This document shows, one piece after another, positions 1 to 64,000 of a stretch of 64,000 bases of DNA. The DNA is from Granulicella sp. dw_53. Lineage in GTDB: Bacteria; Acidobacteriota; Terriglobia; Terriglobales; Acidobacteriaceae. Within the stretch, counting starts at the first letter, position 1. Every line of letters begins with the position of its first letter. Under the pieces are notes generated by a model, which did no database searches, was not told the DNA's origin, and saw only the letters and a program-made list of their open reading frames with translations. The translations under genes were made by a program, and so were the position numbers. The stretch spans positions 467,838-531,837 of the forward strand of contig NZ_JAAVUR010000003.1 in NCBI RefSeq assembly GCF_018449545.1, written 5' to 3'.

Positions 1-320
1 GCGCTGCTCATCACCTGGGCGGTTCCAGCCGACTTGGCGAAGACCGTATAGATCCCTGCGTCGAGCGGGACATACGAGGTGATGGTGCCGAAGCCGAGGT
101 TGTATACCAGCGGAGCCGCATTCAGATACATGTCTAATCCCGGCGCGTCCGGTGAGGTGACGATAACTCGAGCCTGCGACATCACAGGACTGCTCACGAT
201 GCCCTGGCAACCCAACATGGCCCCGAGAGACACGGTCGCCGACGCGACCCGCAGCATCCGATGGACGAGAGGACGCGTGCTAACCGGATCGAAGGGCCAG
301 CGCGTCTTAGAAAGAGGCAT
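1..320 (-). CDS. DUF4397 domain lipoprotein, cut by the left window edge
   Basis: The minus strand reads open from an ATG at 320 to the window edge, so only the N-terminus is present. After about 35 residues comes the DUF4397 pattern, with short matches such as ARVIVTSPDAPGLD and VPLDAGIYTVFAKSAGT. DUF4397 proteins are secreted, beta-rich proteins of unknown role. A second in-frame ATG at 257 would start a lipoprotein-like leader ending in AMLGC, which may be the true start because it puts the Cys near residue 16. No good ribosome site separates the two. Family assignment is fairly sure; start and export mode are inference. Confidence 0.72.
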   Translation of the reverse strand, partial: MPLSKTRWPFDPVSTRPLVHRMLRVASATVSLGAMLGCQGIVSSPVMSQARVIVTSPDAPGLDMYLNAAPLVYNLGFGTITSYVPLDAGIYTVFAKSAGTAQVMSS

Positions 321-368
321 CCATTGGGATGTGGGTTCCACTAAGAGCTACTCTACCCGATCCAAGGC

Positions 369-1580
369 ATGAGGCGAACAACGAATATGTCACCAATTTG
401 TTGCAGATTGATGGGAGTAATCCTGCTTGCAACTGCTGTAAGTGCCCCAATAAGCGGCCAGACAAGCTCAGGCTCCCAGCAATCTCAGGCTCCCATCGCG
501 CATCCGCCCGTAGAACCGATCGTCAGCATGCGCGACCGAAACACGACAGCTTCCACCCAGCCGCAGCGCAAACGAAGCTATAGTTTGAGCCTCACCGGCA
601 CCGACTGGACCGACACCGGAGTCACAGTCGTCGCCGGCGAAACCGCCGACTTCACCTCCACCGGAAGCTACGCCCTCGGAGATGGAAGGTCCTCAAGCCC
701 GGATGGCCTGGATCGCGGATGGAGGGACATGCTGCGCGTCTTTCCTTTGAACTCCGCGAAGGTCGGCGAGGTCGTAGGCCGCGTAAGCGACGTCGGAGCC
801 TCGGTTCCCTTCTCCGTTGGAGCGAAGAATCAGGTCACCTTTCCGACCAGCGGAAGACTCTTTCTGCGAGTCAACCTCAGCAGCGACCTCTCCGGAAACG
901 GAACCTACAAGGTGCAGGTGAAGTTCGCCGCAGCCAGCAAGACGCCGCAGACGACTCCCCAGGCTGCATCCGCGCCAGTCAGCGGAGTCGTCTCACCCGA
1001 GACCTTCGCCGACATCCCTCGCCGCGTCGTCGACCAGACCCACCACGAAGGCGACATGGTGAACTACGCCCTGCTCGGCTCCGAGGAGCAGGTTCGTGCC
1101 GCCTTCAAGGCTGCAGGTTGGGTCGCAGTGGACAAGACCGTGGAAGACGCGGTCCTGCACGGTCTGCTCTCGACCCTGAACCACGAGGCCTACACCGAGA
1201 TGCCCATGAGCACGTTGTACCTCTTCGGGCGCCCTCAGGACCTCTCCTTCGCCCGCGGCGATCCGCTGATGGTCGCGGCGGAGCGGCATCACCTCCGCGT
1301 CTGGCAGACCGATAAGAGCGTCGGTGGTCTCCCGTTGTGGGTAGGTTCCGCGACCCACGACATAGGCTTCGAGAAGGACCAACGCAACGGCAACGTCACC
1401 CACAAGATCGACCCGAAGATCGACGACGAGCGCGACTACCTGCTGCAAAGCTTCGACGCCACCGGAGGATTCTCCAGCGCAGCCTACGTCACTCCAGCCG
1501 ATCCGCTGACCACGGCAAGAACAGCGACCGGCGGATCTTTCTACTCCGACGGACGGATTCTGGTGATGGAGCTGAAGTGA
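369..1580 (+). CDS. Secreted protein with LecA-like beta domain and LssY_C domain
   Basis: 403 residues. The first 30 form a signal peptide (hydrophobic VILLATAVSA, then PISG). Residues ~65-185 contain DTGVTVVAGETADF, VGEVVGRV, PFSVG and SGRLFLRVN, the order of motifs in galactose-binding lectins of the LecA/PA-IL fold. Residues ~215-380 match the LssY C-terminal domain (DMVNYALLGSEEQV, DERDYLLQSF), often found in membrane phosphatase-like proteins but here in a secreted one. An ATG at 387 is an alternative start; 369 has a weak AAGG upstream. Role unknown; probably cell-surface or periplasmic. It is divergent from the DUF4397 gene and convergent with the fucosidase. Confidence 0.75.
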   Translation: MRRTTNMSPICCRLMGVILLATAVSAPISGQTSSGSQQSQAPIAHPPVEPIVSMRDRNTTASTQPQRKRSYSLSLTGTDWTDTGVTVVAGETADFTSTGSYALGDGRSSSPDGLDRGWRDMLRVFPLNSAKVGEVVGRVSDVGASVPFSVGAKNQVTFPTSGRLFLRVNLSSDLSGNGTYKVQVKFAAASKTPQTTPQAASAPVSGVVSPETFADIPRRVVDQTHHEGDMVNYALLGSEEQVRAAFKAAGWVAVDKTVEDAVLHGLLSTLNHEAYTEMPMSTLYLFGRPQDLSFARGDPLMVAAERHHLRVWQTDKSVGGLPLWVGSATHDIGFEKDQRNGNVTHKIDPKIDDERDYLLQSFDATGGFSSAAYVTPADPLTTARTATGGSFYSDGRILVMELK

Positions 1581-1599
1581 GGTTTGCGAGTGGTTAGCG

Positions 1600-3183
1600 C
1601 TACACGGCTCCAAGCGGATGCGAGCCTTCGATCCGCAGGCCGTACGGAGCATCCGAGGGATTGGAGTTGGCAGGGAGCGAGACCTGGAGCGCGCCTGCAG
1701 ACTGCGTAAACCTTAGTTGTCTTGGCTGGGGGCCGAGCAACGTGACACGCTCGACCTTCGCTGCCGTACTGCCAAGCGACCGAATGCTCGCCTGACCGGC
1801 AGGATATTTGTAACCGAAGGCGTACAGCATGTTGTTCGCCGTGGTGAAGCGAAAGTCCGCCTCGGTCATAGGGCCAGAGGACTTGCGCTTGAGCGGCGGA
1901 CCAGGACGATCGGTCGAGCCACCCTTCCAGTCTCCCGGAGCCGCTGAAGGCACACCTGGGCCTTCCCCGGGATGCGTCCAGGGCCGACTGCCGTAGATAC
2001 CCTCACCGTTGCTCCGCAGCCAGTCGCCGACGCCGAGCAGGGCCGACTGCTGCGCCTCGGGGATGCTGCCATCGCCCATGGGAGAGATGTTGAGCAGCAG
2101 GTTGCCGCCAAGGCTGGCGAGCTCGACCAACTCGGTTACGATCGACGCCGAAGACCGGTAGGTCATGCCTTCGGTGTAGCCCCAGGTGCTGCCGAGCGAG
2201 TCGTCACACTGCCATCCACCTGAATAGATCCATTTGGGGGCGCGTTGCTGCTTCTCGAAGTCCTGTACGGAGCCGAAGAGGTATGCGATGTCCTTGGTAG
2301 CCAAAGTCACCTGCTCGCCCCACTTGGCGGCACGGTTGTAGTAGTAGGCGGCGGCGCGGAGCTTGACGTCATCGTACTCGCGGGGATTGACGCCGTTGTC
2401 GAAGTAGATCATCTGGGGCTCGTACTTATCGACGAGCTCCTGCACGCGAGCGAGCCAGTCCTCCTGGAAGGCGGCGGAGGCGTTGTGGTTGTTGAACTCT
2501 CCCTGAATCGGCGAACCATAGAAGCCTGCATACTTCGGATCGAACTCATCATTGGGCACACCTGCCGCTGGATAGGCGAAGGCGTCGTGCTCCATGCGAT
2601 GGCTGGAGAGGCCAAAGATCAGGTTCTGCTTGCGTACGGCCTTGGCGAGCTCGCCGATGAGGTCGCGTTTGGGGCCCATCTTGCCGGCGCACCAGGGGGT
2701 GAGGTCGGAGTCGTACATAGCAAAGCCGTCGTGGTGCTCGGCTACAGGAACCACGTACTTTGCGCCGGACTTCTGAAAGAGCTGGGCCCAGTCATCAGGG
2801 CGGTAGTTGGGAGTCTTGAAGAGGGGGATGAAGTCCTTGTAGCCGAACTTGTCGGGCGAACCGTAGTGCTCGGTGTGCCACTTTGAGTCGCTGGTGTACA
2901 TATGCCGCTCGTACCACTCGTTGAGCCGCGCGGGCACGGAGTAGAGTCCCCAATGGATGAAGATGCCGAACTTAGCCTGATTGAACCAGGTGGGCAGGGT
3001 GTAGTTGTCGCGGATGGACTCCCAGGTGGGCTCGAAGGGTCCGGCGGCCAGGGGCTTGGCCTTGGCGTAGGCGTCGGGAGCGCCGGCTGGGGCTCCGGTC
3101 TGGGCGAAGAGGGATGTTTTGGGGAGAAGCGACGCGGCGGCGGCGAGGGAGGACTGCGCGAGGAAGGAACGGCGAGAGGGCAT
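1600..3183 (-). CDS. Alpha-L-fucosidase, glycoside hydrolase family 29, Tat-exported
   Basis: 527 residues. The N-terminus SRRSFLAQ followed by an alanine-rich stretch is a twin-arginine signal, so the enzyme should fold in the cytoplasm and be exported. Residues ~65-410 are the GH29 TIM barrel: GIFIHWGLYS (~73), the substrate-binding pair HH at 150-151 (AEHHDGF), and YFDNG with Asp262 as the likely nucleophile. GGNLLLNISPMGDG (~355) is also typical. It hydrolyses terminal alpha-L-fucose from glycans. It stands alone, without other glycan-degrading genes, downstream of the helix-hairpin-helix gene on the same strand. Exact linkage specificity cannot be told. Confidence 0.93.
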   Translation of the reverse strand: MPSRRSFLAQSSLAAAASLLPKTSLFAQTGAPAGAPDAYAKAKPLAAGPFEPTWESIRDNYTLPTWFNQAKFGIFIHWGLYSVPARLNEWYERHMYTSDSKWHTEHYGSPDKFGYKDFIPLFKTPNYRPDDWAQLFQKSGAKYVVPVAEHHDGFAMYDSDLTPWCAGKMGPKRDLIGELAKAVRKQNLIFGLSSHRMEHDAFAYPAAGVPNDEFDPKYAGFYGSPIQGEFNNHNASAAFQEDWLARVQELVDKYEPQMIYFDNGVNPREYDDVKLRAAAYYYNRAAKWGEQVTLATKDIAYLFGSVQDFEKQQRAPKWIYSGGWQCDDSLGSTWGYTEGMTYRSSASIVTELVELASLGGNLLLNISPMGDGSIPEAQQSALLGVGDWLRSNGEGIYGSRPWTHPGEGPGVPSAAPGDWKGGSTDRPGPPLKRKSSGPMTEADFRFTTANNMLYAFGYKYPAGQASIRSLGSTAAKVERVTLLGPQPRQLRFTQSAGALQVSLPANSNPSDAPYGLRIEGSHPLGAV

Positions 3184-3256
3184 GGTGGGAAGGCTACGCT
3201 ATTGCTAGAAACTATTTCAAGGAGGAAATAGGTATGCTGCGGTCTCGTCGCGGCTC

Positions 3257-3577
3257 TTATTTTTCTTTCTTCGGTCTCGTCGCGATGATCTGGTCTTTGA
3301 TCTGTTCGTATGTACCTGCAGGGATGACGCCCCGGGAGACGAGTTGGCCCTTGTTGGCGTAGGGCCTTCCCTCGATGATGCGTTTGGCGTACTCCGCTCC
3401 CATGCTGGGGAAGGTCTGCAGCTGGTTGGCGGTGGCGGTATTGATATCGACTTTGTCGGCCACGATCTTCGCCACCGCCGGCTTGGAAGTAGAGATTCCC
3501 TGAGCACAGGAGACGACGGGAGAGGCGAGGAGAAGGAACGCCATTGCATGAAAGACGCGAGAGGGTTTTTTGAACAT
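3257..3577 (-). CDS. Secreted ComEA-like helix-hairpin-helix protein
   Basis: 106 residues: a signal peptide (AMAFLLLASPVVSCAQ), a short linker and one helix-hairpin-helix unit from ~residue 42 (VDINTATANQL, then MGAEYAKRIIEGRPY). The HhH unit matches the DNA-binding part of competence protein ComEA and related periplasmic DNA-binding proteins. The Cys at residue 24 could be a lipobox (PVVSC) but fits poorly. A GGAG about 9 nt before the ATG supports the start. It is much smaller than full ComEA and lacks the soluble ligand-binding domain. Role in DNA uptake is only inference; no other competence gene is here. Confidence 0.75.
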   Translation of the reverse strand: MFKKPSRVFHAMAFLLLASPVVSCAQGISTSKPAVAKIVADKVDINTATANQLQTFPSMGAEYAKRIIEGRPYANKGQLVSRGVIPAGTYEQIKDQIIATRPKKEK

Positions 3578-3626
3578 AGTGGCAGTCTCCGAGTAAGAAT
3601 AAACTGCCGAGCGCAGAGCGGCGAAT

Positions 3627-3655
3627 TGACAAGCGATGGCTCCCCAGCTACTTTT
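3627..3655 (+). promoter_or_regulatory. Probable promoter of the his operon
   Basis: A perfect -35 hexamer TTGACA (3627-3632) is followed after 17 bases by TACTTT (3650-3655), which matches the -10 consensus at only three positions. This placement puts transcription start at about 3661-3663, on or next to the leader-peptide ATG at 3663. Element match and spacing are seen; activity and the exact start are inferred. Confidence 0.45.
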
Positions 3656-3662
3656 AATAGGA

Positions 3663-3746
3663 ATGAGCGTCTGCCAGCACCATCACGGCCTGCACCATCA
3701 TCATGCGACGAGCGTGTTGGCGGCTGTGTCCGGTGTGGCGAAGTAA
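3663..3746 (+). CDS. hisL: Histidine operon leader peptide
   Basis: A 27-residue reading frame that starts with ATG at 3663 and stops with TAA at 3746. Residues 6-8 and 11-14 are all histidine (HHHGLHHHH), seven of nine codons (3678-3686 and 3693-3704). Such a run immediately upstream of hisI and followed by a terminator hairpin is the hallmark of his attenuation, as in the E. coli hisL peptide with seven consecutive His. The peptide itself should have no function; its translation rate senses charged tRNA-His. The nearest purine-rich stretch (AGGA) lies only one base before ATG, so either initiation is weak or the mRNA is leaderless. Confidence 0.85.
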   Translation: MSVCQHHHGLHHHHATSVLAAVSGVAK

Positions 3747-3808
3747 AGAACGCTACCTCAAGGATTCAAAAAAGGCCCGCTAACGCGCTTACCGCGAGCG
3801 GGCCTTTT
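3675..3808 (+). promoter_or_regulatory. his attenuator: alternative RNA structures
   Basis: Three mutually exclusive pairings can be drawn. (1) The early His-codon segment 3675-3686 pairs with 3714-3726 (4+3+3 bp with small internal loops). (2) The antiterminator: 3711-3723 (AGCGTGTTGGCGG) pairs with 3777-3789 (CCGCTAACGCGCT), 13 consecutive pairs, two of them G-U. (3) The terminator 3770-3781 with 3797-3808. Pairing 2 consumes most of the terminator 5' arm. A ribosome stalled at His codons would block 3675-3686 and leave 3711-3723 free, favouring read-through. Base complementarity is seen; the mechanism is inferred from the enterobacterial his model. Confidence 0.8.
3770..3808 (+). terminator. 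Intrinsic terminator of the his leader
   Basis: Perfect 12-bp stem AAAAGGCCCGCT (3770-3781) with AGCGGGCCTTTT (3797-3808) around a 15-base loop that itself can pair CGCG with CGCG. The U tract is part of the stem's 3' arm (four Ts), then GC-rich sequence follows. It lies 23 bases after the leader-peptide stop and 54 bases before hisI. Confidence 0.8.
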
Positions 3809-3862
3809 GCTGCGCGGCATACGACGAAAGCGAGCCTGAAACAGAGCGATTGGAGAAGAGAG

Positions 3863-4216
3863 ATGGACGCACCAAAGATTGATTTTGCGAAGATGGAAGG
3901 TCTGGTTCCGGGCATCGTGCAGGACGCCAAGACCGGTGAGATGCTGATGCTCGGTTTCCTCAACGAGGTCAGCTACGCCAAGACCCTGGAGACCGGGTTC
4001 GTAACCTTCTGGAGCCGCACGCGCCAGAAGCTGTGGATGAAGGGCGAGACCAGCGGCAATCGGTTGCGCGTCATCGAGGCCGCTACGGACTGCGACAACG
4101 ATGCTCTGCTGTTCAAGGTAGAGGTCGAAGGAGACGGCCTGGTCTGCCACGAGGGCACTGTAAGCTGCTTCACGAAGAGTATTGAGACCAGCAAGATCGA
4201 AATGGAGAGAGCGTAA
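3863..4216 (+). CDS. hisI: Phosphoribosyl-AMP cyclohydrolase
   Basis: 117 residues, third step of histidine synthesis: opens the adenine ring of PR-AMP. The zinc and substrate motifs are present: [28 protein letters not shown] and the paired cysteines in CHEGTVSCF. The length is that of the stand-alone enzyme; the PR-ATP pyrophosphatase half (HisE) found in fused HisIE proteins is absent. The start ATG has AGAAGAGAG just upstream. It is the first structural gene of the operon, whereas hisI or hisIE is last in E. coli. Its stop overlaps the hisG start by one base (TAATG). Confidence 0.96.
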
Positions 4217-5097
4217 TGTCGGGAACGAAGAAGTTGAAGCTGGGAATCCCCAAGGGCAGCCTGCAGGATGCCACGATTGCACTGTTCGAGCGCGCTGGAT
4301 GGCGGATCTTCGCCAATGGACGAAGCTACTTCCCCTCCATCGATGACACTGAGATCGAGTGCATGTTGGTTCGGGCACAGGAGATGGCACGCTACGTCGA
4401 GCACGGAGCGCTCGATGCCGGCCTCACCGGCAACGACTGGGTGTTGGAGAACCAGACCGACGTCGAGTACGTCACCAGCCTTACCTACAGCAAACAGAGC
4501 CGCCAGAAGGTGAAGTGGGTGCTCGCCGTTCCCGAGGACTCGCCGTTTCAAAAGCCAGAGGATCTCGCTGGAAAGATCATCGCCACCGAGCTGGTTGAGT
4601 TCACCAAGCGCTACTTCGCCGGCAAGAACATTCCCGTTACGGTGGAGTTTAGCTGGGGCGCTACCGAGGTAAAGCCGCCTACACTCGCAGATGCCATCGT
4701 CGAGGTCACGGAGACCGGCTCCTCTCTGCGCGCGAACCGTCTGCGCATCATCGAGACCTTGATGGAGAGTGAGACTCAGCTCATCGCCAACAAGACCGCC
4801 TATGCCGACGACTGGAAGCGGGAGAAGATCAACAACATCTCCCTGATGCTGAACGCCGCCATCGCAGCGCAGGGACGAGTCGGTCTGATGCTTAACGCTC
4901 GCAAGGTGGATCTCGATGCTGTGATCGGAGTTCTGCCCGCGTTGAACTCGCCGACGGTGTCGCAGCTTAGCGATACTACCTGGGTCGCGCTGAACACGAT
5001 CCTCGATGAGCGCGAGGTGCGCGAAGTTATCCCGAAGCTCAAGGCCGTCGGAGCTACGGGAATCGTCGAGTATCCCCTTAGCAAGGTTGTCCTCTAA
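4216..5097 (+). CDS. hisG: ATP phosphoribosyltransferase, long form
   Basis: 293 residues; commits ATP and PRPP to histidine synthesis. Early residues [21 protein letters not shown] and the segment [21 protein letters not shown] are typical of the catalytic domain. The C-terminal ~75 residues (from about [16 protein letters not shown]) are the histidine-binding regulatory domain, so this is the long form that does not need HisZ and is probably feedback-inhibited by histidine. Start ATG overlaps the hisI stop, which implies translational coupling. Histidine thus appears to control this pathway both at the attenuator and at this enzyme. Confidence 0.96.
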
Positions 5098-5118
5098 CAG
5101 GCCGTCTGGAGCAGATTG

Positions 5119-6387
5119 ATGAAGTTGGTGCGTACATTTGGCCGCGGGGCGAAGGCTGCAGAGGCGTTGATCACCACACTCGAGCAACGCGGCGCACTGA
5201 ACATGGGCCGGGTCGAACCGGTGGTGCGCGAGATCCTCTCCGACGTGCGTCTGCGCGGAGAGGAAGCTCTTCGCGAATACGCGGCGAAGTTCGATTCTCT
5301 TGGAGCGAACGATGCACTGCTCGTCTCCCGCGAAGAGATGAAGGCGGCGTGGGAGGCGACCTCGCCGCACCTGCAGGAGGCGATGCAGGTGGCTCAGGCC
5401 AACATACGAGCCTTCGCCGAGGCCCAGAAGCCACAGGAGTGGATGATCGCTCCGGCAGACGGTGTCGAGACGGGTCAGATCGTTCGTCCGCTGGGAAGCG
5501 TCGGATGCTATGTTCCGGGTGGACGGTATCCGCTGCCCTCCACCTTGCTGATGACGGCTACGCCGGCACAGGTGGCGGGCGTCGAGCGCATCGTCGTCTG
5601 CTCTCCCAAACCTGCTCGCGAGACCCTGGCGGCTGCGTGGCTGGCGGGGATTACGGAGTTCTACAGGGTGGGGGGAGCACAGGCGATTGCGGCTCTCGCC
5701 TATGGCACGGCTGCGATTGCACGAGTGGATAAGATCGTTGGTCCAGGCAATCTATTTGTAACTGCGGCGAAGGCATTTGTCTCTGGCGAGTGTGGGATCG
5801 ACATGCCGGCGGGTCCGACTGAGATCGGAGTGACCAGCGAGACGGGCGATCCGGCTGGAATCGCCGCGGACCTGGTGGCGCAGGCTGAGCATGATCCTGA
5901 GGCGTTGGCCGTGCTGATCACCAGCAACGCGGAGTTGGCCGAACAGGTTGAAGCGGAGGTCAAGCAGCAGGCGAAGAGTAATACCCTTGCCAAGCAGTCG
6001 CTGGCTAAGCAAGGTTGTATCTTTGTAACCAGTACCGTTACAGAGGCGCAGGAGTTGACCAACCGGCTGGCGCTGGAGCATCTTACGGTCGACTCGGCCG
6101 CAGATGTAAAGTGGGTCAAGAATGCTGGTAGTGTGTTTGTCGGCGCTTACTCGCCGCAGTCCATGGGAGACTACGTCTCCGGCCCGAACCATGTGTTACC
6201 CACCGGGCGCAATGGGCGTGTGAGAGGTGGCTTGAGCGTAATGGACTTCGTCAAGGTAATTACGGTGCAGCAGTACACAATGAAAGGTCTCAGCCAGCTT
6301 GGCCCACACGCCATCGCACTGGCCGAGGCCGAGGGCCTCGTAGGTCATGCGGAGAGCGTGCGTGTGAAGATGAGAGGACCAAAATGA
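5119..6387 (+). CDS. hisD: Histidinol dehydrogenase
   Basis: 422 residues; oxidises histidinol to histidine in two NAD-dependent steps. Seen motifs: SVGCYVPGGRYPLPST, GPGNLFVTAAKAFV, and the signature GIDMPAGPTEIGV, then GPNHVLPTGRNGRVRGGLSV, which holds zinc and substrate residues. The start is the ATG at 5119; a TTG immediately before it also fits. The 21-base gap from hisG carries CTGGAGCAGATTG, a good ribosome site. Length is normal for the family. The last bases overlap hisC (ATGA). Confidence 0.96.
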   Translation: MKLVRTFGRGAKAAEALITTLEQRGALNMGRVEPVVREILSDVRLRGEEALREYAAKFDSLGANDALLVSREEMKAAWEATSPHLQEAMQVAQANIRAFAEAQKPQEWMIAPADGVETGQIVRPLGSVGCYVPGGRYPLPSTLLMTATPAQVAGVERIVVCSPKPARETLAAAWLAGITEFYRVGGAQAIAALAYGTAAIARVDKIVGPGNLFVTAAKAFVSGECGIDMPAGPTEIGVTSETGDPAGIAADLVAQAEHDPEALAVLITSNAELAEQVEAEVKQQAKSNTLAKQSLAKQGCIFVTSTVTEAQELTNRLALEHLTVDSAADVKWVKNAGSVFVGAYSPQSMGDYVSGPNHVLPTGRNGRVRGGLSVMDFVKVITVQQYTMKGLSQLGPHAIALAEAEGLVGHAESVRVKMRGPK

Positions 6388-7484
6388 CCCTTGCTACCGA
6401 GTTGGTTACAGAACGAAAGACCGTACGGCCGCGTCAGGCGGTCCTCGACATGCCGGAGTATCACCCGCCCCTCGCCGGACGCGAGGCGCTACGGCTGGAC
6501 TTCAACGAAAACACTTTCGCCCCCAGCCCGCGCGTCATGAAGCGCCTGCAGGCGGTGACGGCAGAGCAACTGACGAAGTATCCCGAACGCCAGACGGTGG
6601 AGCGGATTGCCGCTTCGCACTTCGGTCTCGCGCCGGAGCAGGTGCTGCTTACCAACGGAGTCGACGAGGCGATCCACCTGCTGTGCGCGGCGTTTCTGGA
6701 GCCCGAGGACGAGGCGCTGATTGCAACGCCAACCTTCTTCATGTACGACGTGAGTGTTCGAATGATGACGCCACATCTGGTCAAGGTGCAGGCGGACGAG
6801 TCGCTCGAGTTTCCTTTCGAGCGCTTTATGGCCGCGATCACCGAACGCACCAAGTTGATCATGGTAGCCTCGCCAAATAATCCGACCGGCGCTGTCGTGA
6901 GCCGCGAGCATCTGCTGGCAATCGCCGCCGCTGCTCCGCAAGCTGTACTGATGGTCGACGAGGCTTACTTCCACTTCGACGGCGATACGACACTGGGCGA
7001 CATCTCCACGGTACCTAACCTGATGATCGCCCGCACCTTCTCGAAGGCGTATGGCCTCGCCAGTTTGAGGATCGGGATGCTCGCCGGAGATGCCAAGTTG
7101 TTGAACTACGTCCGCAAGGTCAGTTCGCCTTACAACGTCAACGGCATCGCGTTGGAATGCCTGCCTGCGGCACTCGCCGACGAGGCGTATCTGACTTGGT
7201 ATGTTACGCAGGTCCACGCAGGCCGTGAGCGGGTGATCGCCGGCCTGGCGGAGCTGGGTGTTCCCTTCTTCCCAAGTCATGCGAATTTTGTGCTGATGAG
7301 GATCGGTCCGAAGCACGGCGAGCTGGTGAAGGCCATGCGAGCGCGTGGTGTGCTGTTGCGCGACCGCTCCGCCGATCCGGGTTGCGACGGATTTGTTCGG
7401 ATCACCATCGGCGTTGAAGATCACGTTACCCAAGGATTAGCAGCATTGAAGGCATCTCTCGAAGAGATTGGATGGAGCAAGTAA
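6384..7484 (+). CDS. hisC: Histidinol-phosphate aminotransferase
   Basis: 366 residues, a fold-type I PLP enzyme that converts imidazole-acetol phosphate and glutamate to histidinol phosphate. The N-terminal [36 protein letters not shown] and the PLP-lysine region [16 protein letters not shown] are all present. The start codon overlaps the hisD stop (ATGA at 6384-6387). Other class I/II aminotransferases share these motifs, but position within the operon settles the role. The stop TAA overlaps the probable hisB start. Confidence 0.95.
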
Positions 7485-8086
7485 TGGCAAGCAGCAAGAT
7501 ACGAACAGGTTCAGTAAAACGCGACACTACCGAGACGCAGATTGCGTTGAAGCTGGTGATTGATGGGCAGGGCGTCTACAAGGTCTCGACGGGCATACGC
7601 TTCTTCGACCACATGCTGGAGCTCTTCACGCGGCATGGCGGCTTCGATTTGACGTTGAGCTGCAAGGGTGATCTGGACGTGGACCAGCATCATACCGTCG
7701 AGGATGTTGGCATCGCATTGGGAGAGGCCTTCAACAAGGCCTTGGGCGACAAGAAGGGCATCATGCGCGCCGGATATTTCGTGATGGCGATGGATGAGAC
7801 GCTCGCTGTAGCCGCTGTGGATCTTAGCGGACGTGTCGCCTATATCGTCGACGACAAGGTAAAGGTCCGGCTGGTCGGCGACTTCCAGAGTGAGCTTCTT
7901 GCAGACTTCTTCGATGGTTTCGCGCGTGGCGCGAAGGCGAACGTTCACGTCAAGACGATGTATGGGCGCAGCAACCACCACAAGATCGAGGCGATCTTCA
8001 AGGCCTTTGCCCGCGCGCTGCGTGGCGCCTGCAGCCGCGATGAGCGCATGCGCGAGATGTTACCCAGCACGAAAGGTCTGCTGTAA
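7484..8086 (+). CDS. hisB: Imidazoleglycerol-phosphate dehydratase
   Basis: 200 residues, the monofunctional dehydratase without the histidinol phosphatase part of enteric HisB. The two metal-binding signatures are visible: [17 protein letters not shown] with [16 protein letters not shown], and [20 protein letters not shown] chose ATG 7484 because it overlaps the hisC stop as TAATG, as hisI/hisG does, and has GGAG six bases upstream; ATG 7472, four codons earlier, is the alternative. The histidinol-phosphate phosphatase must be encoded elsewhere. Confidence 0.95.
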
Positions 8087-8110
8087 CCAGCAACAGACGA
8101 GGCGAATTGC

Positions 8111-8719
8111 ATGATTGCGGTGATCGATTATAAGGCCGGAAACCTGACCAGCGTCGTGAAGGCACTGAGGTATCTCGGGGCCGAGACCCAGGTCACGCAG
8201 GATCCTGAGATCGTACGCCAGGCTGCAAAGGTCGTACTGCCTGGCGTGGGGCACTTTCAATCCACCCAACTCCTGACCGATCTCGGCATCACGGAGGCGG
8301 TTCGCGAAGGGGTAGCGAAGGGCGTATGGTTCCTGGGCGTCTGCGTGGGGTTGCAATGGTTGTTCGAAGGCTCTACCGAGGCTCCTGGCACTGCGGGCCT
8401 TGGACACTTCGCTGGTGTATGTGAGCGGTTCCCAGCCGAATATGAGTCCGCGGAGTTAAAGTCGCCTCATGTTGGCTGGAACTCTTTGGAGCAGATTCGT
8501 TCCGACTCCAAACTGTTGCAGGGTGTAGAACCGGGCGGCTTTGTCTACTACACCCACTCCTGGCGAGCTCCTCTGGTGTCGGCAACTGCTTCGGTTACGA
8601 ATTATGGCGGTGCGTTTACGGGCGTGGTGGAACGAGAGAACGTGATGGGTGTCCAGTTCCATCCCGAAAAATCGAGCGCTGTTGGACTGCGTGTCTTAAA
8701 GAACTTTGTGGAGCTGTAA
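8111..8719 (+). CDS. hisH: Imidazole glycerol phosphate synthase, glutaminase subunit
   Basis: 202 residues; releases ammonia from glutamine and passes it to HisF. The class I amidotransferase triad is visible: Cys in [12 protein letters not shown] (~residue 78) and His/Glu in [10 protein letters not shown] (~residue 182). The oxyanion-strand motif GVGHF is also present. The nucleophile region reads GVCVGLQ instead of the more common GICLGMQ, a conservative change. GACGAGGCG upstream of ATG 8111 is the ribosome site. The gene ends one base before the hisF start. Confidence 0.95.
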
Positions 8720-8720
8720 C

Positions 8721-9500
8721 GTGCTGACGAAGAGAATTATCGCGTGTCTGGATGTGCGGGACGGCCGTGTTGTGAAGGGTATCCAGTTTGTGGACATCAT
8801 CGACGCCGGCGATCCGGCTGAACTCGCTCATCGCCACGCTGCGGCGGGCGCGGACGAGATCGTCCTGCTTGACATCACCGCCACTCACGAAGGCCGTGGA
8901 ACTCTGATCGACACGGTGAAACGCACGGCCTCCGAGCTGTTTGTGCCCTTTACGGTCGGGGGGGGAATTCGTTCCGCTAAGGATGCGGCGCTGGTCTTCG
9001 ACGCCGGAGCGGATAAAGTCAGCATCAACTCCAGTGCCATTGCACGGCCTGAGCTGATTGGCGAGATCGGCGGCAGCTTTGGAGCCCAGGCCGTCATAGT
9101 CGCCATCGATGCCCGTCGCGCGGCAGGCGCAGCCGATCCTGTCGGCGAGGCTGAGGTCTTCGTCAGCGGAGGCCGCAAAGCCACCGGTCTGCGCGTCATA
9201 GAGTGGGCTCGTGAGGCTGAGCAGCGCGGCGCCGGTGAGATTCTGCTGACCAGCATGGATACGGATGGGATGCGCAACGGCTTCGACTGTGAACTCACCG
9301 CCCGAGTCAGCGCCGCGGTGCAGATTCCCGTCATCGCCTCCGGTGGAGCGGGAAGCGCAGCGCACTTTGCCGAGGTCTTCGGACGAGGCCGAGCCGATGC
9401 AGCTCTCGCGGCCAGCATCTTCCACTTTGGAGTGACGGACTCGCGCGAGCTTAAGGCGGAGCTTCAACGGGCAGGCATTCCGGTGCGCCTGCCCTGTTAG
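8721..9500 (+). CDS. hisF: Imidazole glycerol phosphate synthase, cyclase subunit
   Basis: 259 residues, a TIM barrel that joins ammonia with PRFAR to make imidazole glycerol phosphate and AICAR. The start is GTG 8721: it gives [19 protein letters not shown], the normal HisF N-terminus, and TGGAG lies seven bases upstream. Catalytic aspartates sit in CLDV and AIDARR; VGGGIRS and ASGGAGS are the phosphate-binding loops. It is the last gene of the operon. The closely related isomerase gene hisA, usually found between hisH and hisF, is missing here. Confidence 0.96.
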
Positions 9501-9512
9501 GAAGCGATTTTT

Positions 9513-10730
9513 CTAGGTCAGTTGGCCGGGTGTCTGCTGGTCCTTCGCGTCGCCCAGTTTTACCTTGAAGTCCATCTTTTTGCGGCCACGGAATACCGTC
9601 ACTGTCACCTCATCACCAGCGCGATGCGAGTTCATCGCCGCCGAGAGATCTTGTGGACTCCCAACTTCCTGACCATCCATCGCGATGATCAGGTCGCCGC
9701 CCAGCATCACAGGTGTATTTCCCTGGTACGCCCGCTGCGTGCCGCCCTTTAGCCCAGCCTTCTCGGCAGCGCCACCTGGCAACACACGCTCGATCAGGAT
9801 GCCGTAGTCCGCTGGCAGGCCGATCTGCTCCGCGATATCCGGTCCGATCGGCAGCGTCACGATATCCAGCGTCGGCCTCCGCACACGGCCGTATTTGGCA
9901 AAGTCGTCCAACACGGCCTTCGCCGTATTCACAGGGATTGCAAAGCCGATACCGGAGCTCTGATCTGCGCCGTTGTTGGCGATCAAGGTGGTAATCCCAA
10001 TGACCTCGCCCTTTGAGTTGAGCAGCGGACCGCCCGAGTTGCCGGGGTTTACTGCCGCATCGGTCTGGATGGCGTCCTCGATCGGATTGCCCTGTGGGCC
10101 GCGAATCGAGCGTATCGCAGAGATGATTCCGCGCGTCATCGTTCCTTGCAGGCCGAAGGGATTTCCGATCGCGTAGACACGCTGTCCTACCACCAGCCCT
10201 TGCGACTCAGCCAATGTTGCCGGAATCAGATTCGGGGCGCTGATCTTCAGCAGAGCGAGGTCATGATTCGGATCCACACCTATAACCTGCGCCTTATAGG
10301 TGTGCTTATCGGATAGCTTCACCTCGATCTTCTGGCCGTCGCTGATTACGTGGTTATTCGTCAGGATGAGCCCATCCTTATCCAGGATGAAGCCTGAGCC
10401 CTGTCCCTGCTGGGGCACTGGACCGTAGAAGAAGTCGAACCGCACCTGCGTCGAGGTGATGTTGACCACGCTCGGCAGAGCTTTCTTGTACACCGCTATG
10501 TTCTGTAGCTCCTCGTTGTCGTACGCCGGAGCCGCCGCGGCTTCGGTGAGGTCGAAGCTGCCTAACGCACCCCCACCCTTCTTTACGTGGGCGGCGGGCT
10601 CAGTGGCTGGAACCAGTGCGCGATGTAGCCAGGGAGCGAGCGCTCCCGTTGACGCCACATGCGTCGTTACATAATAAAAACCCGAAAGCAAAAGAATGAC
10701 CAGCAGAACAGGACGCAGCTTCATCTTCAT
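9513..10730 (-). CDS. HtrA/DegP-type serine protease with one PDZ domain
   Basis: 405 residues: an N-terminal membrane anchor or signal (residues 6-22), a trypsin-like domain (~75-285) with His127 (TNNHVI), Asp157 (NHDLAL) and Ser232 (NPGNSGGPL), and one C-terminal PDZ domain (~300-395, VLPGGAAEKAGL). This is the DegS/HhoB plan of a single-PDZ envelope protease, used in protein quality control or stress signalling. AAGG seven bases before ATG supports the start. It converges with hisF with only 12 bases between stop codons. It could be served by a promoter in the 102-base gap after coaE, where TACAAT is seen on the minus strand. Confidence 0.94.
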   Translation of the reverse strand: MKMKLRPVLLVILLLSGFYYVTTHVASTGALAPWLHRALVPATEPAAHVKKGGGALGSFDLTEAAAAPAYDNEELQNIAVYKKALPSVVNITSTQVRFDFFYGPVPQQGQGSGFILDKDGLILTNNHVISDGQKIEVKLSDKHTYKAQVIGVDPNHDLALLKISAPNLIPATLAESQGLVVGQRVYAIGNPFGLQGTMTRGIISAIRSIRGPQGNPIEDAIQTDAAVNPGNSGGPLLNSKGEVIGITTLIANNGADQSSGIGFAIPVNTAKAVLDDFAKYGRVRRPTLDIVTLPIGPDIAEQIGLPADYGILIERVLPGGAAEKAGLKGGTQRAYQGNTPVMLGGDLIIAMDGQEVGSPQDLSAAMNSHRAGDEVTVTVFRGRKKMDFKVKLGDAKDQQTPGQLT

Positions 10731-10832
10731 TGAGGACCTTCTCTATCAGTAGACGGTGGCCTTCACCGCCGCATCTCATTGTAGCGAGAGTACTCGGATT
10801 CGGTCTCGCCGATGGCTACAATCGCTTTGCTT

Positions 10833-11492
10833 TCATGCGGTTCTGGCTTGAGCCTTCAGGATCGGCCAAAGCTGATCCACCTGCCACTCCAATTCCATCG
10901 CGGACCCGTCGTTCGTGAGGACGTAGTCGCTCAGAGAGGCCTTTTTCTCGTCCGAGATCTGCTGCGCGAGCCGGCGGTGAGCCTCCAACTCCAGGGCCTC
11001 CCGCTCAACCTCGCTCAAGGCTGCTCCCTTCGTTGCCCGCTGCACAAACCGCGCTACCTTCACGGCCTCGGGCGCGGTCACCAGGACCACCTTGTCGAAG
11101 CGGCTCGACCACCCAGACTCGCCCGCATACCTGGTCTCGAAGACCAATGCCGACTCCACGATCACAACCGCATTCGGATCTTCAGCGGCAATCGTGCTCA
11201 CGATCTCCGCCTGCCGCTCAATCACGGCGGGATGCACGATGCTGTTCAGCTCCTCGACCCGACCTTCGGCGAAGGCTATCTTCCCCAGGGCTGCGCGGTC
11301 CAGATTTCCATCGGCCTGGACCACTTCGGGGCCGAAGAACTCTGCAATCGCCCGATAGACAGCCTGTCCCGGCTGCATCATCTCGCGTCCCATCTCGTCG
11401 GACGAGAGTACATGTGCGCCCAGCGCCTTGAACATGCGGCCTGCAGTGGACTTCCCTGCACCCAGTCCACCGGTCAGCGCAACTCTCAACAT
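10833..11492 (-). CDS. coaE: Dephospho-CoA kinase
   Basis: 219 residues; phosphorylates the 3' hydroxyl of dephospho-CoA, the last step of coenzyme A synthesis. The P-loop is GGLGAGKS near residue 8, followed by ALGAHVLSSDEMGREMMQPG and LNSIVHPAVI, both typical. The length is normal with a short C-terminal extension. It begins two bases after the folD stop, so folD and coaE are almost certainly cotranscribed and may be translationally coupled. Confidence 0.95.
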   Translation of the reverse strand: MLRVALTGGLGAGKSTAGRMFKALGAHVLSSDEMGREMMQPGQAVYRAIAEFFGPEVVQADGNLDRAALGKIAFAEGRVEELNSIVHPAVIERQAEIVSTIAAEDPNAVVIVESALVFETRYAGESGWSSRFDKVVLVTAPEAVKVARFVQRATKGAALSEVEREALELEAHRRLAQQISDEKKASLSDYVLTNDGSAMELEWQVDQLWPILKAQARTA

Positions 11493-11494
11493 CT

Positions 11495-12451
11495 CTACGC
11501 CCCAGCCGCTGTCGTGCCGCGTCGCGCCTTCGCTGCCGTCACTGTGTTCTGCATCAGCATCGCAATCGTGAGTGCTCCCACACCTCCCGGAACAGGGGTA
11601 TATGCACCCGAGACCGCGAAGGCTGCCGGTTCTATATCTCCGACTACCGTTGAGCCTCGCTTCGCAAATCCCGCGGCTCGACTGGCATCTCCGGGAAAGA
11701 ATCGTTCGACTTCTGCCGCGTCAGTGACACGATTGATTCCAACGTCGATTAAAGTTGCTCCGGGCCTGACCATCTCTGCCGTAATGAAACCCGGCCGGCC
11801 AATCGCCGCGACCAGAATCTCCGCCTCACGCGTGAACTTCGACAGATCCACCGTCCGGCTGTGGCATACGGTCACTGTAGCCGAGGCATTCAACAGCATC
11901 ATCGCCGCAGGCTTGCCAACGATGTCGGATCGCCCCACAACAACTGCATTCTTGCCAGCGATCGCGATGCCACTCCGCTTTAATATTTCGATGATGCCAG
12001 CCGGAGTACATGGCGCCAATGCCGGCTGTCCGCTCTGCAGCCGTCCTGCATTTACGGGATGGAATCCATCCACATCCTTCGCCGGAGAGACTGCTTCCAG
12101 CAACCGCTTCGTATCTACGTGGGCCGGCAGGGGTAGTTGGATTAGGATTCCGTCGATTGTGTCGCGTGCGTTCAGCTCTGCTACCAGATCCAGCATCTCA
12201 TCCGTGGTGATGGTCTCTGGCGGCGTCAGCATCTCGCTGTAGATCCCGAGCTCGGCGCAGGTTTTCACCTTGCTGCGCACATAAATCTGCGAGGCCGGAA
12301 CCTCACCCACCAGGATCACGGCCAGCCCCGGCGTAATGCCTTGTTCCTTCAGCCGCGCAACCTCTAAACCAACCTCTGCCTTAATCTCTGCTGCGATGGC
12401 GATGCCATCCAGCACACGGGGAAGCGATGTCTCATTCGTTTTCATATGCAT
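11495..12451 (-). CDS. folD: Bifunctional methylene-THF dehydrogenase/cyclohydrolase
   Basis: About 318 residues. FolD interconverts methylene-, methenyl- and formyl-tetrahydrofolate with NADP. Visible motifs: YVRSKVKTCAELGI (catalytic Tyr and Lys), GILIQLPLPAHVD, PAKDVDGFHPVNAGRL, VVVGRSDIVGKPAA (nucleotide binding) and TPVPGGVGALTIAML near the end. Three starts are possible: 12478, 12451 and 12445. None has a strong ribosome site; 12451 gives a usual family N-terminus. The gene is divergent from the Trm112-like gene. Confidence 0.94.
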   Translation of the reverse strand: MHMKTNETSLPRVLDGIAIAAEIKAEVGLEVARLKEQGITPGLAVILVGEVPASQIYVRSKVKTCAELGIYSEMLTPPETITTDEMLDLVAELNARDTIDGILIQLPLPAHVDTKRLLEAVSPAKDVDGFHPVNAGRLQSGQPALAPCTPAGIIEILKRSGIAIAGKNAVVVGRSDIVGKPAAMMLLNASATVTVCHSRTVDLSKFTREAEILVAAIGRPGFITAEMVRPGATLIDVGINRVTDAAEVERFFPGDASRAAGFAKRGSTVVGDIEPAAFAVSGAYTPVPGGVGALTIAMLMQNTVTAAKARRGTTAAGA

Positions 12452-12507
12452 TTCGATGGTATCGCGCCGAGCACCCATCGTGCAGGCCGGAACCGATAGA
12501 ATGCATC

Positions 12508-12690
12508 ATGCAGCCAAATCCGGGCCTTCCAGTGCGACGACTTACCCAGCAAGATCTTCTGCATCTCGCCTGCCCGGTGTGTCATGCGTCGCTCCAGCTA
12601 GAAGGAAGTGCGATCCTCTGCACCGGCTGCTCTCGCCGTTATCCTGTCGTCGACGGTCTGCCCGTGTTGCTCTCGGGGAGTGCCCACTAG
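12508..12690 (+). CDS. Trm112-like zinc-ribbon protein
   Basis: 60 residues. The core LLHLACPVCHASLQLEGSA, CTGCSRRYPVVDGLPVLL has two CxxC pairs and the DGLPV ending of the Trm112/YcaR family. In eukaryotes and archaea Trm112 activates methyltransferases; bacterial forms are small and little studied. The start ATG 12508 places the core 19 residues in. The upstream region has no clear ribosome site. The gene is alone, facing away from folD. Confidence 0.8.
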   Translation: MQPNPGLPVRRLTQQDLLHLACPVCHASLQLEGSAILCTGCSRRYPVVDGLPVLLSGSAH

Positions 12691-12911
12691 GGTCTGCGCA
12701 AACCCGATCTCATCGAGTCTCCAGAAAGCCCAAGGGTGGGAAAAACTTTTGTTGGCACAAATACATCTGAGGAACATGTCGCTCAATTCCTACCGATCGC
12801 CAGTTTGATCAGAATAGCTCACATAAAAACAATCTCGAACTTCATGCACGAAATTTGCGTCTAAAGAGATAGGCCAAAACAAAAAAGTGACACGAGAGCG
12901 GGGAATGTGCC

Positions 12912-13154
12912 ATGACAGATGCAATCAAGTACGAAAAATTTCCCCTTGCGGATCTATCCGGCCTCCGCGAAGAACTCATGCAATCGGGCTTAGATTCTTG
13001 GCAGGCTGCTGACCTCATCAGCGTCTTTCTGTCCGGCCGCGGCTATGGCGTCTCCAATCAGGACGCGCGCGGCGCCGCTTCGCGCATCGAGTCGGTTGGC
13101 TGTTCCATCAAATGCATGCAGGAAGAGTTCGAAAAGCTTGCCCTGGTGATGTAG
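12912..13154 (+). CDS. Small protein of unknown function
   Basis: 80 residues, not recognised. GGGGA seven bases upstream of ATG 12912 and codon choice like its neighbours support it as real. The sequence is amphipathic and probably alpha-helical, with no signal peptide or membrane segment; two Cys (GCSIKC) lie near the C-terminus. The 221 bases before it are A/T-rich and hold nothing else I can support. It lies 91 bases ahead of the patatin autotransporter; a link between them is speculative. Confidence 0.6.
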   Translation: MTDAIKYEKFPLADLSGLREELMQSGLDSWQAADLISVFLSGRGYGVSNQDARGAASRIESVGCSIKCMQEEFEKLALVM

Positions 13155-13245
13155 TCGGCGGCTGTTGAGTAGGGTTCCTCAGATGCAACACCTTATCAAT
13201 GGATGCAACTGGCACAAAGTCAGCTCTCTGGGTACCCTTGTTTGT

Positions 13246-15741
13246 ATGCACATCTTTCTGGGCAAGCGACTCCGCGACGCCTCGGTTTTCTTGTTTTTCC
13301 TTGCCTCATCCCTCTTCTTCTCCGCTTCCGCTCAACAGCCGCCCGCTACCTCCGATAGCGCGGCACAATCGGCTGCGCAGGCTGCGGCTCAGGCTACACA
13401 GACCGGTAAAGGGTCCAAAGACTCCAACAAGAACAGTTCCAAAGCTGGACCAGACTCACAGAAGGCGGCAGGTTCTTCTGTCAACTCTGATTCACAGGCA
13501 GACAACACCACCGCCAGCGGGACTCCACTTGACATTCCCTCCACCGCGCCGGCACCGCCTCCACCTGGACCAACGGACCGCCCCCGCATCGGCCTCGCCC
13601 TGGGAGGAGGAGGCGCTCTGGCTCTTAGCGAGATCGGAGCACTTCAGTGGTTCGAGGAGCACCACATTCCTGTAGACGTGATCGCTGGTACCAGCATGGG
13701 GTGCATGGTGAGCGCGCTTTACTCTACGGGGAAGACCGTGGACCAACTCAAGATTGTTATGAATGACTCGGTCTTCAACCAGGTCTTCAGCTTCAACTCC
13801 TCTTACGTCAGCCGGAGCTTTCGCCGCCGTGAAGATAGTCGAGCCTTACCCAATGGATTCACCATTGGGCTCAAACATGGCGTGTCTTTCCGTAACTCCG
13901 TTCTCACCGACCAAGGATTGAACTCCTTCCTTGACCGCCAGTTTTTGCGATATGACGATCGCACTGAATTTAATGACCTTCCCATTCCGCTGCGTTGTCT
14001 CTCCACGGATCTCAACGCTGCCCAAACCGTCACTTTCACACGCGGCTCCATTCCTAATGCGGTCCGGGCGTCTGTCTCCATCCCGGGGGCTTATCGTCCC
14101 TTTGAACTCAACGGACATCAGTTCGTCGACGGAGCTGTTCTCGCGAACCTCCCTACGAAGACGGTTCGTGACATGAAGGCCGATGTAGTCCTGGCGTTCA
14201 GCCTTCCAATCGCACCGGTTGGCAAGGGCGACCTCAACTCCCTCCTCGGAGTTCTGCAACGCAGCTTCGGTGTCGCAATCGAGGGCAATGAGCGCCTCTC
14301 ACGGCAGCTTGCGGATGTTGTCATGATCCCCGATCTGGATGGCTTTACCCAGACCGACTACCTCAAGGGACCTGATCTGGCTAAAAGAGGCTACGACGTA
14401 GCCGAAAGACATAAGGAAGAGTTGCTGAAGTACGCTATCTCCGATAGTCAGTGGCAGACTTACCTCGCCCAGCGCGCCTCTCGCCGCCGCGGCCCTGCAG
14501 GGAACCTCCTTCGTGTCCGTATCAAGGCTCCAAACGACAGCATCACCCGGGCCGTTCAACGTAAGTTTGCAGATTTCGTCGACAAGCCCGTCAATACCGG
14601 AGCCATTGAATCTGTCCTGGGGGAGATTCGCAGTGACGGCCGTTACGACGCCGACTACACCGTCGGCTACGACGACCCAACCACCGGTGGCGATACCAGC
14701 AGCAGTGCTACACCCAACCCTGACACAGACCGGCCCACCATTCTTGTCACCGTCTCGGACAAGAGTACGGGTCCGCCCTTCCTTCTCGTCGGCGCGAACG
14801 TCGAGGCCCAGACCGCCGGGGTAACGCGCGCTACGCTTGAATCTATCTTTCTCTGGCAAGACTTCGGGGGTTATGGCTCTGAGATCCGCGGCAACATCAA
14901 GATCGGCTTTCTGACCCAACTCGACGCCGAGTATTACCGACGCCTTTACTCCACTGGCAAACACGGCGGCTTCTTCGTAGCTCCGCATGGCGGCCTGCTT
15001 CGCAATCCGTTCTATATCTATGAAGATCAGAGGCGTATCTCCGAGCGCCTGTTGCAGCGCTCCGGTGGCGGCGCCGACATCGGCTGGTCCGATTCCCGCA
15101 CCCAGGAGCTTCGTGTCGGCTGGGAGGCAAACGCCATCCGCTGGCAGACTCAGGTCGGCTCCGATACCACCGCGCAGGAAGACCTCAGTGGCTCCATGCA
15201 GCGGGCCCGCATCCGCTATGTTTACGACACCCAGGACCGCGCCCTCATCTCTCAATACGGGCTCCGGGCCACAACGGAGTTCTCTTACCTCTACAACGCT
15301 GTCTCGAGTCCTAACGCACCCCAATTCACCAGTCAGATCACCTACGCCCATCAGATCAGTAAAAATCTCTTCATCTTCGCCACGGAAGGCGGCACTACGT
15401 TCAACCGCAACGTAGCACAGCCTTTTCGCTTCACCTTGGGCGGTCCTCTGCGGCTTACCGCCAGCTCGATTGATGAATTCCGCGGCACAGACTACTTCCT
15501 GGTCGAACCTGCCTTCCTTCGCCGCATCGCCAAGCTTCCCAATCCACTCGGTCAAAGCATCTATATTGGAGCGGCCTACGAGGCTGGCCAGATGCGCGCG
15601 CCCGATGCACGCACCATCACTCGCCAGGACGTCTACTTCGGCATCGTTGCTGAGACTCCCCTCGGTGTCATTACCTTAGCCCCCGCCATCGGTGATGATG
15701 GACATCGCAAGTTCGTCTTCACTCTCGGCAAACTTTTCTGA
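13246..15741 (+). CDS. Patatin-like phospholipase, type Vd autotransporter (PlpD-like)
   Basis: 831 residues from ATG 13246, chosen because it starts a signal peptide (hydrophobic run then SASAQ); the frame is open to 13165. Next come a Ser/Ala/Gln-rich linker (~30-110) and a patatin domain (~115-330) with [12 protein letters not shown], nucleophile Ser150 in GTSMG and Asp ~296 in DGA. Residues ~420-485 resemble a POTRA domain, and the rest is a beta-barrel of the Omp85 type ending in Phe. This order is that of P. aeruginosa PlpD: a lipase moved across the outer membrane by its own barrel. Substrate unknown; phospholipid is the family norm. Confidence 0.9.
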
Positions 15742-15770
15742 TCGTCTATCCTTCTTCCAGGAGAGAGCAT

Positions 15771-16253
15771 ATGACAGCTACCACCCAAACACCCCAGCCT
15801 CTAGTCCCACCCTTCAACCGCGAGACTGCAATTCTCAAGGTACGCGCCGCCGAGGACGGTTGGAATACACGCGACCCGCAACGCGTCTCGCTCGCCTATA
15901 CCATCGATAGCAAATGGCGTAACCGCTCCGAGTTCGTTACCGGGCGGGAGAAGATCGTAGAGTTCCTTACTCGCAAATGGGCACGCGAGCTCGACTATCG
16001 CCTCATCAAAGAACTCTGGGCCTTCACAGGCGATCGCATTGCGGTGCGCTTCGCATACGAGTGCCACGACGCGAACGGACAGTGGTATCGGTCTTACGGC
16101 AATGAAAATTGGGAGTTCAATGAGCAGGGAGTGATGAAACACCGCCACGCCAGCATCAACGATCTTCCTATCGAAGAGTCCCAGCGCTTATTTCATTGGC
16201 CCATCGGCCGACGGCCGGATGAGCATCCAGGCCTCAGTGATTTAGGTCTGTAG
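15771..16253 (+). CDS. DUF1348 family, NTF2-like fold protein
   Basis: 160 residues. The sequence [37 protein letters not shown] and a [18 protein letters not shown] ending match DUF1348, a SnoaL/NTF2-like family of small cone-shaped proteins of unknown activity. GGAGAG just before ATG 15771 gives a good start. Only 29 bases separate it from the autotransporter stop, so the two may share a transcript, which ends at the hairpin at 16281. No membrane segment or signal. Confidence 0.88.
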
Positions 16254-16280
16254 TGATCTAGACCTATCGCGCAGCAAATT

Positions 16281-16327
16281 CGACGCTGGCAATGGACCAA
16301 AGAAATCCCGGTCCATTGCCAGCGTCG
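16281..16327 (+). terminator. Strong hairpin after the DUF1348 gene
   Basis: Perfect 18-bp inverted repeat: CGACGCTGGCAATGGACC (16281-16298) with its complement at 16310-16327 and an 11-base loop. The pairing can extend outward through an A-run and TTT. It lies 28 bases after a plus-strand stop and upstream of a minus-strand stop, so it could end both transcripts. The stem is unusually long for an intrinsic terminator. Confidence 0.65.
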
Positions 16328-16448
16328 AGTTTACAAAATATTTATGAGAGTTCGCGGCGAGTACGTGTGCCAATATTGCGGAACAATCAGGCTGAGTTGT
16401 AGACCAGAGGCAACCGCCCACATCGAAGTGCGAGCGGTCGCGGGCGGG

Positions 16449-16787
16449 CTACTTGATATGTACGATCGCGCCACTCAAAACATTTGAAGTTACAACAATC
16501 ACGTCGCCTACCTGGTGATACTGATTCGCAGTCTTCGAAACGACTGGCGTGCCGATAGGAAGGCTTACAGGAATCGACTTGCCGGCCTCTAGCTTGATTA
16601 GGTCGTCTCCGGAACTAAGTTCCATCGGCATGTCGGAGTCATTTTTAATTGTGAATTTAATAAGCTTCGTCTTGGCATACATTGCGTTAACAGGAACGTT
16701 CACACTCCCGAATACGTGTGGTAGCACAGGCGATGCAAAACTTGAAAGAAGGACAAACGCGGTGGCGACAATTTTATTCGGTTTCAT
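16449..16787 (-). CDS. Small secreted protein of unknown function
   Basis: 112 residues with a signal peptide (VATAFVLLSSFASPVLP) and a mature part that looks all-beta, containing IKNDSDMPMELSSGD and GKSIPVSLPIGTPV. The pattern resembles a periplasmic beta-sandwich with a bound-ion or copper-protein flavour, but I cannot assign it. GGAG seven bases before the ATG at 16787 decides the start over an upstream ATG at 16799. Codon use is A/T-richer than neighbours, suggesting transfer. Confidence 0.65.
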   Translation of the reverse strand: MKPNKIVATAFVLLSSFASPVLPHVFGSVNVPVNAMYAKTKLIKFTIKNDSDMPMELSSGDDLIKLEAGKSIPVSLPIGTPVVSKTANQYHQVGDVIVVTSNVLSGAIVHIK

Positions 16788-16902
16788 GAGATTCTCCATT
16801 TAAGCCTGAGGCGAGATCGCAGAGATTCATTGAAGAAAACCTCTAGATTCGATCCGAACTCCCCTTAGGACTTCGACAGTAAGAAACACGCTTACTGGAG
16901 AT

Positions 16903-17178
16903 TCATTCCCGAATGCGCCTGGTAGCGGCTAAAGAAGAGATATTAATCTTCGCCATCGAATCGAGAGCGAGAATAAACGGCTCAGTGTGCGCACCATTCG
17001 CCTTATTTAGCTGCATGTTAGGAGATTCTTTAAAAGGTGAGCCTGTTACTTGAAAAAATGTGTATTTGAAATAACAGTTCCTACTTAACTGGAGTGGAAT
17101 ATCTAGCGTCATTTTGTGTAGTGCGTCGTCAAATATTAGCTGCAAATTATTGCTACTTTGATCGACCTCTATCGACAC
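16903..17178 (-). CDS. Possible small protein, GTG start
   Basis: 91 residues, not recognised. AAGGAG lies three bases before GTG 17178, a somewhat short spacing. No signal peptide; the sequence has many Asn, Ser and Lys and is A/T-rich like the gene at 16449. It may be the remnant of a longer gene whose start has been lost: the minus-strand frame upstream is closed by a stop. The 283 bases from 17180 to 17462 hold no gene I can support. Confidence 0.35.
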   Translation of the reverse strand: MSIEVDQSSNNLQLIFDDALHKMTLDIPLQLSRNCYFKYTFFQVTGSPFKESPNMQLNKANGAHTEPFILALDSMAKINISSLAATRRIRE

Positions 17179-17462
17179 AATCTCCTTGCTACCGCCTCTT
17201 CAAGCGTCCTTCACTAACGTAACCCTCCGAACATTTCGGACAGGCATAGATGAAGATCGAAAGTTAGTGAACCGAGTTACGATCCTTCGTTTGGGATTTT
17301 CCATGGCTTGCCTTTCACGACTCCATCCGGCGCTCATAGCGCCACGCTGCTGATTCCAATTCCGCCTCTCAAAGGAAGACAAGAACGCAACCTTCTCGCC
17401 CCGGCAACGACGAAGGCCATCCGCTCAAGCAGCCATTCCCCATCACAAGGCATAATCTATCT

Positions 17463-20345
17463 ATGCCTTCCCTTTGGTCTCCCACCAATTGGTCCGATCG
17501 TCTCGCTGAGCTCCAGGCGAGCACCCCAGACCTCAAAGAAGCACCTCTCCGCCGCGACGTCCGCTCTCTTGGCATCCTGCTGGGCAACGTTCTGCGCGAG
17601 CAGGCTGGCGAACCCCTATTCGAGGCGGTTGAGGCGCTTCGCCGCACCGCCATTGCGCGCCGCGAGGCCGATGGCAGCACCTCCGCGCCAGATGCCGCCC
17701 ACCTGCAGCAAGCTATCGCCCGCGTGACCGCCTTCGACTTAACGACCGCATACCGACTGGCGCGCGCCTTTGGCTTCTACTTCGAGCTCATCAATCTCGC
17801 CGAGACGAACCACCGCAAACGACGCCGCCTCTCCACGGCTCTCGATACGCCTGCCGTCCCAAACCAGACGGCTCCGGACAAGATCCAACGCGGTAGCCTT
17901 CGAGGGACGCTGCGCCGTCTCCGTGAAGCCGGCGTCACCGCCCCCCAGGCGCAGGCGCTACTCCGTGAGGTCTGCATTACCCCTGTCTTTACTGCGCATC
18001 CTACCGAGGTCGCACGGCGCAGCGTCATGTTCAAACGCCGCCGCATCTCCGATCTTCTCGAGCAACTCGACCGTATCCCTGTCCCCAATCCTGAGCTCGA
18101 TACCCTGGAACGCGACCTCACGGGGGAGATCACCGCGCTGTGGCAGACCGACGACACACGCACCGCCCGCCCCACCGTCCGCGATGAGATCCGCATGGCG
18201 CTCGACTACTACGAATCAAGCCTCTTCGACACCCTCCCTGTTCTCTACGCAGAAGTCGCCAGCGCGCTCGCAGCCGAATTTCCTGCTGCCTCTCCCGGCT
18301 GTCTTGCCGACCTTCCGCAGTTGATCAGCTTTGGTTCCTGGATCGGCGGGGATCGCGACGGCAACCCCTTTGTCACCCCTGACGCCACCCGCGAAGCCCT
18401 TTCCATGGCGCACTCCCTCCTGTTGATTCATTACCGCCGCCGTCTACAGAACATCTTCGACCAACTGGGGAGCTCCACCCAGCAGGTGCCCGTCTCAAAA
18501 GAGGTCGCCGAGCTCATCGAGCAGTACACGGCGAAGCTCCGCTCCGCTGGCCAAAATGCACTCGCCGAACGCTTCCCCCAGGAGAGCGTCCGCCTTCTGA
18601 TCGCCTGCGTCATGATGCGGCTCGGGGCCACCCCGCAATCCTCCGTCCCACTGCCATCCCGTCCCGCACTTGCGCCGTATACCCGTGCCGCCGATCTCCT
18701 CTCCGACCTGACCACCCTGCGTGACTCCCTCGTTCAGAACCAGGGCCACCGCTTGTCGCAGATGCTGATCGACCCGCTCCTGCTGGAGGTCCGCACCTAC
18801 GGTCTTCATCTTCAAACCCTCGACATCCGCCAGCATGCCAAGGTACACGCTGCCGCCATCGCTGAGCTTTCGGCTGCGACGGAACCTGGCTCTCTCCACT
18901 TCCCCCCTGCCTTGACACCACAGACCGCCGAGGTCCTCGACACCTTCCGTACCATCGCTGAACTCAAACAGACGTACGCCCCCGAAGCGATCCGTCAATA
19001 CGTCATCAGCGGAGCCACTTCGGCTGAGGACATCCTCCATGTACTCCGTCTTGCCCGCCTGGGAGGAGTCAAAGTCGAGGCATCGGACGATCCCAATAAC
19101 TCCGACCCCGGCCTGCAGCCCGTCCCTCTCTTCGAGAGCATCGAAGACCTCCAGAATGCACCGGCTATCATGAGCGAGCTTTGGACCAGCGAAGCCTACC
19201 AGCCGCTGCTCCAGTCGTGGAAGCACCGTCAGGAGGTCATGCTCGGCTACTCCGACTCCAACAAAGATGGCGGCATGATCACCAGCACATGGGAGATCTA
19301 CAAGGCCCACCGCGCCCTGCACCAGGTCGCCCGAGACTGCGGCGTCAACCTCCGCCTCTTCCACGGCCGTGGAGGCACTGTAGGGCGCGGCGGCGGCCCC
19401 ACCCACCGCGCTATCTTCGCGCAACCAGAGAACTCGTTCACCGGCGAGCTACGTCTGACCGAGCAGGGCGAGGTGCTCAACTGGAAGTACTCTGACGTCA
19501 TCCTCGCCGAGCGCAATCTCGAACTGATGATCGCCGCCTCGCTCGACGCCCTCGCCCGCCCCGACGCTATTCTGCAGGCAGGAGCCACCGTACCTCACCT
19601 TACCGGAGAGATCCTTCCCGCCTGGGAGGCCGCTCTCGATCAGCTCTCGACTCTCTCCTTCGCTTTCTATAAGAAGCACATCGTCGACAATCCCGACACC
19701 TTCACCTACTTCGAACAGGCCACCCCGGTGGCCGAACTCGAGCATGCTCGCCTCGGATCCCGTCCTGCCAAACGTTCCGGCAAGAAGTCCATGGCCGATC
19801 TGCGCGCCATTCCCTGGGTCTTTGGCTGGATGCAGTCTCGCCAACTGGTGCCCGCCTTCTTTGGAGTCGGCCATGCTCTTCACCAGTTCATCGAGACCCA
19901 CCCCAACGGAGCCTCCGCGGGGCTTGCCCAGCTGCAGACCATGGTTCGGGACTTCCCACTCTTCCTCGATATCATCCGCAACGTCGAAATGGCTCTCGCC
20001 AAAGCCGACTTTGGCATCGCTCGGCTCTACGCCTCGCTTGTAGAAGATGAGGCCCTCCGTACTCGCGTCTTCACCACTCTCGAGGTCGAGTTCAATCTCA
20101 CCCGCGAGATGGTGCTCGCCATTACGCAGCAGAGTGCGCTCCTTGAGACCAATCCCGTCCTCGAGCGCTCCATCCGCCTCCGCAATCCATATGTCGACCC
20201 TATGAGCCTCATCCAGGTGGAACTTATTCGCCGCAAACGCGCCCTGCCTGCCGAGGCGCAGGACTCTGCCGAGGCCGCCGAACTCAACCGCGCCATCTCC
20301 GCGACCATCAATGGAATCAGCGCCGGGCTCCGCAATACCGGCTGA
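17463..20345 (+). CDS. ppc: Phosphoenolpyruvate carboxylase
   Basis: 960 residues. Joins bicarbonate to PEP to make oxaloacetate, refilling the citric acid cycle. All main motifs are seen: catalytic His179 in [45 protein letters not shown], the mobile glycine loop [16 protein letters not shown], and near the end [19 protein letters not shown]. The C-terminus NTG is normal for the family. No ribosome site precedes the ATG. It lies ahead of a carbonic anhydrase and a SulP transporter on the same strand, which together could supply its bicarbonate. Confidence 0.97.
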
Positions 20346-20429
20346 TCTTGCCTGTCGTATTTCTGTAACACTCGTCGGATCCTTGGCCTTCTTGCCAACT
20401 CGTTCCGGAAATGATGTATCGTATATCTC

Positions 20430-20885
20430 ATGGACAGGCATCATCATCCAGTAGCGAAGCACCGTCTCCAAGTGAGCACGATACTTCTGTTTCTATTGGG
20501 TCTCTGCTCCATCGCGTCTCCGCACGATCTCAAAAAGGCGACGGTCCATCATCGAGCGCCGGTGCATTCTTCACGCACTTCGCGCGACCTGAGCCGTTCC
20601 CGCACCAGCAGCAGTCGCACCTCGGCTGAAGCTGAGGTCGAGCCCGAGATTCCGTTCGACCGCCCCACCATTGCACTTAACTCCTCCTACACGTTTGAGT
20701 CGGCACCAGTCGACACAGTAGTCAACCATCACACTCTCACGTTGGTGGCGCTGCTCCCACAGCCGCCTCCTGCACTCGATGCACCCCGGATGGTCTGCAT
20801 CTCCTGCTCCTCGCAGGACGATCCTTCCATCGTCTCGACCCTGTCCTTCCGTCCGGACCTTGGCCGCGCTCCTCCGCTGGCCTAA
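20430..20885 (+). CDS. Hypothetical secreted protein
   Basis: 151 residues, not recognised. A membrane-type signal (STILLFLLGLCSIAS) follows a His-rich start. The rest is rich in Ser, Arg and Pro with little predicted structure, and has one CISC motif near the end. There is no clear ribosome site and a competing frame exists on the other strand (20571-20891), so reality is moderate. It sits between ppc and the carbonic anhydrase on the same strand. Confidence 0.4.
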   Translation: MDRHHHPVAKHRLQVSTILLFLLGLCSIASPHDLKKATVHHRAPVHSSRTSRDLSRSRTSSSRTSAEAEVEPEIPFDRPTIALNSSYTFESAPVDTVVNHHTLTLVALLPQPPPALDAPRMVCISCSSQDDPSIVSTLSFRPDLGRAPPLA

Positions 20886-21082
20886 CCCCACCCCAGTACA
20901 TCCCGGTAAAACTTTGACCTTCCCGAAATTAAGGGGAGAGCACTATACGCATTGAGCTGAGCCTGTCTCTCGCGGTTTGCCTTGTCTAAACACATGGCCA
21001 ATCTTGAGGCATATTCCAGCCATATGTTGCCGGGACTGACCAGGAACGCACCACCAGTTACCAAAGATCCGAGGATCATCCT

Positions 21083-21760
21083 ATGCAACAGCTCCTTGAT
21101 GGATACCAGCGCTTTCGCGCCGACGTCTTCCCCAAACGCGCCAACCTCTTCGAAAAGCTGGCAGAGCACCAGAAACCCTCCACTCTTTTCATCACCTGCG
21201 CCGACTCTCGCGTCGTGCCAGACATGATCCTCCAGACCAACCCTGGCGATCTGTTTATCTGCCGCAATGCAGGGAATATCGTCCCTCCCTACGGCGAGAC
21301 CCATGGCGGCGTCTCGGCAACTATCGAGTACGCCGTAATGGCCGTCAACGTCCAGAACATCATCCTCTGCGGGCACTCCGACTGCGGTGCGATGAAGGCT
21401 GTCCTGAGCGAGAAGAAGCACGACAGCATGCCCACGGTCGACTCTTGGCTACAACACTCTCACTCTGCTTTACAGCTCCTCAAGAGCGAGGCTTCTCAAC
21501 ATCAGAAATGGACCAATAAAGAGATGCTGCGCGCCCTTACCCGCGCCAATGTGGTCAGCCAGATCCAAAACCTTCGCACACATCCCTCGGTTGCCGCCGG
21601 CCTTACCAAGGGCACGCTCAATATCTATGGCTGGGTCTACGAGATTCATTCGGGCGAGATCCAGAACTTCAACAGCCAGCAAGGCCGCTTCCTTTCTATC
21701 GACGGCAACACCACTCCGGTCCCCGTCGTCCAACCGCGCCTTCAACTGATGGCCTCCTAA
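21083..21760 (+). CDS. Beta-class carbonic anhydrase
   Basis: 225 residues. Interconverts CO2 and bicarbonate with zinc. Zinc ligands are Cys39 (TCADSR, with the Asp41-Arg43 dyad), His98 and Cys101 (CGHSDCG). RNAGNIVPPYG and GGVSATIEYAV are also typical of the family. GAGGA seven bases upstream of ATG 21083 supports the start. The SulP transporter follows 12 bases after its stop, a pairing common for bicarbonate uptake. The enzyme lacks a signal peptide and is probably cytoplasmic. Confidence 0.96.
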   Translation: MQQLLDGYQRFRADVFPKRANLFEKLAEHQKPSTLFITCADSRVVPDMILQTNPGDLFICRNAGNIVPPYGETHGGVSATIEYAVMAVNVQNIILCGHSDCGAMKAVLSEKKHDSMPTVDSWLQHSHSALQLLKSEASQHQKWTNKEMLRALTRANVVSQIQNLRTHPSVAAGLTKGTLNIYGWVYEIHSGEIQNFNSQQGRFLSIDGNTTPVPVVQPRLQLMAS

Positions 21761-21772
21761 GGAACAGCACCC

Positions 21773-23302
21773 ATGAAGCTCAGCCCTAATTACGTCAAAG
21801 ACATCTCCGCATCGCTCGTCGTGTTCCTCGTTGCACTTCCGCTGTGCATGGGGATCGCTCTCGCCTCTGGCGCGTCACCTGCCAAAGGCATTCTTACCGG
21901 CATTATTGGTGGAATCGTCGTGGGCTGCTTCTCCGGCTCTCCCCTCCAGGTCAGCGGTCCTGCCGCTGGCCTGGCGGTCATCGTCTTCGAGATCATCCGA
22001 GACCACGGCATCACCGCCCTGGGCCCCATCCTCATACTCGCCGGCATCGTCCAGATCGTCGCTGGAGTCCTGAAGGCGGGTCGCTGGTTTCGTGCCATCT
22101 CCCCTGCCGTCATTCACGGCATGCTCGCTGGGATTGGCCTGCTTATCGTGCTCCAGCAGTTCCACGTCATGCTGGATCACAAGCCCAAGGGGACCGGCCT
22201 GGCCAATCTCAAGGCCATGGGACCGGCTATCTTCCAGGATCTCTTCCCCATCGACGGCAGCGCTGAAGAACGCGCCATCCTACTCGCCCTGTTGGTCATC
22301 GCTATCATGACGCTGTGGCAGCGCTTTCGCCCGGAGAAGCTCAAACTTATCCCCGGCGCTCTGCTCGGCATCGTCGCGGCGAGTACCGTCGCTCAGCTCA
22401 TGCACTTGCAGTTGAACTACGTGCAGGTGCCGGGCAACCTCCTCGACGTCATCTCGCTCCCCACTCTGACTAGCCTGACCCACCTTGACCGCGGAATCAT
22501 CGGCTCAGCGTTGGCCATCGCCTTCATCGCCAGCGCGGAGACCCTCCTCTCCGCTGCTGCCGTCGATAAGATGCAGGCGAGCTTCGCCTCTCCGATCAAG
22601 ACCAACTACGATCGTGAGCTCATCGCCCAAGGCATCGGCAACACTCTCTGCGGATTCGTCGGCTCTATCCCTATGACCGGCGTGATCGTTCGCAGCTCAG
22701 CCAATGTTCAGGCAGGAGCGACCAGCCGTCTCTCGGCGATTCTGCATGGCGTCTGGATTCTCGCCATCGTCGCCCTCTTCCCTGGACTGCTGCGTCTGGT
22801 CCCGATCTGCAGTCTCGCCGGGGTGCTCGTCTTCACCGGCTTCAACCTGATCAAGGTGAAAGACATTCGTCACCTGGCCCGGTTCGGCAAGATCCCAGTA
22901 CTTATCTACCTGGCGACGCTCGTCACCATTGTTACAACCGACCTGCTCACTGGAGTCCTTGTCGGAGTCACCCTCTCCGTGCTGAAGCTCCTCTATAAGG
23001 CCACCCACCTCAAGATCTACACCGAGCCTTACGCGGTTGAGGGTCACCTCAACCTGCATCTGCAGGGTTCGGCCACCTTTGTCCGTATCCCACTCATCAC
23101 CGCCGTACTCGACAGCATCCCTGCCGGGTCAACCGTCCATCTCCGCACCGAGCAGCTCAACTACATCGATCACTCTTGCCTCGATCTTATGCAGGAGTGG
23201 ATCTCGAACAGCCAGAACCAAAACATGCAGATTGTGATGGAGCAACACGCTCTCGAACATAAGTACTGGTCTCCAGCTTCTGTACCCAAGCAAGCTGCCT
23301 GA
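21773..23302 (+). CDS. SulP family anion transporter, likely bicarbonate
   Basis: 509 residues: about 11-12 membrane helices (residues ~12-415) and a C-terminal STAS-like domain (~425-500). The signature LPLCMGIALASGASPAKGIL and the SGSPLQVSGPAAGLA loop are those of SulP proteins. Members carry sulfate, bicarbonate or other anions. Linkage to a carbonic anhydrase gene favours bicarbonate, as in BicA-like pairs; this is inference. AAGGA precedes the ATG by eight bases. A clear terminator follows at 23325. Confidence 0.93.
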   Translation: MKLSPNYVKDISASLVVFLVALPLCMGIALASGASPAKGILTGIIGGIVVGCFSGSPLQVSGPAAGLAVIVFEIIRDHGITALGPILILAGIVQIVAGVLKAGRWFRAISPAVIHGMLAGIGLLIVLQQFHVMLDHKPKGTGLANLKAMGPAIFQDLFPIDGSAEERAILLALLVIAIMTLWQRFRPEKLKLIPGALLGIVAASTVAQLMHLQLNYVQVPGNLLDVISLPTLTSLTHLDRGIIGSALAIAFIASAETLLSAAAVDKMQASFASPIKTNYDRELIAQGIGNTLCGFVGSIPMTGVIVRSSANVQAGATSRLSAILHGVWILAIVALFPGLLRLVPICSLAGVLVFTGFNLIKVKDIRHLARFGKIPVLIYLATLVTIVTTDLLTGVLVGVTLSVLKLLYKATHLKIYTEPYAVEGHLNLHLQGSATFVRIPLITAVLDSIPAGSTVHLRTEQLNYIDHSCLDLMQEWISNSQNQNMQIVMEQHALEHKYWSPASVPKQAA

Positions 23303-23324
23303 TCAGCACTCCCCAGATACGAAG

Positions 23325-23357
23325 GCCCGGAATGGACATCATTTGTCCACTCCGGGC
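23325..23357 (+). terminator. Intrinsic terminator after the SulP gene
   Basis: Stem GCCCGGA-TGGACA (23325-23338) pairs with TGTCCA-TCCGGGC (23344-23357) with one central mismatch and a five-base loop, then TTTCCT. It starts 23 bases after the transporter stop. Confidence 0.8.
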
Positions 23358-23426
23358 TTTCCTAACTTTCCACCAAAATGTTAACTCTAGCCCCACCATG
23401 TTGGCTAAAAAATAGATGGTTGTAGG

Positions 23427-23624
23427 TCAATTGGGCCTTACAGGCTTCAAACTCGCTCTTCGGGACAAAAGAGAAGATCCGCAGACGTGCTTTTTGTCGG
23501 CCTCAGTAAGGTCGGACTCGTGTTTCGCAGTTGCAATCGTCGCGAAACAGGTAAGGCAAACGGATTCGAACATCCCATCGGGTTTGCGTCGATGCGGATA
23601 AGAGGGTGCAGGTTCGAGAGCCAT
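23427..23624 (-). CDS. Small Cys-containing protein, unknown role
   Basis: 65 residues. The middle reads PDGMFESVCLTCFATIATA, then HVCG: three Cys in CxxC-x(n)-HxC spacing, which suggests a zinc-bound knuckle. The ribosome site is close to ideal: AAGGAGG eight bases before ATG 23624. It has no signal peptide. I have seen comparable short acidobacterial proteins, but cannot name a family with certainty. It lies between the SulP gene and the Crp/Fnr-type regulator, on the other strand. Confidence 0.72.
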   Translation of the reverse strand: MALEPAPSYPHRRKPDGMFESVCLTCFATIATAKHESDLTEADKKHVCGSSLLSRRASLKPVRPN

Positions 23625-23773
23625 AGAGAGGACCTCCTTCGACCGTAAACCCTAAAGTTAGAAGATTCGGGCCATCGGTGTCTGTAGTTTGGCCGACATG
23701 AACGCGTCATTCTACGTCGCCTAACGTACACAAAGGGTCAGAACCTGCTACAGTCCTCGCTAAGGGGGACGAC

Positions 23774-24478
23774 ATGAACCCGCCCATCTTCAAGAACAAG
23801 ATTCTCTGCTCTCTCGAGCCTGAAATTATTGAACGTCTTCAACTCAGGTCCCTCCAGCTACCCTCCGGGCGCGAGGTCGAGAACCCCGGCGAGCCCATTG
23901 ATAACCTTATCTTTATCGAAGAGGGCATTGGCTCGATGACCACCACCTTCGGCGACGGTTTTCAGGTTGAGGTTGGCCTCTTCGGGTACGAATCTGTGAT
24001 GGGCGCCTCCGCTCTCATCGGAACCCGCCGCAGCCTCAACAAGGTCTACATGCAGATGGCAGGCTACGGCTTCGCCTGCCGTATGGATTACGGTATCGCG
24101 GAGTTCGGGCGTTTCGAGCGCTTTCACGATCTTGTGCTCCGCTACGTTCAGGCGCTGCTCATTCAAGCCTGTCAGTCCGCAGGATGCAATACGCATCACA
24201 ACATCTCGCAACGTCTCGCCCGCTGGCTGTTGCTCTGCGGCGACCGCTCCGAGTCCCACATTCTTCCTCTCACCCATGAATATCTGGCCGACATGCTGGG
24301 GAGCAATCGCTCTACCGTCAGCGTCGCCGCAGAACATCTCCAGAACGCAGGTCTGATCCAATACAGTCGCGGAAAGGTCATTATTCTGGATCGGCTCGGT
24401 CTCGAAAAGCGCGCTTGCGAGTGCTATCGCGTGGTCAAAGACCACCTCGACAACTACCTCGAAGTCGACCAGGACTAA
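23774..24478 (+). CDS. Crp/Fnr family transcription regulator
   Basis: 234 residues: an N-terminal cyclic-nucleotide-binding-like beta-barrel (~20-120) and a C-terminal winged helix (~150-215) with LADMLGSNRSTVSVAAEHLQNAGLI as the recognition helix region. The cNMP phosphate-binding signature (GE..RxA) is not clear, so the ligand may differ or be absent. Cysteines are scattered (ACQSAGC at ~140), not in the Fnr iron-sulfur pattern. AAGGGGG sits six bases before the ATG. Its targets are not visible; the carbonic anhydrase-SulP pair is a guess. Confidence 0.88.
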   Translation: MNPPIFKNKILCSLEPEIIERLQLRSLQLPSGREVENPGEPIDNLIFIEEGIGSMTTTFGDGFQVEVGLFGYESVMGASALIGTRRSLNKVYMQMAGYGFACRMDYGIAEFGRFERFHDLVLRYVQALLIQACQSAGCNTHHNISQRLARWLLLCGDRSESHILPLTHEYLADMLGSNRSTVSVAAEHLQNAGLIQYSRGKVIILDRLGLEKRACECYRVVKDHLDNYLEVDQD

Positions 24479-24513
24479 ACTGTTCTCGCCACAGGTAGCC
24501 TAAAGATAGGCTA

Positions 24514-25254
24514 TCAATAGCCTTGATCCTCCCGCACCGCGGTCGCCTTGTTCTTCACAAACGTGACCGCCATCGGTTTGCCCAAATTCGCGAACACCAC
24601 CATGCGGTTCCCATATTCTTTGCTATTGCTCTTGCTGACCTGCCCCAGCGAGAGCTGTACTTGCCGCTCGTTCATCCCCAGGATCACGCGATGTTCATCC
24701 ACCGCCTTCCAGATCTCCGGGCCCCAATGCTTGTACAGCTCATGAGGATCGTCGTAAAAGAAGATCTCGTCCGTATAAAACGTGTACTGTCCATCCTGTC
24801 GATACCCTACCGGAGCCGCATACTCCTTCGTGGCATCGGCAGCGGCGGGAAGTGTGAACAGGAGGAGTACCTGCTTATCTCCTCCTGGAATTCGGAACGT
24901 AGCCGTCTTTGGAGCTACCTGTTCCACCGCTCCTTTGATCTTCATCTCTTGCGCTCCCAGCAGCGTCCCGGCGCTCTTCGCATACTGAACCACCTTCCCA
25001 GCCACCGGATAGTACTCCAGTTGCCCACCCGCCGAGATCCATACGGTGGCCCCGAACAGATCCTTCATATCCGCCATCGATGCCGGCCGCTTCTGTTTCA
25101 GAAACACCAGATCGTCATCCGCGATTCGCTCCCTCACCGGAGCTTTGACGACGGCAGGCGCATTCCTCTCCCGGTAGATCAGCCCCACACGGATCCCTAC
25201 CGCGAGCACCAACACCACGCTGGCCCCGATTGCTGCCTTCTTCCCGCTCTCCAT
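24514..25254 (-). CDS. Membrane-anchored protein of unknown function
   Basis: 246 residues with one N-terminal membrane segment (~8-27), so most of the protein should face the periplasm. The body is mixed alpha/beta with several conserved-looking stretches (DQVYPTDEIFFYDDPHE-like, RVILGMNERQVQLSLGQ), but no family is recognised. GAGGAGG six bases upstream of ATG 25254 makes the start firm. It lies downstream of the MFS gene on the same strand with a 41-base gap and may share its transcript. Confidence 0.7.
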   Translation of the reverse strand: MESGKKAAIGASVVLVLAVGIRVGLIYRERNAPAVVKAPVRERIADDDLVFLKQKRPASMADMKDLFGATVWISAGGQLEYYPVAGKVVQYAKSAGTLLGAQEMKIKGAVEQVAPKTATFRIPGGDKQVLLLFTLPAAADATKEYAAPVGYRQDGQYTFYTDEIFFYDDPHELYKHWGPEIWKAVDEHRVILGMNERQVQLSLGQVSKSNSKEYGNRMVVFANLGKPMAVTFVKNKATAVREDQGY

Positions 25255-25295
25255 AACAGCCTCCTCGACCTAATTTTGCCTGATAACCGTGAACT

Positions 25296-26645
25296 CTAGT
25301 TCACCGGCTCCGAACCGCTCAACTCCCGCTCCGAGGCCATCAGCTCATCGGCCGTCAGCTCATCGGCCTTCCTCAGTTGCGGAAATACCCCCGCCGCGCT
25401 GGCCGTAACGACCATCGAAGCGATACCACCGATCACCACGGCCCGGACCGCTCCCCACCACTGCGCCGTCAAGCCGCTCTCGAACTCCCCAAACTCGTTC
25501 GAGGCGCCAATAAACAGCCAGTTCACCGCGCTGACTCTCCCGCGCATCTCCGGCGGAGTCGCCAGTTGCAGAATGCTGGAACGCACAACCACGCTCACCA
25601 TATCGCTCGCTCCCACCACTACCAGCGCCGCCCCGCTGAGCCAAATGCTCTTCGAGAGCCCGAATACGACCGTCGCCGCCCCAAAGATGCCCACGCATGT
25701 CATCATCGTGACGCCCGCGCGGCGCTTGATCGGCCGCACCAGCATCGTCAGACTCACCCCCAACGCTCCCAGGCTCGGCATGGCCCTGAGCAGCCCCAAG
25801 CCCTGTGGACCTGCGTGCAGGATATCCGTCGCAAAGATCGGTAGCAGCGCCACCGCGCCTCCAAGCAGCACCGCAAACAGATCCAGCGAGATCGACCCCA
25901 ACAGGAGCTTGGTCTTCCAGACATACTCCAGACCCGCCAGCACCGTCCGTATGCTGAAAGCCTTCTGCTCTTTGCTCACCAACGGCGTCCGAATCATCCC
26001 CACCAGCACGATGAAGGCAAGCAGCGTAAACAGCGTAAAGGCATAGACCACCGGAGCCCCACGCCAGTCCACCAGAACCCCTGCCAGCGGCACCGTAAAG
26101 AGCAGCCCACCCACAGCCGGCCCTGCCATATTTGCAATCTGATATACCGTGGCGCCCCATGTCACGGCATTTACGAAGTGTTCCTTCTTTACCAGGCTGG
26201 GGAGCATCGCACTCGACGCTGGCCCGCTGAACGCCCTGCCCAACCCAATCCCGATGAGTACCGCGTAGATAGGCCACACCCGTCCTGCCGCTAGCATTGC
26301 CGGGCTTAGCGACAGCCACAGGAGTAGCAGCGTACATATCGCCTGCAATCCGTAACATCCCAGGATGATGCGGCGCCGGTCATATCGGTCCGCGGCATGC
26401 CCCGCAGGTAATACACAGAAGATGCCAGGCAAAAACAACGCCAACCCCGTATATCCGAGGTCCAACGCTGAATGCGTCATCGCATACACCTGCCACGCCA
26501 CCGCTACCGATTGCGCTTCGGCCCCCAGAATCACCATCAGCCGCGCCGCCTGATACAGACGAAAATCCCTGGAACTGAACGCGGCCCTGAATGAAGTACC
26601 CGTCGTCAGCGGAGTGGTACGACGAACCGCTTTGAGATCGCCCAT
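25296..26645 (-). CDS. MFS transporter, EntS-like
   Basis: 449 residues with about 12 membrane helices. The loop GHAADRYDRRRIILGCY is the MFS signature between helices 2 and 3, and the overall pattern is that of the EntS/MFS_3 group. Those export siderophores or drugs; substrate here is unknown. I chose ATG 26645; the frame is open to 26723 but the upstream 26 residues look unlike a transporter N-terminus. It faces away from no other gene here and may be driven from the A/T-rich 26646-26815 stretch. Confidence 0.85.
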   Translation of the reverse strand: MGDLKAVRRTTPLTTGTSFRAAFSSRDFRLYQAARLMVILGAEAQSVAVAWQVYAMTHSALDLGYTGLALFLPGIFCVLPAGHAADRYDRRRIILGCYGLQAICTLLLLWLSLSPAMLAAGRVWPIYAVLIGIGLGRAFSGPASSAMLPSLVKKEHFVNAVTWGATVYQIANMAGPAVGGLLFTVPLAGVLVDWRGAPVVYAFTLFTLLAFIVLVGMIRTPLVSKEQKAFSIRTVLAGLEYVWKTKLLLGSISLDLFAVLLGGAVALLPIFATDILHAGPQGLGLLRAMPSLGALGVSLTMLVRPIKRRAGVTMMTCVGIFGAATVVFGLSKSIWLSGAALVVVGASDMVSVVVRSSILQLATPPEMRGRVSAVNWLFIGASNEFGEFESGLTAQWWGAVRAVVIGGIASMVVTASAAGVFPQLRKADELTADELMASERELSGSEPVN

Positions 26646-26815
26646 GGATTGAAATTTGTTACAAGATCTCCGTTCGAAAGACCTGTTTTTTCTCCCCGAT
26701 TTTGCATTCCCAATAATACACACGCATTCTTAGGAATCCTTCGCGCGGTGCCTGTACCAAGTGCAAGTTACTTTGAACTGCGATTAAAAAAATGCTTTCG
26801 TTGCTTGGACGAATC

Positions 26816-27943
26816 TTAATGCCTCTTCGTATCGACCGCCCGCTGATAGGCCTTCTCATAGCCCTGAATCATCTGGTCGACACTGAACTCAAGTACATTG
26901 GCGAGGCCTCTCTGTCTGATCGAATCCTTATCCTGCAAGGCGGTGGCGATGATCTCTGCGGCGCGCGCCGTGTCGCTCGGATCGAAATAGACCGCTCCTG
27001 CTCCTCCGACCTCGTTCATAGGTGGCTTATCCGTCGTAAAGACGGGGCATCCACAAGCCTGGGCCTCGAGTACAGGCCACCCAAAGCCCTCCTGCAGGGA
27101 CGGAAATATCAGGCCCTCTGCCAGCGAATACGCCGCCCTCAGATCCTCGTTCGAGAGATTCGACAGCTTCACAATAGAACTCTGCAAATCATTTTCGGTA
27201 ATGAACTCTTCGATTGGTGCTGGAAGCGCTTTACCCACCAAGAGCAGACGAGATTTATCGGGCGCTAACAACTGCGTCAAATGACGAAAGATTTGAAGAA
27301 CGCCAAGCTTGTTTTTATACCAGGACGACTGTCCAACATGAATGAAGAACGGTGCTCGACCGTCGAAACCAAGCTTGTCGAGTCTTGCCAGAGCTTCGCC
27401 TCGCTCCATCGGAAGGTACGGGTAGTTCAGACTGAGATAGACCGTCGATGCCGAACTCGGATCGCGTTGAGTCACCCTCAAGAGATCCAGACGCGTACAC
27501 TCCGAATCGCATACGAAAAGTTGCGCGATCTTCAATCCCGCCAGGATCAGCGCTTGAAATTTTCGTCCTGTCGCAGAGACAACGTTCTGCGGAACCTCGC
27601 CCAAAGCGCTCTTGATCGCGAGCACGTCATGACAGGTCACGATGTGCGGAACATCCAGAATATGCTTTGTATACATCGCGTTGGAGTGGTCGAGGATATG
27701 AACCACATCGAAGTTCTTCTTTATAGCTTTCAGCTTGCGCGGGAAGATCAGAAATTTGTCGACATACCCTAACCACTTCGCCGCACCGCTTCCCAAACTC
27801 TGGATTCTTCCCAGATAGGACTCTGGGGGCAGCAGTCTTACAGTATGGCCGCGAGAGACTAACTCTTTCTCCATAAGAACAGCAAAACGTAGCATGCTTT
27901 CTTGCTTATCGAGGGCATAATTCCCGATTAGTAAAATTTGCAA
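26816..27943 (-). CDS. Glycosyltransferase, GT4 family
   Basis: 375 residues, GT-B fold. The C-terminal half has GQSSWYKNK, LSNEDLRAAYSLAEGLIFPSLQEGFGWPVLEAQACGCPV, the usual GT4 nucleotide-sugar site with the E-x7-E pair (EGFGWPVLE). The N-terminal half is less typical. Donor and acceptor cannot be told; the GMD gene 79 bases upstream on the same strand points to a GDP-mannose-derived sugar (rhamnose or fucose type). A/T content is higher than in surrounding genes. Confidence 0.88.
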   Translation of the reverse strand: MQILLIGNYALDKQESMLRFAVLMEKELVSRGHTVRLLPPESYLGRIQSLGSGAAKWLGYVDKFLIFPRKLKAIKKNFDVVHILDHSNAMYTKHILDVPHIVTCHDVLAIKSALGEVPQNVVSATGRKFQALILAGLKIAQLFVCDSECTRLDLLRVTQRDPSSASTVYLSLNYPYLPMERGEALARLDKLGFDGRAPFFIHVGQSSWYKNKLGVLQIFRHLTQLLAPDKSRLLLVGKALPAPIEEFITENDLQSSIVKLSNLSNEDLRAAYSLAEGLIFPSLQEGFGWPVLEAQACGCPVFTTDKPPMNEVGGAGAVYFDPSDTARAAEIIATALQDKDSIRQRGLANVLEFSVDQMIQGYEKAYQRAVDTKRH

Positions 27944-28022
27944 GGTGCTTATTCCTTGGGAGGGAGGATTAGAGAGCGGAACGATGGCACTTCGACCTTA
28001 TCGATGGATCCAGCACCTACGT

Positions 28023-28979
28023 CTAATTCGACTCATCTTCGGCGGCAAGCATGAGTTCTACAACATCCGCCATCTTGTTCTTAGCGGTCCAGCCTAGCAA
28101 GCGCGCAGCTTTGGAGACGTCGGCATAACTGCACATAATCTCGGACGGCCGAATCATCTGCGCATCCTCTTCCAGATACAACGAGATATCCTTACCCACC
28201 GATTTAAACGCGGCTTCTACAAAGTCGTGGAGTGTGTGGCTCTCGCCTGTTGCAATGACAAAATCTTCCGGAGTGGGATGTTGCAGCATGCGCCACATCG
28301 CTTGTACATACTCGGGAGCCCATCCCCAATCCCGCAAAATATTGGTATTTCCAAGCCGTAGCTTTTCGCTGCTTCCATTCTTGATTGCAGAGACTGCCGC
28401 GATTACCTTCCGCGTAACAAATCGTGCAGGCCGCAACGGGGATTCGTGATTGAAGAGAATTCCATTGCACGCGAAGATTCCATAAGACTCACGGTAGTTC
28501 ACGACCTGCCAATGAGCGGCCGCCTTCGCTACTCCGTATGGGCTCTTCGGACGAAACGGCGTCTCCTCGTTAGCGACCGAGCGTCCCACATCACCGAAGC
28601 ATTCGCTTGAACTCGCGTTATAGAACTTACTGTTTGCTCCGCGATATCGAATGCATTCAAGTAAGTTGAGTGTGCCGAAGGAGACGCTATGCATCGTCTC
28701 GACTGGCTCTTCAAAAGAGAGGGAGACCGAGCTCTGTCCCGCTAAGTTGTAGATCTCGTCTGGCGCTGCGGTATCCAGCGACGTCAAGACACTCCTAAAG
28801 TCGGTTAGCGTAGTAGATAGAAGTTTTACGTCACCCAAGATTCCCAGGCGCCGAAGATTTTCTCTCTTCCCCTGGTGAGCGTCTCGAGAAGCTCCCCATA
28901 CCTCGTAACCTTGTTCTAGAAGAAATTGAGCTAGATAAGCTCCGTCCTGTCCCGAAATTCCGTAGATAAGAGCTCTCAT
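28023..28979 (-). CDS. gmd: GDP-mannose 4,6-dehydratase
   Basis: 318 residues, short-chain dehydrogenase fold. GISGQDGAYLAQFLL is the NAD(P) loop; NASSSECFG contains the catalytic Ser/Glu and SPYGVAKAAAHW the Tyr-Lys pair. RLGNTNILRDWGWAPEYVQAMW is a GMD-type signature. It converts GDP-mannose to GDP-4-keto-6-deoxymannose, the precursor of GDP-fucose or GDP-rhamnose. The second-step enzyme is not in this window. Adjacent to a GT4, it probably serves surface-glycan synthesis. Confidence 0.93.
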   Translation of the reverse strand: MRALIYGISGQDGAYLAQFLLEQGYEVWGASRDAHQGKRENLRRLGILGDVKLLSTTLTDFRSVLTSLDTAAPDEIYNLAGQSSVSLSFEEPVETMHSVSFGTLNLLECIRYRGANSKFYNASSSECFGDVGRSVANEETPFRPKSPYGVAKAAAHWQVVNYRESYGIFACNGILFNHESPLRPARFVTRKVIAAVSAIKNGSSEKLRLGNTNILRDWGWAPEYVQAMWRMLQHPTPEDFVIATGESHTLHDFVEAAFKSVGKDISLYLEEDAQMIRPSEIMCSYADVSKAARLLGWTAKNKMADVVELMLAAEDESN

Positions 28980-29137
28980 ATACCGTAAATCGAAGGTACG
29001 CGATTAAGAAGGGAATCACAAGTTCCCTATAAAGCAAGATATTGTAATAGTTTATCGTTCTACGCTAAGCCGCGAACTACAAATGGAAAGCACTTACTAT
29101 GTGATGCAAACCACCGATCTTCCTTTGGCGCGCAATC

Positions 29138-30592
29138 CTATCGCCCTAGATAAACCTTGTACTGCGTCTCGACCACACCGGTATTCCGCGCTAGTTGCAA
29201 CTTCGCCTGATTGTATTGATAGAGCGTCTGCACCAGCCGGCTCTGTGCATCCGCCAGCGTCGCTTGTGCCTGTACCACAGGGAGATTATCGTCCACCCCT
29301 GCCGCGAAACGGTCGGTCGCATCCTGCAAAGCTTCGGTCGCTAGGTCTACGTTACTCCGCGCCACCTTCACTAACTCGTTCGAAGACTGAACATCCAGCA
29401 TCGCAGCCCGAATTTGCTGCTCGATCGTCACCTTGAGGCTTGCCACCTGCTGCCGCAGCGCCATCAACTGCGCCACCGCAACCTCGCTCTCGCCCCGGAT
29501 CTGCCCCTCTTGAAAGATCGGCACCTTCAGCGTTCCCTGCGCTACAAACGATCCGTGGTACATCCCATGCGTCTCACCCACGACGCCGTAGTACCCACCA
29601 AACGACAGTACCGGATAACGCTCCGCTTTAACAGCCTTCCGAGTCTGATCTGCAATATCGATCTGAGACTGTAAATTCAGTAGGTCCTTCCGCCGCTCAT
29701 ACGCTAGCGTCAATGCATCTGCCAGCGGCAGCGTCGCGTACTCCGCATACGGAGCCGTATCCGTCAGTTGAATCTCCTGGTCTGCTGGAAGTCCAATCAG
29801 CCGGTTCAGCGCAATCTTGTCCTTCGCCCATGTGTTCTCGGCGTTGATCAGGGCCTGCTGTTGCGTTTGCAGTTGAACCCTCGCTCGCAGCACATCGAGA
29901 TTTGTCCCCACTCCCGCGTCGTGCGATTCTGTGGCTTGGTGGAGCACCACCTCATCGGCCTTCTCCAGGGCCCGCGCATTCTCAATCTGGGAGGCATCCG
30001 CCAGCGCCCGCAGGTAATACGTCCCCACCCCTAGAACCAACTGGCCCCGTGCATTCAAGGTGGTCAGTTCTGCGCCACGCTCTGCTTTCTGGGCCGCACG
30101 AAAGAGATAGTAGGCCTGCGCGTTGAAGAGTGCCTGGTCCATCGTCAATTCGATTGTGGTCGTATCTACCTTCACGATAGAGGGAAAGTTTCCTACAAAC
30201 CCGAACTCTGCCAGCGTGGCTGGCTTAAAGCCCATCGCCTCAAGATTGATCTGTGTCGTCTGGGTTCTGGCCACAGCGTTCAGATTGGGCAGCAACGCAT
30301 TGCCTGCCGAAAGAAACCCACCGTGGACGGCGAGCTGATTCTGCTTCGCCAATAGAATCTGAAGGTTATGCTGGAAACCCCGTTCCACCGCGTCATCCAG
30401 ACTCAGTGGCAGCGGACCCGCCGTCGCCGCCACTGGTGCATAGGGCAGGGTCTTCAAACTCGCCGACGGCGTTGGCGCCGACGGCAAAGTCGCCGTATCC
30501 TGAGCGTTAACCGTCCCCACAGCGAGAAAAACCGCGAGTCCCAAAGGCCACACTCTTGCCGCAGCCCGCAATCGATCCAATCTATCCGTCAT
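29138..30592 (-). CDS. TolC-family outer-membrane channel
   Basis: 484 residues: signal peptide (VFLAVGTVNAQ), then two OEP repeats rich in long coiled-coil helices (e.g. LDDAVERGFQHNL at ~65, AEVAVAQLMALRQQVASLKVTIEQQ-type at ~385). TolC proteins form trimeric tunnels through the outer membrane for RND, MFS or type I systems. No membrane-fusion protein or pump lies beside it except the MFS gene 2.5 kb away, which is not obviously linked. Its own partner is likely elsewhere. Confidence 0.92.
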   Translation of the reverse strand: MTDRLDRLRAAARVWPLGLAVFLAVGTVNAQDTATLPSAPTPSASLKTLPYAPVAATAGPLPLSLDDAVERGFQHNLQILLAKQNQLAVHGGFLSAGNALLPNLNAVARTQTTQINLEAMGFKPATLAEFGFVGNFPSIVKVDTTTIELTMDQALFNAQAYYLFRAAQKAERGAELTTLNARGQLVLGVGTYYLRALADASQIENARALEKADEVVLHQATESHDAGVGTNLDVLRARVQLQTQQQALINAENTWAKDKIALNRLIGLPADQEIQLTDTAPYAEYATLPLADALTLAYERRKDLLNLQSQIDIADQTRKAVKAERYPVLSFGGYYGVVGETHGMYHGSFVAQGTLKVPIFQEGQIRGESEVAVAQLMALRQQVASLKVTIEQQIRAAMLDVQSSNELVKVARSNVDLATEALQDATDRFAAGVDDNLPVVQAQATLADAQSRLVQTLYQYNQAKLQLARNTGVVETQYKVYLGR

Positions 30593-30769
30593 ATAGTCAC
30601 TACGTTAGAGTGCCACGCGCAACCCTCGGTTGCGAAATCTATTCCCCACGCGATAAGAAATATCGATAATGGCCCTAAAGCACCTGGCCATCCATAAATC
30701 CCGATCCGGACCGTCCTTCTACTAAGACGCGTCCCGGCCAGCCACCGTAACGTACTAAAATACAGCTCT

Positions 30770-31462
30770 ATGCGTCTCACATCTATGCCCCTGCCTGTCC
30801 TCTCCCGCGTTCTCGCTACCGCCCTTCTGTTCGCCACCCCTGCCTTCGCACAATCTTCCGCTCCGCCTAACACGGGCAACAACTTCAAAGACACCTCCGT
30901 GATCAAACCTCCTGCCGGAGCACGAGTCGCCATCTTTGAGTTTGAAGACCTCGAGTGCCCGGCCTGCGCCCATGCCGCACCCATCGTTCACGCCGCAATC
31001 GATAAGTACAAAATCCCGTTGGTTCGCCACGATTTCCCCCTCAAGATGCACATCTGGAGCCGTGACGCCGCCATCACGGCCCGTTACATCCAGGACAAGA
31101 TCTCTCCCCAGCTCGCCGACGACTATCGCCGCTCCGTCTTCGCCGCCCAGACTTCGATCGGTTCCAAGGATGACCTCCAGCGCTTTACCCAGAAGTACTT
31201 CCAGGCGCACGGTCATGTCATGCCCTTTGTAATCGACCCCAATGGCCTCTTCGCCGCCGAGGTTCAGGCAGATACCACCCTCGGCGAGCGCGTCGGCCTC
31301 AGCCAGACTCCCACCATCTTCGTAGTCAGCCAGAAAAACTGGGTCCAGGTCACGGACGTCAACTACCTCTACTCGACGATCGACACCATGCTGGCGCAGA
31401 CCCCAGCTTCGACCCCGGCACCCAACTCCAAACTTAAAAAGCCATTAAGCCCACAAAAGTAA
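30770..31462 (+). CDS. Secreted thiol-disulfide protein, DsbA/DsbG-like fold
   Basis: 230 residues: signal peptide (VLATALLFATPAFAQ) and one thioredoxin-type domain with insert. The active site is ECPACAH (CPAC) at ~60 and the cis-proline loop QTPTIFV at ~188. It resembles the DsbA/DsbG/BdbD set of periplasmic oxidoreductases or disulfide donors. The tail of ~20 residues is Pro/Lys-rich. Divergent from the TolC gene; followed by a terminator at 31479. Confidence 0.87.
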   Translation: MRLTSMPLPVLSRVLATALLFATPAFAQSSAPPNTGNNFKDTSVIKPPAGARVAIFEFEDLECPACAHAAPIVHAAIDKYKIPLVRHDFPLKMHIWSRDAAITARYIQDKISPQLADDYRRSVFAAQTSIGSKDDLQRFTQKYFQAHGHVMPFVIDPNGLFAAEVQADTTLGERVGLSQTPTIFVVSQKNWVQVTDVNYLYSTIDTMLAQTPASTPAPNSKLKKPLSPQK

Positions 31463-31478
31463 CAAGCTAAAGCAGATA

Positions 31479-31512
31479 CGCGATGGCGGCACTGTGAGGT
31501 GCCGCCATCGCG
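31479..31512 (+). terminator. Hairpin after the thiol-disulfide gene
   Basis: Perfect 14-bp inverted repeat CGCGATGGCGGCAC (31479-31492) with 31499-31512 and a six-base loop. It starts 17 bases after a plus-strand stop and precedes the minus-strand radical SAM stop at 31564. No clear U tract, so it may be a bidirectional or Rho-assisted terminator. Confidence 0.6.
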
Positions 31513-31563
31513 ATCAGCCTGAAGAGCATAGCATCGGCTCCAAAATTGAAGGCAATCCTAGTT

Positions 31564-32637
31564 CTATCGAATCTGCACCAACTGCTCCGCCCCAGCAGTG
31601 CCATGTGAAGCTCCCGGAGTCGTGAACGTCTTCTGCGGAGCCCGCCAATGGTCGATGTAGCTCACCTGGTGCACGCAGCTAATCGTGCAGTTCGGGGCAC
31701 AGCTCTTCTCGGTCAGGAACTCCCGTTTCACATCCGCCGTCATATACCCCGACAACGGAACGCCCGGGTAGCCTCGCTGCTGGGAGCAGTAATGCACCAA
31801 GCCTAGCTCACAGATATACAGGTACCGTCCACCCGCCCGGCAACGCCAGTCGTTCGTCTTGCCGTTAGCGATCGCCTCCTGGAAGTGGTTGAATCGAGAG
31901 TAGCTTCGCCTGGTGAGGTTCCTCACCTGATCCCACACCCCACGCTCCCGCTCACCCAAAGGCTTCAACTGCCCGCTACCGTCGTGGATAATTCCAATCG
32001 TCGAGCTGAACCCCAGCCCAAGCGCCCGTTCGCTCACTACTCGCGCATCATCAGGATTCGCAATTCCACCGCCCACCACCGAGTTGATGTTCACATGGAA
32101 ATCAGCATGTTCCGCCAACATCCTCAGCTTCGCGTCCAACACCTTCAAACTCTTCTTCGAGACCGCATCCGGCATCACATTGTCGATCGAGATCTGCATG
32201 TGATCCAGTCCGGCTGCATTCAACCGCTTAATTCGGTCTGGCATCAGGAGATAGCCGTTCGTGATCATGCCGGCTATCGCGCCCGTCTTGCGAATCCTCG
32301 CAATAATCTGGTCGAGCTCCGGATGGAGCAGGGGTTCCCCACCCGAGATGGTGATCACTGAAGTTCCCAGCCGTCCCAGATCGTCGATCCGGCGCAGCAT
32401 CTCATCCAGCGGCACGGGATCCGAGACGTCATCAAACTCATTGCAGTAGGTGCAGGCGAGATTGCATCGCCGCATCGGCACAATATGCGCCATATACGGG
32501 TGTCCGGTCGATGCAAGCGCAGATCCGATCGACGCCAGCTCTCGCACCTTTCGCGTCACAGCCCTTAAACGCCGCTTCAAGGGCATCGGACGGCTGATTG
32601 TAGTCGTAGTAGGAGAGATCTGAGCGGCCTGCGTCAT
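31564..32637 (-). CDS. Radical SAM protein with C-terminal cysteine cluster
   Basis: 357 residues. CNLACTYC (CxxxCxxC, ~58) binds the [4Fe-4S] cluster that cleaves S-adenosylmethionine; ITISGGEPLLHPE is the SAM GGE motif. The C-terminal third has further Cys (WRCRAGG, CELGL, HYCSQ, SCAPNCTISCVHQ), which suggests a SPASM-like second cluster. Peptide or small-molecule target unknown. It follows the PDZ gene by 61 bases on the same strand, so it may be the end of the sigma-factor operon. Confidence 0.86.
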   Translation of the reverse strand: MTQAAQISPTTTTISRPMPLKRRLRAVTRKVRELASIGSALASTGHPYMAHIVPMRRCNLACTYCNEFDDVSDPVPLDEMLRRIDDLGRLGTSVITISGGEPLLHPELDQIIARIRKTGAIAGMITNGYLLMPDRIKRLNAAGLDHMQISIDNVMPDAVSKKSLKVLDAKLRMLAEHADFHVNINSVVGGGIANPDDARVVSERALGLGFSSTIGIIHDGSGQLKPLGERERGVWDQVRNLTRRSYSRFNHFQEAIANGKTNDWRCRAGGRYLYICELGLVHYCSQQRGYPGVPLSGYMTADVKREFLTEKSCAPNCTISCVHQVSYIDHWRAPQKTFTTPGASHGTAGAEQLVQIR

Positions 32638-32698
32638 CCCTCTAAGTATAAATCCTCACAGCAAAACGGGCACGCCTGCCCGACCGTAACGACTCAAA

Positions 32699-33736
32699 CT
32701 ACCGAAATGAAAATCCCAGCCGCGAAGCCGCTGCGATTGCGCTGGCCTTCCCATCTTCGTCTCGCTGCGGCTCCACGCTTGACCGCTTCTTGCTGTCCGG
32801 AACGAGGGTCAAGGTCTGCTCTTTCTTGTCCCGGAGAACTACCACCTGGACTGGCTTGCCTCGATTCTCCCGAACGATCTTCATCCACTCCCCGCTGGTG
32901 GTCAACGTCACGGCGTTTGCCCGTATTACCACATCGCCCGCCCGCAGCCCCGCATTCGCCGCCGGAGAGTTGGCGTCCACACTATGGACCAGCACCCCAA
33001 CCCCAGGCGTGCCGAAGAACTCAGCCAGTTGTGGCCCCATCGTCTCAACCATCGCGCCCGTATACGCCGATCCCAAACTCAGGGCGCCAATCAGGTTGTG
33101 TCCGCCCCGAGCCGCCGCCCCAGGAGAGAAGAAGCTTTGTCCCTTCGTCCCCGCACTGTTACCAGAGGCGTTACTGTTCCCCGAGCCCACAGCCGGAGGA
33201 GTCACCGAAGCGCCAGAACCGGCTCCCTCCTCCGAAGGCACCGGTACCCGCCACCTCTGCTCCCAAGCCTGTCGCTCTACCTCCAGACGATTAGCAAGCT
33301 GCGTCGTGATGATCAACTGCACCCCGTCACGGCTCAGGATCAACGTCACAGTCCTCCCCGCTGGGGTCTCCCGAAGAATCCGCCTGAACTGGTCTTCGCC
33401 TTCGATCACCTGTCCATTGACCTGCAGGATGACATCATGCTCACGAAGACCCGCCTTACCCGCAGGCCCGTCATGGTCCACATGGATCACCTCTGCTCCA
33501 CGCGACTCTTTCAACTTCAAGGCTGCAATCTGCTCATCCCCCACATCCCGGATGTCCACCCCTAAATATCCTTGCGAACGCGACGACATCCCAGCCCCTG
33601 CCAGCGCCTGGAACCCCACTCCCAGCGGAGGAGCAGCAAAGGCTCGAGTCGACCCACCCGGCCCCAGACCCAACCCCACCGCTATGGTTCCCACCGCTGT
33701 AATCCGCATCATCGACCGCATAACATGCCGCCTCAC
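32699..33736 (-). CDS. Secreted protein with two PDZ domains
   Basis: 345 residues: signal peptide (AVGTIAVGLGLGPGGSTRAFA) then PDZ 1 (~52-145, GYLGVDIRD and GPAGKAGLREHDVILQVNG) and PDZ 2 (~220-320, GVLVHSVDANSPAANAGLRAGDVVIRANA), separated by a Ser/Gly/Asn linker. There is no protease domain, unlike DegP. In RseP/DegS-type pathways PDZ domains sense unfolded outer-membrane proteins. Its place behind an ECF sigma factor and its anti-sigma factor suggests an envelope-stress role; that is inference. Confidence 0.85.
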   Translation of the reverse strand: MRRHVMRSMMRITAVGTIAVGLGLGPGGSTRAFAAPPLGVGFQALAGAGMSSRSQGYLGVDIRDVGDEQIAALKLKESRGAEVIHVDHDGPAGKAGLREHDVILQVNGQVIEGEDQFRRILRETPAGRTVTLILSRDGVQLIITTQLANRLEVERQAWEQRWRVPVPSEEGAGSGASVTPPAVGSGNSNASGNSAGTKGQSFFSPGAAARGGHNLIGALSLGSAYTGAMVETMGPQLAEFFGTPGVGVLVHSVDANSPAANAGLRAGDVVIRANAVTLTTSGEWMKIVRENRGKPVQVVVLRDKKEQTLTLVPDSKKRSSVEPQRDEDGKASAIAAASRLGFSFR

Positions 33737-33782
33737 CCTGTACTGTCACCTGTCCCACTCGCCGCCTTGGCCGACTTTGAAA

Positions 33783-34745
33783 CTACTGAATATCCCCGGC
33801 ACCTTGCAAGGCCTGGTAAGAAGCCGTTCGGATGAAAGGGTTCTCATCTTGCGTCGAAACCGTACGCAGGACCTGCCTTACACTTGAGTCCGACTGTACC
33901 GGCTCCAACAAGGCGATCGCCGCCGTCCGTACCTGCGCGTCCTGGTCATGCATCAGAGCTTCCAGGATCGCATCCCGCACCCTGTGATCCTGTCCTACAA
34001 ACCGCTGTAATCCTTCCAGTGCCTTCAACCGCACACCCGCATCTTTGTCGTAACGCAACGACACCAGTAGCTGCGACCGAATTCCCTTCCCATCCGGCTG
34101 TACGGCGCAGTTGTGCTCCACCTTGCACTCGCTCGAGAGCAGAGCCACAGAGTCCGCCCGCACTCCGCTAGTCGCCGCCGGCTTCATCCCCATCATCAGA
34201 AGCTCGCGAATTCGCGGCTCGTCCAGCGAGCCCTCCACAGTCTCCGGAACGATGCGGTTGTAGTTCACCTGCACCAGTTCGGAGTTAGGCGTCTGCACGA
34301 TCCCCGTCACGTTTGCAATGACGCCATCCGCGGGACGGCTATAGGTGGTCGGAACCGCAGGCCGTGGCTGATGCGCTACTTGATACCGGTAGGTAAAGTT
34401 CCCCCCCAGGAAACCCACTCCCAGCAGCAGCGTGGCCAGGGCCGGGGCGCTCTGCAGATGCCCCACCCAGGCATAAAAGTTCACACGAAGCCGTGTAAGG
34501 AATCCGTGTGCCGGGATCAAGTCCAGCTCGTCATCCAGCCGCATTCGGCTCTGCGCCAGCAGATTGGGAGAAGGTTCCAGCACTGGAAGCAGCTCCAGAT
34601 ACTCTTCCATCGCCTTCAGAGCATTCAGCTCACGGCGGCAGGACTCGCATCCTGCCAGATGCTGTTCCAGCCCATCAGCCAGCTCGTCCGGCAGCTCGCC
34701 ATATCCCAACAATACGATTTGGTCCTGCGCGACATCACACTTCAT
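33783..34745 (-). CDS. Zinc-finger anti-sigma factor with HEAT-like repeats
   Basis: 320 residues. Cytoplasmic N-terminus with HLAGCESC (H-x3-C-x2-C, ~28), the zinc-finger anti-sigma signature, then one membrane segment (~97-115) and a periplasmic C-terminal part. That part (from ~215) carries alpha-helical repeats of HEAT type (e.g. AGVRLKALEGLQRF, AQVRTAAIALLEPV). ATG 34745 gives a clean start; 34787 is an alternative. It should hold the adjacent sigma factor at the membrane until a signal arrives. HEAT repeats outside are unusual. Confidence 0.85.
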   Translation of the reverse strand: MKCDVAQDQIVLLGYGELPDELADGLEQHLAGCESCRRELNALKAMEEYLELLPVLEPSPNLLAQSRMRLDDELDLIPAHGFLTRLRVNFYAWVGHLQSAPALATLLLGVGFLGGNFTYRYQVAHQPRPAVPTTYSRPADGVIANVTGIVQTPNSELVQVNYNRIVPETVEGSLDEPRIRELLMMGMKPAATSGVRADSVALLSSECKVEHNCAVQPDGKGIRSQLLVSLRYDKDAGVRLKALEGLQRFVGQDHRVRDAILEALMHDQDAQVRTAAIALLEPVQSDSSVRQVLRTVSTQDENPFIRTASYQALQGAGDIQ

Positions 34746-34872
34746 TGCTCTGCCTCTTCCAGCCTCGAATAAATCCATACCCTGCAACTTCTTTTGCCCT
34801 TTGGTATCGGCGCTGCGGGTCTGTACGACTGCCCGGCTAACGCCGCGAAATTTCCTGCTGCCTGCCGTACTC

Positions 34873-35703
34873 CTAGCGAACCCCGGCCAGATTGCTCCGC
34901 AACTTCCGTGTTGCGCGGAACAACGTGTTCTTGGCCGTCTCCTCCGTCGTACTCAACATCTCTCCGATCGTCCTCAACTTCAGCCCCTGGTAGTGCTTCA
35001 GCTCAAAGACGGTGCGTTCGCGCGGCGTCAACTTGTCCAACGCCTCGCTGATCTGCTGGCTCATCACCTTCCGGTCCAGCTCCCGGCCCGGATTCGCCAT
35101 CGCCCGGTCATCGGTCACATTCGCCATCAGATCCATCTCGTCGCCACTTGCGTCCAGTACCGTGGCCGGATCTTCTCTGCGGCTCTTGCGCCGGCGCATC
35201 TGATCGAGACATAAATTCGTCACGATCCGGTACAGCCAGGTATAAAACGAGCACTCAAATCGAAAGTTTCCCAGGTGCCGGTACGCCTTGATAAAGGCCT
35301 CCTGGTGCACATCCTGAGCATCCTGCTCATTTCCCAGCATATGGAGCGCCAGCCTCAACACGCTTTGGTCATACCTCCGCACGAGCGCATCGAAGGCTGT
35401 CCGCTGGCCACGTTGCGCCTCTCGGATCAGCTCGTCGTCTTCGCTCCGCTGTTGTGCGCGCGCCTCGATCTGCGCTGGCGTCAGCTTGCCGTTCCTGGTG
35501 CCGGTCTGGGTCGCAACCTTAGGCATCGTTGGTAACGATTCTACCGCCACCGCATCAGCCTTCGCCTGCAAACCAAGGGCGAACGGACTCGGTCGACGCC
35601 CACGCGTACCGGCGTTCCCGGAAGTCGCCTTCCGCTCAATAGTTAGCCCATTCGTACCCAGTCCGTCGACCAGGTTCATTCCCGCTGCATCTGCATTCAT
35701 CAT
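34873..35703 (-). CDS. ECF-type RNA polymerase sigma factor
   Basis: About 276 residues from ATG 35703. Residues ~85-145 are region 2 (EDDELIREAQRGQRTAFDAL, FYTWLYRIVTNLCLD) and the last ~60 region 4 (LTPRERTVFELKHYQGLKLRTIGEMLSTTEETAKNTLFRA). The first ~75 residues are an unstructured extension; ATG 35526 would give a normal-length ECF factor. GGAG five bases before 35703 favours the longer form. The frame runs open to 36570 across rnhA, but that part is not sigma-like. It starts a three-gene envelope-stress operon. Confidence 0.9.
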   Translation of the reverse strand: MMNADAAGMNLVDGLGTNGLTIERKATSGNAGTRGRRPSPFALGLQAKADAVAVESLPTMPKVATQTGTRNGKLTPAQIEARAQQRSEDDELIREAQRGQRTAFDALVRRYDQSVLRLALHMLGNEQDAQDVHQEAFIKAYRHLGNFRFECSFYTWLYRIVTNLCLDQMRRRKSRREDPATVLDASGDEMDLMANVTDDRAMANPGRELDRKVMSQQISEALDKLTPRERTVFELKHYQGLKLRTIGEMLSTTEETAKNTLFRATRKLRSNLAGVR

Positions 35704-35706
35704 TCC

Positions 35707-35718
35707 GACTCCGGAGTC
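35707..35718. promoter_or_regulatory. Palindrome covering the sigma-factor ribosome site
   Basis: GACTCCGGAGTC is a perfect 12-bp palindrome; it extends to 18 bp with one mismatched pair. On the minus strand it contains the GGAG that precedes ATG 35703, so a bound regulator or a hairpin could block translation. Could equally be chance. Confidence 0.35.
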
Positions 35719-35787
35719 AGAAAATCTGTTCACTCCAATAGACCGGAGCCCCCCAAAAAGGTGAGCAACCTCCAGTAAACTTGAGCC

Positions 35788-36519
35788 ATGCCTCCACGCC
35801 CCACCCCTACCGGCCTCTTCTCCGCATCCCAAACAGCACCCACCCCCACTGGCGCCGGCTGGATCACCGCCCACTGCGACGGCGGAGCCCGCGGCAATCC
35901 CGGCCCCGCCGGCTACGGCGCCGAAGTCACAGACGCCCAAGGCAATGTCGTGGCGGAGCTCTCCGAGTTTCTCGGCATCCGCACCAACAACTACGCGGAA
36001 TACTCCGGCCTCCTCGCCAGCCTCCAATTCGCCCTCGACAACCACTTCCCCCGCCTCAAGGTCATCTCCGACTCCGAGCTCATGGTCAAGCAGATCCAGG
36101 GCAAGTACAAAGTCAACTCCCCGGACCTCAAACCCCTCTGGCAGGAGGCGAAAAGCCGCATCGCCCGCCTCGAAGGCTTCGAGATTACCCATGCCCTTCG
36201 CCATAAGAACAAGGCCGCCGACGCCCTCGCCAACCAGGCCATGGACCGCGGAATGCGCCGGGGTCCCGCACCCACGTCGCCTAGCCCCCAATCCCGCGCG
36301 ACACCCAGCGCAGCTCCAACCCAGCCCGCACAACCCATCATCCAAAGAGCTAATCCCTACCCGGCCAAGTCCGAAGCCCCGCCCGACCCCTACCCGTCCG
36401 CAGCCCCCGCGTCCAAAGCCGACGCGATGCTCCGCGGATTCACCCGCGACGGCGTCGTCCACATCCTCGGGGGAGCCACGCTCCCCGACGGAATCTTCGT
36501 CAAAATCATCCGCGAATAG
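35788..36519 (+). CDS. rnhA: Ribonuclease HI with long C-terminal extension
   Basis: 243 residues. Cuts RNA of RNA-DNA hybrids. The four acidic catalytic residues are visible in HCDGGARGNPG (~30), NNYAEYSG (~66), SDSELMVKQI (~92) and NKAADALAN (~148). After residue ~155 come ~55 Pro/Ala/Ser residues and a final ~33 residues (SKADAMLRGFTRDG, HILGGATLPDGIF) that look conserved. Most RNase HI proteins end near residue 155. It starts 84 bases from the divergent sigma gene. Confidence 0.9.
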   Translation: MPPRPTPTGLFSASQTAPTPTGAGWITAHCDGGARGNPGPAGYGAEVTDAQGNVVAELSEFLGIRTNNYAEYSGLLASLQFALDNHFPRLKVISDSELMVKQIQGKYKVNSPDLKPLWQEAKSRIARLEGFEITHALRHKNKAADALANQAMDRGMRRGPAPTSPSPQSRATPSAAPTQPAQPIIQRANPYPAKSEAPPDPYPSAAPASKADAMLRGFTRDGVVHILGGATLPDGIFVKIIRE

Positions 36520-36529
36520 CTCTGAGTTG

Positions 36530-36561
36530 AAAGGGACCATCCCGAAGGAATGGTCTCTTTT
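36530..36561 (+). terminator. Terminator after rnhA
   Basis: AAAGGGACCAT (36530-36540) pairs with ATGGTCTCTTT (36550-36560) with one G-U pair, loop of nine bases, then T. It starts 11 bases after the rnhA stop. Confidence 0.7.
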
Positions 36562-36615
36562 GAACTTCACGTAGAGAAGAACGCGCCAAACCTGGCTGCC
36601 CTTCCCTGCAAACCC

Positions 36616-38223
36616 TTACTTTCCTTTGTTCGCCTCATCCTTATGGTGCAGGTCCAGTCCGAACTTAGGCTCAGACTTCGTCCCCGTAATCTTCACCGGA
36701 ATCTCCGATCCGCCTTGCCCATCTTTCCCCTTGAAGAACGGGTCCACCGGCTTCAGCAACCAGGACTTCCACCTCGAAGCCACCATCTGCGAGACCTTCG
36801 CGTCCGTCCGCACCTTCCCATGGAAATCGAACTCGTTCCCATCCAGCGAGTACACCCCCGCCAGTTGAACCTTCGCTCCAGGCAATGTGTACCCCAGGTT
36901 CGAGAACGTCAGCCGCCCCGCATTCATCGTGAACTGCCCCTTCATCTCCGACTGCACGTCCTCCGCACCCGGTTTGGCCTCTTTCGGGTCCCCCTGGGCT
37001 CGCAGGCTCAACATATCCACCTTGTCCTGCACCTTTTCATTGGTGAAGTGAATCTGCCGCATCGTGAACGCGCCCTTCAGCGCCATCTTTTGCGACACGC
37101 TGACCTTCCCCGGGGGGATATAAAGCCGGGTCTTCGTGCTGAAGCCGCCCGTCACCAGCACTGGCTGGGTCTTGACCGCCAGCAGCAGAAAGTCCTGAAT
37201 CCTTCCATGCGGCACATCCACAGTGATATCGATGATGTGCCCTTTGCCCTTCACGTTGACAACCATTCCTTTGGCCGACATGTCCGACCCGCCCAGCCGC
37301 GCATCCACTTGGTTTAGGTAGGTATCCCCCGTCAAGCCGTCCACCACCGCGTCGAACTTCGTATGCAGCGACATCGGATGGTTGGCTGTATCGATCGAAA
37401 AGTTCGGGATGTCCGTCGTCCCGTTGACTCCGATGCGGTTCAGTTGCCCCGTAAATTCACCCACCGACGACATCATTCCGCCGATGCCCTTGATCGTATT
37501 CATATCCGCGTTGTCGAACGTATAGTGACCGGTTACAGCCGAATCGCCCGGACTCTCCGTCACCCACGGCCCAAACGTCCCCTTGGCGTGAATGTCACCC
37601 TTCGGAATCGCATTCACCAGTGTCGCCTCGTACCGCCACGGCTCCGACGGACCCACGTTGTGCAGCTCAATTCTCTGTAACTCGAAGTCCTTGGGATCCT
37701 TCCCCGGCTTCAGAGTCCCGATGATCAGCCGCGAGTCGTCCACCACGATCTCATCCACCTGAATCTTTATCTTCCCCGCATGACGCTCCCGCTTCGCCCC
37801 CGCCTGGCGCTGCTCCTTCGGAGGAATGTTGATCGCCAGCCCCGAAACATGCACCGTCCCCACATGCATCGGCTTCAGGAACAGCCCTCGCAGCCCGGAA
37901 TGGAACTCGAAGCTTCCAACCCCGATCAGCGGCTTATTCGCCCCCGCCGCCACCACGTCATCCGGCGGATAGATCCTCAACCCCTTCCCAGTCACCTCCA
38001 GGCCCCGCCCCAGCGCCACCTGAAAGTCGTCCAGCTCAACCTTGCTTTGAAACCGGGTGCTCAAAGTCTCGATCACACGGCCCTTCATAATAGGATCGGC
38101 CCTCTTGACCATGATCGTTCCCACCAGAGCCAGAACTGCCACTGCGATCAGCGCTGTAAACCCTGTCCACCACCAGAATCCGCGCCTCTTGCTCTCATGC
38201 GTCGGTACATTTTCGTTCGCCAA
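36616..38223 (-). CDS. AsmA-like envelope protein
   Basis: 535 residues from a TTG at 38223, which has GGGGAG six bases upstream; longer frames start at ATG 38256 or TTG 38268. The N-terminus has a membrane anchor (ALIAVAVLALVGTIMV). The rest is a long beta-rich periplasmic region, with a final part resembling the AsmA C-terminal domain (FTMNAGRLTFSNLGYTLPGAKVQLAGVY). AsmA-like proteins are linked to outer-membrane lipid transport or assembly. Length and pattern fit; exact role unknown. Confidence 0.78.
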   Translation of the reverse strand: MANENVPTHESKRRGFWWWTGFTALIAVAVLALVGTIMVKRADPIMKGRVIETLSTRFQSKVELDDFQVALGRGLEVTGKGLRIYPPDDVVAAGANKPLIGVGSFEFHSGLRGLFLKPMHVGTVHVSGLAINIPPKEQRQAGAKRERHAGKIKIQVDEIVVDDSRLIIGTLKPGKDPKDFELQRIELHNVGPSEPWRYEATLVNAIPKGDIHAKGTFGPWVTESPGDSAVTGHYTFDNADMNTIKGIGGMMSSVGEFTGQLNRIGVNGTTDIPNFSIDTANHPMSLHTKFDAVVDGLTGDTYLNQVDARLGGSDMSAKGMVVNVKGKGHIIDITVDVPHGRIQDFLLLAVKTQPVLVTGGFSTKTRLYIPPGKVSVSQKMALKGAFTMRQIHFTNEKVQDKVDMLSLRAQGDPKEAKPGAEDVQSEMKGQFTMNAGRLTFSNLGYTLPGAKVQLAGVYSLDGNEFDFHGKVRTDAKVSQMVASRWKSWLLKPVDPFFKGKDGQGGSEIPVKITGTKSEPKFGLDLHHKDEANKGK

Positions 38224-38366
38224 AATTTTCTCCCCAAATTTTGATGCACTACACATAAGAAAGATCAATCATCACAAGAAAGTACCTTGCAATGTCGTCT
38301 GTCGCTCACAACCGTGGGATGTTCGTAACTCATCAGTAAACTTTTCCCTAAAAGACCGATCGACAG

Positions 38367-38395
38367 TTGCGAAAACCATAAAACGCCGCTATGAA
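38367..38395 (+). promoter_or_regulatory. Possible promoter of ku-ligD
   Basis: TTGCGA (38367-38372), 17 bases, TATGAA (38390-38395); four of six matches in each box. The start of transcription would be about 38402, 44 bases before the ku ATG. Confidence 0.4.
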
Positions 38396-38445
38396 TGGGC
38401 ATCCCTGCTCTACCCATGCGCCTCCTATAGATTGGAGAAACTCCC

Positions 38446-39378
38446 ATGCCACGTCCCTTCTGGTCCGGTCACATTCAGATCTCTCTCGTCTCCTTTGGAG
38501 TCAAACTCTTCCCCGCCACCGAGGCCAAGAGCGAGATTCGTTTCCACCAGCTCAGCCGCAAGACCGGTGAACGCATTCACCACCAGAAGGTCTCCGGCGA
38601 CCAGGGCCCCATCGAGAAGGACGAGATCGTCAAAGGCTACGAGTACCGCAAGGGCGAATACGTCACCATCGAGCCCGGCGAGATCGAGAACCTCCGCATC
38701 CCATCCCGCCATACCCTCGAAGTCACCCAGTTCGTCGACCTCGAAGAACTCGACCCCGAGCTCTTCGAGAAGCCCTACTTCGTCGTCCCCGACGGCGACC
38801 AGCAGACCGAAGCCTTCACCGTGGTCCGCAAAGCACTCCAGTCTACCCACAAGGCAGCCCTCGGCAAGATCGCCTTCGGCGGTCGCGAACACCTCGTCGC
38901 CATCTCCGCCCCACCCGAGGCCAAGGAAGACACCGTCGAGACCCGCGGCATGATGGCCTACACTCTCCGCTACGCAGAAGAGCTTCGCAAGCCCTCCGAC
39001 TACTTCTCCGAGATCAAAAAGACCACCGTCGACGACGACCAGCTCTCCCTCGCCAAAGAGCTCATCAAGCGCAAAGCCTCCAAATTCAACCCCGAGAAGT
39101 TTAAGGACGAGTACGAGGCCGCCCTCAAGGCGATGGTCGAAGCTAAGGTCAACAACGCCCCCATCCCCACCGACGAGCCCGCTCCCCGCTCCGCCAAGGT
39201 CATCAACCTTATGGACGCCCTCCGCAAGAGCGTTCAGCCCGAAGCCGCCTCCAAAAAGGAAGAAGCTACGGCAAAGAAGAAGGCTCCGACAAAGGCCACC
39301 GAAGCCCAGAAGGGCCTCAGCCTCGTCAAGACCGCCAAATCTGCCGCCAAATCTCCTCGCCCCCGCAAGTCGGCATAA
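38446..39378 (+). CDS. ku: DNA end-binding protein Ku
   Basis: 310 residues. Bacterial Ku forms a homodimer ring on broken DNA ends and recruits LigD for non-homologous end joining. WSGHIQISLVSFGVKLF, FHQLSRKTGERIHHQKV, GYEYRKGEYVTIEPGEIE and the core YFVVPDG are those of the family. A Lys/Ala-rich tail of ~50 residues (AKKKAPTK, KSAAKSP) probably binds DNA. GGAG lies eight bases before the ATG. LigD follows after six bases. Confidence 0.97.
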   Translation: MPRPFWSGHIQISLVSFGVKLFPATEAKSEIRFHQLSRKTGERIHHQKVSGDQGPIEKDEIVKGYEYRKGEYVTIEPGEIENLRIPSRHTLEVTQFVDLEELDPELFEKPYFVVPDGDQQTEAFTVVRKALQSTHKAALGKIAFGGREHLVAISAPPEAKEDTVETRGMMAYTLRYAEELRKPSDYFSEIKKTTVDDDQLSLAKELIKRKASKFNPEKFKDEYEAALKAMVEAKVNNAPIPTDEPAPRSAKVINLMDALRKSVQPEAASKKEEATAKKKAPTKATEAQKGLSLVKTAKSAAKSPRPRKSA

Positions 39379-39384
39379 ATATCT

Positions 39385-42216
39385 ATGGCCACCGCGAAAA
39401 AAGTCCCTACCACAACGGCGAAGAAGACTTCAACCAAAAAGATCGCCCCCGCGAAGAAAGCCTCTCCAGCCAAAAAGTCCGCCGCCAAAAAGCAATCCAA
39501 CAGCGCCTCGGACGCCATCGACGAACAACTAGCGCGCTACCGCTCCATGCGCGACTTCGACATCACCGCCGAGCCCAGCGGCAAGTCCTCCGCTTCAAAG
39601 TCCTCCGGTCAGCAACTTCCCTTCGTCATCCAGAAACATGCCGCCTCGCACCTCCACTACGACTTCCGCCTCGGCTGGAACGGCGTCCTCAAGAGCTGGG
39701 CCGTCACCAAGGGCCCCAGCTACTTCCCCGGAGACCGCCGCCTCGCCGTCCAGGTCGAAGATCACCCTATGGAGTACGGCGGCTTCGAAGGCATCATCCC
39801 CGCCGGCCAGTACGGCGGCGGCACCGTCATGCTCTGGGACAACGGCACCTGGGAGCCCCAGCCCGGCCACACCGACGTCGACGCCGGTCTCCGCTCCGGC
39901 TCCCTCAAGTTCACCATGCACGGCACCAAGATGAAGGGCAACTGGACCCTCGTCCGCATGGGCGGCAAAGCCGCCAACGAGAAGAAGCCCAACTGGCTCC
40001 TCATCAAAGAGCACGACGGCTTTGAGCGCGGCAAGGACGACCCCGCCATCACCGACGAGGCTCCCAACTCCGTCGTCACCGACCGCACCCTCGACCAGAT
40101 CGCCGCCAACGAAGACCACGTCTGGAACTCCAAAGAGACCGCCAACCCCAAGGGCAGCGCCTGGTTCCGCCAGGACACCAAACAACCAGCAGCCGAAGCG
40201 CAAAAAACCGCCCAAGCCAAGCCCCCAAAAAACTTCACCCCCAACCTCAGCAAAGCCCCCAAAGAACCCCTCCCCAAGTTCATCGCCCCCCAGCTAGCCA
40301 CGCAAGCCACCACCCCACCCGCCACCTCCGGCTGGCTCCACGAACTCAAACTCGACGGCTACCGCATCCAGGCGCACCTCAACAAAGGAAAGGTCGAGCT
40401 CCTCACCCGCACTGGCCTCGACTGGACCCACCGCATGAAGACCATCGCCGCCCAGGTCGCCGCTCTGCCAGCCGAGTCCGCAATCCTCGACGGCGAGGTC
40501 GTCGTCCTCTCCGAAGACGGCACCACCAGCTTCGCCGACCTCCAGGCCGCCTTCCAGGAGGGCGTCAAAAAGCCCCTCACCTACTTCCTCTTCGACATCC
40601 TTCACCTCAACGGCCACAACCTCCGCAACCTCCCCCTCATCGATCGCAAAGCCATCCTCGCCGGCCTCCTCGCCAACCCCGGCGAGTACGTCCAACTCTC
40701 CGAGCACCTCGAAACCTCTGGCGAAGTCATGTTCCGCAAAGCCTGCGAGCTCCACGCCGAGGGCATCATCTCCAAACGCGCCGACGCCCGCTATACCTCC
40801 GGCCGCACCTCCGACTGGCTCAAGCTCAAATGCATCCACGAGCAGGAGTTCGTCATCGGCGGCTTCACCCTTCCAGCGAAAGGCCACGCCGGCCTCCACG
40901 CGATTGGCTCGCTTTTACTCGGCTACTATGACGCCGCCGGAAAGCTCATCTACGCTGGCCGCACCGGCACTGGCTTCACCTCCAAGACCCACAGCATCAT
41001 CCGCACCCAGCTCGAAAAGATTCGCCAACCCGCGAATCCCTTCCACAACCCACCCGCCGAAGCTCGCCGCGGAGCCATCTGGGTCACTCCGAAGCTCGTA
41101 GCCCAGGTCAACTTCGCCACCTGGACCGCCGACAACCTCGTCCGCCAGGCATCCTTCAAGGGCCTCCGCGAAGACAAGCCCGCAGCCGAGGTCCGCCGCG
41201 AAGAGCCCAACCCCCAACCCCGCGGCGTCAAACACCCCGCCGCCAAACATGCCTCCCACGCCACCAACCCAGCCATCGCCGCCAAAGCAGCGACCAAAGA
41301 CGCTCTTAAATCCACCGCTCCAGCCAACATCCGCCTCACCCACCCCGACAAGATCCTCGACGAAGAATCCCGCCTCACCAAGCAGCAGCTAGCCGACTAT
41401 TACTGGGCCATCGCGCCGCACATGCTGCCCCACATCACCGGCCGCCCGCTCTCCCTCGTCCGCTGCCCCGAAGGCTCCACCCAGCCCTGCTTCTTCCAGA
41501 AGCACGTCAACGCCATGCTCCCTCCCGGCATCGAGTCCGTCGACGTCCCCGACAAAAAGACCGGCAAGCTTGAGCCCTACATCACCCTCTCCACCGCCGA
41601 AGCCCTCACCGGCCTCGCCCAGATGGGCGTCCTCGAAGTCCATCCCTGGGGCTCCCGCAATGAAGATCTCGAACACCCCGACCACATCATCATCGATCTC
41701 GACCCCGACGCCTCCATCCCCTGGAGCACCCTCGCCGACGCCGCCTCCGAGGTCCGCAAGGCCCTCAAAAAACTCGGCCTCGAGACCTTCCTTAAATCCA
41801 CTGGCGGCAAAGGCCTCCACGTCGTCGCCCCCATCCAGCCCGAGTACGCCTGGCCCACCGTCAAGGACTTCGCCCACGCCGTCGTCCTCCAGCTTGAAAA
41901 GGCCCACCCCAGCCTCTATCTCACCAAGATGTCCAAGGCCGCCCGCAAGGACCGTATCTACCTCGACTACCTCCGCAACGAGCGCGGCGCCACTGCCGTC
42001 GCGGCCTTCTCTCCCCGCGCCCGCGCCGGAGCCCCCGTCTCCCTGCCCCTAAGCTGGAACGACCTCAAACTCGAAGACCGCCCCCTCTTCCACGTAGCCG
42101 ACTACCCCGCCTGGAAGCCCCGCCTCTCAAAGGATCCCTGGAAACAACTCCCCCAAACCAACCAGAGCCTCACCCCCGAAACCCTCGCTCAGTACAAAAT
42201 CACAGACACCAAATAG
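39385..42216 (+). CDS. ligD: NHEJ DNA ligase D (PE-LIG-POL order)
   Basis: 943 residues. A Lys-rich tail (1-40) precedes the 3'-phosphoesterase domain (~75-230; HAASHLHYDFRL and GGFEGIIPAGQYGGG), the ATP-dependent ligase (~300-610; nucleotidyl Lys322 in LKLDGYR) and the archaeo-eukaryotic primase-type polymerase (~645-930; IIIDLDPD, STGGKGLHVV). The order equals that of P. aeruginosa LigD, not the POL-first order of mycobacteria. It seals broken ends processed by its own nuclease and polymerase. Six bases separate it from ku, so the two form an operon. Confidence 0.97.
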   Translation: MATAKKVPTTTAKKTSTKKIAPAKKASPAKKSAAKKQSNSASDAIDEQLARYRSMRDFDITAEPSGKSSASKSSGQQLPFVIQKHAASHLHYDFRLGWNGVLKSWAVTKGPSYFPGDRRLAVQVEDHPMEYGGFEGIIPAGQYGGGTVMLWDNGTWEPQPGHTDVDAGLRSGSLKFTMHGTKMKGNWTLVRMGGKAANEKKPNWLLIKEHDGFERGKDDPAITDEAPNSVVTDRTLDQIAANEDHVWNSKETANPKGSAWFRQDTKQPAAEAQKTAQAKPPKNFTPNLSKAPKEPLPKFIAPQLATQATTPPATSGWLHELKLDGYRIQAHLNKGKVELLTRTGLDWTHRMKTIAAQVAALPAESAILDGEVVVLSEDGTTSFADLQAAFQEGVKKPLTYFLFDILHLNGHNLRNLPLIDRKAILAGLLANPGEYVQLSEHLETSGEVMFRKACELHAEGIISKRADARYTSGRTSDWLKLKCIHEQEFVIGGFTLPAKGHAGLHAIGSLLLGYYDAAGKLIYAGRTGTGFTSKTHSIIRTQLEKIRQPANPFHNPPAEARRGAIWVTPKLVAQVNFATWTADNLVRQASFKGLREDKPAAEVRREEPNPQPRGVKHPAAKHASHATNPAIAAKAATKDALKSTAPANIRLTHPDKILDEESRLTKQQLADYYWAIAPHMLPHITGRPLSLVRCPEGSTQPCFFQKHVNAMLPPGIESVDVPDKKTGKLEPYITLSTAEALTGLAQMGVLEVHPWGSRNEDLEHPDHIIIDLDPDASIPWSTLADAASEVRKALKKLGLETFLKSTGGKGLHVVAPIQPEYAWPTVKDFAHAVVLQLEKAHPSLYLTKMSKAARKDRIYLDYLRNERGATAVAAFSPRARAGAPVSLPLSWNDLKLEDRPLFHVADYPAWKPRLSKDPWKQLPQTNQSLTPETLAQYKITDTK

Positions 42217-42231
42217 CCTGAGCTTCTGAGC

Positions 42232-42708
42232 CTAATCCCTGGAGAGCTCCGCCTTCACCAACTCACTCACCAGCTTCCCATCTGCTCTCAACCCATTCGA
42301 CAGAATCCTCTGCTGAACGACCTTCATCGCCGCGCCCATATCCTTCGGTCCCGGCTTCGCCCCGCCATTCGCCGTCGCCAGATGCGCCACCGCCGCGACC
42401 ACAATCGCACGAATCTCATCTTCTCCAGCGGCCTGCGGCAGATACCCCTCGATCATCCCTATCTCTACCCGCTCCTTCTCCGCCAGCTCCGGCCTGTCGC
42501 CCTTCGTAAACGACTCCACCGACTCCCTCCGCTGCTTGATCAGCGTCGTCAAAATCTGGCTCTCCTCAGCATCCGTCAGCGCCTCGCGCTTATCGATCTC
42601 CTTGTTCTTCAGCGCCGACTTCACCATCCGCAACGTCGTCAACCGATGCTCATCCTTCGCCTTCATCGCCGTAATAATGTCCGCCTGAATCTTCGTTCCA
42701 ATACTCAT
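42232..42708 (-). CDS. GatB/YqeY family protein
   Basis: 158 residues from ATG 42708; the frame is open to 42738. LRMVKSALKNKEIDKRE, LTTLIKQRRESVESF and YLPQAAGEDEIRAIV are typical of YqeY, a stand-alone form of the GatB C-terminal domain. Proposed to bind tRNA or take part in tRNA amidation, but its role is not settled. It converges with ligD with 15 bases between stop codons. Confidence 0.9.
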   Translation of the reverse strand: MSIGTKIQADIITAMKAKDEHRLTTLRMVKSALKNKEIDKREALTDAEESQILTTLIKQRRESVESFTKGDRPELAEKERVEIGMIEGYLPQAAGEDEIRAIVVAAVAHLATANGGAKPGPKDMGAAMKVVQQRILSNGLRADGKLVSELVKAELSRD

Positions 42709-42820
42709 CGCCACTCTCTCTTTCTTACTCTGAAACACCCATTATAGAAAACACCATAAGCCCACTCTTCGCGAACCACCCACCCCGCAACCCCTACCGT
42801 CTTCACGAGACAAACAAAAA

Positions 42821-42848
42821 ATCGGTGTCATCGGCGTTTATCGGTGTT
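42821..42848 (+). repeat. Short tandem ATCGGTGT-type repeats
   Basis: Three imperfect units of about nine bases: ATCGGTGTC, ATCGGCGTTT, ATCGGTGTT. They lie in the A-rich spacer before the aminotransferase gene. Such ATCGGTGT strings recur in other environmental genomes; function unknown. Confidence 0.5.
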
Positions 42849-42885
42849 AAGCCTTCCCCCACCTCACCCCATTACAATAATCAAT

Positions 42886-44067
42886 ATGATTCGCAAAACC
42901 CGCCTCTTCACACCCGGTCCGACCCCACTGCTCCCAGCAGCCCAGTTCGCAATGGCTGCCGCAGACATCCATCACCGCACCGCCGAGTTCCGCGCCCTCT
43001 TCACCCGCGTCCTCTCGCAGTTGAAGGACTTCGTCGGCACCAAGAACGACGTCCTCGTCCTCTCCAGCTCCGGCACCGGAGCCATGGAAGCCGCCGTCTC
43101 CAACCTCACCAGCCCCGGAGACCGCGTCCTCGTCCTCACCGCCGGCAAGTTCGGCGAGCGCTGGTCCGGCATCACCAAGGCCTTCGGCTGCGAGGTCGAC
43201 GTCGTCTCCGCCCCCTACGGCAGTACCTTCACCCTCGAGGCCGTCAAGGCCGGACTCAAGCTCGAGACCCGCGCCGTCTTCGTCCAGGCCACTGAGTCCT
43301 CTACCGGCGTCCGCCACGACATCGAAGGCATCGCCAAGCTCCTCAAGAGCGAGCACTCCGAAGCCCTCCTCATCGTCGACGCCATCACCGGCCTCGGCAC
43401 CACACCCCTCGACATGGACGGTTGGGGCGTGGACGTCTTCATCGGCGGCTCCCAGAAGGCCGTCATGATTCCCCCAGGCCTCTCTTACCTTGCTGTCAGC
43501 CAGCGCGCCTGGGACCGCATGGAAGCCACCTACAACCCGCGCTACTACTTCGACCTCCGCAAGGAGCGCAAGAACGCCGCAAAGGGTGAGTCCGCCTACA
43601 CCCCCTCCGTCGCTCTCATCGCCGCCCTCGGTGCAGCCCTCGACTACATCGCAGGACAGGCCGAAGGCGACCTCGTCGAAGGCCGCAAGAAGCTCGTCGA
43701 CAACGCGGAGACCTGCGCCGCCATGACCCGCGCCGCAGCGACCGCCCTGGGCCTCAAGCTCTTCGCGCCCGTCGGCTTCGAAGCAGCAGCCGCCACAGCC
43801 ATCGTCCCGCCGACCGGCGTCGACTCCGGCATCATCGTCAAGGGACTACGCTCCAAGTTCGCCGCCATCGTCACCGACGGCCAGGGCGAGATGAAGGGCT
43901 CCCTCTTCCGCATCGCCCACATCGGCTTCTTCGACTACATGGACACCATCGCCATCATCGGCGCACTGGAACAGGTAGCCATCGCCGCCAACCTGCCCCT
44001 CCCCAACCTCGCCTTCGGCACCGGCCTCATCGCCGCCCAGAAGGTCTACGCCGAACGCAACAAGTAA
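42886..44067 (+). CDS. Class V aminotransferase (alanine/serine-glyoxylate type)
   Basis: 393 residues from ATG 42886. N-terminal LFTPGPTPLLP and HRTAEFRALF mark the alanine-glyoxylate/serine-glyoxylate group. SSSGTGAMEAAVSNL binds PLP phosphate; IVDAITGLGTTPLDMDGW holds the cofactor Asp, and GGSQKAVMIPPG the PLP Lys. It may convert glyoxylate plus alanine or serine, or act as a phosphonopyruvate-forming enzyme (PhnW type); the sequence alone does not decide. No ribosome site is obvious. Confidence 0.88.
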   Translation: MIRKTRLFTPGPTPLLPAAQFAMAAADIHHRTAEFRALFTRVLSQLKDFVGTKNDVLVLSSSGTGAMEAAVSNLTSPGDRVLVLTAGKFGERWSGITKAFGCEVDVVSAPYGSTFTLEAVKAGLKLETRAVFVQATESSTGVRHDIEGIAKLLKSEHSEALLIVDAITGLGTTPLDMDGWGVDVFIGGSQKAVMIPPGLSYLAVSQRAWDRMEATYNPRYYFDLRKERKNAAKGESAYTPSVALIAALGAALDYIAGQAEGDLVEGRKKLVDNAETCAAMTRAAATALGLKLFAPVGFEAAAATAIVPPTGVDSGIIVKGLRSKFAAIVTDGQGEMKGSLFRIAHIGFFDYMDTIAIIGALEQVAIAANLPLPNLAFGTGLIAAQKVYAERNK

Positions 44068-44094
44068 GTAATAAACCAACCAAACCGAATAAAG

Positions 44095-44140
44095 CCGGGT
44101 GCCCCACCTTCGCGACAGTCTCATCGTCGCGAAGGTGGGC
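44095..44140. repeat. Palindromic intergenic repeat, copy A
   Basis: CCGGGTGCCCCA heads a 46-base element whose ends pair: GCCCCACCTTCGCGAC with GTCGCGAAGGTGGGC. The minus-strand copy at 63686-63730 shares the 12-base head and the GCGAAGG/TGGG end. A six-base hairpin TCGAGC-GCTCGA follows. It lies between two plus-strand genes and could also terminate the first transcript. Confidence 0.65.
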
Positions 44141-44265
44141 ATCGAGCGAAGCTCGACCGTTTTCCTTCCCTAGCCACAAATCCCGCAGTCCGTCCTTTAC
44201 CCGTCACCGCCCAGACAGTGCCACACAGAAACAACCAACCTTCCAGGTAAACCAGGTAAAGTTCG

Positions 44266-45039
44266 ATGCCCCTGCCCAGACTCTTCCGCACCAAGCTCGC
44301 CCTCCTCCTAACCCTCACCCTCCCCTGCCTCGCCGCCCCCGTCGAACACTACAAGATCATCCACAAATACCCTCACTCCACCGACAGCTACACCGAAGGC
44401 TTCTTCTACCTCAACGGCCTCTTCTACGAGGGCACCGGCCTCACCGGCCACTCCGCCATCCTCGTCACTCAGCCCGAGACCGGTAAGCCCGTCCAGCAGC
44501 TCGAACTCTCCCCCCAATACTTCGGCGAAGGCATCGTCGACTGGGGTCCTAACCTCATCGAATGGACCTGGCAGACCCACATAGGCTTCGTTTACGACCG
44601 CTTCTCCCTGCGCCAGATCGCTCAGTTCCACTACCAGGGCGAGGGCTGGGGCATGACCCGCACCGCCAAAGAACTCATCACCAGCGACGGGACGGATACT
44701 CTTCGCTTTCGCAACCCGACAACCTTTGCCGAGACACGCCACATCGTCGTCAAAGACGGCGGTCGCTCCGTAGACCAGCTCAATGAGCTCGAATACATTC
44801 ACGGCGAGATCTACGCCAACGTCTGGCACTCCGACCGCATCGCCCGCATCTCCCCCCTCGACGGCCACGTCATAGCCTGGATCGACCTCACCGGCATCCT
44901 CCCCGACGACCAGCGCGTCAACGCCGAATCCGTCCTCAACGGCATCGCCTACGACCCCAAAGGCGACCGCATCTTCGTCACCGGGAAACAGTGGCCGACC
45001 ATCTTCGAGATCAAAGTCCTTCCCACCTCAAAGCCCTAA
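44266..45039 (+). CDS. Glutaminyl-peptide cyclotransferase, five-bladed propeller type
   Basis: 257 residues with a signal peptide (LALLLTLTLPCLAAP). Converts N-terminal glutamine of peptides to pyroglutamate. Motifs of PF05096 are clear: EGFFYLNGLFYEGTG, EGIVDWG, GEGWGMTRT, LNELEYIHGEIYANVW and VLNGIAYDP. The plant- and bacterial-type enzyme is a beta-propeller, unrelated to animal QC. The export signal suggests action in the periplasm on secreted proteins. Confidence 0.9.
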   Translation: MPLPRLFRTKLALLLTLTLPCLAAPVEHYKIIHKYPHSTDSYTEGFFYLNGLFYEGTGLTGHSAILVTQPETGKPVQQLELSPQYFGEGIVDWGPNLIEWTWQTHIGFVYDRFSLRQIAQFHYQGEGWGMTRTAKELITSDGTDTLRFRNPTTFAETRHIVVKDGGRSVDQLNELEYIHGEIYANVWHSDRIARISPLDGHVIAWIDLTGILPDDQRVNAESVLNGIAYDPKGDRIFVTGKQWPTIFEIKVLPTSKP

Positions 45040-45077
45040 CCCCACTAGCCCAATCCCAAGTATTCCGCAGACGAGAG

Positions 45078-47285
<2,208 letters not shown>

Positions 47286-47732
47286 TTAGGGAAGAGGCTG
47301 AAGGGTGGGCGGAGTCCAGGTACGGCGTGCCTCGATGGAGGCGACGACGTCGAAGTCGTAGAAGCGGCGTAGAAGATCCCGCTGCGAGGCGAAGTGCTGG
47401 ACAGCCATGGTGGAGAAGGCGACACGATTTAGAGACGGATGTTCGCGCAAGAAGGCCGCGAGCAGTTTGATCCAGAGGACGGTGACGGTCTCGTGATAGC
47501 CGCTAGTGGGAGTGTTCTGGCCGCCAACAGCGAGGTTATAGGCGCTGACCCTGGAGCGCATCCGGTCAATAGCGGCAGACTCACCCAGGACGTGGACATA
47601 GCAAGCGCCAGTGAGGATATGGGCGGCATGCGTCCAGCGTTGCTTGGGCAGCGTGCCATCCTCGAAGGCAGCAAGGAAGATGCTGAGTGCCGGCTCGGAT
47701 TCGGGCAGAGATTCGGGTAGGCGGTCGGGCAT
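47286..47732 (-). CDS. Conserved small protein, WTHAAH family
   Basis: 148 residues from ATG 47732; the frame runs far upstream but that part overlaps the next gene. The core is QRWTHAAHILTGACYVH, SGYHETVTVLWIKLLAAF. I recognise this as a widespread bacterial family of unknown function, with conserved WTHxxH and GYHET signatures that could bind metal. No signal or membrane segment. It lies 30 bases after the ligA start and is probably transcribed on its own or with ligA. Confidence 0.72.
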   Translation of the reverse strand: MPDRLPESLPESEPALSIFLAAFEDGTLPKQRWTHAAHILTGACYVHVLGESAAIDRMRSRVSAYNLAVGGQNTPTSGYHETVTVLWIKLLAAFLREHPSLNRVAFSTMAVQHFASQRDLLRRFYDFDVVASIEARRTWTPPTLQPLP

Positions 47733-47852
47733 GACGGAGTGAGAACAAAAGAGCGGTGTGCTTTGCACAATACCCACCCGTGGCAAAAAGCGCAAAGAAC
47801 GACATCCGCATCTGTGACGAATGGAAGAGAGAGCTACGGGTATGCTGGTGCC

Positions 47853-48923
47853 ATGGATCCAATCACGCACTTGATGACGGGGGCCTGTCTGGCGCGGGTG
47901 GGCTTCAACCGCAAGGCCGCGTATGCGACGGTGGCGATGACCGTGGCGGCGGAGCTGCCGGACATCGATACGCTGTGGGGAATCGCCGGACCTATCGCCA
48001 AATTTCAGCATCATCGGGGTTGGACCCATACGTTTTTGGGGCTTCCTGTGGAAGCAGCCGCAGTGGTGGGGGTGGCCTGGCTCTGGCATCGATGGCGAAG
48101 TGGCCGCACGAAGCAAGAGAGCCCTATCTCCAAGAGGAGTTCTGACGCGCCGGTCCACTGGGGATTATTGTTCGGATTTACGCTGATCGCACTGTTAAGT
48201 CATCTCCTGCTGGACTGGGCGAATGCTTATGGACTGCGGCCGTTCTTTCCGTTCAATCTGCGCTGGTACGCCGGATCGGTCTTCTATGTTGTTGAGCCGG
48301 TATTGCTTACCCTGCTGCTGGTGGCGCTGATTGCTCCTTCCCTCTTTGGCCTGGTCGGGAGCGAGGTAGGGGCTAAGCAGTCCCATTTTCGAGGACGTGG
48401 TTGGGCGATCGCCGCACTGCTTGGAATGGTCGCATTGGCGGGCTGGCGGACGATCGAAAAGGAAAAAGCCCTGCAACTGACGGAGGCGGAGGACTTTGGA
48501 GAAGGAGTCGCCAGGGTCTGGGTGAGTCCCTATCCGATCAACCCTTACCAATGGCATGCCGTCGTGGAGATGCCGGAAAAGTATCAGTTGGCAGTAGTAG
48601 ATACGCTCCACGGAACGGTCACGAAGAGTCCCGGAGACATCTTTTACAAGCCGCCCACCACGATTGCCACATTGATCGCAAAGCGAAGCTGGTTGGGTGA
48701 GGTCTATCTGGACTGGTCGAAGTTTCCGCTGGTCTCGGAGACGGCCCAGTCGCCCGATCCCGAGGATCAGGGCCTGACTCAGGTTACGCTTCGGGATCTG
48801 CGAGTCATGGTCGACACTCCCTTCATAAAAGGACGGTCGGGGGAGTCGCTGGCAGGATCGGTTCTGATCGACGGGGACCGCAAGGTGGTGAAGATGGAAT
48901 TTGAGGGGAAGGTACAGCGGTAG
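47853..48923 (+). CDS. YdjM/DUF457-like membrane hydrolase
   Basis: 356 residues from ATG 47853. N-terminal half has ~5 membrane helices with the metal-binding-like pattern DPITHLMTGA, AELPDIDTL, HHRGWTHTFLG and HLLLDWANAYG of the LexA-regulated, membrane-bound metal-dependent hydrolase family (PF04307). The C-terminal ~160 residues form an extra soluble part. Substrate unknown. Divergent from the WTHAAH-family gene. Confidence 0.85.
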   Translation: MDPITHLMTGACLARVGFNRKAAYATVAMTVAAELPDIDTLWGIAGPIAKFQHHRGWTHTFLGLPVEAAAVVGVAWLWHRWRSGRTKQESPISKRSSDAPVHWGLLFGFTLIALLSHLLLDWANAYGLRPFFPFNLRWYAGSVFYVVEPVLLTLLLVALIAPSLFGLVGSEVGAKQSHFRGRGWAIAALLGMVALAGWRTIEKEKALQLTEAEDFGEGVARVWVSPYPINPYQWHAVVEMPEKYQLAVVDTLHGTVTKSPGDIFYKPPTTIATLIAKRSWLGEVYLDWSKFPLVSETAQSPDPEDQGLTQVTLRDLRVMVDTPFIKGRSGESLAGSVLIDGDRKVVKMEFEGKVQR

Positions 48924-49047
48924 CGCGCGAACCCACTCCTGAATCGGTTGACCCAGAGGGCCAGAAAGACAGAGAATCAAGGTTGACGCAGTTTGATATG
49001 CGAGATTTGGACTCTGTTCCGACTTGCGCTCGTCTTTCGAGGTTCCC

Positions 49048-49626
49048 ATGGCCGCCTATCTTGTACTTCTACTCGCTGTCCTGAGCCGCATCCTTCCCCA
49101 TTCCTTTGGCACAACCAGCGTGGGCTTTACCGCGGTTGGCGGAAGTCTGCTGTTCTTTGGCGCACGGCGCAGCCGCTGGCAGGCCGCAATCGCGGTCCTG
49201 GCGATGATGGCGACAGACTACTATCTGACGGTGTTCGCCTACCACTATCCGTTCCATGTGAGCGCGTATGGGGTGACCTGGCTTTGGTATGCAGCGGTTT
49301 GCCTGGTAGGACACCAGATGTTGGCGAACAAACAAACGGACGGCAAGACGGCTGGCCCCTCGATGCTGCGGGTTGCAGGCGCGGTGATGGTCTCGTCGAC
49401 CTCGTTCTTCCTTCTGAGCAACTTCATGGTGTGGGCGGGAAGCGCAATGTACCCGCACAGCGCCGCTGGACTGGCGGCCTGCTATGTCGCCGCCATCCCC
49501 TTCTACGCAAACGATGTAATTTCGACAGCAGTGACGGCAGGCGCGTTGTTTGGCCTGCCCGCGCTGGCCAGAAGCATCTCCGACAGCGTGCACGAAGCGC
49601 AGGCGAATCGGTTACCGCTGGCCTAG
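49048..49626 (+). CDS. DUF6580 family membrane protein
   Basis: 192 residues from ATG 49048, about five membrane helices. ATDYYLTVFAYHYPFHVSAYGVTWLWYA is characteristic of a set of small integral membrane proteins (DUF6580), possibly related to energy-coupling-factor substrate-binding subunits. Function unknown. The stop is followed by a hairpin at 49653. Confidence 0.75.
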   Translation: MAAYLVLLLAVLSRILPHSFGTTSVGFTAVGGSLLFFGARRSRWQAAIAVLAMMATDYYLTVFAYHYPFHVSAYGVTWLWYAAVCLVGHQMLANKQTDGKTAGPSMLRVAGAVMVSSTSFFLLSNFMVWAGSAMYPHSAAGLAACYVAAIPFYANDVISTAVTAGALFGLPALARSISDSVHEAQANRLPLA

Positions 49627-49652
49627 ACCGCTTCGAAAGAATGAAATGATTC

Positions 49653-49680
49653 GAAGGGCCGCGAGGGATCGCAGCCCTTC
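49653..49680. terminator. Two-way terminator between convergent genes
   Basis: GAAGGGC (49653-49659) pairs with GCCCTTC (49674-49680); inner GCGA pairs with TCGC. It fills the 54 bases between the DUF6580 and DedA stop codons. Confidence 0.65.
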
Positions 49681-50343
49681 CTATTTGGGGAGGAGATTGT
49701 CTTCTTCGGCTGGGAAGGCCGTGCCACGGCGGCGGTCGAAGAGCTTCCGGAGAACATAGACCACGATCAGCGCGACGGCAGCCCCAGTCAGGCTGAGCAC
49801 CATCGTGAGGTGGTGATGAAGCGTATTGGTGATGGTACGGATAATCGCCGGCCCGTAGAGGATGATAAGAATCGACCACAACATGAAGCGGACGAACTTC
49901 CCCATGGCGATCGCACAGAAGAACCAGAGAGGCTTCATCTCGAAGACACCAGCGGCGATCTCCACGAGCTTGACGGGCATCGGTGGGGGCATCATCGCGG
50001 GGATCATGATGGCGAGAAACTCCTGCTTTTCGAAGCGGTCGCGAAGCTGCTCGTAACGCTGCCGATTAATGCGCTTCAGAAGGAAGAGCTCGCCGCCCGC
50101 ACGGCCGATGTAGTACGGGACGAGACTGCCGATAGCGGAGCCCACCGCTGCCATGAGGCAGTACAGGATGAACTTGGAGTGGTCCTGGATGACGTAGTCG
50201 ATGACAAAAGCGTCGATAGGGACAGGGATAGACGAAGAATCGATGATGGCAAGTGCGCCGATGCCCCAGATGCCCAGCGGTTTGAGCAGGGTGAGCATGC
50301 CAAGGTTCAGCTTGTGAAAGAGCGCGATCGGATGAAGTTTCAC
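49681..50343 (-). CDS. DedA-family (SNARE-associated, VTT) membrane protein
   Basis: 220 residues, five or so membrane helices. IIDSSSIPVPIDAFVIDYV and the re-entrant loop GSAIGSLVPYYIGRAGGE are DedA marks; ...IMIPAMMPPPMPVKLVEIAAGVF follows. DedA proteins move or scramble lipids such as undecaprenyl phosphate or phosphatidylethanolamine; the exact cargo is unknown. It starts four bases after the mog-type gene's stop, so the two are cotranscribed. Confidence 0.88.
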   Translation of the reverse strand: MKLHPIALFHKLNLGMLTLLKPLGIWGIGALAIIDSSSIPVPIDAFVIDYVIQDHSKFILYCLMAAVGSAIGSLVPYYIGRAGGELFLLKRINRQRYEQLRDRFEKQEFLAIMIPAMMPPPMPVKLVEIAAGVFEMKPLWFFCAIAMGKFVRFMLWSILIILYGPAIIRTITNTLHHHLTMVLSLTGAAVALIVVYVLRKLFDRRRGTAFPAEEDNLLPK

Positions 50344-50347
50344 TGGG

Positions 50348-50911
50348 TTAATCCGATTTTACCTTCGACACGGCATGGCCGTGTGAATAGTCCGATGTGG
50401 CTGGCTGGTCGCCCGCATGGTGGGTAGTACGTCCAGCCAGAAGGTCCAGGGCATGCGGCAGCAGCGGGAGGACCGCGGCAAGAGAGGTCCGCGCTCCGGA
50501 GGGGCTGCCGGGAAGATTGAGGATGAGGGTGCTGCCTGTAGCTCCACAGACAGCGCGGCTGAGGGCAGCGAGAGGAGTCTCCAGAAGCCCCACCGCTCGC
50601 ATACGCTCGGAGAGGCCGTCGATGAGACGGTCGCAGACGAGACGGGTGGCCTCGGGAGTAACGTCGCGGGGGGCGAGGCCGGTACCGCCGGTGGTGATAA
50701 CCAGGTTATGGGTAGCAGCGTTGGTGCGCAGAGCGGCGACGATCTGGTCCAACTCGTCAGGGAGGATGAGCGTATCCAGGGCGAGAACACCCCTCTCGCG
50801 CAGAAGCTGAACGACCGCGGGGCCGGAGAGATCGGTCTGCTGTCCCTGGAAGCAGCGGTCGCTGATGGTAAGGACGACGGCACGAATATCCGCTGAGAGG
50901 CTTTGAGTCAC
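50348..50911 (-). CDS. mog: Molybdopterin adenylyltransferase (MogA/MoaB type)
   Basis: 187 residues. [19 protein letters not shown] and [19 protein letters not shown] are the family signatures; [25 protein letters not shown] closes the fold. It adenylates molybdopterin before molybdenum insertion. No other molybdenum-cofactor gene is in the window. MogA and MoaB share fold and motifs and cannot be separated with certainty here. Confidence 0.93.
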
Positions 50912-51067
50912 CCGGCTAGTTTACTGGAGTAAAAGCCAAGGTGAAGGTATCTGTATCGGGTGCAATGGAATAGTGAGAAAATAGGGACAACAAGCTGCTT
51001 TGGCCACCAGGGCCGAATCTAAATTTTATAACCTCCGCCAAGTTCGGGAGTCAGAAGAACATAGCCG

Positions 51068-52126
51068 ATGCCATCTCTCGAGACTCCGCCCAGCTCTACG
51101 CCTCCCAGCCCGCCCGTCAAGGTGCGAACCGGACGATTTGGCGAGCTCGAAGAACATGAACTGATTCACCTGCTCGACTCGCTGGACGATGAGCGAGCCA
51201 AAGCGCGGTTTCGCGAATCCGTCTATATCTCGCTGATCGTCTACCTGATCGTCGGCTGGTTTATCTTCTACGGGCCACAGGTCCTCTTCCATCAACCACG
51301 GTTGATCAATCCCGCGGATGTGCTGAAGCAGCGCGACCGCGAGATGACCTACCTGGACATGCCCAAGGACATCTCGAAGGATCTGCCCCGGAAGCCGACC
51401 AAGGTCATCAGCGACAAGGATCACACGGCCCAGACCTCCAAGCCGACGTTGGACAAGAAGACACTGGAGCAGTTACAAGCGATGCGGCGGGCAGGGCCTC
51501 CCGCTCCGTCGAAGCTGCCGCCCACTCCGCAGCCTCAGGCGGCTCCGCAGCAACAGCAAGCCGCTCCCCAGCAGCAACAACCGCAAGCTCCTCAGCCGCA
51601 GCCCACTCCGCCACAGACCCAGGCGATGATCGATGCTCCTCGACCGGCACCTACGAAACCCAACTTCGGGAATCAGAGTCAATCCGCGGGAAGCGCAATT
51701 CGACAGGCGGCACAGCAGGCGGCGCAGAACCGCGGGAGCGGCGGAGACTACGGGGCAGGATTGCCTCCTTCGCATAACGGCATGAATACCGGAGCCGAGG
51801 TCCTGTCGGACACGATGGGCGTGGACTTCGGACCCTATCTGCGGCGAATTCTCGGGGACATCAAGCGCAACTGGGAGCCACTGATCCCTGAAGAGGCGCG
51901 GCCTCCGCTGAACAAGCAGGGTGAGACGCTGATCCGGTTCACCATCCTGCCCAACGGCAAGATCGCGGCCATGAACATGGACGACTCGACCCACGATGAC
52001 GCGATCAACCTGGCCTGCTGGAGTGCGATCACCAGCGAAGGACAGTTCCCTCCTCTGCCGAAGGACTTCAAGGGTCCCAACCTGGAGCTTCGGATCCACT
52101 TCCTGACCAACAGGCCGCTGCCGTAA
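51068..52126 (+). CDS. TonB/TolA-like energy transducer
   Basis: 352 residues: a cytoplasmic start, one membrane segment (~58-76, ISLIVYLIVGWFIFYG), a Pro/Gln-rich spacer (~150-205) and a C-terminal domain (~250-352) that resembles TonB/TolA C-terminal folds (GETLIRFTILPNGKIAAMNM). The spacer would cross the periplasm. TonB proteins energise outer-membrane receptors, such as the TBDR 8 kb away, but no ExbB/ExbD genes are adjacent. Confidence 0.75.
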   Translation: MPSLETPPSSTPPSPPVKVRTGRFGELEEHELIHLLDSLDDERAKARFRESVYISLIVYLIVGWFIFYGPQVLFHQPRLINPADVLKQRDREMTYLDMPKDISKDLPRKPTKVISDKDHTAQTSKPTLDKKTLEQLQAMRRAGPPAPSKLPPTPQPQAAPQQQQAAPQQQQPQAPQPQPTPPQTQAMIDAPRPAPTKPNFGNQSQSAGSAIRQAAQQAAQNRGSGGDYGAGLPPSHNGMNTGAEVLSDTMGVDFGPYLRRILGDIKRNWEPLIPEEARPPLNKQGETLIRFTILPNGKIAAMNMDDSTHDDAINLACWSAITSEGQFPPLPKDFKGPNLELRIHFLTNRPLP

Positions 52127-52321
52127 GTGGCGCATCGGAACTCGAATATGGCACCGACGGAACGTGAGGCGAGATCCGCCGCAGCCCTTTCCTCGCTGCG
52201 ACACGAGCGCAGGAGACAGGTGCGAGGGTTGTTGTTTCTTGCCGCGGCGGTGCTGCTCTTCGCGTTGCTGCGGGCAGGGCTTCCTTCGGTCTTTACGCCA
52301 GGATGGTGGCGTCTGTGGTGA
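52127..52321 (+). CDS. Small membrane protein overlapping miaA
   Basis: 64 residues starting with GTG right at the stop of the TonB-like gene (TAAGTG), or 57 from ATG 52148. One C-terminal membrane segment (GLLFLAAAVLLFALLRAG). The end overlaps the first 19 bases of miaA. Close packing supports reality, but nothing in it is recognised. Confidence 0.5.
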   Translation: MAHRNSNMAPTEREARSAAALSSLRHERRRQVRGLLFLAAAVLLFALLRAGLPSVFTPGWWRLW

Positions 52322-53250
52322 AGGATTCTGCTCTGATTGTCCTGGTTGGAGCGACGGCGAGCGGGAAGACCTCGCTGGCGCTGCGTCTGGCCGAGGAGTT
52401 CCACGGGGAGATTGTAAGCTGCGACTCCGTAGCGGTGTATCGGGAGATGGAGATCGGAACCGCGAAGCCCTCGCACGAAGAGCGGGCCAGAGTTCCGCAT
52501 CACCTGATCGACGTGGTTTGGCCAGACGAGGCTTGTACTGCCGGAGACTACAGTCGGCTGGCGAGAGAGGCTCTGGCAGGAATTGTTGGCCGCGGAAAGG
52601 TGCCGATTGTGGCTGGCGGAACAGGGCTCTATCTGCGGGCGTTGATCGATGGGCTGTTTCCTGCTCCGCCGCAGCGTCCTGGTCTGCGGGAGCGATTGCG
52701 GGAGACGGCGGCGAAGCGGGGAGCGGATTACCTGCATCGGGGATTAGCGCGGCTGGATGGCAAGGCTGCGGCGGCGATTCATCCGAACGATGTGCCGAAG
52801 GTCGTCCGAGCGATCGAGGTGAGTCTGGCTGCGCAGGAGCCGTTGACAGAGCAATGGGAGAAGGGCCGCGACGCGTTGACTGGATACAGGATTCTGCGGC
52901 TGGGATTGGATCCGGAGCGGGCGCGTTTATACGAGCGCATCAACCAGCGGGCAGCGGAGATGTTCGATCGAGGGCTGGTGGAGGAGACAGAGCGGCTCGT
53001 GGAACGGTATGGATTGGAGTGCAGGCCGCTGACTTCGCTGGGATATGCGGAGGCGATGGCGGTTCTGCGGGGAGAATTTACGCGGGAGGAAGCGGTTGCG
53101 CGGGCGCAACAAGGACACCGAAACTATGCCAAACGCCAAGGAACCTGGTTTCGGCGCGAACCGGAGATTCGGTGGTTGAAGGGTTGTGGTGGAGATACAG
53201 AGGTCGTTGAAGAGGCTCAGAGAATGGTGGGTGAGTTTTTGGGGACTTAA
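52303..53250 (+). CDS. miaA: tRNA dimethylallyltransferase
   Basis: 315 residues. Adds a dimethylallyl group to A37 of tRNAs that read UNN codons. P-loop VGATASGKTSLAL, then CDSVAVYREMEIGTAKPS and VGGTGLYLRALIDGLFP. The usual Gln of DSxQ is Ala here, though the rest of the motif is intact. The start overlaps the upstream small gene, so they are probably one transcript with the TonB-like gene. A two-way terminator follows at 53281. Confidence 0.95.
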   Translation: MVASVVKDSALIVLVGATASGKTSLALRLAEEFHGEIVSCDSVAVYREMEIGTAKPSHEERARVPHHLIDVVWPDEACTAGDYSRLAREALAGIVGRGKVPIVAGGTGLYLRALIDGLFPAPPQRPGLRERLRETAAKRGADYLHRGLARLDGKAAAAIHPNDVPKVVRAIEVSLAAQEPLTEQWEKGRDALTGYRILRLGLDPERARLYERINQRAAEMFDRGLVEETERLVERYGLECRPLTSLGYAEAMAVLRGEFTREEAVARAQQGHRNYAKRQGTWFRREPEIRWLKGCGGDTEVVEEAQRMVGEFLGT

Positions 53251-53280
53251 GCTTCGTTCCTTCTGTCTCGGCTTTGCAAG

Positions 53281-53315
53281 AAAAATGGCACTCGCTATGG
53301 ACGAGTGCCGTTTTT
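53281..53315. terminator. Two-way terminator between miaA and the lipoprotein gene
   Basis: GGCACTCG (53287-53294) pairs with CGAGTGCC (53302-53309), flanked by AAAAA and TTTTT, giving a U tract in both directions. Confidence 0.85.
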
Positions 53316-53330
53316 CTAGGTTGCAAATAC

Positions 53331-54212
53331 TTATTGGGCGAGGGTTAGGGAGTCGGCCAGCTTGAAGCGGACGATGGACTCGGAGGGGATGTCGAGGTCG
53401 CGGTTGCCGGTGAGGGCTGCGACTCCGGTGCCTGCTCCTGCTCCAGCGAGGCCGCCGATGAGGAGGCCGGTGCCGCCTGTGGCTACTCCGCCGATCAGCA
53501 TTCCCAGACCTGCGCCGCCGCCGATGAGGGCTGCCGAGCGTTTGCCTTTGCCCTTCTTGGTGCGGGTAAGGTCGTGGGTCTCAAGCGGATAACGGGTTCC
53601 GTTCAAGGTCAGCGAGGTCAGGCGAAGCTGCAGGATCGATGCGCCCTTGAAGTGGCCGCGGCGGTGAGAGGCATCTACGATGCCGCCGACGTGGGTTCCT
53701 CTGGGGATGATGACGCGGCCGTTGTCGCCTACGACGGCTTCGGCGATCTCGCCGTCGAAGGGAGCGCCTGGGCTGGTGGTCTTGACGCTGATGTGCTGGT
53801 TGATGCGGATTGCGAGGCTAGTGCCAGCAGGGACGTTGACGTCAGCGGGGCGGATGACGGGATCGCCGCCAGGAGTCGGAGCCATCGCCGGGCCGCTGGC
53901 GGGTTGTCCGCCTGCTACCGCGGGCTGCGAGGCTGGAGTGACCGTGGTGCCAGCGACTGGAGCGGAAGCGGAGGTGCTGGTGGTCGTGGTGGTGACGGTC
54001 TGGGGCTGGCCAGGAGCCGCGGCGGGCTGGACGGTGGTCGTGGTGGTGGTTCCGTTCTTATCGGTGGTGATGACCTGCTGGGCCTGTCCTGTGGCGGTGG
54101 CTTGCTGCTTGGCCTGCTCGATGGCCGCGTCCTGCTTGGACTGGCAGCCGACGAAGAGAGTGAGTGCGAGCGCCAGAGTAGCAGCGGTCTTGTAATGTGC
54201 TTGAGTGATCAT
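53331..54212 (-). CDS. Thr-rich lipoprotein with glycine-zipper segment
   Basis: 293 residues. LALALTLFVGC is a lipobox, so Cys23 should be acylated. A Thr/Gln/Pro-rich stretch (~40-110) leads to a compact domain (~125-215, SLAIRINQHISVKTTSPGAPFDGEIAEAV) resembling the TraB/TrbI or type II secretion-lid fold, then a Gly-rich zipper (~225-270) that could insert in a membrane. Function unknown. The C-terminus is again polar. Terminator at 53281 serves it. Confidence 0.72.
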   Translation of the reverse strand: MITQAHYKTAATLALALTLFVGCQSKQDAAIEQAKQQATATGQAQQVITTDKNGTTTTTTVQPAAAPGQPQTVTTTTTSTSASAPVAGTTVTPASQPAVAGGQPASGPAMAPTPGGDPVIRPADVNVPAGTSLAIRINQHISVKTTSPGAPFDGEIAEAVVGDNGRVIIPRGTHVGGIVDASHRRGHFKGASILQLRLTSLTLNGTRYPLETHDLTRTKKGKGKRSAALIGGGAGLGMLIGGVATGGTGLLIGGLAGAGAGTGVAALTGNRDLDIPSESIVRFKLADSLTLAQ

Positions 54213-54345
54213 CGTTCGGTCCTCGATCTTGGGTCTTTGGATTAGTGCGGGATGGATGAGATGGGACTAATTTGACTTCGCCTTTGATTGGATGCAGATA
54301 CGGGCCAGAGAACTGTATGGGCGGTAAAGGTTTACGATTATTGCT

Positions 54346-55563
54346 ATGACTACTGCTACCTCGTCCCGTCCGCAACTCGCCCATTTGACCGCGCAGATCG
54401 AAGAGCTGAAGCAGCGCGGAACCTACTTCAAGCTGAGAATTCTGGAGGATGAGCAGGCTGCCATCTGCACTTATGACGGCAAGCGGGTGATCAACCTGGC
54501 TTCGAATAACTATCTGGGGCTTTGCAATCATCCGAAGCTGCGGGAGGCGGCGATTGCAGCGACTGAGAGGTATGGAGTCGGATCTGGCGCGGTGCGGACG
54601 ATCGCGGGGACGATGCGCATCCATATGGAGCTGGAGGAGAAGATTGCCGCGTTCAAGAACGTCGAGGCCTGCGTGGTGTTTCAGTCAGGGTTCTCGGCGA
54701 ATGCGGGAACGGTGGGGTCGATCCTGGGAAAGGATGACTTCATCCTCTCGGATGAGCTGAATCATGCCAGCATCATCGATGGAGCGCGGTTGAGCCGGGC
54801 GAAGATCAAGGTGTTTCGGCACAAGGACGTCGCGCACTGCGAGGAGCTGCTGAAGGAGATCGAGAACGAGCCGGGCAAGAAGCTGATTATTACCGATGGC
54901 GTGTTCTCGATGGATGGAGATATCGGACCAGTGGACAAGCTGGCAGCGCTGGCGGAGAAGTACGGCGCGATCATGATGGTGGACGATGCGCATGCCAGTG
55001 GAGTTCTCGGGCGGAATGGGCGCGGATCGATCGATCACTTTGACGTACACGGCAAGGTCGATGTGCAGGTTGGAACTTTGTCCAAGGCGATCGGTGGTTT
55101 GGGCGGATATGTCTGCGGGAGCCGCGATCTGATCGACTATCTTTACCATCGGGCTCGGCCATTTCTGTTCTCTACTTCGCATCCGCCGAGTGTGGCGGCT
55201 ACCTGCATTGCAGCGTTCGATATTTTGCAGGATGAGCCGGAGCGGATTGAGCGGCTGTGGGAGAACACACGCTACTGGAAGGCGGGGCTGGAGAGCGCGG
55301 GCTTCGATGTTGGCGGGCGGACGACTCCGGTGAGCGAGACGCCGATTGTGCCGGTGATTCTGGGCGATGGGCGCAGGACGATGGAGTTTTCCAAGGCACT
55401 GTTCGAGGGCGGCGTGATGGCTACGGGAATCGCTTTTCCAACGGTTCCGGAGGGCAAGGCCCGGGTGCGGACGATTATGAATAGCGAGCACACGCGGGAG
55501 AGTCTGGATACCGCCCTGGAGGTGTTTACCTCGGTGGCCAAGCGGACGGGCGTGCTGGGATAG
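54346..55563 (+). CDS. kbl: Glycine C-acetyltransferase-type alpha-oxoamine synthase
   Basis: 405 residues, PLP fold type I. ASNNYLGLCNHPKL, AGTMRIHMELE, SDELNHASIIDGARLS, DDAHASGVLGRNGRG and GTLSKAIGGLGGYVCG (PLP Lys) belong to the alpha-oxoamine synthase family. The best match is 2-amino-3-ketobutyrate CoA ligase, which splits threonine-derived aminoketobutyrate to glycine and acetyl-CoA. Its usual partner tdh is absent, so sphingolipid-type or other acyl-CoA use cannot be ruled out. Confidence 0.88.
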   Translation: MTTATSSRPQLAHLTAQIEELKQRGTYFKLRILEDEQAAICTYDGKRVINLASNNYLGLCNHPKLREAAIAATERYGVGSGAVRTIAGTMRIHMELEEKIAAFKNVEACVVFQSGFSANAGTVGSILGKDDFILSDELNHASIIDGARLSRAKIKVFRHKDVAHCEELLKEIENEPGKKLIITDGVFSMDGDIGPVDKLAALAEKYGAIMMVDDAHASGVLGRNGRGSIDHFDVHGKVDVQVGTLSKAIGGLGGYVCGSRDLIDYLYHRARPFLFSTSHPPSVAATCIAAFDILQDEPERIERLWENTRYWKAGLESAGFDVGGRTTPVSETPIVPVILGDGRRTMEFSKALFEGGVMATGIAFPTVPEGKARVRTIMNSEHTRESLDTALEVFTSVAKRTGVLG

Positions 55564-55656
55564 GCACCCCCTCCCCCCGGCTTTTTGCGCAAAATCTTCA
55601 CAGCATGAGCCTTAGGCCTGGACTTCCAGGTCCTCTTTTGGATGTCAAAGAACAAC

Positions 55657-55684
55657 GAGGAGGTCGGCTTTCGCCGATCTCCTC
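55657..55684 (+). terminator. Hairpin after the kbl gene
   Basis: GAGGAGGTCGGC (55657-55668) pairs with GCCGATCTCCTC (55673-55684), one G-U pair, loop of four. No strong U tract follows, so it may need Rho. Confidence 0.55.
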
Positions 55685-55765
55685 ATACTTCTTATTGTAA
55701 TTGGGGTGTCAAGCTTTTTGGCTTGGACGCTGGGTGGAGCGGGGCGCTTTGAGCGACATAAAACT

Positions 55766-55806
55766 GAGCGGGGCTCCTCAGAGATCTTGTTGTCTGAGCC
55801 CTGCTC
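55766..55806 (-). terminator. Terminator of the DUF5765 gene
   Basis: GAGCGGGGCT (55766-55775) pairs with AGCCCTGCTC (55797-55806), and CAGA with TCTG inside. Read on the minus strand it is followed by AGTTTTAT, a fair U tract. Confidence 0.65.
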
Positions 55807-55814
55807 TTGTCCAT

Positions 55815-56570
55815 TTAGCTAAATGTCGGAATCTCCCGAGCTGTCTCTTTTTTCAGTCCGCGCATCCACCAGACACGACGGACAAACAGTATTTGTCTGA
55901 TTGGCGTTTTTATTACGATCAATAAAAATCCGATAGACAGCAGACACCATACCGCGGGGAATTCATTTGGGTTATTGGTGGTGAGTCTCGCTAAGATTGG
56001 GCCCAGGAGAAGGTGGTACAAGGTGAATCGCCATGATCCATAGAGGAGAGGGAGGATGAACGCGGCAACGATGTATGGGGCCCATACAATTTTGTAACCG
56101 AAGAGGGTTACGTTCATAAAATCATTGACTGGCAGTTCCCATGCGATGTGCCAGTTCCCCGATACCGAGCAGAGACGATCCGCACATAGTGCAGCACCTC
56201 TTGGAACGTGGGAGGCCCAGCCGAAGGGGTAGACTTTGAGGATCATTAAAATCGTGCAGATAAAGCACACAAAATAGACAAACCCACTCACTTTGATTCG
56301 AGGCTTCTCAGGGATGAAGTAGAGCGATATTCCATTTATAAAAAATGGCTGGATCGCAATATGAAGAAACCCCAGCAAGGTGGCGACTTGATTCATGGGA
56401 TCGCTACAGTTGTTGATGACTGTGTAGGTATAGGCCTGTAGCGCTTCCATGAGTGAAAAGTAGGAGAGACAACCCCAGAGGGCGAAGGGTTCTTTTTTGT
56501 AGGCCGAATAGGCGCATCCTACAAGGCCACAGGTCGCTAATACGGTAGACGCTTTGCCATTCCAACACAT
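55815..56570 (-). CDS. DUF5765 family membrane protein
   Basis: 251 residues beginning MCWNGKAS, which fits DUF5765 (proteins starting MCWNxxAS). About six membrane helices; the first part has several Trp, Cys and Asn. Function unknown. TTTGGAG five bases before ATG 56570 gives a firm start. The 413 bases before it are described separately. Confidence 0.8.
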   Translation of the reverse strand: MCWNGKASTVLATCGLVGCAYSAYKKEPFALWGCLSYFSLMEALQAYTYTVINNCSDPMNQVATLLGFLHIAIQPFFINGISLYFIPEKPRIKVSGFVYFVCFICTILMILKVYPFGWASHVPRGAALCADRLCSVSGNWHIAWELPVNDFMNVTLFGYKIVWAPYIVAAFILPLLYGSWRFTLYHLLLGPILARLTTNNPNEFPAVWCLLSIGFLLIVIKTPIRQILFVRRVWWMRGLKKETAREIPTFS

Positions 56571-56983
56571 ACATTCTCCAAATACATGTCAGCGGTCTTG
56601 ATGGCTGTCACGCTACCTCCATGCCTGATGTTTCATCCCTGCGCCAGTGGTCCAGGCGGGCGCTGCCCGTACCCGCTGATCGCAGGAAGGGACTACGACG
56701 TCAGCGATGGATCTGAGCTGGATCTGACCCGGGACAAGACGATGTTGTGGGTTGTGCTCTAAAAAGGGGAGGCCTTCGCGGCAAGGTGCTGCAACACATT
56801 TAATAGACTGCTACCGGCGAGGGAGCGAGCGGACGATTCTGCAAGGCCGTTCGACCGGAGCGAGACTCTCATGATGTAAGAACACGCGGGTCTCGAACTT
56901 ATTTCTTGGGTGAGGCGTAGCCGCCCTTGCCGGTGCTGGCGCATCCTGTCGAAGGGCGTTATGGCGTCTGTTGTGCGAGATCG
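56571..56983. other. Intergenic stretch, possible gene remnant
   Basis: 413 bases between two minus-strand genes. A plus-strand frame 56601-56762 (53 residues, containing CPYPLIAGRDYDVSDGSE) has sensible codon use but no ribosome site and no match I know. The rest (56763-56983) has no convincing frame. No promoter or repeat stands out. Confidence 0.35.
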
Positions 56984-58219
56984 TTATGTGGAGAGCGTTC
57001 GCAGGAGCGGGCGCAGCTTTCGGTTCCAGTACATGATGAGGCCGGTGACGGCGAGGAGGGCTGGCATCAGTCCCAGCAGGAACCAGAGGATCTTGATGAA
57101 GAGGCCGAGAGCTCCGTCTCCACCGAAGGATCCGAAGTGGACGGTGTAGAAGTATTGGATTACGCGGAGACCGCGCATCTGGTGGGTTGTGTCTGTGTAG
57201 CCCAGGACCTCGCCGGTTCGCGGGTCCAGGCTTACGCGTACAAGTTGGGAGAATGGCAGGGCTCCCTTGTAGTAGCCGGTGACGCTGTAGGCCGCGCCCG
57301 GTTTGTGGGGCAGCGACATGTAGCCTGCTGGCGCTTCCGCAGGCAGGGCTTTGCGGGCTACTGCTACTGCTTCATCGACCGTCATGATGGGGCGCGTGCT
57401 GGGGGATGGCTTGCGGTCGGGGGCTTCGACCTCGGCGAGTGCTTTGTGGATACTTCCGCCGGTGACGAGGACGGTCACTCCGCCTACTGGCGCGGGGAAG
57501 CAGAAGTAGAGGCCGGTGAAGGTTACGGCGAGCAAGGCGACGCAGCTCCAGAAGCCTAGTACGGAGTGGAGGTCCCAGTTGAGGCGCTTCCAGTTGACTC
57601 TGCGTCCTCCTCGGTGGAGACGGAGGATCAGAGCCGCGGCCCAGCGTTGGACTCCGGGCCACCAGAGGATCAGGCCGCTTACGCATAAGAGCAGGAGGCC
57701 GAGGGCCATGCCCCCGCTTATGAGCAGGCCGGTCTTTCCGGCGAGCAGGTAGAAGTGCAGATTGCTGGTCCAGCCGAGGACGCCGTCGAAGCGCATACGG
57801 TCGCGCAGGACCGCGCCGGTGTAAGGGTTGAAGCTGACGGCGCGGTAGTTGGCGTTGGGGGGTGTGTCCTTGCGTCCCATGAGGGCGAGGACTGCCGTTT
57901 GTGGCTGCTCGAAGTTTTCGAGACCGGAGACGCGCCAGCCGGGGCGTTCGGCTTCGATGCGGCGGATGGCCTGGTCGAGGGTGGTCTGACGAGGGGCTGG
58001 CGCTACGTGGTAGAGCTCGGGTTCGGTTGCTCTTTCGATCTCTTCTTTGAAGACCAGTGCGGAGCCGCTGAGACCGATGACGATGCAGTAGAGGGAGACT
58101 ATCACTCCGATCCAGAGATGGATTTGGAAGATTGCCCGGCGCAGCCAGATGCGTTGCGGGGAGCGTAGCCAGGTGGCGGTTGTTGTCTTTTGGGGCGGGG
58201 TTAAGGTGGGGGTTTCCAC
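56984..58219 (-). CDS. PepSY-associated transmembrane protein
   Basis: 411 residues, GTG start. Four membrane helices in the PepSY_TM plan: IHLWIGVIVSLYCIVIGLSG near the N-terminus, then a periplasmic loop with PepSY-like repeats, LISGGMALGLLLLCVSGLIL and a helix near the C-terminus. Such proteins often sit beside TonB-dependent siderophore receptors and are thought to reduce or handle ferric siderophores. It lies 223 bases after the receptor's stop on the same strand. Confidence 0.88.
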   Translation of the reverse strand: METPTLTPPQKTTTATWLRSPQRIWLRRAIFQIHLWIGVIVSLYCIVIGLSGSALVFKEEIERATEPELYHVAPAPRQTTLDQAIRRIEAERPGWRVSGLENFEQPQTAVLALMGRKDTPPNANYRAVSFNPYTGAVLRDRMRFDGVLGWTSNLHFYLLAGKTGLLISGGMALGLLLLCVSGLILWWPGVQRWAAALILRLHRGGRRVNWKRLNWDLHSVLGFWSCVALLAVTFTGLYFCFPAPVGGVTVLVTGGSIHKALAEVEAPDRKPSPSTRPIMTVDEAVAVARKALPAEAPAGYMSLPHKPGAAYSVTGYYKGALPFSQLVRVSLDPRTGEVLGYTDTTHQMRGLRVIQYFYTVHFGSFGGDGALGLFIKILWFLLGLMPALLAVTGLIMYWNRKLRPLLRTLST

Positions 58220-58279
58220 TGTGTTTTTACCTTGTTTGGCTTGTATGTTTGAGGCCGGATAGTGCGTACGAACTTACAA

Positions 58280-58430
58280 GTGCGAGAACAAAAGCAAGTG
58301 CAAAAACAAATACAGGGGTCCTTCGCTGCGCTCAGGATGACGGCGTAAAACATGCAACGGCAAAAACAACTGCAACAACAACGACAACTGCAACTGCAAC
58401 TGCAACTGCAAAGCAACTACAACTACAAGG
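58280..58430. repeat. GCAAC-rich low-complexity repeat with GGTCCTTCG core
   Basis: Contains GCAAGTGCAA, then GGGGTCCTTCGCTGCG, then several tandem CAACTG units (near 58378-58412). A related string (GCAAGTGCAA, GGGTCCTTCGACTGCG) occurs at 63776-63806. The TCCTTCGCTGCGCTCAGG core encodes the VILSAAKDP peptide in false ORFs on the other strand. Confidence 0.6.
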
Positions 58431-58442
58431 CGAGATCGAATG

Positions 58443-61400
58443 CTAGAAGTGCAGCTTCAGTGAGACTTGCATCGATCTTGGGCCGCCTACCTGGTATAGG
58501 GATGAGAGGCCGCCGAGCTGGTTGTTGAGGGTGTTGGAGGCCTGTCCGAAGAGGGCTGGCCCTGCGGAGAGCGAGTTGCGGACAGTGCCATAGATGGGGT
58601 GGTTGAGGACGTTGTAGGCCTCGGCTCGGAACTGTACTCCGACGCGCTCGGTGAAGGGGAAGTCGCGGCGCAGGGTGACGTCGGCCTGGGTTGCGCTGAA
58701 GGCTCGGGCGATGTTGCGTCCGGCGTTGCCGTCCTGTCCGGGAGTGGTTGTGGTGGAGAAGGCTTGATAGTTGATGGCTCTGCCGGCGGGAAACTGATTG
58801 CCGTAGAGGTAGAGAGGCTGGTTGGGTACGAGGTTGGGGTGGTAGGCGATGTTTGCGCCGCTGGTACTATCGATGGTTGCGGCTTGAAGCACGTCGACGG
58901 GCAAGGAGCTGCGTGAGGAGACGCGCGCGTCGAGGGCCCAGTGCTTCAACGCATAGGCTGCGGCGGGGTTTGCGTATCGGCCCGGCAGGTCGTAGCTGGC
59001 GGCTACCTGGAAGTTGTTGCGGATGTCGTAGTCGGAGACGGAGCGGCGTAGCTGGTAGACGGTGAAGTTGGAGGTGGCGTCGTCGATGGCTTTGGACCAG
59101 GTGTATGCGGCGAGTACCTGGAGGCCGCGAGAGAGTTTGCGGTCGAACTTTACCTGCAGGGAGTTGTAGTCGCTGGAGGCGGCGTTAGAGCTGATGTAGA
59201 GGCCCTTGGCGTTGCTGAAGGCGGTGTTGCCGAGGGTCTCGGGATGGAAGAAGCGTTGGGTTACGAGGCGGCGTCCGGCGCTGGAGACGTAGTTGATGAG
59301 GAGCGATTGACGGGAGCCGAGGGACTGCTCCAAGGCTACGTTCCACTGGCCTACGTAGGGCTGCTTGAGGTTGGGATCGAAGCCGTAGATGGCGGCGTTG
59401 TAAGGGGCGTTGGCGTTGGGGGTGGGCGCGGACTGCACCTGCTGAAGGGTCGCGGGGAAGGGCGCGTTGTAGCTGGCGAAGCCGGTGGTGCCGATGCCAT
59501 AGTAGCCCTGGGAGCTGAGGGTCTGGCCGGTGTCGTAGAAGAGGCCGCCGCCTGCGCGGAGGACGGTCTCCATGCCGGGGGCGCGATGGATCTGGTAGGC
59601 CACGCCGAGGCGCGGAGCGAAGTTGCCGTAGGTGGTCTTCCAGAGAGGCGTGCCCTTAGGTGCGGCCTGCACGGTGGCGAGGTCTGTGATCTGGTTAACG
59701 GTGTATGGAGTGTTGCCGTTGGCGTCGGTGGGTGGCGGGTTTACATCCCAACGAACTCCGGCGGAGATACTGAGTCGTTCGGTGGCCTTCCACTCGTCCT
59801 GGAGGAAGAGGGAGAAGTTCTTGGTGACGGACTTCATGTTGACGTTCTGGGTGTAGACGTAGAGGCCGTCTGGGGTGTTGGTGCGAACCGCGTCCGGGGT
59901 GTAGAAGAAGGCGACCTCCCAGAGGGGAGGCAGCTTCTCGCTGGTGACGAGGCGGCGGAAGTCGACGCCGTACTTGAGGTTGTGGCGGCCTACGGTCTGG
60001 GTCATGGTGTCGGTGATGTTGAGCTGGCGCTGGCGATTGCTCTGCGGCTCCAACAGGTAGTAGGGGTAGAGGCCGTAGAAGAGGAAGAAGGTCATCCAGT
60101 CACCGTTGGAGAGGCCGGGAGCGGTGCTGAGGGCGACGGGGGTGGCTCCGCCGAAGTTGTCGAGGTAGCGGTTGGATTTGTAGTCGTTGCCGGTTACTCC
60201 GGCGCGGAACTCATTGGCCATGGATGGCGTGATCACGGTGCTGGCGCCGAGCACGAGGGTCTTGACGTTGCGGACGGTGGCGTTGACCTGCGAGAGGGAG
60301 CTTGCCTGACGGTCCTGGCTCTCTGACGGGACGTCGCTGTAGCGGCCGAAGATCTTGAAGCGGTCGCCGAAGGAGTGGTCGATGCGAATGGAGATGGTAT
60401 CGAGGCGGCTAGGAGCAGCGTAGCCGGCGGTGTAGTTGGCGAGGCCGTTGCCGAGATCAGGATTGTTGCTGACGGGGAAGGCGTTGAGGAAGGGCTTGAG
60501 CGCGGCGGGCGCGGAGGCACGCAGTGCGTTGCTGGGGACCTGATAGAGTGCCGCAGCCTTGGGGCTGGTGAGGCGCAGGCCTTCGTAGGAGAAGAAGAAG
60601 AATGTCTTGTTGCGGCCGTCGTAGAGTTTTGGGATGCGGAGGTATCCGCCTAAGGTGCCGCCGAAGTCGTTCTGGCGCTCGGGGAGCTTTACGGTGTCGA
60701 ACTTGTTCATGGCGTCGAGGGCGTCGTTACGGAGGAACTCGAAGGCGGTGCCGTGCCACTCGTTGGTGCCGCCACGGGTGCTGAAGCTGAACTGGCCGCC
60801 AGGGGTGCGTCCGTACTCGGCGGAGTAGGAGGAGGTGGTCATGCGGAACTGCTCCAGCGCGTCGATGGAGACGATGCTCTGGGTGGTTCCGAGGGCGCTG
60901 CCTTGCGGGGTGGAGCCGGAGAAGCCTGCGCCTGGGAAGCCGTCGGAGGAGACGGTGGCTCCGGTGTTGGCGCTGACTCCGTCGATGGTGTAGTAGTTCG
61001 ACTCGGTACGCTGGCCGTTGACGCTGATCTCGCCGCTGGAGCCTGAGCCGGCGGAGGGCACGACGATGACTCCGGGGGCGAGGGTCATGAGGGATTGGAA
61101 GCTGCGTCCGTTGAGGGGAAGGTTCTCGACGAAGCGGCGGTCGACGACGGTGCTGACGGAGGCGTCGACGGTGTTCACGGTCTGGCCGCCGCCGTCTACC
61201 TGGACCTCTTCACTGGCCGAGCCGAGCTTGAGGTCTACGTTGCGGGAGATCTTGCCGGCTACTTCGACGACTACGCCGTGGACGATCTCGGTGCCGAATC
61301 CGGAGGCGGTGATCTTGAGGGTGTAGATGCCGGGCTCCAGGGACGGCACGGAGTAGAGTCCTGAGCCGTTGGTTCTGGTGACGGAGGTCTCGCCGGTCTT

Positions 61401-61550
61401 CTCGTTCCTGAGCTCCACGGCGGCTCCCGGGACGTTCATCTTTGCGGGGTCCTGCACTACGCCGGAGATCTGGGCGGTCTGCGACCAGCCTGCGGGTGCT
61501 CCAAATACCAAGATTGCGACTACCCCAATGAACTGCCAGCGCTTCAACAT
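58443..61550 (-). CDS. TonB-dependent receptor with carboxypeptidase-regulatory domain
   Basis: 1035 residues from ATG 61550, chosen because it starts a signal peptide (WQFIGVVAILVFGAPAGWSQ). Residues ~27-110 are the CarboxypepD_reg-like domain, ~115-235 the plug, and the rest a 22-strand barrel ending in Phe (KLHF). The plan is typical of acidobacterial Oar-type receptors. It takes up an unknown substrate, energised by TonB. A PepSY gene downstream suggests a ferric siderophore or similar. It has a long 5' region with a hairpin at 61636. Confidence 0.93.
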   Translation of the reverse strand: MLKRWQFIGVVAILVFGAPAGWSQTAQISGVVQDPAKMNVPGAAVELRNEKTGETSVTRTNGSGLYSVPSLEPGIYTLKITASGFGTEIVHGVVVEVAGKISRNVDLKLGSASEEVQVDGGGQTVNTVDASVSTVVDRRFVENLPLNGRSFQSLMTLAPGVIVVPSAGSGSSGEISVNGQRTESNYYTIDGVSANTGATVSSDGFPGAGFSGSTPQGSALGTTQSIVSIDALEQFRMTTSSYSAEYGRTPGGQFSFSTRGGTNEWHGTAFEFLRNDALDAMNKFDTVKLPERQNDFGGTLGGYLRIPKLYDGRNKTFFFFSYEGLRLTSPKAAALYQVPSNALRASAPAALKPFLNAFPVSNNPDLGNGLANYTAGYAAPSRLDTISIRIDHSFGDRFKIFGRYSDVPSESQDRQASSLSQVNATVRNVKTLVLGASTVITPSMANEFRAGVTGNDYKSNRYLDNFGGATPVALSTAPGLSNGDWMTFFLFYGLYPYYLLEPQSNRQRQLNITDTMTQTVGRHNLKYGVDFRRLVTSEKLPPLWEVAFFYTPDAVRTNTPDGLYVYTQNVNMKSVTKNFSLFLQDEWKATERLSISAGVRWDVNPPPTDANGNTPYTVNQITDLATVQAAPKGTPLWKTTYGNFAPRLGVAYQIHRAPGMETVLRAGGGLFYDTGQTLSSQGYYGIGTTGFASYNAPFPATLQQVQSAPTPNANAPYNAAIYGFDPNLKQPYVGQWNVALEQSLGSRQSLLINYVSSAGRRLVTQRFFHPETLGNTAFSNAKGLYISSNAASSDYNSLQVKFDRKLSRGLQVLAAYTWSKAIDDATSNFTVYQLRRSVSDYDIRNNFQVAASYDLPGRYANPAAAYALKHWALDARVSSRSSLPVDVLQAATIDSTSGANIAYHPNLVPNQPLYLYGNQFPAGRAINYQAFSTTTTPGQDGNAGRNIARAFSATQADVTLRRDFPFTERVGVQFRAEAYNVLNHPIYGTVRNSLSAGPALFGQASNTLNNQLGGLSSLYQVGGPRSMQVSLKLHF

Positions 61551-61635
61551 GCGACACACCTTTCCTAAAACGGCCTCAGGGAGCATGCGAGCGTTACAAT
61601 GGATGCTCGGCACGCCTCTGGGCTGTCGATCTCGG

Positions 61636-61677
61636 GGCCGCCGTGGAGCTTCGCCAAAAAAGACTTCCGCGGCGGCC
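61636..61677 (-). promoter_or_regulatory. Hairpin in the receptor 5' region
   Basis: GGCCGCCGTGGA (61636-61647) is complementary to 61666-61677 except one position, with an 18-base loop that contains six As on the plus strand (six Us in the receptor RNA). It would lie about 90 bases before the receptor start codon in the mRNA. Function unknown. Confidence 0.4.
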
Positions 61678-61705
61678 TCTCTCATTTGTCTATTGCTCAG
61701 TGAAC

Positions 61706-61734
61706 AATTTATCTATTCCATGAATATACGACAA
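61706..61734 (-). promoter_or_regulatory. Possible promoter of the TonB-dependent receptor
   Basis: On the minus strand TTGTCG (61734-61729), 17 bases, TAAATT (61711-61706); four of six matches in each box. Predicted transcription start is near 61698, giving a leader of about 148 bases. Confidence 0.4.
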
Positions 61735-61844
61735 GATTGGTCCTGATTAGGGTTCAGGGACGAGATTCCTTGTGCCTGCCGGGTGTGGCGGGTTGCTGAG
61801 TGGCCGTAAGTTATTGCGATTAGGGTGTTTAGCGCAAGAAAAAG

Positions 61845-61904
61845 AAGCCGCGATGGGAGCCGACGGTTCACCTGTGTTGGTGAGCTCGGTTCCCATTGCG
61901 GCTT
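61845..61904 (-). terminator. Terminator of the S10 peptidase gene
   Basis: A long imperfect hairpin: AAGCCGC with GCGGCTT, ATGGGA with TCCCAT and TTCACC with GGTGA. On the minus strand it is followed by CTTCTTTTTC. It begins 35 bases after the peptidase stop. Confidence 0.75.
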
Positions 61905-61938
61905 TATGGGCTGCTTTATTTATTGCGGACGGGGAGGT

Positions 61939-63564
61939 TTACTTCCCTCTTTCGGTGCTCTTGATGAAGGCGGCCAGGTCGAGGTGAAATTGCTTCAGGG
62001 CGTCCTGATTCACGTAGACCATGTGCCCGGTGGGGTAGTAGTGGTAGCTGATGTTGGCCTGGAGGCTCTTGGGCATGGGGAGATGGTGCATCTCGTAGAC
62101 GCCCTCGTAGAAGGGGGTGGCTAGATCGTAGTAGCCGCCTACGAGCATCACCTTCATCCTGGGGTTGGACTTCATCGCTAAGGCTAGGTCGGGTAGGACG
62201 TTGGTGCCGACGGGGTAGTCCGCGGGCGGAAGACCTGCGGGATGGTGATGCCAGTCCCAGTGGAAGTTCCCGTCTTCGGTGGCGAAGACCTTGTAGGTCT
62301 GGTCGTTTCCGTACTTCAAGTCGGAGCGCATGTAGTGATTGAAGAGTGCCGTGTAGGCGGGGACGATGGCGTTGATGAGAGGGTCATACTGCCAGTCTTC
62401 GCTGAGGGGATCGAGGTCGGGGCCGAGGTAGCGTGCGTCGAGGCGGCCTACTGCTGTCCCTTGATCGCGGAAGAGATTCTCGGAGAAGATGCCGGCTCTG
62501 ATTCGCAGGTCGGCTTTGAGGAGCAGGTCGACGGGCAGGCCGGTGTACTCGTGAAGCTGCTTGGCGACGGTCTGCTTGCGGGCTTCGGACAGCTCTGAGC
62601 CTTGCATGAGGGCGCTGATGTATTCGCTGAGCGCGTACTGCTCTACCTCGGCGAGGAATGGCTCCAACGCGGCGGGCTGGGAGGGGAGCTTGTGGTGGTA
62701 GAAGGCGACGGCTGCGTAGGTGGGGAGGGCGAGGGCGTTGGCTTGTTCTACGCCGGGGTTGAACTGCTGGCCGTCGGCGTTGTTGTTGAAGTCGAGGATC
62801 TGCGAGAGCATGACGACGCCGTTGAGATCGACAGAGTGCAGGCTGGCGGCGAGGATCGCGTTACGGGTGGTTCCGTAGCTTTCACCGATGAGATATTTGG
62901 GGGAGTTCCAGCGGTCGTACTTGGTGAGGAAGCGGCGGATGAAACGGTCGAAGGCGTGGGCGTCCTGATCGTTTCCCCAGAAGGCTTTCTCTTTGTCGGG
63001 ACCGAGGATTCTGCCGAAGCCCGTGCCGGGAGCGTCGATGAATACGACGTCGCTTACGTCGAGGAGGCTGTAGTCGTTGTTGACGAGCTGATAGGGTGCG
63101 CCCTCGTCGTGCTGGGTGTCGGTGGTGACGGCACGGCGGGGGCCGAATGCGCCCATGTGCAGCGGTAAGGATGCTCCGCCAGGGCCTCCGTTGTAGAGGA
63201 ACGAGATGGGCCGGTTGGGGCCGCCGTCTTTTTTGAAGTAGGCGACGTAGAACATGCGCGCGGTGGCTTGTTCGGGGAGCTTTCCGGCGTCGGGGAGGGT
63301 CTTTCCGTCGAGGCCGAGGGTCGCGTCCTGAGCTTCGGTCGAGCCTACGGTGAGGGTTCCGGCTACTGCTTTGTAGGGGATGACCTGACCGCCTACGTTT
63401 ACTGTTCCTTCGGTGGTCGAGTCCGACGTGACAGATGCCGGAGCTGCAGCGGCTGGCTTTTCGTCTTTCTTTTCGTTGTTTTTATCCTGTGCAGCCAAAC
63501 TCTGCATCGACAGCGCAGAGGCTATCACTAAGCCCACCCACATCTGCTTTCTCAACACTCCCAC
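61939..63564 (-). CDS. Secreted serine carboxypeptidase, family S10
   Basis: 541 residues from a GTG at 63564, with GTG 63558 and ATG 63543 as alternatives. Signal peptide ends SLAAQ. The alpha/beta-hydrolase domain has the oxyanion region YNGGPGGAS, nucleophile Ser229 in GESYGT, Asp near 487 (GGYYDLATPF) and His near 517 (YPTGHMVYV). Members remove C-terminal residues from peptides at acid pH. It would feed on peptides in the periplasm or outside. Probably its own transcript. Confidence 0.93.
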   Translation of the reverse strand: MGVLRKQMWVGLVIASALSMQSLAAQDKNNEKKDEKPAAAAPASVTSDSTTEGTVNVGGQVIPYKAVAGTLTVGSTEAQDATLGLDGKTLPDAGKLPEQATARMFYVAYFKKDGGPNRPISFLYNGGPGGASLPLHMGAFGPRRAVTTDTQHDEGAPYQLVNNDYSLLDVSDVVFIDAPGTGFGRILGPDKEKAFWGNDQDAHAFDRFIRRFLTKYDRWNSPKYLIGESYGTTRNAILAASLHSVDLNGVVMLSQILDFNNNADGQQFNPGVEQANALALPTYAAVAFYHHKLPSQPAALEPFLAEVEQYALSEYISALMQGSELSEARKQTVAKQLHEYTGLPVDLLLKADLRIRAGIFSENLFRDQGTAVGRLDARYLGPDLDPLSEDWQYDPLINAIVPAYTALFNHYMRSDLKYGNDQTYKVFATEDGNFHWDWHHHPAGLPPADYPVGTNVLPDLALAMKSNPRMKVMLVGGYYDLATPFYEGVYEMHHLPMPKSLQANISYHYYPTGHMVYVNQDALKQFHLDLAAFIKSTERGK

Positions 63565-63685
63565 TCTCCATTGAACCCGATTGATTGTTACGAGGTCCCT
63601 TTTTGTGTGAACATGCGGGTCGGCGATCTATTCCCGTTGGGGAGAGATATTTGTTCAACGGTGCTGTGGTGGGGAAGTATGTGTT

Positions 63686-63730
63686 CCCACCCTTCGCTAG
63701 AGGCAAAGGCGCGAGGGATGGGGCACCCGG
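63686..63730. repeat. Palindromic intergenic repeat, copy B
   Basis: Inverse of copy A: CCCACCCTTCGC at one end and TGGGGCACCCGG at the other. The shared 12-base head CCGGGTGCCCCA (minus strand) and the GCGAAGG/TGGG tail identify it as the same family. The middle differs. Confidence 0.65.
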
Positions 63731-63750
63731 GCGGTTTGTGCTTGAGTTGA

Positions 63751-63810
63751 GGTAGCAACGGGTAGAACAAGCAACGGCAAGTGCAACCGCGGGTCCTTCG
63801 ACTGCGTAAC
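63751..63810. repeat. Second GCAAC-type repeat
   Basis: Contains AGCAACG, ACAAGCAACGGCAAGTGCAA and GGGTCCTTCGACTGCG, matching the element at 58280-58430 in order and spacing but without the CAACTG tandem part. Confidence 0.55.
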
Positions 63811-64000
63811 TCGCGATGAAGCTGCGAGAGACTTCGCTCAGCGACTGTCTGTTTTTGTCAAGCGGCTGGTGGAAAAGACGGCGATGGGACTGCCTCGGAA
63901 AACGCTTTGCGTTTCCCGCTTTCCCACCATCCCTGCTGCTGCTGATTCTTTATGGAAGAGCGAGAGCGCGGTTGTCTTGCTGTGGGTTGGGTGCGATCTG

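Follow-up and report, generated by a model that had tools for sequence, protein, structure and literature searches.

The window, i.e. the whole stretch of 64,000 nucleotides analysed here, carries on its plus strand a his operon which starts with hisI (3863-4216; Pfam PF01502, 8.1e-30) and continues, according to Pfam matches, with hisG, hisD, a hisC-like aminotransferase gene, hisB, a hisH-like amidotransferase gene and hisA (4216-9500). The neighbours of the operon are both encoded on the minus strand, namely an alpha-L-fucosidase (1600-3183) and a trypsin/PDZ protease (9513-10730), and a helix-hairpin-helix gene, likewise recognised by Pfam, is transcribed divergently (3257-3577, minus strand) upstream of the leader region preceding hisI. 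This region contains a short ORF, MSVCQHHHGLHHHHATSVLAAVSGVAK, of 27 codons, seven of them coding for histidine (3663-3746, plus strand; ATG at 3663-3665, stop codon TAA at 3744-3746). The His codons occur in runs of three and four (3678-3686 and 3693-3704, respectively), which together make up the putative sensor (3678-3704, plus strand) and the end of which is also strand 1 of the pairings described below. Among the 98,866 stop-free stretches of 11 codons on both strands of the window, five contain at least six His codons, and all of them lie inside the leader ORF. The reading frame of hisI is itself open far upstream, across both the leader and the terminator (3344-4216), so that gene prediction might place the start of hisI too far upstream (290 aa) and thereby hide the leader.

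Strand 2 (3711-3723, plus strand like all elements that follow) lies inside the leader ORF and constitutes the 5' half of an antiterminator, the 3' half of which is strand 3 (3777-3789); both were assigned by a check of the bases and by covariation, and strand 2 in addition by its few synonymous changes. Strand 3 overlaps the 5' arm of a Rho-independent terminator hairpin (pairing 3:4; 3770-3808, stem 3770-3781/3797-3808), for which base check, fold and covariation agree. Folds and covariation further place strand 2 in a 1:2 hairpin (3695-3723), in which 3702-3706 pair with 3712-3716, extended by 3698-3700/3718-3720 and 3695-3696/3722-3723, and the fold predicts an inner helix of the antiterminator (3728-3765; 3728-3731/3762-3765, 3732-3733/3757-3758 and 3735-3740/3751-3756) with the stop codon in its loop. 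An earlier note on this DNA had described a 27-codon frame with seven His codons before hisI, a 13-bp antiterminator and a 12-bp terminator stem; the frame was reproduced base for base, as were the 13 antiterminator pairs, two of them G-U, and the 12 Watson-Crick pairs of the terminator stem. A GGAU(U/C) motif following the stop codon (3762-3765 in the window) recurs in the clade of relatives with SVLAAVSG tails, and could, judging from the fold, pair with GUCC in the tail (3728-3731) to give the inner helix around the stop codon.

When compared to 200 dinucleotide shuffles per segment, the antiterminator segment (-35.8 kcal/mol, z -3.8) and the terminator segment (-26.5 kcal/mol, z -6.0) were both more stable than any shuffle. 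In a separate comparison of the whole leader with shuffles (z -2.8), two shuffles were as good. The 1:2 hairpin alone is unremarkable by this measure (-11.6 kcal/mol, z -1.6, 15 of 200 shuffles as good), and so is its long form (-32.7 kcal/mol, z -1.7, 14 of 200). The ORF, the antiterminator and the terminator stem are not the product of chance. The U-run of the window's terminator is short, consisting of four U that are paired into the stem and are followed by GCUGCG, and neither this terminator nor the promoter described below scored at the thresholds of a simple scan tool applied to the window.

With respect to related bacteria, hisI could be matched in 57 of 61 genomes, and the best 80 of 563 loci from the hisI search were kept (Acidobacteriaceae, Edaphobacter, Granulicella, Terriglobus and Acidobacteria(ota) bacterium). 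In all of these best 80 of the 563 loci a short ORF with at least four His in 12 residues precedes hisI, in one case (L073) as the second-listed ORF. Together with 31 more loci they form a near set of 111, two of which are the window itself, with 96 distinct leaders (alignment A1). A His-rich frame and covariation in relatives had been set beforehand as the check on which the reading of the earlier note could fail, and both were found. A best stem of at least eight pairs lies 19-43 nt past the stop codon in all 111 loci, and a T-run of at least five is present at the terminator in 74 of the 96 near leaders and in 47 of the 60 distant leaders introduced below.

In the antiterminator, 1002 of 1160 cells (86.4%) are paired over the 96 leaders, compared to 32-42% in slid controls, and seven pairs have changed on both sides, a number reached by one of 500 shuffles, although such shuffle counts, here and below, do not amount to probabilities because the 96 rows are related. 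Among these double changes, U-A has become C-G in 33 sequences and C-G has become U-A in 20, and the outer four pairs are weaker, with 78, 11, 3 and 35 sequences unpaired and 40 gapped in the second and third. The terminator has 87.3% of 1136 cells paired (slid controls 33-63%) and 78 double-changed cells versus 30 in shuffles; its four double-changed pairs are unexceptional, being matched by 160 of 500 shuffles, and the same is true for further pair types in the antiterminator, the terminator and the 1:2 hairpin (85, 169 and 191 of 500 shuffles, respectively). For the seven pairs of the 1:2 hairpin, 90.7% of 666 cells are paired (slid controls 18-46%), with changes on both sides at two pairs, in 33 sequences (32 of them C-G to G-C) and in 28 (U-A to C-G), and with one of the seven pairs unpaired in 50 sequences. 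As four of the six helices of the longer 1:2 pairing seen in the window have only 50-68% of their cells paired, this longer form is not generally kept, and only the 1:2 core is claimed here. RNAalifold, run without a given structure, returned eight of the 2:3 pairs and three of the 1:2 pairs. The leaders thus display what is expected of an attenuator, namely an antiterminator which excludes the terminator and is conserved by covariation, and a 1:2 hairpin which overlaps the sensor codons.

A covariance model (R1) built from alignment A1 matched 214 of 299 class-level genomes at E 0.01, these E-values being rough. From the matches listed, 60 distant loci belonging to families other than that of the window were picked for distance and not at random; by tblastn, 59 of them precede hisI, while the remaining one (L181) is cut short by the end of its contig. 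A leader ORF is present in every one of the 60, with at least four His in 11 codons in 59 and with three His in L189, which was read by hand, and all 60 have a best stem of at least seven pairs past the stop codon. The tails of the leader peptides differ by family (PCPRRCG, PRPLRCA, CQWANA, GGRSLF), and with the 3' arm left out strand 2 pairs with strand 3 in four groups of 19, 4, 4 and 14 sequences, i.e. in 41 of the 60; one of three folds for group f6b, computed with the His codons masked, lacks the 2:3 pairing because the mask ran past strand 2. Family f5 has as strand 1 the sequence CUGACA just before the His codons, which is a copy of part of strand 3. A global alignment of all families (A2) showed no shared structure beyond the terminator and folded to nothing when shortened, and was replaced by separate alignments of the four groups; this result counts against a single common antiterminator sequence.

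At the level of the phylum, R1 matched 70 of 297 genomes at E 0.001, of which 39 are outside the class. Out of 20 of these 39 that were examined, there are ten in which a His-rich ORF, with 4-7 His in 10 residues, precedes his genes, namely hisI-hisG except in L203 (hisG- and hisC-like), their hairpins being judged by eye. No his gene was found behind the other ten, two of which (L215 and L216) hold a His-rich stretch, and R1 matches near 1e-3 to 1e-6 are therefore not to be trusted alone. Two loci of one out-of-class genus (L212 and L213) share, near position 1501, the small reading frame VSRERCLLTALHRME and, after it, a hairpin resembling a terminator; as no his gene follows in either, this is perhaps another small element.

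In addition, 14 hisI loci were taken by gene. All ten with hisI-hisG first have a His-rich ORF (weakly so in L233, with three His); L228 has hisI-hisG preceded by an open frame which runs up to hisI, and no leader, and in L229-L231 hisI is found late in the operon. For two of these last loci, which represent two lineages of the same class, the operon of the order hisG-D-C-B-H-A-F-I was examined as well (L250 and L251, families f4 and f10), and in neither stretch does any ORF of 45 codons or fewer contain four His in 10. From the loci picked by gene and these two cases it appears that the leader goes with the hisI-hisG type of operon and is absent from the two other-type cases examined, so that leader and operon type may go together.

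A search for other leaders covered three stretches of the source genome. By eye, no Trp leader stands in front of trpE (L245, 2480-2700), and an 18-kb stretch with leuA/ilvB-type matches (L244) yielded no leader candidate at the thresholds of a script, the terminator rule of which recovers the window's own hairpin but only 76 of the 96 near leaders, and 58 of the 60 distant ones. In this genome, control by leader peptides may thus be uncommon for operons other than his. The third stretch contains a hisF-type match on another contig, away from the his operon (L247), with no His leader seen by eye in the approximately 250 nt before it.

The codon usage of the leaders was analysed for 39 and 33 members of two large clades, the other 24 of the 96 being excluded. 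In the relatives His is kept, with CAT and CAC alternating at most of the positions: in the first clade it is kept in 32-39 of 39 leaders at six positions and in 18 and 23 of 39 at two more, both codons being used at each of these positions, and in the second clade some His positions are nearly of one codon (CAT in 29 of 29 and 31 of 32). Where the residue is kept, the strand-2 codons AGC, GTG, TTG and GCG of the first clade are the single codon used in 36/36, 38/38, 36/37 and 39/39 leaders, respectively, and the second clade has CCG in 25/25 and GCG in 33/33. On the whole, this codon signature suggests that selection acts on the amino acid in the sensor and on the nucleotides in strand 2, as an attenuator would need.

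The tails SVLAAVSG and MPADCHG are each conserved in their own clade, and a few codons of the tail that lie outside strand 2 vary synonymously (Ala21, Gly24 and Val25 of the window peptide), which might be expected if the His-rich peptide were itself the product, e.g. one that binds metal or acts in trans, with the hairpin serving as the terminator of its own small gene; a trans-acting leader peptide is indeed known from Sinorhizobium (excerpts of PMC7298713). However, there is hardly any synonymous change in the tail codons belonging to strand 2, the tail differs between families and yet strand 2 still pairs with strand 3 in each of the four groups that were folded, and the verified loci stand before his genes. 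Since constant strand-2 codons and a pairing kept across differing tails imply that most of the conservation is explained by RNA pairing, a conserved peptide as its cause is in the main rejected by codon usage, and we consider an independent peptide gene very improbable.

Upstream of the leader ORF, a -35 element TTGACA (3626-3631, plus strand) is followed after a 17-nt spacer by the -10-like sequence TACTTT (3649-3654, plus strand), 8 nt before the ATG, which was missed by the scan because it has only three of the six consensus bases. The spacing of this -10 predicts a transcription start at 3661, plus or minus 2 nt, on the plus strand, i.e. 0-3 nt before the ATG. Near leaders have an exact TTGACA in 77 of 96 cases and one with a single mismatch in the other 19, at a distance of 37-39 nt from the ATG in 79 of 96, and among the distant leaders 41 of 59 have a -35 with at most one mismatch, the other 18 all being members of family f6 (two to three mismatches), in which a TATACT-like -10 can be seen by eye at a distance of about 8-9 nt from the ATG. 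In 91 of 156 leaders, compared to 71 of 467 control sites, the end of the best -10-like hexamer falls 8-10 nt upstream of the start, and Shine-Dalgarno (SD)-like 4-mers at proper spacing are found at 5 of 156 leader starts, in contrast to 44 of 467 other upstream sites and to 121 of 155 hisI starts, the latter count being an upper value as several candidate starts were allowed. Because the promoter in most cases directly adjoins the ATG and leader starts rarely have SD-like motifs, the leader is predicted to be leaderless: it lacks a usable SD sequence, and its ATG most likely stands at the very 5' end of the mRNA, a point not made in the earlier note. Leaderless genes have been predicted at 13.3% on average in three Acidobacteria genomes (PMC3160421, from the part of this source at hand).

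Alternatively, the same attenuator might have an ordinary 5' UTR transcribed from a more distant promoter, its initiation then not being leaderless. The AGGA right before the ATG, the poor -10 of the window and the weak -35 match of family f6 would fit this possibility. The AGGA, however, touches the ATG and is thus too close for SD pairing, an in-frame upstream ATG (3636) falls between the -35 and the -10, and both the largely constant distance from TTGACA to the ATG and the rarity of SD-like motifs at leader starts relative to other upstream sites argue against it, so that we regard a longer 5' UTR as unlikely and the leaderless start as the preferred reading.

In Rfam, the enteric his leader family (hisL, RF00514) gave no hit at its gathering score, neither in the window nor among 20 relatives, and assignment to the enteric his model by homology was rejected as RF00514 did not match the segment 3560-3900 even at E 10. 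A weak match to Trp_leader (18.3 bits versus a gathering score of 41) was best supported over the terminator. T-boxes control his operons in some Firmicutes, and one has been proposed in C. glutamicum (PMC3896937 and PMC9413887, as far as excerpts of both tell), but neither the T-box nor any other Rfam family scored at gathering level in the window or the same 20 relatives, and the run of His codons stands in an open frame conserved at the amino-acid level. A T-box or other riboswitch in place of ribosome-mediated attenuation is therefore hardly credible.

We are confident that the segment 3626-3808 is a histidine leader-peptide attenuator, which likely controls transcription of hisI-G-D-C-B-H-A. 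In the mechanism proposed, transcription would start 0-3 nt before the ATG and ribosomes would load on the leaderless message. When charged His-tRNA is scarce, a ribosome would stall on the His codons and cover strand 1, so that strand 2 would be available for pairing with the emerging strand 3; with 2:3 in place the terminator would come too late, and RNA polymerase would read on. When His-tRNA is plentiful, the ribosome would translate through strand 2 and be released at the stop codon, and the 1:2 hairpin would fold again in its wake; strand 3 would then be left to pair with strand 4, ending transcription ahead of hisI.

Parts of this scheme were modelled by folding the RNA cut before the 3' arm of the terminator with 30 nt blocked by the ribosome. 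In the 96 near leaders, the modelled probability of 2:3 had a median of 0.89 when the A site was occupied by a His codon, and the lowest value reached past the His run had a median of 0.04; 81 leaders passed both thresholds (above 0.5 when stalled, below 0.3 past the run) and 15 missed them. Among the distant leaders, 58 of 60 exceeded 0.5 when stalled, 34 of 60 passed both thresholds and 26 missed. In the distant set the real strand 2 outperformed the average of its shuffled versions in 48 of 51 leaders tested, and with strand 2 shuffled strand 3 still paired upstream, with a stalled median of 0.62 versus 0.87. The model thus supports the idea that strand 2 would be freed by stalling. Once the ribosome is placed on the stop codon, 2:3 becomes possible again in the fold, at a median of 0.88 in the near and 0.51 in the distant leaders, and in ribosome-free RNA it is the dominant pairing as long as the 3' arm is missing (0.86 and 0.71, respectively). 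Termination under plenty would thus need quick release of the ribosome and formation of 1:2 first. In these models folding alone does not explain termination, as an equilibrium calculation cannot show 1:2 forming first.

Folding of the full-length RNA at equilibrium was rejected as a test of the switch, since it favoured the terminator in 96 of 96 leaders at every summarised ribosome position, namely by 10.8 kcal/mol at the His stall (median of means) and by 17.9, 14.1 and 15.8 kcal/mol past the run, at the stop codon and with no ribosome, respectively. The direction of these differences fits the scheme and the sign is unchanged; the terminator being more stable in every state, the choice between the hairpins would have to be kinetic.

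The enteric his attenuation model serves as the comparison here, and the enteric his operon has a different gene order and a leader start led by an SD sequence. Unlike in enteric hisL, strand 2 of the Granulicella leader lies inside the ORF, the start is predicted to be leaderless, and the operon begins with hisI-hisG. What both have in common is the short ORF with His codons, alternative hairpins and a terminator before the first his gene (enteric leader according to excerpts of PMC3896937 and PMC9413887). The earlier note had held that the competing pairings overlap exactly as in the enteric his model; the overlap stands, but since the layout is a switch of three hairpins (1:2, 2:3 and 3:4) with an antiterminator strand inside the ORF, an exact match to that model is too strong a claim.

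Leaderless leader peptides reportedly include the mycobacterial poly-Cys ORFs (Canestrari 2020) and that of C. glutamicum ilvB (Morbach 2000). Similarly, the trpL RNA of Sinorhizobium starts with ATG and has no SD site (PMC7298713, in the part available). These Sinorhizobium, mycobacterial and C. glutamicum leaders differ in that they concern other amino acids and phyla, and the start proposed here derives from sequence comparison only. His attenuators of Firmicutes (Bacillus cereus group, Peptostreptococcaceae and Erysipelotrichales), found by comparison as well, similarly combine a His leader peptide with a terminator and an antiterminator (available text of PMC9413887), and leaders of the hisS type in Firmicutes were added to those known in Proteobacteria and Actinobacteria by a source which also states, in the portion at hand, that almost none of the predicted attenuators of Acidobacteria had a function (PMC2965389). 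Leader genes in general are treated in PMC4833913 which, in the part available, cites a 2010 multi-phylum attenuation survey (doi 10.1134/S0026893310010164). With this survey set aside, no description of a his attenuator in Acidobacteriota or Terriglobia was found in Rfam or in the open-access literature as far as its accessible parts go, in keeping with the earlier statement that none was known from this phylum. Regulators of this kind are classical; the novelty lies in the phylum, in the predicted leaderless start and in the architecture.

Taken at its broadest, the reading that we favour by a modest degree is that a leaderless His attenuator was the ancestral control of the hisI-hisG operon throughout the phylum, so that the his operon would read both the charging of His-tRNA and the capacity for leaderless initiation, with strand 2 being rewritten in each family and strand 3 following. 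The leaders described here extend amino-acid attenuation by a leader peptide to a large and little-studied soil phylum, in which well over 100 natural variants are available for comparing sensor codons, strand 2 and strand 3, and they supply an alignment of a regulator so far unrecognised by Rfam. As attenuation requires that initiation on the leader keeps pace with RNA polymerase, these leaders would, if the leaderless start is true, also provide a natural test of whether loading at a 5' AUG is fast enough to do so.
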